Assembly (NCBI GenBank): GCA_963965975.1
Contig: OZ014413.1
Location: forward strand, 10,008,101 to 10,072,100
Length of the DNA: 64,000 bases
Origin: Xestospongia bergquistia
Taxonomy: Eukaryota; Porifera; Demospongiae; Haplosclerida; Petrosiidae
Direction: 5' to 3'
Under the pieces are notes generated by a model. That model ran no database searches. It had not been told where the DNA came from and saw only the letters and a list, made by a program, of their open reading frames with translations. Each line of letters begins with the position of its first letter. The first letter of the stretch is position 1. The position numbers were made by a program, and so were the translations under genes. Positions 1 through 64,000 of this stretch are shown piece after piece.

Positions 1-39
1 GAAATTAACTCCAGCTCATTGGCAAAGTGTATAAAAATA

Positions 40-87
<48 letters not shown>

Positions 88-421
88 TCATAGCAGCTGA
101 GAAAGAAAGCTCTATAGCTATAACCTTTTTCACTCTACCTTAATGTCCTAACATGTCATCTTTTTTGCCATGTTAGATATCTGATTGAACTCATGGAGAA
201 GTATGAATTTTATCTAAAAATATATAATGTATTTGACATGAAACAGCGTTGTCTATGTAACATGACCTTGAATAAATGACATGTATTCACAGTGTGAAAA
301 TCTATCATATTCTTTGTAAGAATCATAGATCTTATGATCTGCATTGATTCACACCAATATTTGAGTTGAATTGTAAATGTTAAATGTTGCATATTTGTTA
401 ATAATTAGCTGTGTATGAGTC
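1..421. other. intergenic spacer with (TA)n tract
   Basis: No gene seen. It holds a (TA)n run near 47-83, then a spacer block (about 84-410) that recurs at 8,560-8,770, 18,300-18,620, 25,220-25,540 and 32,150-32,470. It ends at the point where a transporter fragment is joined. Confidence 0.7.
47..83. repeat. (TA)n microsatellite
   Basis: Uninterrupted TA dinucleotide run seen directly. Confidence 0.9.
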
Positions 422-501
422 ATAATGGAGGGTGTTGATCTTATTAATTCATCTTTTAAATCTTGCTTCATTTCAAATGATATAATAAAGTTTATAAGTC
501 C
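422..501 (+). pseudogene. POT-family transporter fragment (TM7-TM8 loop)
   Basis: About 80 bp matching the transporter segment just after TM7 (IMEGVDLINSSFKSCF) and into TM8. It is joined at both ends to unrelated spacer. The same fragment, with the same 3' fusion to a decarboxylase remnant, sits at 13,714-13,793, so this is a duplicate of an already broken gene. Confidence 0.75.
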
Positions 502-782
502 ATTTCTTCAAATCTCTAATGAGTCAATCAATAAATGTCCATGCTTCTTCATGAGTTTCTCCTTTGTCTTGCAGTGAGACCATTAGAGGGTACCAATGAG
601 TGGTTATACCACCCAACCTTAGAGTTGTGATCTTCATTGACATTTGGGATGTTGGTTGGTGATACATGAAGGTCTCCTTTAGTGGATCTTGCAAGATTGT
701 AAGAGAGCATCCAAGGTTTCTGTTCTCGTACATAAAGAACATCTATATAAATAGTTTTATATACCTGTTCAGCCATTTCTAA
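502..782 (-). pseudogene. PLP decarboxylase-like remnant, N-terminal part
   Basis: Reading on the minus strand from the ATG at 776-774, a ~75-codon ORF starts MAEQVYK and contains LARSTKGDLHVSPTN and PSNGLTARQR. It then shifts frame into a second ORF ending EEAWTFID. The same N-terminal block precedes clear decarboxylase motifs at 61-62 kb, which is how it is recognised. It has no catalytic region. It is nearly identical to 13,794-14,074. Function as a protein is very unlikely. Confidence 0.6.
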
Positions 783-1837
783 AAATAAATGAAAGTGAGA
801 TATGAGTCATATGATAATCACATGCAGACTTCTATTATAATAGGAAATTTGATACACTGTGATTACTTTTAACATTTTTACTTAGCGCATCTAAAGCTCA
901 GTGAGGTAGCTACTAATGACAAGATTTGTAGTTGATTGTCAGAGATTTAAGAGTCTTTGTAATGTCTCATTAGTTAGGTAATATATACAACACATAGTCT
1001 ATTTTCTATTTGCACTTCAATTATAAAAAGGTGTGATGTTAATTACTATATTATGTATTATGTGTAGCATGGATTAATTAATACAACACTCTTTAGTAAA
1101 TTGTATAAATTGTCATACTCTGTGTGACATAAACTTTGACATTGTATTTGAAAACATTGAGAATCTTCTCATTTTAGAGTTATTGTGAGAAGAAGAAAAA
1201 AGTGTCATGCCTTCTCATACCTTACATTCAGCAACAAATTTAATGATATAATGTTAACTGGTAAACACAGCCTATAGGTGTAGCCTACCAGTATCACTAT
1301 ATGTCTTGTCTAAAGACTTAAATACATGTAACTATATACACCAACAGTTTGACAGAAGTAGTTTGTTATTACAAAACACGTTATATATTGTACATTATTA
1401 TATATTATATATAAATTATATACAAAAATGTAAAAATTGATTGATTGCAAATTGATTCTAAAACAGTGTATACAGGTTACAGAATTATTAAAAATATAAG
1501 CATAATATTATTAATTACTATTGTATTATGAAACTGAAGGTTGTGTAGCTACACAAACAGTAGTACAGTAGTAATAACAACAGTTTATGTTTACTTTTCC
1601 ACCAAATAAGTTTGCAATTGCAACCAGTACATATAACTAGTGATAATTATACAGTTGTATATTTTAGTCAGTATAGTGAATTGTCCTCTCATTTATATAG
1701 CAGTTAGTAGTTCATTTATTTTATGTGTAATCTGTTAAGTTCATATCAGATTATTGTTACAATTGGGAATTATAAGAGTTGATGAATAGTATTTTATATT
1801 TTTAGTTATCTGTATTATCAAGTATAACATTTGAGAA
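783..1837. promoter_or_regulatory. shared upstream region of a divergent pair
   Basis: This is the spacer between the minus-strand decarboxylase start (776) and the plus-strand transporter start (1838). It contains blocks repeated upstream of most copies: GATGATCACATGCAG-type sequence (here degenerate, near 815), TATAAAAAGGTGTGATG near 1023, and the CTGGTAAACACAGCC...TACCAG block near 1258-1315. The last ~100 bp before the start (ATATCAGATTATTGTTAC, then AGTATAACATTTGAGAA) are also conserved between copies. A regulatory role is inferred only from this conservation. Confidence 0.45.
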
Positions 1838-3151
1838 ATGACAAGTCATCAGTCAAGATTCTTTATTAATTTCTGTCATTTGTCTTCATGATCAGTTATC
1901 TTAGTACTTGTCTGGGATGTTCTAATGTCCAACTACATTACATATATGGGATATTTTGGAGCTACCACATACAGCAATGTTGAGGAAAGTCAGACACCAA
2001 ATAGTACAACTAATATTGTTTTTGATGTTGGATTTTGTATGCTCTACTTTATGTTCTCATTGCTTGGATTGATAGCTGATGTGTGGACAGGACGTTATAA
2101 GATCATTGTTACTGGTATCTTTTTGTGCTTTTTTGCTTGGATACTTTTTGGTTTGAATTTTATTATAAGAGTATATTGGCAAAATAATCCATTATTTTTT
2201 GTAATATATGTGCTTGGATATCTTTGTGCTGTAGTTGGATATACTGCGTTTCGAGCAAATATTGTTCAGTTCAATATTGATCAAATGGTGGGGGCTTCAG
2301 CAGATGAACTAAGTGCTATCATATACTGGCATACTATTAGTATACTAGTTGCATTTACCATTGTCCAACTTGGTAGATGTTTACTTGATTTTTTTCTTAT
2401 ACTATCATTCATAATATCAGGAGTGACAGTGTCTGTGGTATTAATAACTCATCCATTTTTTAAACATTGCCTGGAAACTACTCCTTTCATTATCAATCCT
2501 ATCAAGTTGATTGCTAAAGTACTCAACTATGCCAGGAAGAACAAGTACCCAAGGAATCGTAGTTCCTTGACCTACTGGGAGGAGGACTATCCTTCACGAC
2601 TAGACTTAGGCAAAGAAAAATATGGTGGACCTTTTACAGTAGAGGAAGTAGAAAATGTCAAAACAGTATTACATATGATTCCTCTGATGATTTGTATTGT
2701 TGGAATCAGCTGTGCTGGTGAAGTATACATGAGTATAATGAAGGGTCCTAATCCTATTAATTCATCTTTTAAATCTTGCCTCATTTCAAATAACACTATG
2801 ACGTATGTAACTGCAGCTTTCTTACTGTTTCTCCAGCAGTTCTTCATTTATCCCTGTTTCAATAAATACATTCCCAGTATGTTGAAGAGAATAGGTCTGG
2901 GACTAGTCTTTGCTTTGGCAACCACATTATCCTATGTGGTTATATTCAAGTACCAGAAGAATACCTTGTCATATTTCAATGACTTATTACTAATTCCTCA
3001 GATATTGTATGGTGTTGCTTTTTTACTAGTTTTTCCAGCATCTTTGGAGTTCACAATAGTACAGTCTCCTGTAGAAATGAGAGGGATGATGGTTGGGATG
3101 TGGTTTGCCTCTTTTGGAGTTGGTTATCTCATTAATATTAATACAAAATAG
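1838..3151 (+). pseudogene. POT/SLC15-like transporter pseudogene
   Basis: The usual start (MTSHQSRFF) is at 1838, but codon 18 is TGA (1889-1891) where intact paralogues have CGA (Arg). A 408-codon ORF restarts at the in-frame ATG 1925. The 3' end is also lost: after LININTK the reading runs into TAG and sequence found in the 3' flank of other copies (compare 7,140-7,260), so TM12 and the acidic tail (about 75 residues) are deleted. The motif that is DALMY in every intact copy has drifted to DVLMS. The nonsense codon, 3' deletion and motif decay all indicate a dead gene, although the 408-residue ORF could still be translated. Confidence 0.85.
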
Positions 3152-3429
3152 ATTAACGGACAGGTAAATGGCTAGATGACATACAGAAAGATATAAACAA
3201 CAAAGAACTAAAGATGTGAATATTATCTCTTTCATTTATTTATATCATATATTGATGACCTATGAAGTATTGAAATGTAATATCAGTAAAGAAAGATCGA
3301 TCTTTGATAATAATTATTGAATTGAAGACAGATTTTCTTTCTTAAATTATTTTTAAAGTTTATATGAAAGTATTTGCTTTCTTCGAATCTCCTTTGAGTT
3401 GATCAACCATGTCTTGTGTCACACTAGGC
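3152..3429. other. transporter 3' flank
   Basis: No gene. The sequence is paralogous to the 3' flank at 7,140-7,390 and is brought next to the truncated transporter by a deletion. Confidence 0.6.
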
Positions 3430-4370
3430 ATTAAATAAATATGACAGATATGATGTTCCTTTCTGTGAACAGATATTGTCTTATAACACAGACTACATTA
3501 CAATGTAGAATGATGAATTCGTAGTTTGGTAGCAATCTCTTTCTCTAATTCCTTTAGTCTCTCTACTACATATACAGCTAACTGTAGACATTCAGCAATG
3601 ACCCATTTCTATAAAAGGAATATACACAGCTCTCAATACACCATCTACATGAAATCAGAAACCTTTATATTCAGTGTTCATTTGATCATAGTAGATGTTA
3701 CATGAGTACATGCATGTTGTTCTTTTTGATTGATAGGAATTAAAGCTTATCAGCTATCATTAAATTATCATAAGCTTCTTAAAATGTTGTGACATAGTTA
3801 AAGATAGGATGACCTTTGCCAGTGAAGAAATCAACCAGTTTCATAAGTACATCAATATCCACTGAGCCAGAACTGATACCTCTAAGATTATCATTAGGGT
3901 ATTGATATATACCAACATCAAAAAATGACATGCAATGTGTAAATTCCTCTTCATATCAATATGAAAACAGTCAAAGTAAAAAGCCACAGGAGAGAAAGTA
4001 TTATAGGGTTATCATCATAGAAGAAAGATCACATACCAGGAACTAGAGAGAGTGATGTGTCACTTTTGATTTCTAGGTACACCATAGTCATCTAATAATG
4101 CTGAAAAGGTCCATAAGTTCTTTATGAGCATCATCCTCTTTTTTTTCAGTAAGACCAGTTGAGGGTACTTGACAACTGTAAGCACTTACTTTAGAACAAC
4201 TATCATCATAGATTTTTGGGTTCTTGGTTGGCAGTGATATATGAATGTATCCTTTAGTTGATCTTGCAAGAGATGAAAGAGTATCTTTCAAAGGTTTTTG
4301 TTATGGTTCATTAAAAACTTCTAAATGACTATTATTATAAATCTGTTCAGCGATTTTAAATGGCAAAATG
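3430..4370 (-). pseudogene. PLP decarboxylase-like pseudogene
   Basis: Minus-strand pieces in the order expected for a group II pyridoxal-phosphate decarboxylase. An N-terminal ORF near 4,291-4,088 contains LARSTKGYIHIS. A middle part near 3,990-3,790 resembles the DVGI.QYP and GKGHP.L..F segments. Near 3,680-3,600 there is an HVDG-like piece, where HVDA/HVDG carries the PLP-contacting Asp in this family. A helical C-terminal piece (LAVYVVERLKELEKEI) lies near 3,580-3,520. Stops and frame changes separate all of them. Family assignment rests on comparison with the clearer copies at 42.5 and 61.5 kb. Confidence 0.6.
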
Positions 4371-4742
4371 ATATGAGTCATATGATGATCACATGCAGGC
4401 TTTTATTATGATAGGAAATTGATATACCGTGATTACTTTTAACACCTCATTAATTTTACTTAGCACATCTATAGATAAGTGAGGTAGCTGCTATATATTG
4501 ATACAATATCCTTAGTATATTGTATATATTATAGTATCTTACATGAGCTTTCAAATATACTAGTTACAAATTAGAAATGGTATAACTTGGATAGTTGCAA
4601 GGAGTAGCCACATAGATCTAGATGTTTAACATAATCTTGTATGATATTGTATTTGAAAATATTGTGAATCTACTAGTTTTGGAGTTATTGTGAGAAAGAA
4701 GCAAAAAGTGTCATTCCCTTCATATAACTAGAACCATTAAAA

Positions 4743-4789
<47 letters not shown>

Positions 4790-5130
4790 TACTAGTAAAG
4801 ACAACCTTTAGTTGTAGCCTACCAGTGTCACTACATGTTTTTCTAAAGTCTCAAATATATATACATATATATATGACCTGATTTATACATTATATTATTA
4901 TTTATACATTATATTATTATTATACATTGTATATAAATTATATACATAATTAAGCAGTTGTATATAATACATTAGCAGTAAAGTGAATTGTCTTTTATTT
5001 AGCTGTGAAGTAGTTTATTTATTTTGTATATGTAATGCTAGGTTTATATCAGATTATCATTACAATCATGAAATTGATAAAGTATTATATATGTTTCGGT
5101 TTCTGTGTTTTCAAGTGTAATGTTTGAGAA
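4371..5130. promoter_or_regulatory. upstream region of the transporter at 5131
   Basis: Contains the GATGATCACATGCAG block (~4,386), a variant of the conserved CTAGTAAAGACAACC...CTACCAG block (~4,788-4,850), and the proximal element ending TGTTTGAGAAATGG. It includes a (TA)n run at 4745-4787. Shorter than the equivalent spacer at most other copies. Confidence 0.4.
4745..4787. repeat. (TA)n microsatellite
   Basis: About 43 bp of uninterrupted AT/TA. Confidence 0.9.
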
Positions 5131-6672
5131 ATGGCAAGTCGTCAGTCAAAATTCTCTATTCATTTCTGTCGTTTGTCTTCACGATCAGCTATTTTGGTAC
5201 TTGTCTGGGATGCTCTAATGTACAACTTCATTATATTAATGAGATATTTTGAGGGTACCATATACAGCAATGTTCAGCAAAGTCAGACATCAAGTAATAC
5301 CACTAATATTGTCTTTAATAATGGATATTTTCTGCTCTTCTTTATTTTTGCTTTGCTTGGATTGATAGCTGATGTGTGGACAGGACGTTATAAGATCATT
5401 GTTACTGGTATCTTTTTGTGCTTTTTTGCTTGGATACTTTCTGGTGTGAATTTTATTATAATTACATATTGGTCAAATGTTCCATTATTTTATGCAATAT
5501 TTGTACTTGGATGTTTGTGTGCTACCATCGGGTATACAGGGCTTCGAGCTAACATAGTTCAGTTCAATCTTGATCAGGTTGTGGGAGCTTCAGCAAATGA
5601 ACTAAGTGCTATCATATATTGGCATAGTATTAATGTACCAGTCATATTCACTATATTTCAACTTGGACGATGCTCTTTTCATTTTTTTCTTCTATTATTG
5701 TTTGTAGTAATGGGAGTAATAGTGTCTGTGGTATTAATAACTCATTCATTTTTCAAACATTGGCTGGAAGCTACTCCTCTTATTATCAATCCTATCAAGT
5801 TGATTGCTAAAGTACTCAACTATGCCAGGAAGAATAAGTACCCAAGGAATCGTAGTGCCTTGACCTACTGGGAGGAGAACTACCCTTCCCGACTAGATCT
5901 AGGTAAGGAGAAATATGGAGGCCCTTTTACAGAAGAGGAAGTAGAAAATGTGAAGACAGTGTTACGTATGATTCCTCTGATGACTTGTATTGTTGGACTC
6001 GGCTGTGCTGATGAAGTATACTGGAGTATAATGGAGGGTGTTGATCTTATTAATTCATCTTTTAAATCTTGCTTTATTTCAAGTAACATAATGAAGTTTA
6101 TAACTCCAGCTTTCTTATTGCTTCTCCATCAGTTCTTCATTTATCCCTGTTTCAATAAATACATTCCCAGTATGTTGAAGAGAATAGGTCTGGGACTAGT
6201 CTTTGCTTTGACAACCACATTGTCCTATGTGGTTATATTCAAGTACCAGAGGAATACCTTGTCATATTTCAATGACCTATTACTAATACCTCAGATATTG
6301 TATGGTGTTGCTTTTGCACTGGTTTTTCCAACATCTTTGGAGTTCACAATAGCACAGTCTCCCATACAAATGAGAGGGATGATGGTTGGGTTGTGGTTTG
6401 CCTGTCTTGGAGTTGGTTATCTCATTAATATCAATACAAGATATCCTTTTGGTTGTGATAACAATTCCATCTGTCCAAGTTTCTATTACTACATTACTAG
6501 GAGTGTTGCTATCTTTATTATATTATTAGTATTCATAGTACTAGCTAAATGGTACAAGTTCCGTGTGAGAGAGAATGAGGTCAATATAGTTCAAATTGTT
6601 GATGAACACTATGAAAGGTATCAGAACCAGGAAGAAGAATATGAGAGAGAAATGGGACTTTCTACTAACTGA
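5131..6672 (+). CDS. POT/SLC15-like MFS transporter (intact)
   Basis: An intronless 513-residue ORF that serves as the reference copy. Twelve hydrophobic segments in a 6+6 arrangement are visible: TM1 ~20-40, TM2 62-82, TM3 89-112, TM4 116-137, TM5 157-177, TM6 184-205, a charged loop 206-275, TM7 276-300, TM8 322-342, TM9 350-372, TM10 382-405, TM11 414-434, TM12 454-474, and an acidic tail. POT-like marks are GLIADVWTGRYK (77-88, TM2-3 loop), RANIVQFNLDQ (139-149) and EFTIAQSPIQMRGMMVG (404-420). Sequons NTT (~57), NSS (~308) and NNS (~444) fall on the predicted outside. The canonical proton-coupling ExxER of TM1 reads DALMY (27-31). The family moves di/tripeptides, nitrate or histidine; the substrate here is unknown. 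The start is fixed by paralogues sharing MAS/MTS. Confidence 0.88.
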   Translation: MASRQSKFSIHFCRLSSRSAILVLVWDALMYNFIILMRYFEGTIYSNVQQSQTSSNTTNIVFNNGYFLLFFIFALLGLIADVWTGRYKIIVTGIFLCFFAWILSGVNFIIITYWSNVPLFYAIFVLGCLCATIGYTGLRANIVQFNLDQVVGASANELSAIIYWHSINVPVIFTIFQLGRCSFHFFLLLLFVVMGVIVSVVLITHSFFKHWLEATPLIINPIKLIAKVLNYARKNKYPRNRSALTYWEENYPSRLDLGKEKYGGPFTEEEVENVKTVLRMIPLMTCIVGLGCADEVYWSIMEGVDLINSSFKSCFISSNIMKFITPAFLLLLHQFFIYPCFNKYIPSMLKRIGLGLVFALTTTLSYVVIFKYQRNTLSYFNDLLLIPQILYGVAFALVFPTSLEFTIAQSPIQMRGMMVGLWFACLGVGYLININTRYPFGCDNNSICPSFYYYITRSVAIFIILLVFIVLAKWYKFRVRENEVNIVQIVDEHYERYQNQEEEYEREMGLSTN

Positions 6673-6753
6673 TACTTTGTTTCTAAGTTCATCAATATTG
6701 TGTCAGTTTTGTTTTGAATTTTTTGATAAACAGAGTGATTGTGATTTGAACAC

Positions 6754-6799
<46 letters not shown>

Positions 6800-7401
6800 T
6801 TGATGCCATATGTAAGTTATAGATGGTTATCTTTAAGTTTACTAAATTTAAGTTGATTGAAATCCTTTTCTTTTACAAATAAACCTTATATTAGTGAGAC
6901 TAAAGTAGACCACACTCACAAACAACTAACAGTGTTCTAGTCTGTTTATATCTCGTTCCATCTAACCAAATTTATAGCTGTTCCACTTTGTTAATGATGT
7001 TTAAAAGATTTTAAAAGGTGTGACAAAGTTAGATTGAGAACATCAGTAGCATTTATATAACTGATTTTCATTAATATACTGGCTTTCAAGTTGAGTCTTA
7101 TAGATAAATATATAGTGAGTTATTGATGGTTATAAGAATAGAATGACATACAGGTAAATGGTTAGATGGCATACACAAAGATATAAACAATAGATAACAA
7201 AGAGATGTAAACATAATCTCTTTCATTTTCATTTATTTATATTATATGTACATGACTTATGAAGTGTTGAAAAATGTAAAATGAGTGAAGGAAGATTAAG
7301 CTTTGATAATAATTGTTGTAATTGAAACAGACATTTCTTCTTAAATTTTTTTAATAACTTTTTGTAAAAACATTTGGTTTCTTCAAATCTCTATCTTTTT
7401 A
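6673..7401. other. 3' flank with (TA)n tract
   Basis: No gene. A (TA)n run lies at 6756-6793. The rest is a 3'-flank block shared with other copies, including GGTGTGACAAAGTTAGATTG near 7,017 and ACAGGTAAATGG near 7,150. Confidence 0.6.
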
Positions 7402-7544
7402 CATTGTTAATATTCATAGTACTATAGCTAAATGGTACAAGTTACATGTGAGAGAGAATGAAACAAATATAGTTAAAATTGTCCATGAACACTATATATA
7501 GACAAGGAAGAAGAAAAAAAGAAATGGGACTTTCTACTGACTGA
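7402..7544 (+). pseudogene. transporter fragment (3' end only)
   Basis: Corresponds to the end of TM12 and the acidic tail of the transporter (VFIVLAKWYKLRVRENE region through the stop). It has several substitutions and small indels, including a stop in the tail, and no upstream body. Confidence 0.75.
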
Positions 7545-8980
7545 TACTTTTTCCTAAGATCATGTCAGTTTTGTTGAGATAAATAGAGTGTTTGTGATTT
7601 TAACACATTGTATCCTTTATTCAAGGTAATGTCACATAGCTGATACTATTTTATACTTCTGCATGAATTCAATGTTATAGGTACCATGGCAAAGATGACA
7701 TGGAATAAGATTAAGATAGAGCAAGATAGAGCATTAAGGTTAGGGCTATAGATGCTTGTTTGTCAGCTGCTATGATTTAATACATATACACACATATATA
7801 TAATTAGAATATTCTTTAAAAATTTTGGCCTATGAGCTGGACTCAATTTTTGAAAATATTGACAAGTTAGTATCCTGTTTCAAGACTGCATGTGACTGTG
7901 ATTATAAAATTATAGTATTATCAAAGCAATTAAAAACAATGACACTGAAGTAAGAAGGAAAAATGTATAACTGTTATAATTGTATAATAAGTTTTTCACA
8001 TAGCTTATTGCCTACAATTCTCATCTGAAAAAGTAGAGTAACATCAACAGATTTGTCAGGATTATATACAGCTATGATGGTATATATGTCCTTGTTGTAA
8101 TGTATTTGCTTTGAAAAGATAGAATTAACGAATTTCTGAACCCCAAATGAATAGTATAATTGTGTAAGACCTTGTCCAGACTGGGAGCTTGTCAGTATTC
8201 ATATATATCTATGTTCCTATTAGGTAATTGAAGAATTTATATCTGTGAATATCTGTGAATAAACACAAGAAATAAATGTGGGATCACTAAATAACTAACC
8301 TTTAATTCAGTGTTGAATCATTTTGTTGGTCCAAATTGTCTCATGATGTCAATTGTATGCAAAATCAGATGCACTTACGATCTCCTTGAATACTCAGTCA
8401 TATACTCTAATGTTGAATGTACATAATGCTGACAAATCTATTAGTATTTTAATCTGTTTTTACTATCAGTGTTTTTGTTTTTAATAATTTTAATAAAACT
8501 ATAATTGCATAATCACAGTCACATGCATACAATCTTGTGACAGAACACTAAACTTGTCTACCTTTGTGCAGGAGTCTGAATTTTATCTAAAATATATAGC
8601 GTATTTGATGTGAAACAGCATTGTCTATGTCACATGACTTCAAAAAATGAACATCTGTTCACAGTGTGAAAATCTATCACATTCCTTGTAGATCCTAAGA
8701 TCTGCATTGGTTCACACCAATATTTGAGTTGACTTTTAAATGTTAAATGTTGTATGCAAATTAATAATTAGCTGTGTATGAGTCATATGATGATCACATG
8801 ACAGAAAATTTGATATACTGTGATTACTTTTAACATCTCACTAATTTTAACTTGGTATATCTATATGTCAGTGAGGAAGCTACTAATGACAAGTCATGTA
8901 TTTGATTGTCAGAGCTTTAAGAGTCTTTGTAATGTCTCATCAGTTAGATAATATATACAATATACGCAACACATAGTCTA
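7545..8980. other. mosaic intergenic region
   Basis: No gene. About 7,680-8,040 is an inverted, diverged copy of the spacer at 17,960-18,180. About 8,370-8,770 is a direct copy of parts of 17,880-18,620. About 7,990-8,180 is also related to 35,360-35,540. From ~8,770 the upstream-region block (GATGATCACATGAC) begins. Confidence 0.55.
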
Positions 8981-9246
8981 TAGTTGGATATATATACTGG
9001 ACTTCGAGCAAACATTATTCAGTTCAATATTGATCAACTTGTGGGAGCTTCAGCAGATGAACTAAGTGCTACCTATATAGTGGCATAGTATTAATTTACC
9101 AATTGTTCTCACTTTATTTGAACTTGGACTTTTCATTTTTTTCTCATACTATCATTCATAACATCAGGAGTAACAGTGTCTATGGTAGTAATAACTCATT
9201 TAGTTTTCAAGCACTGGCTGGAAACTACTCCTCTCATTAGCAATCC
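8981..9246 (+). pseudogene. transporter fragment (TM4-TM6)
   Basis: Matches the transporter from the VGYTGLRANI segment through TM6 to LETTPLI. A 2-nt insertion disrupts SAIIYWH (near 9,073) and a small deletion falls near 9,128. Both ends stop abruptly in spacer. It is not translatable as a transporter. Confidence 0.8.
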
Positions 9247-10068
9247 ATTCCCGGACCATCAATCAATTTCTCTCTGATCGGTAATAAGTGGGTAATAATT
9301 ATTGGAATCAATTTACAAGCTTCTATTCAATCCAAAATACACAAATTGAAGATTGTATATAGTAGTATTTGATTTTAAAGTTGTAGCCAAACTTGCTTCC
9401 TTTATTTGAAAGTTTGTCTACTTATGTAGTGATTTTGAACAGACTAATATTTTACTTTTGGCATTGTCATCTTTACAGCTTTTCTTATTTTTAAAAAATG
9501 TTTTTCATTACTAGTTATCTTTTACCTGAGACTAAATAAGAACAGTTTCCAATATTCTCTATGTGTATCCATTACTAATAAATATAATATATCTATTACT
9601 AATATAATGCTTGTCCATTTGTGTACATATTACCGGTATTTGCAATAATTCCATCATAACAATTATGTGGCATATATCAGCTGTACATTTTATATTAGGT
9701 AGCATTTAATTGTCAGTCAATTAAGACTCAGGTTGTAAGCTAGTATAATCAATGAAAATAAGTTATTTAAATATTATTGATGTTTTCAATCTAATTATGT
9801 CACAACTTTTAAAATCTTTAAATCTTACACAAAATAAAACATAAATGGACATAAACTAACTATTAGTTGTTTAAGTGCGCAGTCTACACTAGTCCCACCA
9901 ATTTAAAATTCATTTGTAAAGGAAAAAAGATTTCTGTCAACTTAAATTTAACGACGCCATCAATAATTTAAATGTGTCATCAAAATTATATACATAATGT
10001 GTTAAAATTATAACAATCTATTTGTCACAACAAACTAACACAATTATGATAATTTTAAAAACAAACTA
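9247..10068. other. 3' flank of the inverted transporter
   Basis: No gene. Read on the minus strand, it resembles the 3' flank of the copy at 15,453 (for example the segment around 17,690-17,750), so the inverted block includes flanking DNA and not only the ORF. Confidence 0.5.
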
Positions 10069-11601
10069 TCAGTCTGTAGCAAGGCCAATTTGTCTTTCAT
10101 ATTCTTCTTCCTGGTCCATATATCTTTCATAGTGTTCATCAACAATTTGAACTATATTGACTTCATTCTCTCTCACACGTAACTTGTACCATTTAGCTAG
10201 TACTATGAATACTAACAGTATAATAAAGATAACAACACTCCTTGTAATGTTGTAATAGAAACTTTGACAGATAGAATTGTTATCACAGCCAAAAGGATAT
10301 TTTGTATTGATATTAATGAGATTACCAACTCCAAGACAGGCAAACCACATCCCAACAATCATCCCTCTCATTTCTATGGGAGACTGTGCTATCGTAAACT
10401 CCAAAGATGCTGGAAAAATCAGTGTAAATGAAACACCAAATAATATCTGAGGAATTAATAATAGATCATTGAAATATGACAAGGTATTCCTCTGGTACTT
10501 GAATATAACCACATAGGACAATGTCGTTGCCAAAGCAAAGACTAGTCCCACACCTATTCTCTTTAACATACTGGGAATGTATTTATTGAAACAAGGATAA
10601 ATGAGGAACTGATGGAGAAGCAGTAAGAAGGCCGGAGTTACAAACATCATTGTGTTATTTGAAATGAAGCAAGATTTAAAAGATGAACTATTAGGATTAG
10701 GACCCTTCATTATACTCCAGTATACTTCATCAGCACAGCTAAGTCCAACAATACACATCATCAGAGGAATAATACGAAATCCTGTTTTGACATTTTCTAC
10801 TGTAAAAGGACCACCATATTTTTCCTTACCTAGGTCTAGTCGTGAAGGGTAGTCCTCCTCCCAGTAGGTCAAGGCACTGCGATTTCTTGGGTACTTGTTC
10901 TTCCTGGCATAGTTGAGTACTTTAGCAATCAACTTTATAGGATTGATAATGAGAGGATTAGTTTCCAGCCAGTGTTTGAAAAATGAATGAGCTATTAATA
11001 CCACAGACACTGTTACTCCTGATGTTATGAATGATAGCATGAGAAAAAAATTAAAAGAACATCGTCCAAGTTCAAATATAGTGAATACTAATGGAACATT
11101 AATACTATGCCAATATATGATAGCACTTAGTTCATCTGCTGAAGCTCCCACAAGTTGATCAATATTGAACTGTACAATGTTAGCACGAAAACCAGCATAT
11201 CCAATTGCAGCGCAAATATATGCAAATACAGATATTACATAAAATAATGAATTATTTTGCCAATATACTCTTATAATAAAATTCACACCAGAAAGTATCC
11301 AAGCAAAAAAGCAAAAAAAGATACCAGTAACAATGATCTTATAACGTCCTGTCCACACATCAGCTATCAATCCAAGCAATGAGAACATATAGAAGAGCAT
11401 ACAATATCCATTATTAAAAACAATATTACTGGCACTATTTGGTGTCTGACTTTGTTGAAAATTGCTGTAGATGGTACCCTCAAAGTATCTCATAAATATC
11501 ACGTAGTTGTACATTAGAGCATCCCAGAGAATTACCAAAATAGCTGATCGTGAAGACAAATGACAGAAATGAATAAAGAACCTTGACTGATGACTTGTCA
11601 T
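10069..11601 (-). CDS. POT/SLC15-like MFS transporter, inverted copy (intact)
   Basis: An intronless 510-residue ORF on the minus strand, starting MTSHQSRFF at 11601. It is three codons shorter than its relatives because the loop before TM7 reads FTVENVK where others have FTEEEVENVK, a clean in-frame loss. It keeps DALMY in TM1, GLIADVWTGRYK after TM2, QFNIDQLVGASADELS before TM5 and AQSPIEMRGM before TM11. Private changes include GVGNLININT (Asn for Tyr) and KTGFRIIPLM at TM7. It is the only transporter in the window facing left, and its own upstream region (11,602-12,220) is inverted with it. Confidence 0.85.
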   Translation of the reverse strand: MTSHQSRFFIHFCHLSSRSAILVILWDALMYNYVIFMRYFEGTIYSNFQQSQTPNSASNIVFNNGYCMLFYMFSLLGLIADVWTGRYKIIVTGIFFCFFAWILSGVNFIIRVYWQNNSLFYVISVFAYICAAIGYAGFRANIVQFNIDQLVGASADELSAIIYWHSINVPLVFTIFELGRCSFNFFLMLSFITSGVTVSVVLIAHSFFKHWLETNPLIINPIKLIAKVLNYARKNKYPRNRSALTYWEEDYPSRLDLGKEKYGGPFTVENVKTGFRIIPLMMCIVGLSCADEVYWSIMKGPNPNSSSFKSCFISNNTMMFVTPAFLLLLHQFLIYPCFNKYIPSMLKRIGVGLVFALATTLSYVVIFKYQRNTLSYFNDLLLIPQILFGVSFTLIFPASLEFTIAQSPIEMRGMIVGMWFACLGVGNLININTKYPFGCDNNSICQSFYYNITRSVVIFIILLVFIVLAKWYKLRVRENEVNIVQIVDEHYERYMDQEEEYERQIGLATD

Positions 11602-12847
11602 TTCTCAAATGTTATACTTGATAATACAGAAATCTAAAAATATAAAATACTATTCATCAACTCTTATAATTCCAAGTTGTAACAATAATTTGATATGAAC
11701 TTAACAGATTACACATAAAATAAATGAACTACTGACTGCTATATAAATGAGGGGACAATTCACTATACTGACTAATATATATTATATACAACTGTATAAT
11801 TATCACTAGTTATATGTACAGGTTGCAATTGCAAACTTATTTTTGTTGAAAAATAACATAAACTGTTGTTCTTACTACTGTTCTTTTTTTGTAGCTACAT
11901 AACCTTCAATTTCATAATACAATAGTAAATAATAGTATTATGTTTATATTTTTAATAATTATGCAACCTGTATACACTGTATTAGTTAAATAAATTTGCA
12001 AACAATTAATTTTAACATTTTTGGCATATAATTTATACATAATATATAATGATTCATAATAATTAATTATATGATCTGTTTTAAAATAATAAACCACTTT
12101 TGTCAAACTATTGGTGTATGTATTTACATATATTTGAGACTTTAGACAAGACATGTAGTGACACTGGTAGTCTACAACTATAGACTGTGGTTACCAGTTA
12201 ACATTATATACCTATAATTCAGCAACAACCTAATCTTAACTTGTAAAACACAGCCTATAGTTGTAGCCTACCAGTGTCTAAAGTCTCAAATACATGTAAT
12301 GTTATACACCAATACTATCAGTGTGACAGTATATAGTATTTTGTATGTGACCTGATTTGTGAAAAGGGACCATTTCTATTAAAACAGTTTTCTGTACATA
12401 TAGTGCTGCTATTTATACACAACCATGCATTTTCAGTGGATGTTGGCTATATTATATCTCAGTTGAAAAACAATTATTTTTATATTACTGTCAATGAATA
12501 AAAAACTTAGTATAGTAAATATTATCATAAAAAAATTATGCTAAGTGTTTTTTGATAAATGTTTGACAGAAGTGATTTGTTATTGCAAAACAGATCACAT
12601 ATATGCATATTATACATTGTATATATATATATAAATTATATGCATAATTGTATAGGTGTATACAATAAAGTATATATAAATTCATTAAAGTGAATTGTTT
12701 TGCATTTACCTGCAAAGTAGTTTATTTATTTTATGTGTAACGTGTTAAGTTCATATCAGATTATTGTTACAGTTTGAAATTGTAGGAGTTGATGAGTAGT
12801 ATTATGAGTTTTTTGGTTACTGTGTCTTCAAGTAAAACATTTTAGAA
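11602..12847. promoter_or_regulatory. head-to-head double upstream region
   Basis: Two copies of the transporter upstream region face each other. 11,602-12,220 is reverse-complementary to the type seen at 1,250-1,837. About 12,240-12,847 is the plus-strand version leading to 12,848. The conserved TACCAG/CTGGTA block occurs in opposite orientations at ~12,160-12,205 and ~12,246-12,285, marking the inversion junction. It probably arose by inversion or inverted duplication. Confidence 0.5.
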
Positions 12848-13793
12848 ATGGCAAGTCATCAGTCAAGATTCTCTATTCACTTCTGTCGTTTCTCTTCACG
12901 AACATCTAATTTGGTAATTCTCGGGGATGCTCTAATGTACAACTTCATTGTATTTCTGAGATATTATGAGGCTACTATCTACAGCAATGCTCAACAAAGT
13001 CAGACACCAAGTAGTGCCAGTAATATTGTCTTTAATAATGGATATTGTATGCTCTTCTTTTTGTTCTCATTACTTGGACTGATAGCTGATGTATGGACAG
13101 GATGTTATAAGATCATTGTTACTAGCATCTATTGTGCTTTTTTGCTTGGATAGTTTCTGGTGTGAATTTTATTATAATTACATATTGGTCAAATGTTCCA
13201 TTATTTTATGTAATACTTGTACTTGGATGTTTGTGTGCTACCATTGGATATACAGGGCTTCGAGCTAACATAGTTCAGTTCAATCTTGATCAGGTTGTGG
13301 GAGCTTCAGCAGATGAACTAAGTGCTATCATATACTGGCATAGTATTAATGTGCCAGTTGTATTCACTATATTTCAAATTGGACGATGCTCTTTTCATTT
13401 TTTTCTTTATTATTGTTTGTAGTGATGGGAGTAATAGTGTCTGTGGTATTAATAACTCATTCATTTTTCAAACATTGGCTGGAAACTACTCCTCTTATTA
13501 TCAATCCTATCAAGTTGATTGCTAAAGTACTCAACTATGCCAGGAAGAACAAGTACCCAAGGAATCGTAGTGCCTTGACCTACTGGGAGGAGAACTACCC
13601 TTCACAACTAGACCTAGGTAAAGGAAGTAGAAAATGTGAAGACAGTGTTACGTATGATTCCTCTGATGATTTGTATTGTTGGACTCAGCTGTGCAGATGA
13701 AGTATACTGGAATATAATGGAGGGTGTTGATCTTATTAATTCATCTTTTAAATCTTGCTTCATTTCAAATGATATAATAAAGTTTATAAGTCC
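12848..13793 (+). pseudogene. POT/SLC15-like transporter pseudogene
   Basis: The start codon and N-terminus are conserved (MASHQSRFSIHFC, GDALMYN). There is a 1-nt deletion near 13,128 in TM3 and another near 13,405 in TM6. A deletion of about 29 nt near 13,620 removes the KEKYGGPFTEE loop. The gene stops at TM8 (~13,793), where it is fused to a minus-strand decarboxylase remnant. At least four independent lesions make this a dead gene. The 3' part was copied to 422-501. Confidence 0.9.
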
Positions 13794-14074
13794 ATTTCTT
13801 CAAATCTCTAATGAGTCAATCAATAAATGTCCATGCTTCTTCATGAGTTTCTCCTTTGTCTTGCAGTGAGACCATTAGAGGGTACCAATGAGTGGTTATA
13901 CCACCCAACCTTAGAGTTGTGATCTTCATTGACATTTGGGATGTTGGTTGGTGATACATGAAGGTCTCCTTTAGTGGATCTTGCAAGATTGTAAGAGAGC
14001 ATCCAAGGTTTCTGTTCTCGTACATAAAGAACATCTATATAAATAGTTTTATATACCTGTTCAGCCATTTCTAA
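13794..14074 (-). pseudogene. PLP decarboxylase-like remnant, N-terminal part
   Basis: Minus-strand ORFs from 14,068 and 14,034 give the same two overlapping frames as at 502-782 (MAEQVYK ... LARSTKGDLHVSPTN, then shifted ... EEAWTFID). The catalytic core is absent. This copy and the one at 502-782 derive from one duplicated segment. Confidence 0.6.
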
Positions 14075-15452
14075 AAATAAATGAAAGTGAGATATGAGTC
14101 ATATGATAATCACATGCAGGCTTCTATCATGACAGGAAATTTGATATACTGTAATCATCTTATTACTTTTTACTTAGCACATCTATAGCTCAGTGAGGTA
14201 GCTACTAATGACAAGACATGTAGTTGATTGTCAGAGCTTTAAGAGTCTTTGTAATGTCTCATTAGTTAGGTAATATATACAACACATAGTCTATTTTCTA
14301 TTTGAACTTCAATTATAAAAGGTGTGATGTTAACTACTATATTATGTATTGTGTTGCATTATTAAATATTACACTTATCCAATCACACCAGCTTACAAAG
14401 GACAGTTGATTATGTATGTTATTATATGGACTGGTTACACTAACCTATCATTTGTGATATATTGATACAAAATCCTCAACATCCACTTGCTATGTATACA
14501 ATTTCCTGTTTCCACTTCAATAATAAAAAAGTGTGGCATTGACTGTTATATTATGTGTACTACAAAGTACAAATGAACATGGATTAAGTTAAATCAACCA
14601 AAAATCAATGTCTCATTAGTTAGGTAATATATACAATATACACAACACATAGTGATGTTAACTACTATATTATGTATTATGTGCATTAAAAAAGACCTTG
14701 GATTAATTAAAGCAACTTATCTTCTGTGATATATTGGTACAACACTCTTTAGTAAAATTGTATAAGAATTAAGTCACACTCTGTGTGACATGAACTTTGA
14801 CATTGTATTTGAAAACATTGAGAATCTTCTCATTTTGGAGTTATTGTGAGAAGAAAAAGTGTCACGCCTTCTCATACCAACCATTCAGCAACAAACTTAG
14901 TAATATAATGTTAACTGGTAAACACAGTCTATAGTTGTAGCCTACCAATGTCACTACATTTCTTGTCTAAAGTCTCAAATACATGTAACTAACCACATAC
15001 ACCAACAATATGACAGAAGTGGTTTATTATTACAAAACAAGTTATATATTGTATATTAGATATAAATTATATACCAAAAATGTATAAAGGTTAAATAATT
15101 ATTAAAAATATAAACATAATACTATTAATTACTAATGTATTATGAAACTGAAGGTTATGTAGCTACACAAACAGTAGTACAATAGTAAGAACAACAGTGT
15201 ATGTTATTTTTCAACAAAAATAAGTTTGCAATTGCAACCTGTACATATAACTAGTGATAAGTATACAGTTGTATATAATATATTAGTCAGTATAGTGAAT
15301 TGTCCCCTCATTTATATAGCAGTGACTAGTTCATTTATTTTATGTGTAATATGGTATTAGTTCATATTAGATTATTGTTACAATTTGGAATAACATATAT
15401 GAATAACATTATATATGTTTTTAGGTTTCTATATTTTCAAGTATAACATAAA
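14075..15452. promoter_or_regulatory. upstream region of the transporter at 15453
   Basis: Paralogous to 783-1837 but longer, because ~14,350-14,650 contains a second, partly repeated upstream-type segment. Blocks present: GATAATCACATGCAG (~14,107), TATAAAAGGTGTGATG (~14,323), CTGGTAAACACAGTC (~14,917), and the proximal ATTAGATTATTGTTAC element (~15,365). Confidence 0.45.
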
Positions 15453-16994
15453 ATGACAGGTCATCAGTCAAGATTCTTTATTCATTTCTGTCATTTGTCT
15501 TCACAATCAGCTATTTTGGTACTTCTCTGGGATGCTCTAATGTACAGCTACCTTGTTTTTATGAGATACTTTGAGGGTACCATCTACAGCAATTTTCATC
15601 AAAGTCAGACACCAAATAGTGCCAGTAATATTGTTTTTAATAATGGATATTGTATGCTCTTCTTTATTTTCGCTATACTTGGATTGATAGCTGATGTGTG
15701 GATAGGACGTTATAAGATCATTGTTACTGGCATCTTTTTGTGCTTTTTTGCTTGGATACTTTCTGGTGTGAATTTTATTATAACAGTATATTGGGAAAAT
15801 AGTTCATTATTTTATTTATTATACGTGTTTGGATATCTTTGTGCTGTTGTTGGATATACTGGGTTTCGTGCTAACATTGTTCAGTTCAATATTGATCAAC
15901 TTGTGGGAGCTTCAGCAGATCAACTAAGTGCTATCATATATTGGCATACTATTAATGTGCCAGTTGTATTAACTATGTTTGAACTTGGACGATGTTTTTT
16001 TAATTCTTTTCTTCTATTATCATTTGTAGTGATGGGAGTAACAGTGTCTGTGGTATTAATAACTCACTCATTTTTCAAACACTGGCTGGAAACTAATCCT
16101 CTCATTATCAATACTATAAAGTTGATTACTAAAGTACTCAACTATGCCAGGAAGAACAAGTACCCAAGGAATCGTAGTGCCTTGACCTACTGGGAGGAGG
16201 ACTACCCTTCACGACTAGACCTAGGTAAGGATAAATATGGTGGACCTTTTACAGAAGAGGAAGTAGAAAATGTGAAGACAGTGTTATGTATGATTCCTCT
16301 AATGATTTGTATTGTTGGACTTAGCTGTGCTGATGAAGTATACTGGAGTATAATGAAGGGTCCTAATCCTATTAATTCATCTTTTAAATCTTGCTTCATT
16401 TCAAATAACACATTGAAGTTTGTAACTCCAGCTTTCTTACTGCTTCTCCATCAGTTCTTAATTTATCCCTGTTTCAATAAATACATTCCTAGTATGTTAA
16501 AGAGAATAGGTGTGGGACTAGTCTTTGCTTTGACAACCACATTGTCCTATGTGGTTATATTCAAGTACCAGAAGAATACCTTGTCATATTTTAATGACCT
16601 ATTACTAATTCCTCAGGTAATATTTGGTGTTGCTTTTGCACTGATTGCTCCAACATCTTTGGAGTTCACAATAGCACAGTCACCCATGCAAATGAGAGGA
16701 ATGATGGTTGGGATGTGGTTAGCCTCTTTTGGAGTTGGTTATCTCATTAATATCAATACAAAATATGCTGTTGGCTGTGATAACAATTCTATCTGTCCAA
16801 GTTTCTATTACAATATTACTAGGAGTGTTGTTATCTTTATTATACTGTTAGTATTCATAGTACTAGCTAAACGGTACAAGTTACGTGTGAGAGAGAATGA
16901 AGTCAATATAGTTCAAATTGTTGATGAACACTATGAAAGATATATGGACCAGAAAGAAGAATATGAAAGACTAATGGAACTTTCTACAGACTGA
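15453..16994 (+). CDS. POT/SLC15-like MFS transporter (intact)
   Basis: An intronless 513-residue ORF starting MTGHQSRFF. TM1 carries DALMYSY. The TM2-3 loop reads ADVWIGRYK, with Ile for the Thr of other copies. The TM4-5 segment is RANIVQFNIDQLVGASADQLS. After TM11 it reads KYAVGCDNNS in place of KYPFGCDNNS. No frameshift or stop. Its last ~140 bp and 3' flank are identical to those of the pseudogene ending at 23,916, because a crossover inside this coding region created the downstream 6.9-kb duplication. Confidence 0.87.
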   Translation: MTGHQSRFFIHFCHLSSQSAILVLLWDALMYSYLVFMRYFEGTIYSNFHQSQTPNSASNIVFNNGYCMLFFIFAILGLIADVWIGRYKIIVTGIFLCFFAWILSGVNFIITVYWENSSLFYLLYVFGYLCAVVGYTGFRANIVQFNIDQLVGASADQLSAIIYWHTINVPVVLTMFELGRCFFNSFLLLSFVVMGVTVSVVLITHSFFKHWLETNPLIINTIKLITKVLNYARKNKYPRNRSALTYWEEDYPSRLDLGKDKYGGPFTEEEVENVKTVLCMIPLMICIVGLSCADEVYWSIMKGPNPINSSFKSCFISNNTLKFVTPAFLLLLHQFLIYPCFNKYIPSMLKRIGVGLVFALTTTLSYVVIFKYQKNTLSYFNDLLLIPQVIFGVAFALIAPTSLEFTIAQSPMQMRGMMVGMWLASFGVGYLININTKYAVGCDNNSICPSFYYNITRSVVIFIILLVFIVLAKRYKLRVRENEVNIVQIVDEHYERYMDQKEEYERLMELSTD

Positions 16995-19712
16995 TACTTT
17001 GTTTTTTAAATTATCATGCATAATTATGTTAGTTGTTATGACAAATAGAGTGGTTGCTATTTTAACACATTATATAATTTGATGACATGTTTAAATTATT
17101 GATGGCCATCATTAATTTTTTTTAAATTTAAGTTGACTGAAATCTTTTTTTCTTTTACATATAATCTTCTATTGGTGGGACTATAGTATACCACACTCAT
17201 AAACAACTAATAATGTCTAGTCAGTTTATATCTCATTACATCTAACAAAATGTATTGTTGTTCCATTTTGTGTAAAACTATAAAAGATATAAAAAATTAA
17301 TGTGTGACAATGTTAGATTGAGAAAATCAATAACATTAAAATAACTGACTTTCATTGATTATACTAGCTTATAAGCTGAATTTTAATTGACTGACAATTA
17401 AATTTTAACTGATATTAAATATACAGCTGATACCTCACATAATTAATTATCATAGAATTATTGTAAATAATATGTAAACAAATGGACAAATATATATTAG
17501 TAATGGATACATATTTATTAGTAATAAATACATATTTATTAGTAAGGAATACTCGTACAGATTAATGGAAACTGTTCTTAGTTTCAAAATGACTTGTAAT
17601 GAAAAAATTTTTAAAAAATGAGAAAAGATGTAACAATAGCTATGCAAAAAATAAAATAAACAATATATTAGTCTGTAAAAAATCATTGTATTAGTAGACA
17701 AACCTTTAAAATTAAGGAAGGAATTTTGGCTACAACTTCAAAATTGAATAATTTCAGTTCATGTATTCTGGATTGCACCATCTATGAGAAACCAGAAACC
17801 CTTACGTCAGTGTTGTCTTGAACTTTAGATCACCTTGTATAGTCAGACATATATTAGTTAGAAGAATATTTTGATTATATATTAAATCATAGATCTCCTT
17901 GAATAGTCAGACATATACTCTAATGTTGAATGTACATAATGCTGAGAAATATGTTGATATTCATCTGCTTTTCAGATGAGAATGGTAGGCAATAAGTTAT
18001 GTGAAAAACCTATTACATACCCATATCTGTTATACTTTTTTTATTCTTACTTCCAGCGTAATATTAGTTATAAAAATATTTTGATTATATATATATATAT
18101 ATATATATTAAATCATAGCAGATGACAAACAAACATTTATAGCCCTAACCTTCCAGCTCTTACTTAATGTCCTTCCATGTCATGTTCTTTGCCATGTTGG
18201 CTATTAGATTGAATTTGTGCATGAGTCTCAATTTTAGCAAAATATAATGTATTTGACATGAAAAGTATTTCTATGTCACATGACTTCAAATATAGCTGTA
18301 TATAGTCATAGCAGCTGACAAACAAGCATCTATAGCCTTAACCTTTAAGCTCTTCCTTAATGCACTAACTTGTCATCTTCTTTTCCATGTCAAATATCAG
18401 ATTGAACTTGTGCAGGAGTCTGAATTTTATCTAAAAATATATAATGTATTTGACATGAAACAACATTGTCTATGTAACATGACCTTGAATAAAGGACATG
18501 TATTCACAGTGTGAAAATCTATCATATTCCTTGTATGTATCATAGATCTGCATTGACTCACAATAAATTTGAGTTGACTTGTAAATATACAATGTTGTAT
18601 GTTAATAACATTTGTTAATAATTATGAGTTATATGATGATCACATGCAGCCTTCTATTATGACAGGAAATTTGATATACTGTGATTACTTTTAACATCTC
18701 ATCAATTTTAACTGCCACATCTATAGATTAGTGAGGTGCTACTAATGACAAGTCATGTAGATGATTGTCAGAGCTTTGAGATTTTTGATTAGATAGATAA
18801 TATCTACTTACTATGTACACAACACATAATCTATTTCTATTTGCACTTCAATTATAAAAAGGTGTGATGTTAACTACTATATAATGTATTATGTATACTA
18901 AAAATGACCATGGATTAATTAAATCAACCTATTATTTGTGATATATTAATACAACATCCTTTAGTAAATTGTATAAAAATTATGTCACACTCTGTGACAT
19001 GAACTTTGACATTGTATTTGAAAATATTGAGAATCTTGTCATTTTAAAGTTGTTGTGAGGAGAAGAAAAAGTGTCATGCCATTTCATACCTACCATTCAG
19101 CAACAAACTTAATGATATAATGTTAACTGTTAAACACAACCTATAGTTGTAGACTACCAATGTCACTACATATCTTGTTTAAAGTCTCAAATATATGTAA
19201 ATACATACAGCAACAGTTTGACAGAAGTGGTTTGTTATTGCAAAAGAAGTTATATATTATGCATTATTAAATAAATTATATACAAAAATTGTAAAAATTG
19301 ATTGATTCCAAATTGATTTAATTAATACAGAGTATACAGGTTAGATAATTATGAAACAATATAAACATAATACTATTAATTACTAATGTATTATGAAATT
19401 GAATGTTTAGTAGCTACACAAACAGTAGTACATTAGTAAGAACAACAGTTTAGGTTATTTTTCAACAAAAATAAGTTTGCAATTGCAACCTGTACATACA
19501 ACTAGTAATAATTATACAGTTGTATATAATATCTTAGTCAGTATAGTGAATTATCCTCTCATTTATATAGCAGTCAGTTGTTCATTTATTTTATGTGTAA
19601 TCTGTTAAATTCATATCAGATTATTGTTAAATTGGGAATTATAAGAGTTGATTAATATATAGCATTATATATTTTTTAGATTTCTGTATTATCAAGTATA
19701 ACATTTAAAAAA
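16995..19712. other. long spacer: 3' flank, then upstream region
   Basis: No gene supported. About 17,000-17,750 is 3' flank. 17,750-17,860 holds a short minus-strand scrap resembling the decarboxylase remnant at 3,640. 17,870-18,620 is the recurrent spacer block with a (TA)n run near 18,089-18,109. 18,640-19,712 is the upstream region of the next transporter, with GATGATCACATGCAG (~18,635), TATAAAAAGGTGTGATG (~18,855) and CTGTTAAACACAACC (~19,126). Confidence 0.55.
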
Positions 19713-21251
19713 ATGACAAGTTGTCGGTCAAGATTCTTCATTCATTTCTGTCATTTGTCTTCAAGATCAGCTATTTTGGTAATTGTATGGGATGCTCTAA
19801 TGTACAGCTATATGTTCTTTATGAGATACTTTGAGGGTACCATATACAGCAATGTTCAGCAAAGTGAGACACCAAAAAGTGCCAGTAATATTGTCTTTAA
19901 TAATGGATATTGTATGCTCTTCTTTATTCATTTTTTGCTTGGATTGATAGCTGATGTGTGGACAGGACGTTATAAGATCATTGTTACTGGTATCTTTTTG
20001 TGCTTTTTTGCTTGGATAATTTCTGGTGTGAATTTTATTATAACAGTATATTGGCAAAATAAATTATTATTCTATATAATATATGTATTTGGATATCTTT
20101 GTGCAGTTGTTGGATATACTGGGTTTCGAGCAAATATTGTTCAGTTCAATATTGATCAACTTGTGGGAGCTTCAGCAGATCAACTAAGTGCTATCATATA
20201 CTGGCATAGTATTAGTATACCAGTTGTATTCATTTTATTTGAACTAGGACGATGTTCTTTTCATTATTTTCTTATGATATCATTCATAACATCAGGAGTA
20301 ACAGTATCTGTGGTATTAATAACTCATTCATTTTTCAAACACTTGCTGGAAACTACTCCTCTCATTATCAATCCTATCAAATTGATTGCTAAAGTACTCA
20401 ACTATGCCAGAAAGTACAAGTACCCAAGGAATCGTAGTGCCTTGACCTACTGGGAGGAGGACTACCCTTCACGACTAGACCTAGGTAAGGAGAAATATGG
20501 TGGACCTTTTACAGAAGAGGAAGTAGAAAATGTGAAGACAGTGTTACGTATGATTCCTCTGATGATTTGTATTGTTGGACTTAGCTGTACTGATGAAGTA
20601 TACTGGAGTATAATGAAGGGTGCTAATCATAATTCATCTTATAAATCTTGCTTCGTTTCAAATAACACTATGACGTATGTAACTGCAGCTTTCTTACTGT
20701 TTCTCCATCAGTTCTTCATTTATCCCTGTTTCAACAAATACATTCCCAGTATGTTGAAGAGAATAGGTGTGGGACTAGTCTTTGGTTTGGCAACTACATT
20801 GTCCTATGCAGTTATATTCAAGTACCAGAGGAATACCTTGTCATATTTCAATAACCTATTATTAATTCCTCAGATATTTTATGGTGTTGCTTTTGCATTG
20901 ATTGTTCCAACATCTTTGGAGTTCACAATAGCACAATCTCCTGTACAAATGAGAGGGATGATGGTTGGGATGTGGTTAGCTTGTTTTGTAGTTGGTTATC
21001 TCATTAATAACAATACAAAATATCCTTTTGGCTGTGATGATAATTCTATCTGTCCAAGTTTTTATTACAACATTACTAGGAGTGTTGTTATCTTTATTAT
21101 ACTGTTAGTATTCGTAGTACTAGCTAAACGGTACAAGTTACGTGTGAGAGAGAATGAAGTCAATATACTTCAAATTGTTGATGAACACTATGAAAGATAT
21201 ATGAACCAGAAAGAAGAATATGAAGGACAAATTGGACTTTCTACTGAATAA
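19713..21251 (+). CDS. POT/SLC15-like MFS transporter (intact)
   Basis: An intronless 512-residue ORF starting MTSCRSRFF. DALMYSY in TM1 is followed by YMFFMRYFEGTIYSN. TM2 is unusual (FFIHFLLGLIADVW). The loop after TM7 reads KGANHNSSYKS, one codon shorter than KGPNPINSSFKS elsewhere. After TM11 it reads INNNTKYPFGCDDNS. There is no lesion. The protein is identical to the one encoded at 26,635-28,173 in the second copy of the 6.9-kb duplication. Confidence 0.87.
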   Translation: MTSCRSRFFIHFCHLSSRSAILVIVWDALMYSYMFFMRYFEGTIYSNVQQSETPKSASNIVFNNGYCMLFFIHFLLGLIADVWTGRYKIIVTGIFLCFFAWIISGVNFIITVYWQNKLLFYIIYVFGYLCAVVGYTGFRANIVQFNIDQLVGASADQLSAIIYWHSISIPVVFILFELGRCSFHYFLMISFITSGVTVSVVLITHSFFKHLLETTPLIINPIKLIAKVLNYARKYKYPRNRSALTYWEEDYPSRLDLGKEKYGGPFTEEEVENVKTVLRMIPLMICIVGLSCTDEVYWSIMKGANHNSSYKSCFVSNNTMTYVTAAFLLFLHQFFIYPCFNKYIPSMLKRIGVGLVFGLATTLSYAVIFKYQRNTLSYFNNLLLIPQIFYGVAFALIVPTSLEFTIAQSPVQMRGMMVGMWLACFVVGYLINNNTKYPFGCDDNSICPSFYYNITRSVVIFIILLVFVVLAKRYKLRVRENEVNILQIVDEHYERYMNQKEEYEGQIGLSTE

Positions 21252-21714
21252 TACAAAGCTTCAAACAGATTCAATATTGTGTTAGTTTTGTTGTGATAAA
21301 TAGAGTGGTTGTGATTTTAACACATTATATATATTTGATGACATTTAAATTATTGATGATCGTCATTAAGTTTGTTAAATATCAAGTTGAACTATATATA
21401 TATATATAGTTAATTATATTTGATGATACATTAAATTACTGATGGCCATTATTATTTTAAAAAATTTAAGTTGGCCAAAATCTTTTTTTACATATATTGG
21501 TCGGGATAAAGTAGACCACACACATAAACAACTAATAATGTTCTAGTCAGTTAATATATCATTTGATTTCGTGTAAAGCTATGAAAGATTTTATAAGGTG
21601 TGACAAATTTAGATTGAGAACGTCAATAGCATTTGACTGACAATTAAAAGCTAACTAATATAAAATGTACAGCTGATGTATACCACATAATTGTTATGAT
21701 GGAATTATGAGGTA

Positions 21715-21830
21715 CCCAGAACACAACAGTCATCATTTTACTGGATCTTTCAAGAGTAGGGAGAGTATCTTTCCAAGGTTTACGAGGAACAATTAGTATT
21801 GTAAATTTGTTCAGCAATTCCAATTTTAAT
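21715..21830 (-). pseudogene. PLP decarboxylase-like remnant, short N-terminal scrap
   Basis: Minus-strand similarity to the N-terminal region of the better copies (the segment containing TIHYIV/LRRPK-type residues and an ELLNKF end), with no open frame. Recognised only by position and by comparison with 41,330-41,505 and 51,815-52,120. Confidence 0.4.
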
Positions 21831-22475
21831 GAAGAGTCATATGATGATCACATGCAGCCTTCTCTCATGACAGGAAATTTGGTACACTGTGATTACTTTT
21901 AACGTCTAATTAATTTTCACTTAGGATATAGTGAGGTAACTACTAATGACAAGACATGTAGTTAATTTTGATATTCTGTGTAATGTATCATTAGATAGGG
22001 AATATCCACTTACTATATACACAATACATAGTCTATTTCTATTTGCACCACAATTATAAAAAGTTGTGATGTTAATACTATATTATGTATATGTGTACTA
22101 AAAATGACCATGGACTGGTTAAATCAACCTATTATTTTTGTGATATATTAATGCAACACCTTAACACTCTTTAGTAATTATACAAAAATTTATGTCTCAC
22201 CTTTTGTGACATGAACTTTGACATTATAATATTTGAAAACATCGATTTTGAAGTTATTTTGGGAAAGAAATAAAAGTATAACATCCTCTCATACTGTCAT
22301 ACTGACCCACAGTAGCAGACTTAATGATACATTGTTAACTGGTAAACACAACCTATAGTTGTAGACTACCAGTATCACTACATGTCTTGTCTAAAGTCAC
22401 AAAAATGTGTAACTATATATATATATATATAATATCTGTATAAAATTATATATGTGTGTGTGTGTGTGTGCAACA

Positions 22476-22673
22476 AGAAACCACTTCAGTAAAACATTTG
22501 TTACATGATTTATGAAAAAGAACAAAAACTTGCTAAAACACCTCAAAAAACACTTTTTGTATACATACAGTTACCATCAATAGTTGTGTATATATACAAA
22601 CCTTTTTAAAGGTGTTTAAACAATGGTTCCTTTTCATAAATCATGTGACAAATGTTTTGTCAGAAGTAGTCCC
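22476..22673. mobile_element. fold-back (MITE-like) element
   Basis: Imperfect inverted repeat. The left arm has AAACCACTTCAGTAAAACAT and ATGATTTATGAAAAAGAAC; the right arm has the complements GTTCCTTTTCATAAATCAT and ATGTTTTGTCAGAAGTAGT. Close copies occur at 29,398-29,595, 38,667-38,863 and 43,767-43,964, and a decayed relative at ~58,300-58,446. It has no coding capacity. Its place upstream of transporter copies may simply reflect co-duplication. Confidence 0.6.
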
Positions 22674-22805
22674 TAATTACAAATAATATATATTATATAT
22701 ATATACATAATATATATATTATGATAATATAGCTATATATAATACCTCAATAGATAAAGTGAATTATCATACGGTTTCTGTAGTTTCAAGTATAACATTT
22801 GAGAA

Positions 22806-23916
22806 ATGGCAAGTCGTCAATCAACAATCTCTATTCAGTGCTGTTGTTTGTCTTCACGATCAGCTATCTTGGTACTTGTCTGGGATGCTCTAATGTATAA
22901 CTACATTATGTTTATGAGATACTTTGCAGCTACAGAATACAGCAATGTTCAATAAAGTCAGACACCAAGTAGTACCACTAATATTGTTTTTGATATTGGA
23001 TATTGTATGCTTTTCTTTTTGTTCTTATTATCAATCCTATCAAGTTGATTGCTAAAGTACTCAACTATGCCAGGAAGAACAAGTACCCAAGGAATCGTAG
23101 TGCCTTGACCTACTGGGAGGAGGACTACCCTTCCCGACTAGACCTAGGTAAAGAAAAATATGGTGGTCCTTTTACAGAAGAGGAAGTAGAAAATGTGAAG
23201 ACAGTGTTACGTATGATTCCTCTGATGATTTGTACTGTTGGACTAACCTGTGCTGAGAAGTATACTGGAATATAATAAAGGGTCCTAATCCTAATAATTC
23301 ATCTTTTAAATCTTACTTTGTTTTAAATAACACAATGGCGTATGTAACAGCAGCATTCTTACTGCTTCTCCATCAACTCTTTGTTTATCCTTGTTTCAAT
23401 AAATACATTCCTAGTATGTTGAAGAGAATAGGTGTGGGATTAGTCTTTGCTTTGGCAACCACATTGTCCTATGTGGTTATATTCAAGTACCAGAAGAATA
23501 CCTTGTCATATTTCAATGATCTATTATTAATTCCTCAGATATTGTATGGTGTTGCTTTTGCATTGATTGTTCCAACATCTTTGGAGTTCACAATAGTACA
23601 GTCTCCCATACAAATGAGAGGGATGATGGTTGGGATGTGGTTAGCCTCTCTTGGAGTTGGGTATCTCATTAATATCAATACAAAATATCCTTTTGGCTGT
23701 GATAACAATTCTATCTGTCCAAGTTACTATTACTACATTACTAGGAGTGTTGTTATCTTTATTATACTGTTAATATTCATAGTACTAGCTAAACGGTACA
23801 AGTTACGTGTGAGAGAGAATGAAGTCAATATAGTTCAAATTGTTGATGAACACTATGAAAGATATATGGACCAGAAAGAAGAATATGAAAGACTAATGGA
23901 ACTTTCTACAGACTGA
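22806..23916 (+). pseudogene. POT/SLC15-like transporter pseudogene
   Basis: Starts MASRQSTISIQCCC and keeps DALMYN. Codon 50 is TAA (22953-22955), which aligns one codon short of the usual QQSQ. At ~23,030 about 430 bp are missing, joining TM2 directly to IINPIKLIAKV before TM7. A 1-nt deletion near 23,254 breaks ADEVYW. The remaining open stretch (23,335-23,916) encodes TM8-TM12. The last ~120 bp come from the 15,453 gene by crossover, hence the ending LMELSTD against LMGLSVD in copy 2. Confidence 0.92.
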
Positions 23917-26634
23917 TACTTTGTTTTTTAAATTATCATGCATAATTATGTTAGTTGTTATGACAAATAGAGTGGTTGCTATTTTAACACATTATATAAT
24001 TTGATGACATGTTTAAATTATTGATGGCCATCATTAATTTTTTTTAAATTTAAGTTGACTGAAATCTTTTTTTCTTTTACATATAATCTTCTATTGGTGG
24101 GACTATAGTATACCACACTCATAAACAACTAATAATGTCTAGTCAGTTTATATCTCATTACATCTAACAAAATGTATTGTTGTTCCATTTTGTGTAAAAC
24201 TATAAAAGATATAAAAAATTAATGTGTGACAATGTTAGATTGAGAAAATCAATAACATTAAAATAACTGACTTTCATTGATTATACTAGCTTATAAGCTG
24301 AATTTTAATTGACTGACAATTAAATTTTAACTGATATTAAATATACAGCTGATACCTCACATAATTAATTATCATAGAATTATTGTAAATAATATGTAAA
24401 CAAATGGACAAATATATATTAGTAATGGATACATATTTATTAGTAATAAATACATATTTATTAGTAAGGAATACTCGTACAGATTAATGGAAACTGTTCT
24501 TAGTTTCAAAATGACTTGTAATGAAAAAATTTTTAAAAAATGAGAAAAGATGTAACAATAGCTATGCAAAAAATAAAATAAACAATATATTAGTCTGTAA
24601 AAAATCATTGTATTAGTAGACAAACCTTTAAAATTAAGGAAGGAATTTTGGCTACAACTTCAAAATTGAATAATTTCAGTTCATGTATTCTGGATTGCAC
24701 CATCTATGAGAAACCAGAAACCCTTACGTCAGTGTTGTCTTGAACTTTAGATCACCTTGTATAGTCAGACATATATTAGTTAGAAGAATATTTTGATTAT
24801 ATATTAAATCATAGATCTCCTTGAATAGTCAGACATATACTCTAATGTTGAATGTACATAATGCTGAGAAATATGTTGATATTCATCTGCTTTTCAGATG
24901 AGAATGGTAGGCAATAAGTTATGTGAAAAACCTATTACATACCCATATCTGTTATACTTTTTTTATTCTTACTTCCAGCGTAATATTAGTTATAAAAATA
25001 TTTTGATTATATATATATATATATATATATTAAATCATAGCAGATGACAAACAAACATTTATAGCCCTAACCTTCCAGCTCTTACTTAATGTCCTTCCAT
25101 GTCATGTTCTTTGCCATGTTGGCTATTAGATTGAATTTGTGCATGAGTCTCAATTTTAGCAAAATATAATGTATTTGACATGAAAAGTATTTCTATGTCA
25201 CATGACTTCAAATATAGCTGTATATAGTCATAGCAGCTGACAAACAAGCATCTATAGCCTTAACCTTTAAGCTCTTCCTTAATGCACTAACTTGTCATCT
25301 TCTTTTCCATGTCAAATATCAGATTGAACTTGTGCAGGAGTCTGAATTTTATCTAAAAATATATAATGTATTTGACATGAAACAACATTGTCTATGTAAC
25401 ATGACCTTGAATAAAGGACATGTATTCACAGTGTGAAAATCTATCATATTCCTTGTATGTATCATAGATCTGCATTGACTCACAATAAATTTGAGTTGAC
25501 TTGTAAATATACAATGTTGTATGTTAATAACATTTGTTAATAATTATGAGTTATATGATGATCACATGCAGCCTTCTATTATGACAGGAAATTTGATATA
25601 CTGTGATTACTTTTAACATCTCATCAATTTTAACTGCCACATCTATAGATTAGTGAGGTGCTACTAATGACAAGTCATGTAGATGATTGTCAGAGCTTTG
25701 AGATTTTTGATTAGATAGATAATATCTACTTACTATGTACACAACACATAATCTATTTCTATTTGCACTTCAATTATAAAAAGGTGTGATGTTAACTACT
25801 ATATAATGTATTATGTATACTAAAAATGACCATGGATTAATTAAATCAACCTATTATTTGTGATATATTAATACAACATCCTTTAGTAAATTGTATAAAA
25901 ATTATGTCACACTCTGTGACATGAACTTTGACATTGTATTTGAAAATATTGAGAATCTTGTCATTTTAAAGTTGTTGTGAGGAGAAGAAAAAGTGTCATG
26001 CCATTTCATACCTACCATTCAGCAACAAACTTAATGATATAATGTTAACTGTTAAACACAACCTATAGTTGTAGACTACCAATGTCACTACATATCTTGT
26101 TTAAAGTCTCAAATATATGTAAATACATACAGCAACAGTTTGACAGAAGTGGTTTGTTATTGCAAAAGAAGTTATATATTATGCATTATTAAATAAATTA
26201 TATACAAAAATTGTAAAAATTGATTGATTCCAAATTGATTTAATTAATACAGAGTATACAGGTTAGATAATTATGAAACAATATAAACATAATACTATTA
26301 ATTACTAATGTATTATGAAATTGAATGTTTAGTAGCTACACAAACAGTAGTACATTAGTAAGAACAACAGTTTAGGTTATTTTTCAACAAAAATAAGTTT
26401 GCAATTGCAACCTGTACATACAACTAGTAATAATTATACAGTTGTATATAATATCTTAGTCAGTATAGTGAATTATCCTCTCATTTATATAGCAGTCAGT
26501 TGTTCATTTATTTTATGTGTAATCTGTTAAATTCATATCAGATTATTGTTAAATTGGGAATTATAAGAGTTGATTAATATATAGCATTATATATTTTTTA
26601 GATTTCTGTATTATCAAGTATAACATTTAAAAAA
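23917..26634. other. spacer, copy 2 of 16,995-19,712
   Basis: No gene. Identical content to the spacer 6,922 bp upstream, including the (TA)n run near 25,011-25,031 and the upstream blocks at ~25,557, ~25,777 and ~26,048. Confidence 0.6.
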
Positions 26635-28173
26635 ATGACAAGTTGTCGGTCAAGATTCTTCATTCATTTCTGTCATTTGTCTTCAAGATCAGCTATTTTG
26701 GTAATTGTATGGGATGCTCTAATGTACAGCTATATGTTCTTTATGAGATACTTTGAGGGTACCATATACAGCAATGTTCAGCAAAGTGAGACACCAAAAA
26801 GTGCCAGTAATATTGTCTTTAATAATGGATATTGTATGCTCTTCTTTATTCATTTTTTGCTTGGATTGATAGCTGATGTGTGGACAGGACGTTATAAGAT
26901 CATTGTTACTGGTATCTTTTTGTGCTTTTTTGCTTGGATAATTTCTGGTGTGAATTTTATTATAACAGTATATTGGCAAAATAAATTATTATTCTATATA
27001 ATATATGTATTTGGATATCTTTGTGCAGTTGTTGGATATACTGGGTTTCGAGCAAATATTGTTCAGTTCAATATTGATCAACTTGTGGGAGCTTCAGCAG
27101 ATCAACTAAGTGCTATCATATACTGGCATAGTATTAGTATACCAGTTGTATTCATTTTATTTGAACTAGGACGATGTTCTTTTCATTATTTTCTTATGAT
27201 ATCATTCATAACATCAGGAGTAACAGTATCTGTGGTATTAATAACTCATTCATTTTTCAAACACTTGCTGGAAACTACTCCTCTCATTATCAATCCTATC
27301 AAATTGATTGCTAAAGTACTCAACTATGCCAGAAAGTACAAGTACCCAAGGAATCGTAGTGCCTTGACCTACTGGGAGGAGGACTACCCTTCACGACTAG
27401 ACCTAGGTAAGGAGAAATATGGTGGACCTTTTACAGAAGAGGAAGTAGAAAATGTGAAGACAGTGTTACGTATGATTCCTCTGATGATTTGTATTGTTGG
27501 ACTTAGCTGTACTGATGAAGTATACTGGAGTATAATGAAGGGTGCTAATCATAATTCATCTTATAAATCTTGCTTCGTTTCAAATAACACTATGACGTAT
27601 GTAACTGCAGCTTTCTTACTGTTTCTCCATCAGTTCTTCATTTATCCCTGTTTCAACAAATACATTCCCAGTATGTTGAAGAGAATAGGTGTGGGACTAG
27701 TCTTTGGTTTGGCAACTACATTGTCCTATGCAGTTATATTCAAGTACCAGAGGAATACCTTGTCATATTTCAATAACCTATTATTAATTCCTCAGATATT
27801 TTATGGTGTTGCTTTTGCATTGATTGTTCCAACATCTTTGGAGTTCACAATAGCACAATCTCCTGTACAAATGAGAGGGATGATGGTTGGGATGTGGTTA
27901 GCTTGTTTTGTAGTTGGTTATCTCATTAATAACAATACAAAATATCCTTTTGGCTGTGATGATAATTCTATCTGTCCAAGTTTTTATTACAACATTACTA
28001 GGAGTGTTGTTATCTTTATTATACTGTTAGTATTCGTAGTACTAGCTAAACGGTACAAGTTACGTGTGAGAGAGAATGAAGTCAATATACTTCAAATTGT
28101 TGATGAACACTATGAAAGATATATGAACCAGAAAGAAGAATATGAAGGACAAATTGGACTTTCTACTGAATAA
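26635..28173 (+). CDS. POT/SLC15-like MFS transporter (intact), duplicate
   Basis: Encodes exactly the same 512 residues as 19,713-21,251 and lies 6,922 bp downstream of it. Flanks are also identical, so reads or probes could not distinguish the two without spanning the outer junctions. If the duplication is real, this doubles the dose of one isoform. If it is an assembly artefact, the two are one gene. Confidence 0.82.
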   Translation: MTSCRSRFFIHFCHLSSRSAILVIVWDALMYSYMFFMRYFEGTIYSNVQQSETPKSASNIVFNNGYCMLFFIHFLLGLIADVWTGRYKIIVTGIFLCFFAWIISGVNFIITVYWQNKLLFYIIYVFGYLCAVVGYTGFRANIVQFNIDQLVGASADQLSAIIYWHSISIPVVFILFELGRCSFHYFLMISFITSGVTVSVVLITHSFFKHLLETTPLIINPIKLIAKVLNYARKYKYPRNRSALTYWEEDYPSRLDLGKEKYGGPFTEEEVENVKTVLRMIPLMICIVGLSCTDEVYWSIMKGANHNSSYKSCFVSNNTMTYVTAAFLLFLHQFFIYPCFNKYIPSMLKRIGVGLVFGLATTLSYAVIFKYQRNTLSYFNNLLLIPQIFYGVAFALIVPTSLEFTIAQSPVQMRGMMVGMWLACFVVGYLINNNTKYPFGCDDNSICPSFYYNITRSVVIFIILLVFVVLAKRYKLRVRENEVNILQIVDEHYERYMNQKEEYEGQIGLSTE

Positions 28174-28636
28174 TACAAAGCTTCAAACAGATTCAATATT
28201 GTGTTAGTTTTGTTGTGATAAATAGAGTGGTTGTGATTTTAACACATTATATATATTTGATGACATTTAAATTATTGATGATCGTCATTAAGTTTGTTAA
28301 ATATCAAGTTGAACTATATATATATATATAGTTAATTATATTTGATGATACATTAAATTACTGATGGCCATTATTATTTTAAAAAATTTAAGTTGGCCAA
28401 AATCTTTTTTTACATATATTGGTCGGGATAAAGTAGACCACACACATAAACAACTAATAATGTTCTAGTCAGTTAATATATCATTTGATTTCGTGTAAAG
28501 CTATGAAAGATTTTATAAGGTGTGACAAATTTAGATTGAGAACGTCAATAGCATTTGACTGACAATTAAAAGCTAACTAATATAAAATGTACAGCTGATG
28601 TATACCACATAATTGTTATGATGGAATTATGAGGTA

Positions 28637-28752
28637 CCCAGAACACAACAGTCATCATTTTACTGGATCTTTCAAGAGTAGGGAGAGTATCTTTCCAAGG
28701 TTTACGAGGAACAATTAGTATTGTAAATTTGTTCAGCAATTCCAATTTTAAT
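28637..28752 (-). pseudogene. PLP decarboxylase-like scrap, duplicate
   Basis: Identical to 21,715-21,830; a weak N-terminal remnant with no open frame. Confidence 0.4.
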
Positions 28753-29397
28753 GAAGAGTCATATGATGATCACATGCAGCCTTCTCTCATGACAGGAAAT
28801 TTGGTACACTGTGATTACTTTTAACGTCTAATTAATTTTCACTTAGGATATAGTGAGGTAACTACTAATGACAAGACATGTAGTTAATTTTGATATTCTG
28901 TGTAATGTATCATTAGATAGGGAATATCCACTTACTATATACACAATACATAGTCTATTTCTATTTGCACCACAATTATAAAAAGTTGTGATGTTAATAC
29001 TATATTATGTATATGTGTACTAAAAATGACCATGGACTGGTTAAATCAACCTATTATTTTTGTGATATATTAATGCAACACCTTAACACTCTTTAGTAAT
29101 TATACAAAAATTTATGTCTCACCTTTTGTGACATGAACTTTGACATTATAATATTTGAAAACATCGATTTTGAAGTTATTTTGGGAAAGAAATAAAAGTA
29201 TAACATCCTCTCATACTGTCATACTGACCCACAGTAGCAGACTTAATGATACATTGTTAACTGGTAAACACAACCTATAGTTGTAGACTACCAGTATCAC
29301 TACATGTCTTGTCTAAAGTCACAAAAATGTGTAACTATATATATATATATATAATATCTGTATAAAATTATATATGTGTGTGTGTGTGTGTGCAACA

Positions 29398-29595
29398 AGA
29401 AACCACTTCAGTAAAACATTTGTTACATGATTTATGAAAAAGAACAAAAACTTGCTAAAACACCTCAAAAAACACTTTTTGTATACATACAGTTACCATC
29501 AATAGTTGTGTATATATACAAACCTTTTTAAAGGTGTTTAAACAATGGTTCCTTTTCATAAATCATGTGACAAATGTTTTGTCAGAAGTAGTCCC
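29398..29595. mobile_element. fold-back (MITE-like) element, duplicate
   Basis: Identical to 22,476-22,673, carried by the 6.9-kb duplication. Confidence 0.6.
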
Positions 29596-29727
29596 TAATT
29601 ACAAATAATATATATTATATATATATACATAATATATATATTATGATAATATAGCTATATATAATACCTCAATAGATAAAGTGAATTATCATACGGTTTC
29701 TGTAGTTTCAAGTATAACATTTGAGAA

Positions 29728-30838
29728 ATGGCAAGTCGTCAATCAACAATCTCTATTCAGTGCTGTTGTTTGTCTTCACGATCAGCTATCTTGGTACTTG
29801 TCTGGGATGCTCTAATGTATAACTACATTATGTTTATGAGATACTTTGCAGCTACAGAATACAGCAATGTTCAATAAAGTCAGACACCAAGTAGTACCAC
29901 TAATATTGTTTTTGATATTGGATATTGTATGCTTTTCTTTTTGTTCTTATTATCAATCCTATCAAGTTGATTGCTAAAGTACTCAACTATGCCAGGAAGA
30001 ACAAGTACCCAAGGAATCGTAGTGCCTTGACCTACTGGGAGGAGGACTACCCTTCCCGACTAGACCTAGGTAAAGAAAAATATGGTGGTCCTTTTACAGA
30101 AGAGGAAGTAGAAAATGTGAAGACAGTGTTACGTATGATTCCTCTGATGATTTGTACTGTTGGACTAACCTGTGCTGAGAAGTATACTGGAATATAATAA
30201 AGGGTCCTAATCCTAATAATTCATCTTTTAAATCTTACTTTGTTTTAAATAACACAATGGCGTATGTAACAGCAGCATTCTTACTGCTTCTCCATCAACT
30301 CTTTGTTTATCCTTGTTTCAATAAATACATTCCTAGTATGTTGAAGAGAATAGGTGTGGGATTAGTCTTTGCTTTGGCAACCACATTGTCCTATGTGGTT
30401 ATATTCAAGTACCAGAAGAATACCTTGTCATATTTCAATGATCTATTATTAATTCCTCAGATATTGTATGGTGTTGCTTTTGCATTGATTGTTCCAACAT
30501 CTTTGGAGTTCACAATAGTACAGTCTCCCATACAAATGAGAGGGATGATGGTTGGGATGTGGTTAGCCTCTCTTGGAGTTGGGTATCTCATTAATATCAA
30601 TACAAAATATCCTTTTGGCTGTGATAACAATTCTATCTGTCCAAGTTACTATTACTACATTACTAGGAGTGTTGTTATCTTTATTATACTGTTAATATTC
30701 ATAGTACTAGCTAAATGGTACAAGTTACGTGTGAGAGAGAACGAAGTCAATATAGTTCAAATTGTTGATGAACACTATGAAAGATATATGGACCAGAAAG
30801 AAGAATATGAAAGACTAATGGGACTTTCTGTTGACTGA
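29728..30838 (+). pseudogene. POT/SLC15-like transporter pseudogene, duplicate
   Basis: Same lesions as 22,806-23,916: stop at codon 50 (29,875-29,877), ~430-bp internal deletion and 1-nt deletion near 30,176. The C-terminus is its own (LAKWYKLRV ... LMGLSVD), so this copy holds the ancestral 3' end and the upstream twin holds the recombinant one. Confidence 0.92.
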
Positions 30839-30910
30839 TACTTTGTTTTTAAATTATCATAATTGTGTTAGTCGTTGTAACAAATAGAGTGGTTGTGATC
30901 TTAACATGTC

Positions 30911-30941
<31 letters not shown>

Positions 30942-33512
30942 ATGATGCATTGAATTATTGATTGCCATCATTAATTTTTTTTAAATTTAAGTTGACTGAA
31001 ATCTTTTTTCTTTTACATATAATCTTCTATTGGTGGGGATAAAATAGACCACACCCATAAACATCTAATAATGTTCTAGTCAGTTTATATCTCATTACAT
31101 CTAACAAAATGTACTGTGTTGTTCCATTTTGTATTAAACTATAATAGATATAAAAAATGTGTGACAATGTTAGATTGAGAAAATCTACAACATTAAAATA
31201 CCTGACTTTCATTGATTATACTAGCTTATAAGCTGAATTTTAATTGACTGACAATTAAATTTTAACTGATATAAAATATACAGCTGATACCTCACATAAT
31301 TAATTATCATAGAATTATTGTAAATAATATGTAAACAAATGGACAAATATTTATTAGTAATGTATACATATTTATTAGTAATAAATACATATTTATTAAT
31401 AAGGGATACTCGTACAGATTAATGGAAACTGTTCTTAGTTTCAAAATAACTTGTAATGAAAAAAATTTTTAAAAATGAGAAAAGATGTAACAATAGCTAT
31501 GCAAAAAATAAACAATATATTAGTCTGTACAAAATCATTGTGTTAGTAGACAAACCTTTAAAATAAAGGAAGGAATTTTGACTACAACTTCAAAATTGAA
31601 TAATTTCAGTTCATGTATTCTGGATTGCACCATCTATGAGAAACCAGAAACCCTTACGTCTGTGTTGTCTTTAGATCTCCTTGAATAGTCAGATATATAT
31701 TAGTTCGAAGAATATTTTGATTATATATTAAATCATAAATCTCCTTGAATAGTCATACATATACTCTAATGTTGAATGTACATAATGTTGAGAAATATCT
31801 TGATATTCATCTGCTTTTCAGGTGAGAATGGTAGGCAATAAGTTATGTGAAAAACCTATTACATAGCTATATCTGTTAAACATTTTTTATTCTTACTTCT
31901 AGCATAACATTAGTTATAAAAATATTTTGATATATTTATATATATATATTAAATCATAGTAGATGACAAACAAACATTTATAGCCCTAACCTTCCAGCTC
32001 TTACTTAACGTCCTTCCATGTCACCTTCTTTGCCATGTTGGCTATTAGATTGAATTTGTGCATGAGTCTCAATTTTAGCAAAATATAACGTATTTGACAT
32101 GAAAAGTATTTCTATGTCACATGACTTCAAATATAGCTGTATATAGTCATAGCAGCTGACAAACAAGCATCTATAGCCTTAACCTTTAAGCTCTTCTTTA
32201 ATGCACTAACTTGTCATCTTCTTTTCCATGTCAGATATCTGATTGAACTTGTGGAGGAGTCTGAATTTTATCTAAAAATATATAATGTATTTGACATGAA
32301 ACATTATTGTCTATGTAACATGACCTTGAATAAAGGACATGTATTCACAGTGTGAAAATCTATCATATTCCTTGTATGTATCATAGATCCTGTGATCTGC
32401 ATTGATTCACAATAAATTTGAGTTGACTTATAAATATACAATGTTGTATGTTAATAACATTTGTTAATAATTATGAGTTATATGATGATCACATGCAGCC
32501 TCATCACATGCACATCTATAGATTAGTGAGGTGCTACTAATGACAAGTCATGTAGATGATTGTCAGAGCTTTGAGATTTTTGTAAAGTTTCATTAGATAG
32601 ATAATATCCACTTACTATATACACAACACATAATCTATTTCTATTTGCACTTCAATTATAAAAAGGTGTGATGTTAACTACTATATAATGTATTATGTAT
32701 ACTATAAATGACCATGGATTAATTAAATCAGCCTATTATTAGTGATATATTAATACAACATCCTTTAGTAAATTGTATAAAAATTATGTCACACTCTGTG
32801 ACATGAACTTTGACATTGTATTTGAAAATATTGAGAATCTTGTCATTTTAAAGTTGTTGTGAGAAGAAAAAGTGTCATGCCATTTCATACCTACCATTCA
32901 GCAACAAACTTAATGATATAATCTTAACTGTTAAACACAACCTATAGTTGTAGACTACCAATGTCACTACATATCTTGTTTAAAGTCTCAAATATATGTA
33001 AATACATACAGCAACAGTTTGACAGAAGTGGTTTGTTATTGCAAAAGAAGGTATATATTATGCATTATTAAATAAATTATATACCAAACTTGTAAAAATT
33101 GATTGATTCCAAATTGATTTAATTAATACAGAGTATACAGGTTAGATAATTATTAAAAATATAAACATAATACTATTAATTACTAATGTATTATGAAATT
33201 GAATGTTTAGTAGCTACACAAACTGTAGTACATTAGTAAGAGCAACAGTTTAGGTTATTTTTCAACAAAAATAAGTTTGCAATTGCAACCTGTACATATA
33301 ACTAGTAATAATTATACAGTTGTATATAATATTTTAGTCAGTATAGTGAATTGTCCCCTCATTTATATAGCAGTTAGTAGTTCATTTATTTTGTGTGTAA
33401 TCTGTTAAGTTCATATCAGATTATTGTTACAATTGGGAATTATAAGAGTTGATTAATATATAGCATTTTATATTTTTTAGGTATCTGTATTATCAAGTAT
33501 AACATTTGAGAA
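30839..33512. other. spacer, diverged third copy
   Basis: No gene. Paralogous to 16,995-19,712 but with scattered substitutions and indels. A (TA)n run lies at 30,910-30,938. Decarboxylase-like scrap near 31,610-31,690, recurrent spacer block ~31,740-32,480, then the upstream region with TATAAAAAGGTGTGATG (~32,658) and CTGTTAAACACAACC (~32,927). A deletion near 32,500 removes part of the first upstream block. Confidence 0.55.
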
Positions 33513-35057
33513 ATGACAAGTCGTCAGTCAAGATTCTTCATTCATTTCTGTCATTTGTCTTCACGATCAGCTATTTTGGTAATTGTATGGGATGCTCTAA
33601 TGTACAGCTATATGTTCTTTATGAGATACTTTGAGGGTACCATATACAGCAATGTTCAGCAAAGTGAGACACCAAAAAGTGCCAGTAATATTGTCTTTAA
33701 TAATGGATATTGTATGCTCTTCTTTATTCATTTTTTACTTGGATTGATAGCTGATGTGTGGACAGGACGTTATAAGATCATTGTTTGTTACTGGTATCTT
33801 TTTGTGCTTTTTTGCTTGGATAATTTCTGGTGTGAATTTTATTATAACAGTATATTGGCAAAATAAATTATTATTCTATATAATATATGTATTTGGATAT
33901 CTTTGTGCAGTTGTTGGATATACTGCGATTCGAGCAAATATTGTTCAGTTCAATATTGATCAACTTGTGGGAGCTTCAGCAGATCAACTAAGTGCTATCA
34001 TATACTGGCATAGTATTAGTATACCAGTTGTATTCATTTTATTTGAACTAGGACGATGTTCTTTTCATTTTTTTCTTATGATATCATTCATAACATCAGG
34101 AGTAACAGTATCTGTGGTATTAATAACTCATTCATTTTTCAAACACTGGCTGGAAACTACTCCTTTCATTATCAATCCTATCAAATTGATTGCTAAAGTA
34201 CTCAACTATGCCAGGAAGAACAAGTACCCAAGAAATCGTAGTGCCTTGACCTACTGGGAGGAGGACTACCCTTCACGACTAGACCTAGGTAAGGAGAAAT
34301 ATGGTTGTCCTTTTACAGAAGAGGAAGTAGAAAATGTGAAGACAGTGTTACGTATGATTCCTCTGATGATTTGTATTGTTGGACTTGGTTGTGCTGATGA
34401 AGTATACTGGAGTATAATGAAGGGTCCTAATCCTATTAATACATCTTTTAAATCTTGCTTCATTTCAAATAACACTATGAAGTTTATAACTCCAGCATTC
34501 TTACTTCTTCTCCATCAGTTCTTCATTTATCCCTTCTTCAATAAATACATTCCCAGTATGTTGAAAAGAACAGGTCTAGGACTAGTCTTTGCTTTGGCAA
34601 GCACAGTGTCTGATGTGGTTATATTCAAGTACCAGAGGAATACCTTGTCATATTTCAATAACCTATTATTAATTCCTCAGATATTTTATGGTGTTGCTTT
34701 TGCGCTGATATTTCCAACATCTTTGGAGTTCACAATAGCACAGTCTCCTATACAAATGAGAGGGATGATGGTTGGGATGTGGTTAGCCTCTTTTGGAGTT
34801 GGTTATCTCATTAATATTAATACAAATATCCTTTTGGCTGCGATGATAATTCTATCTGTCCAAGTTTCTATTATTTCATTACTAGGAGTGCTGTTATCTT
34901 TATTATACTGTTAGTATTCATAGTACTAGCTAAATGGTACAAGTTACGTGTGAGAGAGAATGAGGTCAATATAGTTCAAATTGTTGATGAACACTATGAA
35001 AGATATATGGACCAGAAAGAAGAATATGAAGGACTAATGGAACTTTCTACTGAATAA
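33513..35057 (+). pseudogene. POT/SLC15-like transporter, two frameshifts
   Basis: Very close to the 19,713 gene and starts MTSRQSRFF with DALMYSY. A 4-nt insertion near 33,784 (ATTGTTTGTTACTGG for ATTGTTACTGG) shifts frame at TM3, and a 1-nt deletion near 34,826 shifts it again after TM11. The tail then reads to a normal TAA at 35,057. The net change is +3, so head and tail share a frame while the middle ~347 codons do not. Little other decay suggests recent inactivation. A 386-codon ORF from 33,754 could in principle be translated. Confidence 0.85.
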
Positions 35058-37399
35058 TATTATGCTTCAAAGAGATTCAATATTGTGTTAGTTTTGTTGT
35101 GATAAATAGAGTGGTTGTGATTTTAACACATTATATATATTTGACAACATTTAAAATTATTGATGATTTTCATTAAGTTTGTTAAATATCAAGATTTTAT
35201 AAGGTGTGACAAATTTAGATTGAGAACGTCAATAGCATTTGACTGACAATTAAATGCTAGCTAATATAAAATGTACAGCTGATGTACAAAACATAATTGG
35301 TTATTTTAGATGTATGATCAAATATTGGAACTGATATAGCTATGTAATCGGTTTTTCACATAGCTTTTTGCCTGAAAAAGTAGAGAAACATCAACAGATT
35401 TGTTAGTAGATTTGTCAGCAGTATATACAACTAGGATGGTATATATGTCCTTGTGTAATGTTTTTGCTTTGAACAGATAGAATTAATGAACTTCTGAACC
35501 CCAAAGGAATAGTATAATTGTGTAAGGCCTTCTCTACATCTAGCAGATATAGAAGATTACATTGAAAGAGTTTTCCATACATGATTTGAAAATTTTAATG
35601 ACAAAGACCCCCACATCCCCTGAATATATTATAACAAGTAGATGCTTTATCAATTGCAAAGCAAAGTAGTGACAAAAACACTACTATGCTACTAATACTT
35701 GCTAGAGTTGGACAAGTACATGAAACCTCTGTGGTAAACAAAGACAAATGAGTGCTGATGTAGTAAAGAATTGGTTAGTGGATTGAGCTACCTGGTAGGT
35801 TCACATTAAGTGGAGGGTATGGCTAAACATTTTTACTAGAGTTGTTGAATTTTGATGTCTTCGGATTCTGTACACTGGACACTGATGCTAGATAATGACT
35901 TATATTGTTGACAAGCACTGTTGCTGGACATTTATTGGTGATGCAAGGACAGTTAACATTGCTGGATGTTTGCCTATTTCACATATCTATACTATTGATT
36001 CCCTGCAATACAAAGACCCTATGTATATAGATGTAGGAATTAAAGACAAATGTGAGTATTAATATACTGGGCTAGTGTGTTGAACTAGCTGAGCATTAAT
36101 TAAAGACAGGTACATGCATAGCTAATATTGAGGCTATATGGAATGTAGCCTGTGTAAACTTTCAATTTGCAGGAGTCTCAACCCAATGCTGATAATGACC
36201 AACTGTCTCTAATGGATACAGGTTCTTCCTATGAAGATTACATGATAGGAACAGATCAGAAGAAAAGACACACAAGTATTAATGTACAATATATATTAGT
36301 GAAGAATTGGGCTAGACAACTAGTGGGTTACCTTTAATGTACTGTAACACTATAACAATAGATTTAGGATAAATAGTGGGTGCATGAGCTTTAGTAATAA
36401 TATTGTTTGAATATTTGTTAGTAATTGGAAGTTTTACTTGTAGATCTTTGAAAGATATACTCTTGTCAAAGACAATATATAATAGTCTCTCATATCCTAA
36501 CCTAACACCAAGAAACTCTACTGTTGATATAAGTCTACCATAAAGTTTAGATGTCCTGAAAGTCTACCAAATTTGGAATTTCTATATTTATTTAGTTTCA
36601 AGCCCTTTGTCAGAAATGAATTTAATCTATCATGAAGATTTGAATGAATCCAACATTGTGCAAGTCTACCATGAAGATTAAAAGAGATGGAGAAATGTCT
36701 CCAATTGTACGAGTCTACCATAACATTGAAAGAAAGAAGAAAGATCCTTTGATGAGAACACCTATTGATGAGGTGTTTTTTTGCATGAGTCACATGAGTT
36801 ATCTAATGATATCTGTCCATGTGATATTCACTCTACTACTATTGAGAAGCACTAGCCCATCATTAATGGATGTATAATTATTGTTGCTATTATGAACTAA
36901 TTCTCTAACTATATAGAGAAATCTAATTTGTTCTGCTTTCCTTATGATTTTGATATTATAGTAGTATATGTATATATAATCAAATTTACTTGCCTCTTTA
37001 CTCCCTTACATTAGGATCCATTCTCTAGTCACTCGTTTTTATTACCAACTTAATATGTTCACTCAAGATGTGATGTGTTCATGTATCAACTCATGAGGTC
37101 AGTTGACACACCTCCTTAATTACAATGTAGGATGAAGCCAATCACAAATAATGTATAACTGAGTGCCATGCATGTATGAGTTATCTTCATACAGGACAGA
37201 AATTTGTACTCCAATGTCAAATGAATAGTTAAAGTTCAAATGTTTAGGATCTAGTGTATACTTGTAGTATTAATTTTTGATTGTAGTAAAAACTTCCTGT
37301 GCTATACAAACAGTTACTGCCTTCAAATTTCAATATTTGAATCTTAAATTTTTTTATAGTACAAAACAAACAAAATGAAAAACAATATGTGATCTATAA
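35058..37399. other. least repetitive spacer, weak exon-like remnants
   Basis: 35,058-35,300 is transporter 3' flank and ~35,360-35,540 recurs at 7,990-8,180. The rest has no obvious copy in the window. Short open stretches with plausible splice signals (for example 36,173-36,275) look like exons of an unrelated gene, but no family is recognised. ORFs of 77 and 91 codons near 36,518-36,877 overlap on opposite strands and are not convincing. Confidence 0.4.
36173..36275 (+). other. possible orphan exon
   Basis: Preceded by a pyrimidine-rich acceptor ending TTTGCAG and followed by GTATT. It reads open for 34 codons (ESQPNADNDQLSLMDTGSSY ...). No family is recognised. It could be a relic of a gene displaced by array expansion, or chance. 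Confidence 0.25.
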
Positions 37400-38125
37400 T
37401 AACTTTCCACAAAACCCAAAACCCTTATGTTTAGAGTACTTGTCTGGGTTCTTTCGATCATAATAGATCTTACGTGAGTATACATGTTGTTCTTTTAGAG
37501 GACAGGAATTAAAGTTTCTCCATTCGCCTTTACATCATCGTAAGCCCCTTCAAATGTTGTGAAGATGATCAGAAAAGGATGACCTTTGCCAGTAAAAAAA
37601 CGAGAGTTTCATTAGAGCATCAATATCCACAGAGCCAGTTCGTAAAATAATAGTAGCCACTTGTATTGGCCAAGGACTTCCAAGAGGATTATCTTTAGGG
37701 TATTGACATATGCCAATATCATAAAATGATGACATACCTGCAATGTGTAAATTCCTCTTCATACCATGATGGGAACTATCAGAGTAAAAACCACAGGAGT
37801 GAAAGCATTAGGGTTATCATTATAGCAGAAAGGTGGCATACCAGGAACTAGAGATAGTGATGTGTCAGTTTTGATTGACTCTCCAGAGATATAGCTACAA
37901 TTAGCAAGAAAATTTCCCTCTGTTGAACCCATATTAAGTAAATAGCCCCAGTAACTTTCATATCACAATCATTATGTGGCCATTTGGCATGCCACAATGA
38001 GTGAGTATTCAAGTACATTTACACTCCAACAGTTTAACACCTGTAGGAACATCATAGTCACCTATGATTCAAATAAGTCCCCTTCATTGTTCACCATAAA
38101 GTTTGCATTGATATATGGTTTAAGA
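37400..38125 (-). pseudogene. PLP decarboxylase-like pseudogene
   Basis: The minus-strand ORF 37,762-37,550 contains FYDIGICQYPKDNPLG, which aligns with the FYDVG.RQYPNDNPLGG segment at 61.6 kb. Overlapping downstream sequence near 37,590-37,510 reads GKGHPFLIIF and TTFEGAYDDVKAN; TTxxGAxDD is a recognisable landmark of group II decarboxylases. Near 37,980-37,900 the SYWGYLLNMGSTEGN-like stretch is present but out of frame. Frameshifts and loss of the N...G residues before TTFEG show it is dead. Confidence 0.7.
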
Positions 38126-38525
38126 ACAGTTAATATATACACAATACATAGTCTATTTCTATTTGCACCATAATTATAAAAAGTTGTGATGTTAACTACT
38201 ATATTATGTATATGTGTACTAAAAATGACGATGGACTGGTTAAATCAACCTATTATTTGTGTTATATATTAATACAACACCCTAACACTCTTTAGTAATT
38301 ATACAAAAATTTATGTCTCATGAACTTATTTTTGTGACATTATAATATTTGAAAACATCGATTTTCGAGTTATTTTGGGAAAGAAATAAAAGTATAACAT
38401 CCTCTCATACTGTTATACTGACCCACATTAGCAGACTTAATGATACATTGTTAACTGGTAAACACAACCTATAGTTGTAGACTACCAGTATCACTACATG
38501 TCTTGTCTAAAGTCCCAAAAATGTG

Positions 38526-38529
<4 letters not shown>

Positions 38530-38567
<38 letters not shown>

Positions 38568-38583
38568 GTTTGCATAAAATTAT

Positions 38584-38660
<77 letters not shown>
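38530..38660. repeat. compound (TA)n-(TG)n microsatellite
   Basis: (TA)n 38,530-38,565, then a TG run 38,589-38,660. The equivalent runs at 22,415-22,470 and 43,700-43,760 are much shorter, so this copy has expanded. Confidence 0.9.
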
Positions 38661-38661
<1 letters not shown>

Positions 38662-38666
38662 AACAA

Positions 38667-38863
38667 GGAACCACTTCAGTAAAACACTTGTTACATGATT
38701 TATGAAAAAGAACAAAAACTTGCTAAAACACCTCAAAAAACACTTTTTGTATACATACAGTTACCATCAATAGTTGTGTATATATACAAACCTTTTTAAA
38801 GGTGTTTAAACAATGGTTCCTTTTCATAAATCATGTGACAAATGTTTTGTCAGAAGTGGTCCC
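38667..38863. mobile_element. fold-back (MITE-like) element
   Basis: Same family as 22,476-22,673. Outer arms are GGAACCACTTCAGTAAAACA and the complement of TGTTTTGTCAGAAGTGGTCC. Confidence 0.6.
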
Positions 38864-38883
38864 TAATTACAAATAATATATAT

Positions 38884-38925
<42 letters not shown>

Positions 38926-39148
38926 ATATTATGATAATATAGTTATATATAATACCTCAATAGGTAAAGTGAATTATCATACATTTACCTTAGTCATCAA
39001 TTATTCTGTAAAGTAGTTTATATATTTTATGTATATAAAGTTAAGTTCATATTAGATTATCATTACAATTGGGAAATACAAGAATTGATAAATAGCATAA
39101 TAGTAAGTGTTTTTCGGTTTCTGTAGTTTCAAGTATAACATTTGAGAA

Positions 39149-40690
39149 ATGGCAAGTCAACAATCAAGAATCTCTATTCAGTGCTGTTGTTTGTCTTCAC
39201 GATCAGCTATCTTGGTACTTGTCTGGGATGCTCTAATGTACAACTACATCTTGTATATGAGATACTTTGCAGCTACCAAATACAGCAATGCTCAGCAAGG
39301 TCATACACCAAGTAGTACCACTAACATTGTTTTTGATATTGGATATTGTATGCTTTTATTTTTGTTCTCATTGTTTGGATTGATAGCTGATGTGTGGACA
39401 GGACGTTATAAGATGATTGTTAGTGGTATCTTTTTGTGCTTTTTTGCTTGGATACTTTCTGGTGTTGGGTTTATTATAATTACATATTGGTCAAATACTC
39501 CATTTTTTTTTGTAATATATGCACTTGGATTTCTGTGCACTACTGTTGGATATACTAGTTTTCGTGCTAACATTGTACAGTTCAATGTTGATCAACTTGT
39601 GGGAGCTTCAGCAGATGAACTAAGTGCTATCATATACTGGCATAGTTTTGCTATACCAGCAGCTTTCACCATTTTTCAACTAGGTCGATGTTCTTTCCAT
39701 TTTTTTCTTCCATTATCATTTATAATAATGGGAGTAACAGTATCTCTGGTATTAATAACTCATTCCTTTTTCAAACACTGGCTGGAAACTACTCCTCTCA
39801 TTATCAATCCTATCAAGTTGATTGCTAAAGTACTCAACTATGCCAGAAAGAACAAGTACCCAAGGAATCGTAGTGCCTTGACCTATTGGGAGGAGGACTA
39901 CCCTTCACGACTAGACCTAGGGAAGGAGAAATATGGAGGAACTTTTAAAGAAGAGGAAGTAGAAAATGTGAAGACAGTGTTACGTATGATTCCTCTGATG
40001 ATTTGTATTGTTGGACTCAGCTGTGCTGATGAAATATATTGGAGTATAATGAAGGGTCCTAATCCTATTAACTCATCTTTTAAATCTTGCTTTATTTTAA
40101 ATAACACAATGAAGTTTGTAACTCCAGTTTTTTTACTTCTCCTCCATCAGTTCTTCATTTATCCTTGTTTCAATAAATACATTCCCAGTATGTTGAAGAG
40201 AATAGGTGTGGGACTAGTCTTTGCTTTGGCAACCACAGTGTCCTATGTGGTTATATTCAAGTACCAGAAGAATACCTTGTCATATTTCAATGATCTATTT
40301 CTAATTCCTCAGATATTGTATGGTGTTGCTTTTGCATTGATTGTTCCAACATCTTTGGAGTTTACGATAGCACAGTCTCCCATACAAATGAGAGGGATGA
40401 TGGTTGGGATGTGGTTAGCCTCTCTTGGAGTTGGATATTTCATTAATATTAATACAAAATATCCTTTTGGTTGTGATAACAATTCTATCTGTCCAAGTTT
40501 CTATTACTACATTACTAGGAGTGTTGTTATCTTTATTATACTGTTAGTATTCATAGTACTAGCTAAACGGTACAATTTACGTGTGAGAGAGAATGAAGTC
40601 AATATAGTTCAAATTGTTGATGAACATTATGAAAGATATCTAAACCAGAAAGAAGAATATGAAAGACTAATAGTACCTTCTACTAACTGA
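39149..40690 (+). CDS. POT/SLC15-like MFS transporter (intact)
   Basis: An intronless 513-residue ORF starting MASQQSRISIQCCC, a head shared with the pseudogenes at 22,806, 29,728 and 44,226. TM1 has DALMYNY. The outer loop reads AATKYSNAQQGHTPSSTTN. The TM2-3 loop is DVWTGRYKMIVSG. The loop before TM7 is GGTFKEEEVENVK. The tail ends RLIVPSTN, unlike the LMGLSTD type. No lesion. Its close relative 5,077 bp downstream has a frameshift, so this is the only intact member of the IQCCC subgroup here. Confidence 0.88.
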   Translation: MASQQSRISIQCCCLSSRSAILVLVWDALMYNYILYMRYFAATKYSNAQQGHTPSSTTNIVFDIGYCMLLFLFSLFGLIADVWTGRYKMIVSGIFLCFFAWILSGVGFIIITYWSNTPFFFVIYALGFLCTTVGYTSFRANIVQFNVDQLVGASADELSAIIYWHSFAIPAAFTIFQLGRCSFHFFLPLSFIIMGVTVSLVLITHSFFKHWLETTPLIINPIKLIAKVLNYARKNKYPRNRSALTYWEEDYPSRLDLGKEKYGGTFKEEEVENVKTVLRMIPLMICIVGLSCADEIYWSIMKGPNPINSSFKSCFILNNTMKFVTPVFLLLLHQFFIYPCFNKYIPSMLKRIGVGLVFALATTVSYVVIFKYQKNTLSYFNDLFLIPQILYGVAFALIVPTSLEFTIAQSPIQMRGMMVGMWLASLGVGYFININTKYPFGCDNNSICPSFYYYITRSVVIFIILLVFIVLAKRYNLRVRENEVNIVQIVDEHYERYLNQKEEYERLIVPSTN

Positions 40691-40762
40691 TACTATGCTT
40701 CAAAGATTATGAATATTTTGTATCAGTTTATTTATAATATGTAGAGTGGTTGTGACTTGAAC

Positions 40763-40765
<3 letters not shown>

Positions 40766-40809
<44 letters not shown>
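40766..40809. repeat. (TA)n microsatellite
   Basis: Uninterrupted TA run. The paralogous run downstream of the 44,226 copy is where the transposon inserted. Confidence 0.9.
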
Positions 40810-40817
<8 letters not shown>

Positions 40818-41329
40818 TTAGTAATAAATAAATATTTGTTTAGTAATAAATACTCATGCAGAATTTTAGTAACACTACTTACTTAGCCTCAGGCATAAGA
40901 CTACTAGTAATGACAAACATCTTAAAAAATAAGAAAAGGATGCAAGGATGGCAATGCCAAATAAAATACACAAGGTATGGATAAATACTCAAGTCCATAC
41001 AAAATCACTACATAAGGAATGGATTGATGGTCAATGAATGGAATAGTAGATGGATATATAGAAAGTTTGATAGATGAATAAATATAGTGTTGACTAGAAG
41101 AATACATTGATAGACAGGTAAATGGTCAGATAGCATACAAACAGATACAAACAATGAGTAACAAAATGATGTAAACATTATCTCTTTCATTTTCTTTTAA
41201 TTATATCATGTCTACATGATCTATGAAGTGTTGAAAAATATAAAACAACTAAAGGAAGAGAATTGTTGTGACTGAAAGCAGACTATCTTTCTAAAATTAT
41301 TTTAATAACTTTAATTAAAACCATATAGT

Positions 41330-41505
41330 TTCTTCAAATTTTTAATAAGTCAATGTCCATCTTTCTTTGTGAACGTCATCCTATTCTATTTCAGTGAGAC
41401 CAGTAGAGTGTACTTTATAGTAACAAGCAGTTATACTATTTCTGTTCTAGTCTACGAGGAACAACTATATAATGAATAGTGTTATAAATTTGTTCAGCAA
41501 TTCCA
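41330..41505 (-). pseudogene. PLP decarboxylase-like scrap, N-terminal
   Basis: Minus-strand match to the N-terminal region of the other remnants (GLTE segment, then LRRLE and LNKF), with an internal deletion compared with 51,815-52,120. No open frame. Confidence 0.45.
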
Positions 41506-42049
41506 ATAATAATGAAGAGCCATATGATGATCACATGCAGGCTTCTATCATGACAGGAAATTTGATACACTGTGATTACATTTTAACATCTAATTAATTC
41601 TCGCTTAGGATATAATGAGGTAGCTACTAATAACAAGACATGTAGTTGATAGTCTGAGCTTTGAGATTCTGTGTAATGTCTCATTAGATAGGGAATATCC
41701 ACTTACTATATACATAATGCATAATCTACTTTCTTGCCTGCACTTCACTTATAAAAAGGTGTGATCTTAACTATATTATGTATATTGTGTACTAAAAATC
41801 TTTTGTGATATATTAATACAACACCCTTTAGTAAATTGTATAAAAATTTTGTGACATTCTGTGACATAAACTTGGACATTATATTTGAAAATATCAAGAA
41901 GCTCCTCATTTTTGAGTTATTGTTAGGAAAGAAGTGTCATGCCCTTCTCATACCTACCATTCAGCAACAAACTTAATGATATATTATTAACTGGTAAACA
42001 TAGCCTATAGTTGTAGACTACCAGTATTACTACATGTCTTGTCTAAAGT

Positions 42050-43110
42050 CATGCTTGGAAATCAAATATTGGACCAGGTTTCTCTTTGATCAAACTGTGG
42101 TCATAACCATCTCTATAAAAGGCATATGTGCAGCTCATAATGCAACGTCTGACTAAAAGCAGAAACAGTTGTGTTCAGAGGATTGATCAGTAGGTTCTCT
42201 CGATCATAGTAGATCTTACGTGAGTACATGTTGTTCTTTTTGAGGATAGGAAATTCAGCTCTCCAGCTGCATTACATTATCATAAGCTCCTTCAAATGTT
42301 GTTCCATAGATAAAGATGATCAAAATAGGATGTCATTTGCCAGTAAAGAATCAACCAATTTCATTAGCGCATCAATATCAATATGATACCTGTTGGCCCA
42401 AATATATTAGGAACTTGTGCTGACCAAGGACCTCTAAGAGGATTATCTATAGGGTATATAAACACGTATACCAACATGATAAAGTGACAACATAAGTGTA
42501 ATATATAAATTCCTCTTCATACCATAATGGGAACTATTAGAACTAGAGATAGTAATGTGTCACATTTGATTGGCTCTCCAGAGAGGTACCTATATGCATT
42601 CCAAGTAGCATGAATTTTTCCTTCTGTTGAACCCATATTATGTAAATAGCCCCAGTAACTTTCCATATCACTTTCGTTATGTAGCCATTTGGCATGCCAC
42701 AATGAGGCATAGTAGTCAAGTACATTACGCTCCATCAATTTAGTGTTTATAGCAGAATCACTTGATTCAAATGGATCCCCTTCATTGTTTACCATAAAGT
42801 TGGCATCGATATATGGTTTAACTACAGCATACGGTTTGTAATTGAGACTACCTTGATAGCCAAGAAAATTAGTAGTATAAGACTGAAAGAATGTCTATAG
42901 TTCCTTGTGAACATCATCCTGTTGTCTTTCAGTGAGACTAGTGGTTATATCACCTTCTTTAAAGTCATGATCTTCAATGGCTTTTAGGTCATTGGTTGGT
43001 GTTATAAATAAAGGTCTCCTTTAATTTATCTTGCAAGATGTGAGATAGTATCTTTCCGTGGTTCCTGTTCTGCTCCATGAGGGACCCTAAATGAATAGTG
43101 TTACAAACTT
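42050..43110 (-). pseudogene. PLP decarboxylase-like pseudogene (best preserved core)
   Basis: The minus-strand ORF 42,795-42,517 reads MVNNEGDPFESS, then SYWGYLHNMGSTEGK and WNAYRYLSGEP. The SYWGY..NMGSTEG stretch is the hallmark PLP-phosphate-binding region of group II decarboxylases (histidine-decarboxylase-like). Upstream in the gene (43,100-42,900) are N-terminal scraps. Downstream (42,440-42,050) are weak matches to the FYDVG..QYP and C-terminal segments. Frame changes and stops separate these parts, and no copy of the catalytic-Lys region could be read in frame. Substrate cannot be inferred from a relic. Confidence 0.75.
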
Positions 43111-44225
43111 ATGAATCATATGATGATCACATGAAGGCTTCTCTCATGACAGGAAATTTGGTACACTGTGATTACTTTTAACGTCTAATTAATTTTCACT
43201 TAGGATATAGTGAGGTAGCTACTAATGACAAGACATGTAGTAATTAATTTTGAGATTCTGTGCAATGTATCATTAGATAGGGAATATCAACTTACTATAT
43301 ACACAATACATAGTCTATTTCTATTTGCACCACAATTATAAAAAGTTGTGATGTTAACTACACTATATTATGTATTATGTATACTAAAAATGACCATGGA
43401 CTGGTTAAATCAACCTATTATTTGTGTGATATATTAATGCAACACCCTAACACTCTTTAGTAATTATACAAAAATTTATGTCACACTTTTTATGACATGA
43501 ACTTTGATATTATAATATTAGAAAACATCGATTTTGAAGTTATTTTGGGAAAGAAATAAAAGTATAACATCCTCTCATACTGTCATACTGACCCACATTA
43601 GCAGACTTAATGATACATTGTTAACTGGTAAACACAACCTATAGTTGTAAACTACCAGTATCACTACATGTCTTGTCTAAAGTCCCAAAAATATGTAACT
43701 ATATATATATATAATATCTGTATAAAATTATATATGTGTGTGTGTGTGTGTATGTGTGTGCAATAAGGAACCACTTCAGTAAAACATTTGTTACATGATT
43801 TATGAAAAAGAACAAAAACTTGCTAAAACACCTCAAAAAATACTTTTTGTATACATACAGTTACCATCAATAGTTGTGTATATATATACAAACCTTTTAA
43901 AGGTGTTTAAACAATGGTTCCTTTTCATAAATCATGTGACAAATGTTTTGTCAGAAGTGGTCCCTAATTACAAATAATATATATTATATATATATACATA
44001 ATATATATATTATGATAATATAGCTATATATAATACCTCAATAGAAAAAGTGAATTATCATACATTTACCTTAGTCATCAATTATTCTGTAAAGTAGTTT
44101 ATATACTTCATGTATATAAAGTTAAGTTCATATTGGATTATCATTACAATTGGGAAATACAAGAATTAATAAATAGCATAATAGTGTTTTTCAGTTTCTG
44201 TAGTTTCAAGTATAACATTTGAGAA
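43111..44225. promoter_or_regulatory. upstream region of the copy at 44226
   Basis: Blocks: GATGATCACATGAAG (~43,121), TATAAAAAGTTGTGATG (~43,337), CTGGTAAACACAACC (~43,624). Then a short (TA)n/(TG)n run, a fold-back element and the proximal TTGGATTATCATTAC and AGTATAACATTTGAGAA elements. Confidence 0.45.
43767..43964. mobile_element. fold-back (MITE-like) element
   Basis: Fourth good copy of the family at 22,476; arms GGAACCACTTCAGTAAAACA and its near complement at 43,944-43,964. Confidence 0.6.
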
Positions 44226-45772
44226 ATGGCAAGTCAACAATCAAGAATCTCTATTCAGTGCTGTTGTTTGTCTTCACGATCAGCTATCTTGGTACTTGTC
44301 TGGGATGCTCTAATGTACAACTACATCATGTATATGAGATACTTTGCAGCTACCAAATACAGCAATGCTCAGCAAGGTCATACACCAAGTAGTACCACTA
44401 ACATTGTTTTTGATATTGGATATTGTATGCTTTTATTTTTGTTCTCATTGTTTGGATTGATAGCTGATGTGTGGACAGGACGTTATAAGATCATTATTAC
44501 TGGCATCTATTTGTGTTTTTTTGCTTGGACACTTTCTGGTGTTGGGTTTATTATAATTACATATTGGTCAAATACTCCTTTTTTTTTGTAATATATGCAG
44601 TTGGATTTCTGTGCACTACTGTTGGATATACTAGTTTTCGTGCTAACATTGTACAGTTCAATGTTGATCAACTTGTAGGAGCTTCAGCAGATGAACTAAG
44701 TGCTATCATATACTGGCATAGTTTTGCTATACCAGCAGCTTTCACCATTTTTCAACTAGGTCGATGTTCTTGTTCTTTCCATTTTTTTCTTCTATTATCA
44801 TTTATAGTAATGGGAGTAACAGTGTCTGTGGTATTAATAACTCATTCCTTTTGCAAACACTGGCTGGAAACTACTCCTCTCATTATCAATCCTATCAAGT
44901 TGATTACTAAAGTACTCAACTATGCCAGGAAGAACAAGTACCCAAGGAATCGTAGTGCCTTGACCTATTGGGAGGAGGACTACCCTTCACGACTAGACCT
45001 AGGGAAGGAGAAATATGGAGGAACGTTTACAGAAGAGGAAGTAGAAAATGTGAAGACAGTGTTAAATATGATTCCTCTGATGATCTGTATTGTTGGACTC
45101 AGCTGTGCTGATGAAATATATTGGAGTATAATGAAGGGTCCTAATCCTATTAACTCATCTTTTAAATCTTGCTTTATTTTAAATAACACAATGAAGTCTG
45201 TAACTCCAGCTTTCTTACTTCTCCTCCATCAGTTCTTCATTTATCCCTGTTTCAATAAATACATTCCCAGTATGTTGAAGAGAATAGGTGTGGGACTAGT
45301 GTTTGCTTTGGCAACCACAGTGTCCTATGTGGTTATATTCAAGTACCAGAAGAATACCTTGTCATATTTCAATGATCTATTACTAATTCCTCAGGTATTG
45401 TATGGTGTTGCTTTTGCATTGATTGTTCCAACATCTTTGGAGTTTACGATAGCACAGTCTCCCATACAAATGAGAGGGATGATGGTTGGGATGTGGTTAG
45501 CCTCTTTTGGAGTTGGATATTTCATTAATATCAATACAAAATATCCTTTTGGCTGTGATAACAATTCTATCTGTCCAAGTTTCTATTACTACATTACTAG
45601 GAGTGTTGTTATCTTTATTATACTGTTAATATTCATAGTACTAGCTAAACGGTACAAGTTACGTGTGAGAGAGAATGAAGTCAATATAGTTCAAATTGTT
45701 GATGAACATTATGAAAGATATCTAAACCAGAAAGAAGAATATGAAAGACTAATAGTACCTTCTACTAACTGA
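44226..45772 (+). pseudogene. POT/SLC15-like transporter with one frameshift
   Basis: Nearly the same protein as 39,149-40,690. The single disabling change is one missing base next to a run of nine T near 44,578 (ACTCC-T9 against ACTCCA-T9) in the TM3-TM4 loop. It splits the gene into a 121-codon ORF and a 419-codon ORF. There is also an in-frame 6-nt insertion giving CSCSF. DALMYN and all later landmarks are intact, so it is either very recently dead or a base-call error at the homopolymer. Confidence 0.75.
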
Positions 45773-45845
45773 TACTATGCTTCAAAGATTATGAATATTT
45801 TTGTATAAGTTTATTTGTAATATGTAGAGTGGTTGTGATTTGAAC

Positions 45846-45910
<65 letters not shown>

Positions 45911-45963
45911 TGAAGTATCTAAGTCTGTTGAAGAGTGCTCGATGTCGTTTAGACAGAGCGGGT
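45773..45963. other. 3' flank, long (TA)n and unassigned piece
   Basis: (TA)n spans 45,849-45,909. Bases 45,910-45,963 (CTGAAGTATCTAAGTCTG ...) have no match elsewhere in the window and may be the edge of another inserted element. Confidence 0.5.
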
Positions 45964-46155
45964 TAGAACAGAATTAAAGGACAAAAGAACAGAGGTCTCG
46001 CTGTGTTGCTGTTACTCCGAGTTTCACGCGTTATGCGATCGTCAGACAGCTCCATCAATCGGACTGATGGTCAGCTGTCTGACGATCGCATGACGCGTGA
46101 AACTCGGAGTAACAGCAACACAGCGAGAGCTCTGTTCTTTTGTCCTTTAATTCTG

Positions 46156-46160
<5 letters not shown>
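45964..46160. mobile_element. 197-bp fold-back MITE
   Basis: An almost perfect inverted repeat. The left end TAGAACAGAATTAAAGGAC matches the complement of GTCCTTTAATTCTGTTCTA at the right end. The arms run ~88 bp inward through CTCGGAGTAACAGCAACACA-type sequence to a short centre. TA on both sides suits Tc1/mariner-type insertion. The interior is far more GC-rich than its surroundings, and no coding capacity is seen. The ends are unlike those of the adjacent large transposon, so it is not its deletion derivative. Confidence 0.8.

Positions 46161-46204
<44 letters not shown>
46161..46204. repeat. (TA)n microsatellite between two elements
   Basis: TA run separating the fold-back element from the large transposon. 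It continues as (TA)n at 51,488-51,541 beyond the transposon. Confidence 0.9.
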
Positions 46205-46207
<3 letters not shown>

Positions 46208-46604
46208 TAAATTACACAAGATCGGGCGGATCACTTTCGGCCGCCTCCCACAGGACAAACGTGCGAAAGAACGAACTTCTTTACCCTGCTACCATAAAGT
46301 ATAATCCTTTACTTGTTTATTCTGATACCTTTGATAATTTCTTATCTTTACTGTGCGGAGCAACAAAGTTTATAAAAAATATTTCGGGCACATGCGTAGG
46401 CGGACAACAATAATGTCAATTCGTACGAGTGGCAAAACTCTTCTCACGATCAAGCAAACTGAGAAAGCTATGGCTGGCAGGATTGATTGATGACTGAACT
46501 ACAACACGATAGCCAAACCATTTCTTTCAGCAAGGAGTTCACGTCTCCAAAGAGCAAAAGATTTGAATGGGTGTGGACATGAGTATTCGGACACACCTTC
46601 ATCA
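46205..46604. repeat. left terminal inverted repeat (400 bp)
   Basis: Pairs with 51,088-51,487. It ends inward at GGACACACCTTCATCA. The only mismatch noted is ATTTGAATGG (left) against ATCTGAATGG (complement of the right repeat). Confidence 0.93.
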
Positions 46605-46609
46605 GTGTA

Positions 46610-46840
46610 GCGTGCTCTCAACGTGGCTCAACGTGTTTGCACTTTGCTCTCAAATTGGCTATTGCTCTCATTATTGCTCTCATTCTCACCTTTAACTTTG
46701 CTCTCAACGTCATTGTGGTCTTTACTCTCAACGTAGTTCACTCTCATTGTGGCATTTGCTCTCAACGTGGTTGTTGCTCTCATTGTGGCCTTTGCTAGCC
46801 TTTGCTGTCAACGTGGTCTCTTAACGTGGTCACTCTCTAA
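46610..46840 (+). repeat. subterminal CTCTCAACGTGG-type repeats
   Basis: Short motif GCTCTCAACGTGG and variants (GCTCTCATTGTGG, GCTCTCAACGTCA) recur roughly ten times between the left inverted repeat and the transposase start. There is no matching cluster on the right side. Possible transposase-binding or promoter sites; the function is inferred. Confidence 0.6.
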
Positions 46841-46844
46841 AGCT

Positions 46845-49800
46845 ATGGCTGAAGGTTATACATTAACAGGTATGTTTAACTTACTAGTGTTTATGTTACT
46901 ATTAATTATTATCTAGATACTAGTAGCATTCATAGTCTCACTCATGCTAAAGTTACTTCTTCATCAACAAGTATGTTAACTTGTCAATGTTTGTGTTATT
47001 ATAATTATTTTATCTAGTCGTAAAGGACAAAACACTTCCCTTATGTGAACGTATATTTTGCTCAACATCTATTATTCCATCATCTTCTACTCGGCCTACA
47101 AAATATAAGACTTGGACATTAAGCGATTTAGAATTTGCATGCAGTGCTGTTAAAGATGGCATATCTATTAGACAAGCAGCAGAGGAGTACCAAATACCCA
47201 AATCTACGCTACAAGATCACGTGTCCGGAAAGGTAATAAGTGGTAGTAAAAGTGGTCAAAGGTATTTGACAGAAAGTGAAGAAGAAGAGTTGGTATCCTT
47301 TATTTTGGAAACAGCAAAGATTGGATTCCCACGAACAAGAAAGGAAGTCTTGTCATTAGTTCAAATTGCAGTTAACCAAAAAGGCAAAAATGTAACAGTG
47401 TCCAGTGGGTGGTGGGAAGGTTTTAAGAAGCGGCATTCCGAAATTTCACTTCGGACCACTGAGCAACTTGCCAATAATCGTGCAGCAGCATGCACTCTTG
47501 ATGTATTAAGTAATTACTTTGATTTACTAGAGCAGACAGTTCTGGATAATGACCTTGTTTCAAAACCTAATCAGATATTTAATTGCGACGAAACGGGAAT
47601 GCCTCTCAATCCAAAGTTTCCAAAGGGCATAGTGGCTAAAGGTATCAAACATCCGAGAGCAGTAACAACGGGAAATAAAACCCAGATGACTGTCCTTGCT
47701 TGTTGTAATGCTGCTGGATATTGTTTGCCACCTTTTGTGCTGTTTGACAGGAAATGTCTTAGACCAGCAATGTGTGATGGTGAGGTCCCTGGGACTATGT
47801 ATGGTCTCTCAGATTCAGGGTGGATAACTAGTCAATTATTTGATTTATGGTTTGTACATCACTTTTTGCCTCATGCTCCTGCTGCTCGTCCTCTACTCCT
47901 ATTACTAGATGGCCACTCATCACATTACAATCCTTCAGTTATCAGTAAAGCTGCTGAGGAGAAAGTGATAATTTTCTGTCTACCACCTCATTCATCACAT
48001 GAAACACAACCACTAGATAAGGGCCCATTTGGTCCATTAAAAACCTCTTGGAAAGAAGTGTGTCGGAAGTTTTTGGCTGACAATCCTGGGAAGGTTGTTA
48101 GCAGGTTCACGTTTTCCAAATTGTTTGGTGAAGCATGGATGCATTCAATGACTTTAAAAAATATTCAGGCTGGTTTCAAGTGTACAGGGATTTACCCCTT
48201 GAAGAGGGATATGATTGTTCCACTGGTGAAAGATACAACCACCAGTACTCTTGCACAGCGCACTGGGTTGAAGTTTATACCACTGTATAGCCCTGTGCGG
48301 CAACAACGCAGATCTGCTGTTCCTGAATTCACACAGGAAGAAGAGTTACGTTTTCAGAGAAGATTTGAAGAAGGTTATGATATAGATTCTGATAATCGTT
48401 ACAATTCATGGAAAGAAATGCACCAGTCATCTGATGATGTTAATCCAGAGGCCAATCTAGGTTCTCCTTTGTCACATGATATCACACTTGTTAACAGTGA
48501 TATGGCTACACATTCATTGGTTCCTGCATTTAATCCTTACATGTATCCATCCTGTACTCCCGATACATTTCAAGTAGTGGTACCTGTATTCAATTGTCAG
48601 TCTCAAAAGAGTATTTGCAATGACTATACTATGCTTCCATTTCTCTATGTTCCTCCAAAACAATTTGAACACCCTGCCAATCTCCAACGATCGTCTACTC
48701 TTTCAAAAGTCATAAATGAAGAAAGACCTGTACCCTTTTGTAAGCTTCCAGTTATACCACCAAAACATAGTGGAAAAGTTTTGACTAGTGAAGAGAATCT
48801 CAGAGCTATAGAAGAAAAGGAAAGGAAGAAGCAGGAAGAACTGAGAAAAAGGGATGAACGAAAGGAGAAGAGAAGTAAGATTGTTGATATCCCAATACAT
48901 GTAATCGCATTTATATCTCATTAGATCAAGCCAGGATTAAAAAATTGAATAAACGTAAGAAAAAGGACCTTTTGTGTTAGTATTATTAATAATAGGAAGT
49001 GCACCCCTTGAAAAGTCTTCAACATGTAGAAGAGGTTCTCAATTGCATTCTAGCTTTGATGATGGTAAGCATTGTGAGTGTCAAGTAACACCATAAAACA
49101 TGCACTGGTACATGTAGCTTGCTTCTTCCTATCTTTGGAGATAATCAATTACTGGGAAACATTTCTAATGAAGGTACCGTAAATCAGGAGAATTTCGTCA
49201 TTACGTAATTTTTTGTACTTGTGATGATGTACAAAAATTATTTAAGCAAATATTAATTTATGCGCATGTGCAATATGGTGGAACAATGGAATATACGAAA
49301 ATAAATCAAAGAAAAAATTTAATACGTGAATATTTTTCAACATGAAATATTCCAGATTTACGGTATTATATAAATAATCATGTACTGGAAAGTTGCACTT
49401 GTAGGTTTTTACCACTCTACTTTTTCTGATATATTTACCACTACTCTCACATGTGCTGAAGCTGTTGCCGAACCTTCTTCTTTAACAGGTACAATATATT
49501 AACTTGTCAGTGTTTCTGTCACAAATTGGTATTACTATCTAGGCACTGATAGCACTCGTAGTCTCACACGTCCTAAAGCTACTGCTGAACCTTCATCAAC
49601 AGGTATGTTAACTTGTCAGTGCTTCTGTCACAAATTGGTATTACTATCTAGGCACTTATAGCACTCGTAGTCTCACTCGTGCTAAAGCTACAGCTTCAAC
49701 AACAGGTATGTTAAGTTGTCAGTGTTCCTGTCACAAATTGGTATTACTATCTAGGCACTAATAGCACTCGTAGTCTCACACGTGCTAAAGCTACTGCTGA

Positions 49801-50865
49801 ACCTTCATCAACAGGTATGTTAACTTGTCAGTGTTTCTGTCACAAATTGGTATTACTATCTAGGCACTAATAGCACTCGTAGTCTCACACGTGCTAAAGC
49901 TACTGCTGAACCTTCATCAGCAGGTATGTTAACTTGTCAGTGTTTCTGTCACAAATTGGTATTACTATCTAGGCACTAATAGCACTCGTAGTCTCACACG
50001 TGCTAAATCTACTGCTTCAACAACAGGTATGTTAAGTTGTTAGTGTTCCTGTCACAAATTGGTATTACTATCTAGGCACTGATAGCACTTGTAGTCTCAC
50101 ACGTGCTAAAGCTACTGCTGAACCTTCATCAACAGGTATGTTAACTTGTCAGTGTTTCTGTCACAAATTGGTATTACTATCTAGGCACTAATAGCACTCG
50201 TAGTCTCACTCGTGCTAAAGCTACAGCTTCAACAACAGGTATGTTAAGTTGTCAGTGTTCCTGTCACAAATTGGTATTACTATCTAGGCACTTATAGCAC
50301 TCGTAGTCTCACTCGTGCTAAAGCTACAGCTTCAACAACAGGTATGTTAAGTTGTCAGTGTTCCTGTCACAAATTGGTATTACTATCTAGGCACTAATAG
50401 CACTCGTAGTCTCACTCGTGCTAAAGCTACAGCTTCAACAACAGGTATGTTAAGTTGTCAGTGTTCCTGTCACAAGTTGGTTTTACTATCTAGGCACTAA
50501 TAGAACTTGTAGTCTCACACGTGCTAAAGCTACTGCTGAACCTTCATCAACAGGTATGTTAACTTGTCAGTGTTTTTGTCACAAATTGCTATTACTATCT
50601 AGGCACTTATGGCACTTGTACTCTTAAAGCTACATCTAAGGAAATGAAGAAGAGTGTTAGAGGTGAAATGAATTTTATTGGCCAGTTATCATTAATAGTT
50701 TCTATTCTAGTTAGTAATTGCCTACATAAAACTTGTGCTCATCCAAGGGCAACCACTTGGGTGAATTGTTCGAATTGCCTGCAGTGGTACCATTGCAGTT
50801 GTGTCAATGTATTATACACTGTTGCCAAGAGAAAAGACTTTAATTATGTTTGTGAAAACTGTTAA
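46845..50865 (+). CDS. transposase gene with HTH_psq, CENP-B HTH, DDE_1, micro-exon repeats and PHD finger
   Basis: Proposed exons: 46845-46869, 46917-46970, 47018-48874, 49405-49488, ten micro-exons, and 50603-50865. All junctions are GT/AG and phase 1, giving 2,853 nt (950 residues). Seen directly: psq-type helix-turn-helix at ~55-97 (ISIRQAAEEYQIPKSTLQDH), CENP-B-type HTH at ~109-180, and DDE_1 core with NCDETG (D217), LLLLLDGHSSH (D324) and QPLDKGPFG (D360), i.e. DD35D. A charged coiled-coil-like stretch follows, then Ser/Thr/Ala-rich repeats, then a C4HC3 PHD-like finger (WVNCSNCLQWYH). Without splicing at 48,875 the ORF ends at 48,924 (~661 residues). The core is certain; the 3' exons are inference from splice sites and phase. 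Confidence 0.75.
49175..49365. mobile_element. small nested MITE in the transposon
   Basis: TA-flanked, with ends TACCGTAAATC and GATTTACGGTA. The inverted similarity extends inward ~20 bp (AATTTC/GAAATA), then fades. About 191 bp, non-coding. It lies inside the predicted 530-nt intron between 48,874 and 49,405, where it would be tolerated. Confidence 0.7.
49543..50602 (+). repeat. tandem array of ten micro-exon/intron units
   Basis: Units of 109 or 103 bp, each a 60- or 54-nt open segment followed by a 49-nt intron-like segment (GTATGTTAAC ... TACTATCTAG). Open segments end at 49602, 49705, 49814, 49923, 50026, 50135, 50238, 50341, 50444 and 50553. Each has an AG before and a GTATG after, is a multiple of three and is phase 1 at both ends. 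They read TNSTRSLTRAKATAEPSST or the shorter form ending ATASTT. The array resembles exon 2 of the same gene (46917-46970). Confidence 0.85.
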
Positions 50866-51087
50866 TTTTTGTATTAATGGTTTTTGACTGCAGTCTCAAA
50901 TGACAAGCATTGCATTCAACTTGCATACATCACTGAGATACACCATCTCTAACACCACAGCGCACTGCATGCAAACTCTAAATTATTTGATGTCTAAAGT
51001 TCTACATTTCAAAAGCCATTAGAAGACAGTTGTGTCCATTACGACTATAAACGTACCAGTTGAATAATTATAGAGCTAGACCATCAT
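50866..51087. other. transposon right subterminal region
   Basis: 3' untranslated/subterminal DNA between the PHD exon stop and the right inverted repeat. No further gene seen. Confidence 0.6.
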
Positions 51088-51484
51088 TGATGAAGGTGTG
51101 TCCGAATACTCATGTCCACACCCATTCAGATCTTTTGCTCTTTGGAGACGTGAACTCCTTGCTGAAAGAAATGGTTTGGCTATCGTGTTGTAGTTCAGTC
51201 ATCAATCAATCCTGCCAGCCATAGCTTTCTCAGTTTGCTTGATCGTGAGAAGAGTTTTGCCACTCGTACGAATTGACATTATTGTTGTCCGCCTACGCAT
51301 GTGCCCGAAATATTTTTTATAAACTTTGTTGCTCCGCACAGTAAAGATAAGAAATTATCAAAGGTATCAGAATAAACAAGTAAAGGATTATACTTTATGG
51401 TAGCAGGGTAAAGAAGTTCGTTCTTTCGCACGTTTGTCCTGTGGGAGGCGGCCGAAAGTGATCCGCCCGATCTTGTGTAATTTA

Positions 51485-51487
<3 letters not shown>
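51088..51487. repeat. right terminal inverted repeat (400 bp)
   Basis: Reverse complement of 46,205-46,604; outer end CGATCTTGTGTAATTTACTC followed by (TA)n. Confidence 0.93.
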
Positions 51488-51554
<67 letters not shown>

Positions 51555-51814
51555 GTATGTATATATTTATATATATTTAGTAATAAATAAATATTTGTTT
51601 AGTAATAAATACTCATGCAGAATTTTATTAACACTACTTACTTAGTCTCAGGCATAAGATTACTAGTAATGACAAACATCTTAAAAAATAAGAAAAAGAT
51701 GCAAGGATGGGAATGCCAAATAAAATACACAAGGTATGGATAAATACTCAAGTCCATACAAAATCACTACATAAGGAATGGATTGATGGTCAGTGAATAG
51801 TATAGTTTCTTCAA
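51488..51814. other. (TA)n/(TATG)n and transporter 3' flank
   Basis: (TA)n to 51,541, then four TATG units. From ~51,575 the sequence matches 40,825-41,045. This is the far side of the pre-insertion site. Confidence 0.75.
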
Positions 51815-52120
51815 ATTTTTAATAAGTCAATCAATGAATGTTCGTCCATCTTTCTTTGTGAGCTTTATCCTGTTCTAGTTCAGTGAGACCAGTAAAGTGT
51901 ACTTGATACCAACAAGCAGTTATACTACATGTTTTAGAGTTGTATTCTTCATTGACTTTTGGGTCATTGGTTGGAGGTGATATATGAAGGTCATTTTTGC
52001 TGGATCTTTCAAGAGTACTAGTAGAGAGAGTATCTTTCCAAAATTTCTGTTCAAGTCTACGAGGAACAACTATATAATGAATAGTGTTATAAATTTGTTC
52101 AGCACTTCCAATAATAATGA
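51815..52120 (-). pseudogene. PLP decarboxylase-like remnant, N-terminal
   Basis: Minus-strand N-terminal block: the GLTELE segment (~51,890), a DPKVNEEY-like segment (~51,965), LLERSSKNDLHIS (~52,010-51,975), the LRRLE segment (~52,060) and an ELLNKF end (~52,100). More complete than 41,330-41,505 but frame-disrupted and without the core. Confidence 0.5.
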
Positions 52121-52937
52121 AGAGTCATATGATGATCACATGCAGGCTTCTATCATGACAGGAAATTTGATACACTGTGATTACTTTTTAACATCTAATT
52201 AATTTTCGCTTAGGACATAATGAGGTACCTACTAATAACAACACATGTAGTTGATAGCAAGAGCTTTGAGATTCTTTGTAATGTCTCATTAGATAGGGAA
52301 TATCCACTTACTATATACACAATGCATAATCTATTTTCTTGCTTGCACTTCACTTATAAAAAGTTGTGATCTTAACTATATTATGTATATTGTGTACTAA
52401 AAATGACAATAGAATAACCTGTCTTTTGTGATATATTAATACAACACCCTCTAGTAAAATGTATAAAAATTATGTCACATTCTGTGACATAAACTTGGAC
52501 ATTATATTTGAAAATATCAAGAAGCTCCTCATTTTTGAGTTATTGTTAGGAAAGAAGTGTCATGCCCTTCTCATACCTACCATTCAGCAACAAACTTAAT
52601 GATATATTGTTAACTGGTAAACACAGCCTATAGTTGTAGACTACCAGTATTACTACATGTCTTGTTTAAAGTCCCAAATTTATGTAACTACATACATCAA
52701 CATCATTAGTGTGACTGTATATATAATATAAATATTTTTGTGATTATATAGCTGTATATAATATCTCAGTCAGTTAAGTAAATTACAATTCATTTACCTT
52801 AGTCATCAATTAATTCTGTAAAGTAGTTTGTATATTTTGTTAATATCAGATTATCAATACAATTGGAAATTATAAGAGTTGAAAGATAGTATTATATATT
52901 TTATGAGTTTCTATATTTCAAGTATAATGTTTGAGAA
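52121..52937. promoter_or_regulatory. upstream region of the truncated copy at 52938
   Basis: Blocks: GATGATCACATGCAG (~52,131), TATAAAAAGTTGTGATC (~52,357), CTGGTAAACACAGCC (~52,614). The proximal part is short and variant (ATATCAGATTATCAATAC). It now drives only a truncated gene, unless it serves the intact copy 440 bp further on. Confidence 0.45.
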
Positions 52938-53183
52938 ATGGCAAGTCGTCATCAGTCAAGATTCTCGATTCATTTCTGTCATTTGTCTAGATCTTCACAA
53001 TCAGCTATCTTGATACTTATCTGGGATACCTTAACGTGCAACTACATAATGTTTATAAGATACTTTGGAGCTACCATATACACCAATGTTCAACAAAGTC
53101 AAACACCAAATAGTACAGGTAATATTGTTTTGATATTGGATATTGTATGTTCTTGTTTATGTTCTTATTCCTTGGATTAATAA
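52938..53183 (+). pseudogene. transporter fragment (TM1-TM2)
   Basis: Starts MASRHQSRFSIHFC. TM1 has drifted to DTLTCN (DALMYN elsewhere). A 1-nt deletion near 53,130 (TGTTTTGATATTGG for TGTTTTTGATATTGG) shifts frame, and homology ends near CTTGGATTAATAA. Confidence 0.85.
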
Positions 53184-53377
53184 TTTACTTGGATAAAAAA
53201 ATAAGCATAACATTGTTTATATTATTAATATACTAATATTTATGTACCTAAATAAACGGTATTATATTAGTAAACTAAACAATGCCACTTTTTTGCATGT
53301 GTAAGTTATATAATCATACAATCATTTAATATCTTCAGTTTCATTAGATATCAAGTATTTGACTAATCAACATTTCA
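53184..53377. other. short AT-rich gap before the intact copy
   Basis: About 190 bp without the conserved upstream blocks. Only a weak match to the proximal element (AGATATCAAGTATTTGAC). Confidence 0.5.
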
Positions 53378-54919
53378 ATGATGACAAGTCATTCAAGGTT
53401 CTCTCACCATTTTTGTCATCTCTCTTCACGATCAGTTGTCTTGGTACTAGTCTGGGATGCTCTAATGTACAACTACATTATGTATATAAGATATTTTGCG
53501 GATTATATCTACAGCAATTTTCACCAACGTCAGACACCAAATAGTGCCAGTAATATTGTTTTTAATAATGGATATTGTATGGTCTTCTTTATGTTCTCAT
53601 TGCTTGGATTGATAGCTGATGTGTGGACAGGACGTTATAAGATCATTGTTACTGGTATCTTTTTGTGCTTTTTTGCTTGGATACTTTTTGGTGTGGGGTT
53701 TATTGTAGCAGCATATTGGCAAAATAATCCATTATTTTTTACAATATATGGACTTGGATATCTTTGTGCTGTAGTTGGATATACTGGGTTTCGAGCAAAC
53801 ATTGTTCAGTTCAATGTTGATCAACTTGTGGGAGCTTCGGCAGATGAACTAAGTGCTATCATATACTGGCATAGTTTTATTATGCCAGTTGAATTCACTA
53901 TATTTGAACTTGGACAATGTTCTTTCTATTTTTTTCTTCTATTATCATTCATAACATCAGGAATAACAGTGTCTGTGGTAGCAATAACTCATTCCTTTTT
54001 CAAGTACTGGCTGGAAACTACTCCTCTCATTATCAATCCTATCAAGTTGATTGCTAAAGTACTCAACTATGCCAGGAAGAACAAGTACCCAAGGAATCGT
54101 AGTGCCTTGACCTACTGGGAGGAGGACTACCCTTCCCGACTAGACCTAGGTAAGGAGAAATATGGTGGACCTTTTACAGAAGAGGAAGTAGAAAATGTGA
54201 AGACAGTGTTACGTATGATTCCTCTGATGATTTGTATTGTTGGACTCAGCTGTGCTGATGAAATATACTGGAATATAATGAAGGGTCCTAATCCTATTAA
54301 CTCATCTTTTAAATCTTGCTTCATTTTAAATAACACAATGAAGTTATTAACTCCAGCTTTCTTACTTCTTATTCATCGGTTCTTCATTTATCCTTGTTTC
54401 AATAAATACATTCCCAGTATGTTGAAGAGAATAGGTCTAGGACTAGTCTTTGCTTTGGCAACTACATTGACCTATGCAGTTATATTCAAGTACCAAAGGA
54501 ATCCCTTGTTATATTTTAATGACCTATTACTAATTCCTCAGATATTATTTGGTGTTTCATTTGCATTGATTTTTCCAGCATCTTTGGAGTTTACAATAGC
54601 ACAGTCTCCTATACAAATGAGAGGGATGATGGTTGGGATGTCATTTGCCTCTTTTGGAGTAGGTTATCTCATAAATATTAATACAAAATATCCTTTTGGG
54701 TGCAATGATAATTCTCTTTGTCCAAGTTTCTATTACAACATTACTAGGAGTGTTGTTATCTTTATTATACTGTTAGTATTCATAGTACTAGCTAAATGGT
54801 ACAAGTTACGTGTGAGAGAGAATGAAATTAATATAGTTCAAATTGTTGATGAACACTATGAAAGATATATGAACCAGAAAGAAGAATATGAAAGACTAAT
54901 GGGACTTTCTACAGATTGA
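53378..54919 (+). CDS. POT/SLC15-like MFS transporter (intact)
   Basis: A 513-residue intronless ORF starting MMTSHSRFSHHFC; the second Met (53,381) matches the usual start better. DALMYNY, GLIADVWTGRYK and QFNVDQLVGASADELS are intact. The outer loop is distinctive (FADYIYSNFHQRQTPNSASN), as are TM5 (HSFIMPVEFTIFELGQC) and TM11 (GMMVGMSFASFGVGY, Ser for Trp). It is not preceded by its own decarboxylase remnant or upstream module, unlike other intact copies, so how it is transcribed is unclear. Confidence 0.86.
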   Translation: MMTSHSRFSHHFCHLSSRSVVLVLVWDALMYNYIMYIRYFADYIYSNFHQRQTPNSASNIVFNNGYCMVFFMFSLLGLIADVWTGRYKIIVTGIFLCFFAWILFGVGFIVAAYWQNNPLFFTIYGLGYLCAVVGYTGFRANIVQFNVDQLVGASADELSAIIYWHSFIMPVEFTIFELGQCSFYFFLLLSFITSGITVSVVAITHSFFKYWLETTPLIINPIKLIAKVLNYARKNKYPRNRSALTYWEEDYPSRLDLGKEKYGGPFTEEEVENVKTVLRMIPLMICIVGLSCADEIYWNIMKGPNPINSSFKSCFILNNTMKLLTPAFLLLIHRFFIYPCFNKYIPSMLKRIGLGLVFALATTLTYAVIFKYQRNPLLYFNDLLLIPQILFGVSFALIFPASLEFTIAQSPIQMRGMMVGMSFASFGVGYLININTKYPFGCNDNSLCPSFYYNITRSVVIFIILLVFIVLAKWYKLRVRENEINIVQIVDEHYERYMNQKEEYERLMGLSTD

Positions 54920-55944
54920 TACCTTGTTTTTAAAATTATCATAATTGTGTTAGTTTTGTTGTGGTAAATAGATTGCTGTAATTTTAACACATTATATATA
55001 TAATTTTGATGACACATTTAAATTATTGATGATTGTCATTAAGTTTGTTAAATATCAAGTTGAATTTTTTCATGTAATCTTAATAGCAATGGGACTAAAA
55101 TACACTGACTACATCTATAAATAACAACATGTAATGATTTAGTGTCATTGGTTTATAGCCATTATGTTTAATCCCATTACATCTAACTAAATGTACTGGG
55201 ATTAAAAGTCTAAGTGTTTAAAATATCTTAAATGTGATTTTTACAATAATAAGATTATATTGAGAACACCATGAGCATTACAATAATTAATTTTTATTTA
55301 CTATCCTAGCTTACTTAGCTTACTGACAATGGAATGATAAGTTAAATATAAAAAATTCTGATATAGTAATTATAAGATCCCTTTAAATTTATTATTATAT
55401 AATTTTATGATTTAACAAAGGGAAAAATAAAAAATAAAAATTGTCATAAAAGAACATTAATTTTTAAGACCTCCTCACTTATATATATCATTTATATATT
55501 TAGTGTTTGTCTCATAGTAAAACAACTGCACTGTATTTTTAACCTTCATAAAATTTTAAATAAATGGAAAAATGGTACAGGAGCTTCTGCACAAATGTTA
55601 GACAATGTGGAATTATACAAATTAGAATTAGGCAAAATGTCAAGACACCATGTCATATTTGCTAATATAAGTGACTAGACTAACATTGGTCAGGAATTGT
55701 ATATATATAAGAAAATGGCAGCCTAAAGTGTCATAACATAGGCAATTAGACCAGCATTTTACGTCAATGTTAATTTATACATACTATAATACTATAGTTT
55801 CTGTATAGTTTGTGATAATGTTTATTTGAAATATTACATCTCATTTTATTATCACAGTTATTAACATATGCACATATGTATTTCAGTGAGTTAGCTAGAA
55901 CACAACAGTTATCCATTCTTAATGAAAGTAGTTACAATTACATC
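54920..55944. other. transporter 3' flank
   Basis: No gene. Paralogous along its whole length to 60,216-61,240, which supports a segmental duplication of the pair 53.4-58.6 kb and 58.7-63.3 kb. Confidence 0.65.
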
Positions 55945-56295
55945 ACACTGACCTTCCATTTTGGATGCATGATCAAATATTGGAACTTCCTTAAGCTCCA
56001 TGTATTGTGATCACAAGCCATTTTTAATAAACAGCATATAATTATATAGGAGTCATTTTGATTATACAAGCTGTTATTACATCATCATAAGCTCCTTAAA
56101 ATGTTGTGCCATGGTTAAAGATGATCAGAATAGGATAATCTTTGCCACTAAGAAAATCAACCAGTTTCAATATCTATGGAACCAGAACTGATATCTGTTG
56201 GCCCAATAATAGTGGGAACTTGTGCTGGCCAAGAAGGACCTCCAAGAGGATTATCATTTGGGTATTGAAATACCAACATCATTAATGATGACTAA
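55945..56295 (-). pseudogene. PLP decarboxylase-like remnant, C-terminal half
   Basis: Minus-strand remnant matching 61,240-61,590: a PNDNPLGGPSWPAQVPTII-like stretch and an ILIIF segment, with frame breaks. It ends abruptly at ~56,295 where the transporter pseudogene begins, so a deletion removed the N-terminal half, the shared upstream region and the first half of the transporter together. Confidence 0.6.
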
Positions 56296-57282
56296 GCTCT
56301 TCTATTATCATTCATAGCATCAGGAGTAACAGTGTCTGTTATATTAATAACTCATTCCTTTTTCAAGTACTGGCTGGAGACTACTTCCCTCATTATCAAT
56401 CCTATCAAGTTGATTGCTAAAGTACTCAACTATGCAAGGAAGAACAAGTACCCAATCGTAGTGCCTTGACCTACTGGGAGGAGGACTACCCTTCCCGACT
56501 AGACCTATGTAAGGAGAAATATGGTGGACCTTTTACTGAAGAAGAAGTAGAAAATGTGAAGATAGTGTTACGTATGATTCCTCTGATGATTTGTATTGTT
56601 GGACTTAGCTGTGCTGATGAAATATACTGGAATATAATGAAGGGTCCTAATCCTATTAACTCATCTTTTAAATCTTGCTTTATTTTAAATAATACAATAA
56701 AGTTATTAACTCCAGCTTTCTTACTTCTTATTCATCAGTTCTTCATTTATCCTTGTTTCAACAAATACATTCCCAGTATGTTGAAAAGAATAGGTCTAGG
56801 ACTAGTCTTTGCTTTGGCAACCACATTGATCTATGCAGTTATATTCAAGTACCAGAGGAGTACCTTGTCATATTTCAATGACCTATTACTAATTCCTCAG
56901 ATATTATTTGGTGTATCATTTGTATTGATTTTCCAGTATCTTTGGAGTTTACAATAGCACAGTCTTCTGTACAAATGAGAGGGATGATGGTTGGGATGTC
57001 ATTTGCCTCTTTGGAGTTGGTTATCTCATAAATATTAATACAAAATATCTTTTTGGGTGCAATGATAATTCTATATGTCTAAGTTTCTATTACAACATTA
57101 CTAGGAGTGTTGTTATCTTTATTATACTGTTAGTATTCATATTACTAGCTAAACGGTACAAGTTATGTGTGAGAGAAAACGAAATCAATATAGTTCAAAT
57201 TGTTGATGAACACTATGAAAGATATCTGAACCAGGAAGAATATGAAAGACTAATGGGACTTCCTACTGACTGTCGTGACTGA
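56296..57282 (+). pseudogene. POT/SLC15-like transporter pseudogene (5' half deleted)
   Basis: Begins in TM6 and carries the rest of the gene to a TGA at 57,280-57,282. Lesions: a 4-nt deletion near 56,455 (PRNRS), 1-nt deletions near 56,932 and 57,011, and a short insertion before the stop giving TDCRD. The longest open stretch (56,466-56,957) covers only TM7 to TM10. Closest to the 53,378 gene (FKYQRSTLSYF, ILFGVSF). Confidence 0.9.
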
Positions 57283-58524
57283 TATACCTTGTTTTTAAGA
57301 TCACTAATATTGTGTTAGTCTTGTTGTAATAAATAGAGTTGTTGTATGTATTTGATAATCCATTTAAATTATTGATGGCCATCATCTTTTTCTTTTACAT
57401 ATAAACCTTATATTAGTTGAACTAAAGTAGACCACACCCACAAACAATAGTTATAAAATAAAAGTGGTATAACTTGGATAGTTGCAAGGAGTAGCCACAT
57501 AGATCTAAATATTCAACATAATCTTGTATGACATTGTATTTGAAAATATTGTGAATCTACTAGTTTTGGAGTTATTGTAAGAAATAAGAAAAAAGTATAA
57601 AGTGTATCGCCCCTCATAAACATATTACCACAAAATGATATTATGTTTACTAGTAAAGACAACCATTAGTTGTAGCTTACCAGTGGCACTACATGTCTGT
57701 TTAAGTCTCAAATTCTCAAATACATGTAACTACATATACCAATAGCATCAGTGTGACAGTATATATTATAAATATGTGACCTGATTTGTGAAAAGGGGAC
57801 CATTTTTATTAAAACATCTTTGAAAATATGCAGTTGTTGTGTACACAATCATACATGTTTGCTAAATTGTATGTCATTTTAAAACAATAGGATAAATTGA
57901 ATGCAAAATATAGTATATGCATACAATGTAAAAATTATTTGATTGAATGTATATAATCAATACATGATTATATATATTACAAAATATATATGATTATATG
58001 ATACAAAGTGTTTAAAAAATGTTAGAACTAATAATGATTTTAAAACTTGTTCATTTGATAAGTGATCAATTCTATCAGACATTGGTAATCAAAACAATAT
58101 TATGTTTACTTTCAGTTTACATCATGCAACCTGTATAACTATATATTGGTTAAATCAACTAATCAGTATTTACAGTGTAAAAATATATATAAATGTATAT
58201 ATATACATACATATGTATATATACACTCATATATATATATATATATATATATATGCGTATACACACACACACATACACATATATGTGACCTGATGTGCAA
58301 AAAGGGACCACTTCTGTCAAAACATTTGTGACCTGATTTGTTAAGAAACCACTGTTAAACATATCAAAAAACAGTTTTGCATACATATAGAATAGTTATG
58401 CATTTATAGCAACTGTATGTATACAAAACTGAGATGTTTTAACAGTACAGTTTACAGTGTAAACATATATATATAAATGTATAAATATATATACATACAT
58501 ACGTATATATACACTCATATATAT

Positions 58525-58575
<51 letters not shown>

Positions 58576-58676
58576 TGTATATACACACACACATACATAT
58601 AATTATACATGTATACACACATATATATATATTATATGCTATCTTAGTTAGTAATGTGAATTAATTACTTTGAGAA
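57283..58676. promoter_or_regulatory. upstream region of the transporter at 58677
   Basis: Paralogous to 62,270-63,279. Contains a CTAGTAAAGACAACC...TACCAG variant (~57,650), a GTGACCTGATTTGTGAAAAG repeat (~57,775), a decayed fold-back element (~58,300-58,446) and (TA)/(CA) runs at 58,190-58,280 and 58,465-58,640. The usual proximal element is replaced by low-complexity DNA up to TTTGAGAAATGG. Confidence 0.4.
58190..58640. repeat. TA/CA-rich microsatellite cluster
   Basis: Two similar tracts (58,175-58,280 and 58,455-58,640), each with ATATATACATACAT, a long (TA)n and an (AC)n run. They flank a decayed fold-back element, suggesting a local duplication. Confidence 0.8.
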
Positions 58677-60215
58677 ATGGCAAGTTCTTGTCAGTCAAGA
58701 TTCTGTTATTCGTCTAGATTTTCACGATCAGCTATTTTAGTACTTGTCTGGGATGCTCTAATGTACAACTTCATTGTATATCTGAGATATTATGAGGCTA
58801 CTATCTACAGCAATGCTCAGCAAAGTCAGACACCAAGTAGTGCCAGTAATATTGTCTTTAATATTGGGTATTGTATGCTCTTCTTTTTGTTCTTATTGTT
58901 TGGATTGATAGCTGATGTGTGGACAGGACGTTATAAGATCATTGTTATTGGTATCTTTTTGTGCTTTTTTGCTTGGATACTTTCTGGTGTGGATTTTATT
59001 ATAGCAGCATATTGGCCCAATAATCTATCATTTTCTGTAATATATGCAATTGCATATCTTTGTGCTGTAGTTGGATATACTGGAGTTCGAGCAAACATTA
59101 TTCAGTTCAATATTGATCAACTTGTAGGAGCTTCGGCAGATGAACTAAGTGCTATCATATACTGGCATAGTTTTATTATGTCAGCAACATCCACTCTTTT
59201 TCAACTAGGTCGATGTTCTTTCCATTTTTTCCTTCCATTATCATTTATAATAATGGGAGTAACAGTATCTCTGGTATTAATAACTCATTCCTTTTTCAAA
59301 CACTGGCTGGAAACTACTCCTCTCATTATCAATCCTATCAAGTTGATTGCTAAAGTACTCAACTATGCCAGAAAGTACAAGTACCCAAGGAATCGTAGTG
59401 CCTTGACATACTGGGAGGAGGACTACCCTTCACGACTAGACTTAGGTAAGGAGAAATATGGAGGTCCTTTTACAGTAGAAGAAGTAGAAAATGTGAAGAC
59501 AGTGTTACGTATGATTCCTCTGATGATCTGTATTGTTGGACTCAGTTGTGCTGACGAAGTATACTGGAGTATAATGAAGGGTCCCAATCCTATTAATTCA
59601 TCTTTTAAATCTTGCTTCATTTCAAATAACACAATGAAGTTTATAACTCCAGTTTTCTTACTTCTTCTCCATCAGTTCTTAATTTATCCTTGTTACAATA
59701 AATACATTCCTAGTATGTTGAAGAGAATAGGTGTGGGACTAGTCTTTGCTTTGGCAACAACATTGTCCTATGTGGTTATATTCAAGTACCAGAGGAATAC
59801 CTTGTCATATTTTAATGACCTATTACTAATTCCTCAGGTATTGTTTGGTGTTACTTTTGCTCTTGTTGTTCCAGCATCTTTGGAGTTCACAATAGCTCAA
59901 TCTCCCATACAAATGAGAGGGATGATGGTTGGGATGTGGTTTGCCTCTCTTGGAGTTGGTTATCTCATTAATATCAATACAAAATATCCTTTTGGGTGCA
60001 ATGATAATTCTATATGTCCAAGTTTCTATTACTACATTACTAGGAGTGTTGTTATCTTTATTATACTGTTAGTATTCATAGTACTAGCTAAATGGTACAA
60101 GTTCCGTGTGAGAGAGAATGAAGTCAATATACTTCAAATTGTTGATGAACACTATGAAAGATATATGAACCAGAAAGAAGAATATGAAAGACTAATGGAA
60201 CTTTCTACTGACTGA
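58677..60215 (+). CDS. POT/SLC15-like MFS transporter (intact)
   Basis: A 512-residue intronless ORF starting MASSCQSRFCYSSRFS, with a shortened, divergent head. DALMYNF and GLIADVWTGRYK are kept. TM3-TM4 differ most (GVDFIIAAYWPNNLSFSVIYAIAYLC), and the DQ segment reads ANIIQFNIDQ. Before TM9 it has PCYNKYIPS (Tyr for Phe). From TM6 onward it is almost the same as the other copies. Its first half is shared with the copy at 63,280, and its TM6 region (FLPLSFIIMGVTVSLVLIT) matches the 39,149 gene, a mosaic pattern suggesting gene conversion. Confidence 0.87.
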   Translation: MASSCQSRFCYSSRFSRSAILVLVWDALMYNFIVYLRYYEATIYSNAQQSQTPSSASNIVFNIGYCMLFFLFLLFGLIADVWTGRYKIIVIGIFLCFFAWILSGVDFIIAAYWPNNLSFSVIYAIAYLCAVVGYTGVRANIIQFNIDQLVGASADELSAIIYWHSFIMSATSTLFQLGRCSFHFFLPLSFIIMGVTVSLVLITHSFFKHWLETTPLIINPIKLIAKVLNYARKYKYPRNRSALTYWEEDYPSRLDLGKEKYGGPFTVEEVENVKTVLRMIPLMICIVGLSCADEVYWSIMKGPNPINSSFKSCFISNNTMKFITPVFLLLLHQFLIYPCYNKYIPSMLKRIGVGLVFALATTLSYVVIFKYQRNTLSYFNDLLLIPQVLFGVTFALVVPASLEFTIAQSPIQMRGMMVGMWFASLGVGYLININTKYPFGCNDNSICPSFYYYITRSVVIFIILLVFIVLAKWYKFRVRENEVNILQIVDEHYERYMNQKEEYERLMELSTD

Positions 60216-61239
60216 TACCTTGTCCTTAAAATTATCATAATTGCGTTAGTTTGTTGTGACAAATAGATTGTTGTAATTTTAACACATTATATATATAAGT
60301 TTGATGACACATTTAAATTATTGATGATTGTCATTAAGTTTGTTAAATATCAAGTTGAATTATTTTTTCATGTAACCTTAATAGCAATGGGACTAAAATA
60401 CACTGACTACATCTATAAATAACAACATGTAATGATTTAGTGTCATTGGTTTATAGCCATTATGTTTAATCCCATTACATCTAACTAAATGTACTGGGAT
60501 TAAAAGTCTAAGAGTTTAAAATATCTTAAATGTGATTTTTACAATAATAAGATTATATTGAGAACACCATGAGCATTACAATAATTAATTTTCATTTACT
60601 ATCCTAGCTTACTTAGCTTACTGACAATGGAATGATAAGTTAAATATAAAAAATCTGATATAGTAATTATAAAACCCTTTAAATTTATTATTATATAATT
60701 TTATGATTTAACAAAGGGAAAAATAAAAATAAAAATTGTCATAAAAGAACATAAATTAATTTTTAAGACCTCCTCTCTTATATATATCATTTATATATTT
60801 AATGTTTGTTTCTTAGTAAAGTCACTGCACTGCATTTTTAAAATTTAAAACAAAACTTAAAATTTAACATTTAAAACAAATGGGACAAGACCTGCTGCAC
60901 AAATGTTAGACAAAGTGAAATTATACAAATTAGAATTAGCAAAATGTCAAGATACCATATTATATTTGTTAATATAAGTGACTGGACTAACAATGTTCAT
61001 AGTATATGAATTGTATATATATTAGAAAATGGTAGCCTAAAGTGTCATAACATAGACAATTAGACCAGCATTTTACATCAATGTTAATTTATACACACTA
61101 TATAATATAGTTTCTGTATAGTTTGTGATAATGTTTATTTGAAATATTATATCTCATTTTATTATCACAGTTATTGACGTATGCACATTTTTATTTCAGT
61201 GAGTTAGTTAAAACACAACAGTCATCCATTCTTAATGGA
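60216..61239. other. transporter 3' flank
   Basis: No gene. Paralogous to 54,920-55,944 with small indels (for example the AAATTTAAAACAAAAC stretch near 60,840). Confidence 0.65.
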
Positions 61240-62225
61240 AATAGTTACTATTATATTACGCTGACATTTCATTTTGAATGCATGATCAAATATTGGAACT
61301 TCCTTAAGCTCCATGTATTGTGATCACAAGCCATCTTTAAAAAACAACATGTAATTACATAGGAGTCATTTGATTATTCAAACTGTTATTACATCATCAT
61401 AAGCTCCTACAATGTTTTGCCATGGTTAAAGATGATCAGAATAGGATAATCTTTGCCACTAAGAAAATCAACCAGTTTCAATATCTGTGGAACCAGAACT
61501 GATATCTGTTGACCCAATAATAGTGGGAACTCGTGCTGGCCAAGGAGGACCTCCAAGAGGATTATCATTAGGGTATTGACGTATACCAACATCATAAAAT
61601 GATGACATAGCTGCAATGTGTAAATTCCTCTTCATACCATAATGGGAACTATCAGTGTAAAAAGCCACAGGAGAGATAGCATTAGGTTTTATCATTATAC
61701 CAGAAAGGTTGGATACCAGAAACTAGAGATAGTTATGTGTCACCTTTTATTAGCTCTCCAGAGATATAGCTTTGCTCCAAATAATAGAAATATTTCCTTA
61801 TGTTGAACCCATATTAAGTAAATAGCCCCAATAACTTTCAATATCACTTTCATTATATGTCCATTTGGCATACTATAATGAGGCATAGTAGTCAAGTACA
61901 TTACTCTCCAACAGTTTAATACTTGAGGGAACACTATAGTCACCTAATAAGGCTAAAAATGTCCATATTTCTTTTTGAAAATCATCCTGTTGTATTTTAT
62001 TGGGAAAAGTTGAGGGTACTTGATACCAGTAAGCAGTTATACCACCTACTTTAGAATGACTATCATCATAGACTTTTGGGTCATTGGTTGGTGGTGATAC
62101 ATGAAGGTCTTTGTCCCTTAATCAATCTTGCAAGAGATGAGAGAGTCTCTTTCAAAGGTTTCTGCTCTGGTCCATAAAGAGCTTCTAAATGACTATTATT
62201 ATAAATCTGTTCAACCATTTAAAAT
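61240..62225 (-). pseudogene. PLP decarboxylase-like pseudogene (longest copy)
   Basis: In minus-strand order: start MVEQIYNNSHLEALYGPEQK at 62,218; a YWYQVPST segment (~62,020); SNVLDYYASL (~61,900); an SYWGYLLNMGST-like stretch (~61,830, out of frame with its neighbours); the ORF 61,695-61,468 with PVAFYTDSSHYGMKRNLHI and FYDVGIRQYPNDNPLGG; then GKDYPILIIFNHGKTL (61,455-61,410). FYTDSSHYS...K and F.HGTTF.GAYDD are group II decarboxylase landmarks. Breaks lie between and inside these segments, and the Lys-PLP region is not seen. It faces away from the transporter start at 63,280, 1,062 bp distant, the same spacing as 776 to 1,838. Confidence 0.72.
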
Positions 62226-63279
62226 GGCTAAATGAAAATAAAATATGTGTCACATGATGATCATTTCTATCAGACAATAGTAATCAAAAGAATATTAATG
62301 TTTGAATCAACATATCCTTTTTAGCAGTAATATATTAAACAATATCCTTAGTATATTGTATATATTATAGTATCTTACATGAACTTTCAAATATGGTAGT
62401 TATAAAATAGAAGTGGTATAAAATGGATAGTTGCAAGGAGTAGCGACGTAGATCTAAGCAGTCAACATAATATTGTATGACATTGTATTTGAAAATATTG
62501 TGAATCTACTAGTTTTAGAGTTATTGTGAGAAAAGAGTGAAAAGTGTTGATCCCTCATATATATATATTATCACAAAAATTATATTATGTTTACTAGTAA
62601 AGACAACTATAGCCTACCAGTGTCACTACATGTTTGTCTAAAGTCTCAAATTCTCAAATACATGTAACTACATATACCAATAGCATCAGTGCATGCGACA
62701 GTATATATTATAAATATATGACCTGATTTGTGAAAAGGGGACCATTTTTATTAAAACACCTTTGAAAATATGCAGTTGTTATGTACACAATCATACATGT
62801 TTGCTAAATTATATGTCAGTTTAAAACAATAGGATAAATTGAATGCAAAATATAGTATATGCATACAATGTAAAGATTATTTGATTGAATATAATCAATA
62901 TATGATTATATATATTACAAAATATATATGATTATATGATACAAAGTGTTTAATAAATGTTAGAACTAATAATGATTTTAAAACATGTTCATTTGATAAG
63001 TGATCAACTCTATCAGACAATGGTAATCAAAACAATATTATGTTTACTTTCAGTTTACATCATGCAACCTGTATAACTATATATTGGTGAAATCAACCAA
63101 TCAGTTTTTACAGCGTAAAAATATATATAAATATACATGTACATACATATCTATATATACACTTATATATTATATGCATGCATACATATAAATATGTGTC
63201 TACACACACCCAAATATATACATATATATTATACGCTATCTTAGTTAGTAATGTTAATTATTTAATTAACATTTGAGAA
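62226..63279. promoter_or_regulatory. shared upstream region of the divergent pair at the right edge
   Basis: Begins with a GATGATCA block (~62,258). Contains the CTAGTAAAGACAACTATAGCCTACCAG block (~62,595-62,625), the GACCTGATTTGTGAAAAGGGG repeat region (~62,720) and TA/CA-rich DNA before TTTGAGAAATGG. Confidence 0.45.
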
Positions 63280-64000
63280 ATGGCAAGTTGTTGTCAGTCA
63301 AGATTCTCTATTCATTTCTGTTATTTGTCTAGATTTTCACGATCAGCTATTTTGGTACTTGTCTGGGATGCTCTAATGTACAACTACATTGTCTTTATGA
63401 GATATTATGGAGCTACCATGTACAGCAATGTTCAACAAAGTCAAAAACCAAATAGTGTCAGCAATATTGTTTATAATAATGGATATTGTATGCTCTACTT
63501 TTTATTCTCATTGCTTGGATTGATAGCTGATATGTGGACAGGACGTTATAAGATCATTGTAACTAGCATCTATTTGTGCTTTTTTGCTTGGATACTTTCT
63601 GGTGTGGATTTTATTATAGCAGCATATTGGCCCAATAATCTATCATTTTCTGTAATATATGCAATTGCATATCTTTGTGCTGTAGTTGGATATACTGGGG
63701 TTCGAGCAAACATTATTCAGTTCAATATTGATCAACTTGTAGGAGCTTCGGCAGATGAACTAAGTGCTATTATATACTGGCATAGTTTTATTATGCCAGC
63801 AACATCCACTGTTTTTGAACTAGGTCGATGTTCTTTCCATTTTCTTTTTCTATTATCATTTATATTGATGGGAGTAACAGTGTCTGTAGTATTAATAACT
63901 CAATTCTTTTTCAAAAACTGGCTGGAAACTACTCCTCTCATTATCAATCCTATCAAGTTGATTGCTAAAGTACTAAACTATGCCAGAAAGAACAAGTACC
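63280..64000 (+). CDS. POT/SLC15-like MFS transporter, cut by window end
   Basis: Starts ATG at 63,280 (MASCCQSRFSIHFCYLS) and is open for 240 codons to the last base, covering TM1-TM6 and the start of the central loop. It has DALMYNY, GLIADMWTGRYK (Met for Val) and ANIIQFNIDQLVGASADELS. THSFF is changed to TQFFF and KHW to KNW after TM6. TM3-TM5 are almost identical to the 58,677 copy, while the head differs. Whether the rest is intact cannot be seen. Confidence 0.85.
   Translation, partial: MASCCQSRFSIHFCYLSRFSRSAILVLVWDALMYNYIVFMRYYGATMYSNVQQSQKPNSVSNIVYNNGYCMLYFLFSLLGLIADMWTGRYKIIVTSIYLCFFAWILSGVDFIIAAYWPNNLSFSVIYAIAYLCAVVGYTGVRANIIQFNIDQLVGASADELSAIIYWHSFIMPATSTVFELGRCSFHFLFLLSFILMGVTVSVVLITQFFFKNWLETTPLIINPIKLIAKVLNYARKNKY

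Follow-up and report, generated by a model that had tools for sequence, protein, structure and literature searches.

A sponge pogo-superfamily transposon whose transposase gene probably continues through phase-1 micro-exons into a PHD finger

PHD and PHD-like fingers are already known in transposases, and some insect pogo/jerky-like proteins have PHD-like fingers at their C-terminal end. The pogo superfamily is recognised by a TA target duplication and by the domains HTH_psq, HTH_Tnp_Tc5 and DDE_1 with a DD35D triad; its elements span 1.20-5.20 kb and encode 300-977 aa, and its 'type 4' terminal inverted repeats (TIRs) of 392-856 bp were reported solely from insects, in a paper whose text contains neither the word 'PHD' nor the word 'intron' (PMC7386202). 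Several systems outside this superfamily resemble in part the locus reported here. Rehavkus, a Mutator-like outgroup, combines a PHD finger in the transposase with a mini-satellite ahead of the 3′ TIR, but it belongs to another superfamily, makes a 9-bp target duplication and, in the available portion of the source, is described with no mention of an exon array (PMC6446971). The cysteine-rich domain of piggyBac, of yet another superfamily, folds as a PHD-like cross-brace and is indispensable for transposition; what it binds is a motif repeated in the terminal DNA of the transposon, not histones. Its ciliate relatives bind histone H3, and the accessible part of the paper mentions no micro-exon array (PMC8086355). 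Ginger1-9_HM carries a C-terminal PHD on its transposase, but this is a Gypsy-integrase-like enzyme with Ulp1 and PHD domains encoded by a gene with 2 introns (PMC2836005). In RAG1/RAG2, a transposase-derived enzyme stands under the control of an H3K4me3-reading PHD (PMC11844651, PMC4411706), although there the enzyme is of Transib type and the PHD sits on a separate protein. In searches of open-licence papers, neither a phase-locked micro-exon array in a transposase gene nor a pogo transposase with a PHD was recognised.

The window, meaning the whole 64,000-nucleotide stretch of Xestospongia bergquistia DNA analysed here, holds a DNA transposon that belongs to the pogo superfamily (Table 1). 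TA flanks both sides in 11 of the 13 copies having both ends located, a count that leaves out the fourteenth copy, L019; of the two exceptions, L017 has an altered left end and L018 lacks TA. HTH_psq, HTH_Tnp_Tc5 and DDE_1 all exceed their Pfam cut-offs in the window's open reading frame, and the catalytic triad, assigned by motif and by eye, consists of three aspartates with 35 residues separating the last two. The TIRs resemble those of 'type 4', and the element, with its 984-codon multi-exon gene, slightly exceeds the ranges given for pogo (PMC7386202). TA and pogo domains take the place here of the 9-bp duplication and Mutator-like transposase of Rehavkus. Fourteen near-identical copies, the window's own included, make up what we call family A; the exon chain is open and intact in ten of them, with 9-12 array units per intact copy and a range of 6 to 12 across the family. 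A scan of viral contigs turned up no relative.

Table 1. Features of the window element and its gene model (positions in the window)
Feature	Position	Strand	Remarks
Whole element	46205..51487	+	5,283 bp; TA at either flank; ends and flanks compared
Left TIR	46205..46607	+	403 bp; 2 mismatches to the right TIR across the first 403 bases
Exon 1	46845..46869	+	25 nt, opens with ATG; 100% identical in 13/14 copies
Exon 2	46917..46970	+	54 nt; followed by a 47-nt intron
Exon 3 (transposase exon)	47018..48874	+	1857 nt, phase 1 at both ends; HTH_psq, HTH_Tnp_Tc5, DDE_1, DD35D
Intron	48875..48924	+	50 nt; apparent stop TAG is its acceptor
Exon M1	48925..48954	+	30 nt, NQARIKKLNK; aligned with family B
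Exon M2	48996..49064	+	69 nt; aligned with a family B stretch sharing its end donor
Candidate exon M3	49141..49173	+	33 nt; AG/GT borders, phase 1; uncertain
Exon 4	49405..49488	+	84 nt
Array	49543..50553	+	ten 54/60-nt exons, 49-nt introns
Last exon	50603..50865	+	PHD-like finger, then TAA
Right TIR	51085..51487	-	pairs with the left TIR

We consider it probable that this recently mobile pogo transposon encodes one protein from a single spliced gene. This protein would start with a short N-terminal leader, continue with the DNA-binding and DDE transposase exon and then pass into a linker built from tandem, interchangeable phase-1 micro-exons; this linker is Thr/Ser-rich and presumably flexible. 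A spliced transposase-linker-PHD protein is the most likely product, with a linker that becomes longer or shorter without loss of frame and a finger that has been replaced by another, and its C-terminal PHD finger most likely binds the H3 tail. Bound there, it would keep the transposase at a given state of chromatin, H3K4me3 for example, or make its activity depend on that state, and it may act in target choice or control.

The first-pass annotation of this DNA had observed a transposase followed by phase-1 micro-exons and a PHD; the observation is confirmed and its interpretation partly supported. The hidden 5′ exons that it placed upstream of the transposase frame are present, with AG/GT borders and phase-1 joins, and supply the predicted ATG together with 26 residues; exon 1 was not found in copy L019 among the 14 family A copies compared. 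The psq HTH that these exons had been credited with lies instead inside the long frame, at residues 45-76 (about 47137-47232), and this frame is already open from 47005 rather than beginning at 47,221. Downstream, the route from donor 48875 holds: all first-named exons have AG/GT borders, the first opening with ATG and the last closing with TAA, every join is in phase 1, and the 951-codon chain does translate to 950 residues plus a stop. The direct step from 48874 to 49405, however, misses the exons at 48925-48954 and 48996-49064 and perhaps a third at 49141-49173, and with M1 and M2 included the chain grows to 984 codons, which we take to be spliced and translated as one. M3 is left uncertain because the alignment places it against family B intron.

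Comparison with family B, a more distant group of loci in the same genome, bears on the region behind the transposase exon. Donor and acceptor of the 48875 intron align in five of five family B loci, L033 having GTAAA for GTAAG, and DNA homology between the window element and L032 stops inside GTAAG, at 48879. The family B counterpart of M1 reads NQARIAQLKK in L033, L036 and L037 and NQPRIAQLKK in L032, its 3′ border being judged by eye, and that of M2 is an 81-nt exon, likewise read by eye. A point against the model is that, if no inner intron is assumed, the stretch from M1 to M2 comes to 156 nt in two of four B loci, one of which contains a stop; in the remaining two it is 154 nt long and interrupted by stops. 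Retention of the 48875 intron, offered earlier as a way of ending the protein before the tail, found no positive support, the intron being of a size (50 nt) like most of the element's others; as the main switch it is less likely, since this size, the aligned acceptor and the next exon suggest an ordinary intron.

The array obeys one rule of length and phase in family A, in family B and in a third family, D. All 194 array units counted in the three are multiples of three in length: each of the 142 units of A measures either 54 or 60 nt, with introns of 49 nt (141 measured), those of B are 54/66/75/84 nt with introns of 45, 46, 48, 49 or 56 nt, and those of D are 63/72/99 nt. Stops for entry in phases 0, 1 and 2 occur in 1, 0 and 142 units of family A (n=142), in 41, 3 and 31 of family B (n=41) and in 11, 0 and 11 of family D (n=11); phase 1 is the sole phase open across the three families, phase 0 being nearly open too in A. 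Stops in the repeat frames of sibling elements, named in advance as the finding that would speak against the chain, are absent in phase 1 from all 142 units of the 14 copies, the window's included. The thirteen agreeing junctions first cited do agree, but their number overstates the independent support because the ten array exons copy one another; independent support comes from the two more distant families, which keep the phase-1 frame with different repeats. Since every inner exon, the first and last excepted, is in phase 1 at both ends, a unit can be gained, lost or skipped with no frameshift, and by the same symmetry the PHD exon at the end is exchangeable.

Catalytic-part identity to family A is 79-80% for B and 55% for D, and both families have their own, different repeat units at the position of the A array; unit homology between A and B is weak, with a score reached by 2 of 1000 shuffles. 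The PHD exon is in the same phase in all three, and the end phase of the D transposase exon is unreadable in the decayed locus L039. In the window the tandem repeat, of 103/109 bp period, spans 49495-50624. The family A repeat sequence shows no amino-acid constraint, because its exons (diversity 0.028-0.034) and introns (0.039) are about equally diverse and third positions carry no excess. For the transposase, dN/dS is 0.08-0.30 against the family B loci L032 and L033, over an alignment that reaches the donor or ends at most 6 residues short of it.

ING, BPTF and KDM5 PHDs are histone H3 readers, and readers of H3K4me3 are marked by aromatic residues at cage-like places. By profile and sequence comparison, the fingers of A and D are of a BPTF/KDM5-like PHD type and that of B is of the ING type, and here both kinds stand on a transposase gene. 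The chromatin-reader-like finger announced by the first-pass annotation is supported. Its family D homologue, at 28.7 bits, passes the PF00628 gathering score of 24, as does the finger of locus L042 (26.7 bits); the window copy stays under it at 22.6 bits. The B finger, too, scores below this cut-off (21.1 bits), yet reaches E of about 1e-16 against ING PHDs; a profile of the A, D and L042 fingers matches the PHDs of BPTF, KDM5B and KDM5A at E of 1e-6 to 1.4e-5. In favour of one transposase-PHD gene, an ING-type finger lies downstream on the same strand at 20 of 24 diverged transposase loci; against it, half of the B-finger matches used (20/40) have no listed transposase upstream. Seven Cys and one His, assigned by eye as C4HC3 zinc ligands, are invariant in four finger sequences; single-sequence structure prediction of the window finger yielded no reliable fold (pLDDT 43.5). 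The sequence resemblances suggest that the fingers bind histones. Identity is 12/44 between the A and B fingers and 24/50 between A and D; dN/dS is 0.48 for A-D, 0.23 for A-L042 and 0.28 for D-L042, and four copies of the B finger differ by 5-14 nonsynonymous and 1-4 synonymous changes, with no clear purifying selection. A tree of the families of this genome alone yields two finger exchanges, resting on a node with support 0.507; were A and D to form one group and B and C another, a single exchange would suffice, and the finger was thus probably exchanged at least once.

More tentatively, the clade may have evolved a splice-built, chromatin-guided transposase in which the array is a length-adjustable, fast-replaced tether to a histone-reading PHD, this PHD was swapped at least once for an unlike reader and the whole is an independent counterpart of the RAG2 arrangement. 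If RNA confirms the chain, a mobile element would be varying and swapping portions of its transposase by means of symmetric exons, and a probable reader of histone marks would be present on a cut-and-paste enzyme that is not of the RAG lineage. Maps of insertion sites would then offer a direct test of whether DNA transposition is steered by a PHD, and ten apparently intact, near-identical copies within one genome offer a tractable system.

Other readings of the locus concern chiefly what is made from it and what the finger does. Alternative splicing could yield the transposase alone, the transposase with its tail, and a repeat-PHD protein without transposase as a possible repressor: exon 3 is symmetric, the chain that remains when it is skipped is open over 332 codons (365 with M1 and M2), and unit-like exons flank the transposase exon on both sides in A and in the B loci L032 and L033. 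We regard this as possible but doubtful, for the unit-like stretches at the B 5′ end are here and there interrupted by stops and an in-frame ATG lies within the transposase exon of B itself (both by eye), and the short 48875 intron with its good donor favours routine removal. Somewhat less likely is a finger that reads no histone but attaches to the terminal DNA of the transposon, as the PHD-like domain of piggyBac does (PMC8086355), and helps the enzyme grip its TIRs; the TIRs are long, but the B finger is near ING PHDs and those of A and D near BPTF and KDM5 PHDs, and two dissimilar fingers occupy the same place.

A transposase-linker-PHD protein remains the preferred reading when the array itself is in question. 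That the protein stops at 48924 or shortly after, in exon M1, leaving a non-coding minisatellite between gene and 3′ TIR, has a precedent in the mini-satellite of Rehavkus (PMC6446971) and would suit the nearly equal diversity of exon and intron parts in A, but is unlikely: the frame test across three families weakens it, with different repeats all 0 mod 3 and open in phase 1 and the PHD exon in phase, and A and L032, compared by eye, have different residues from donor 48875 to the stop at 48924 but are alike in the exon that follows. An array acting as a DNA element, such as a subterminal cluster of transposase-binding sites with an incidental open frame, would agree with its variable copy number and its closeness to the 3′ TIR, yet seems very improbable, as the families differ in repeat sequence while keeping splice borders and phase, and 5′ of the window's transposase exon the sole unit-like stretch seen is exon 2 (82-85% like the array units over matched stretches of 39-51 nt). 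Nor is it likely that array and PHD are passive cargo captured from a host gene. The B finger does resemble ING, and the best ING-like matches without a listed transposase nearby, near-copies excluded, are 47-52% identical (C15:89496, C8:304790 and C1:21250448, in open frames of 239-321 aa). Against capture, several families retain the tail, with two kinds of finger, and the A, D and L042 fingers show the dN/dS values given above; the array peptide of A matched family A copies only, among the 138 matches listed.

The gene lies in a pogo-type DNA transposon bounded by 403-bp terminal inverted repeats with two differences between them, and of the 13 copies for which two ends were found, 11 have TA on both sides. 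Searching the 146-Mb, 21-contig genome with the transposase DNA returned at least 15 matches at 98–100% identity (one partial) together with others at 68–76%, these counts being lower bounds from the 40 of 69 candidates scored. The window copy and its near-identical copies are termed family A, and B, C and D are related families of the same genome. At locus L022, one copy is nested within the transposase exon of another, at a site where the window copy is uninterrupted. A long palindrome at 46001–46122, with arms of about 55–60 bp by eye, lies beside the (TA)n that is the element's insertion site and looks like a hairpin MITE, while short GCTCTCAACGTGG-type repeats at 46710–46796, immediately 5′ of exon 1, are possibly the element's promoter or subterminal binding repeats.

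The transposase long frame of the window copy is open from 47005 to 48924, contains HTH_psq, HTH_Tnp_Tc5 and DDE_1, each exceeding its Pfam cut-off, and has catalytic aspartates in DD35D spacing. No ATG precedes the HTH inside this frame in the window translation, so an upstream exon is required in family A. Two mini-exons (46845–46869 and 46917–46970), which show 100% identity in 13 of the 14 copies, supply the ATG, as the first-pass annotation had proposed; the HTH_psq that it also placed there sits within the long frame instead. Its chain of exons was reproduced with the borders claimed and phase 1 at every exon named, for a total of 951 codons including the stop.

This chain can be extended behind the transposase exon. 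DNA homology between the window and the family B locus L032 stops at 48879, within the donor's GTAAG, and the acceptor at 48922–48924 and the exon behind it are aligned in all five family B loci; the apparent stop at 48924 is therefore the acceptor of a 50-nt intron. Including the additional exons M1 and M2 gives 984 codons, and the doubtful M3 as well, 995. Introns of the refined chain measure 41–54 nt, apart from those of 76 and 231 nt around M3 (a single one of 340 nt if M3 is left out). An inner intron between M1 and M2 is only putative in family B: when it is read through, the M1-to-M2 stretch measures 156 nt in L033, where it is open, and in L036, where it has one stop; in L032 and L037 it is 154 nt long and contains stops.

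Table. The transposon and the exons added to the chain, in window coordinates
Feature	Position	Remark
DNA transposon carrying the gene	46205–51487	5,283 bp
Exon M1	48925–48954	next after the 50-nt intron
Exon M2	48996–49064	next after M1
Exon M3 (doubtful)	49141–49173	

The complete chain, including M1 and M2, is free of lesions in 10 of the 14 family A copies fetched, the window's own counted. The transposase exon is broken in L018, L020 and L021, and L019 is without exons 1 and 2, its exon 3 is shifted and its last exon has a 9-nt gap. The number of array units varies from 6 (L018) through 9 (L011), 10 (six copies) and 11 (five copies) to 12 (L012). Each of the 142 units identified from its borders measures either 54 or 60 nt, and all 141 array introns measured are 49 nt. 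Because the copies are young, such constancy says little on selection by itself; exon diversity in the array is about equal to intron diversity, with no peak at third positions of the exons.

At the level of sequence, the real test of the frame is supplied by the arrays of the relatives, not by near-identical copies. Family B (L032, L033, L035, L036 and L037) has an array in the same position as in A, built from a ~115-bp repeat whose unit is unlike that of A, and family D (L039–L041; transposase identity 55% for L039) has a third unit, of 126 bp. Every unit exon length is divisible by three (54, 66, 75 or 84 nt for B; 63, 72 or 99 nt for D), and array introns measure 45, 46, 48, 49 or 56 nt in B (36 measured) and 54 nt in D. 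For the B counts, one L035 unit was taken at its full 84 nt instead of a 42-nt truncation, a fused 105-nt row of L037, the source of one 46-nt intron, was reduced to its whole unit with the partial one dropped, and decayed L034 units were left out. For entry phases 0, 1 and 2, respectively, stops occur in 1, 0 and 142 of the 142 units of A, in 41, 3 and 31 of the 41 of B, and in 11, 0 and 11 of the 11 of D. Phase 1 alone is therefore open in all three families, and the check for stops in sibling repeat frames that accompanied the original chain comes out in its favour; in family A phase 0 is open too, save for one unit. The transposase exon exits in phase 1 in A and, by alignment, in B; in D its phase is unreadable. 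Family C is a decayed relic (L038) with an ING-like finger containing stops, in which the tandem-repeat program found no array. In L034, a further relic, three decayed unit matches remain, and its strand carries no B-type finger within 12 kb; an open stretch adjoining it, at about 4160–5365, looks by eye like an alpha-1,3-fucosyltransferase.

For the terminal finger of family B, the matches are to PHDs of the ING family (E about 1e-16); for the window finger, they are to BPTF (1e-4) and KDM5B (3e-4); and for a profile built from the fingers of the window copy, L039, L040 and L042, they are to BPTF, KDM5B and KDM5A (1e-6 to 1.4e-5). At 20 of 24 diverged loci (transposase matches with split pieces merged and near-identical copies removed), a B-type finger lies 3′ of the transposase on the same strand, at 1.0–2.8 kb and once at 6.1 kb; among the best 40 of 87 finger matches used, the other 20 have no diverged-locus transposase upstream. 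The closest transposases, B's own members aside, are those of A and B (79–80%; L032 and L033, residues 61–440), whose fingers nevertheless share only 12 of 44 residues; the fingers of A and D, with transposases 55% identical, share 24 of 50. The simplest reading of these identities is a finger exchanged after the A/B split. The tree found requires two finger changes, but support at the deciding node is 0.507, and a single change would be enough were A paired with D, and B with C. Between families, dN/dS of the A-type finger is 0.23–0.48, near saturation for L042; the four B finger copies give no comparable signal. L042, a dispersed copy of the type-I PHD frame, passes Pfam PHD and has no transposase-like long frame in the preceding 3 kb. 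This frame, mostly 71 aa, recurs on contigs C5, C6, C7, C13, C15, C4 and C10, on one strand per cluster and spaced mostly 110–225 kb apart (two intervals are shorter, 16 and 65 kb), as if in giant tandem units. B-type matches at C2:16000701, 16040714 and 16080364, about 40 kb apart and close to the end of the contig, appear to form a large tandem duplication.

Most likely, a single spliced mRNA would encode the transposase, a Thr/Ser-rich linker and the PHD finger. Since the exons are symmetric, unequal exchange or slippage could alter linker length without loss of frame, in keeping with the numbers of units seen among the copies. The finger might anchor the transposase at a histone mark or regulate it, by analogy with the RAG2 PHD (PMC11844651); alternatively, its target might be the transposon ends, to which the PHD-like domain of piggyBac binds (PMC8086355). 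PHD fingers in transposases are already known: one is present in Rehavkus, which has in addition a minisatellite before its 3′ TIR (PMC6446971), and another in Ginger1-9_HM (PMC2836005). The word PHD was not found in a pogo survey (PMC7386202), and the open-licence papers searched showed no transposase gene with a phase-locked array of micro-exons, Repbase lying outside the search.

Elsewhere in the window, minisatellites recur at 17481, 24403 and 31347 and at 22686, 29608 and 43977, several of them ~6.9 kb apart, and transporter-like frames repeated at 44489–45772 and 53363–54919 suggest a tandem gene cluster.
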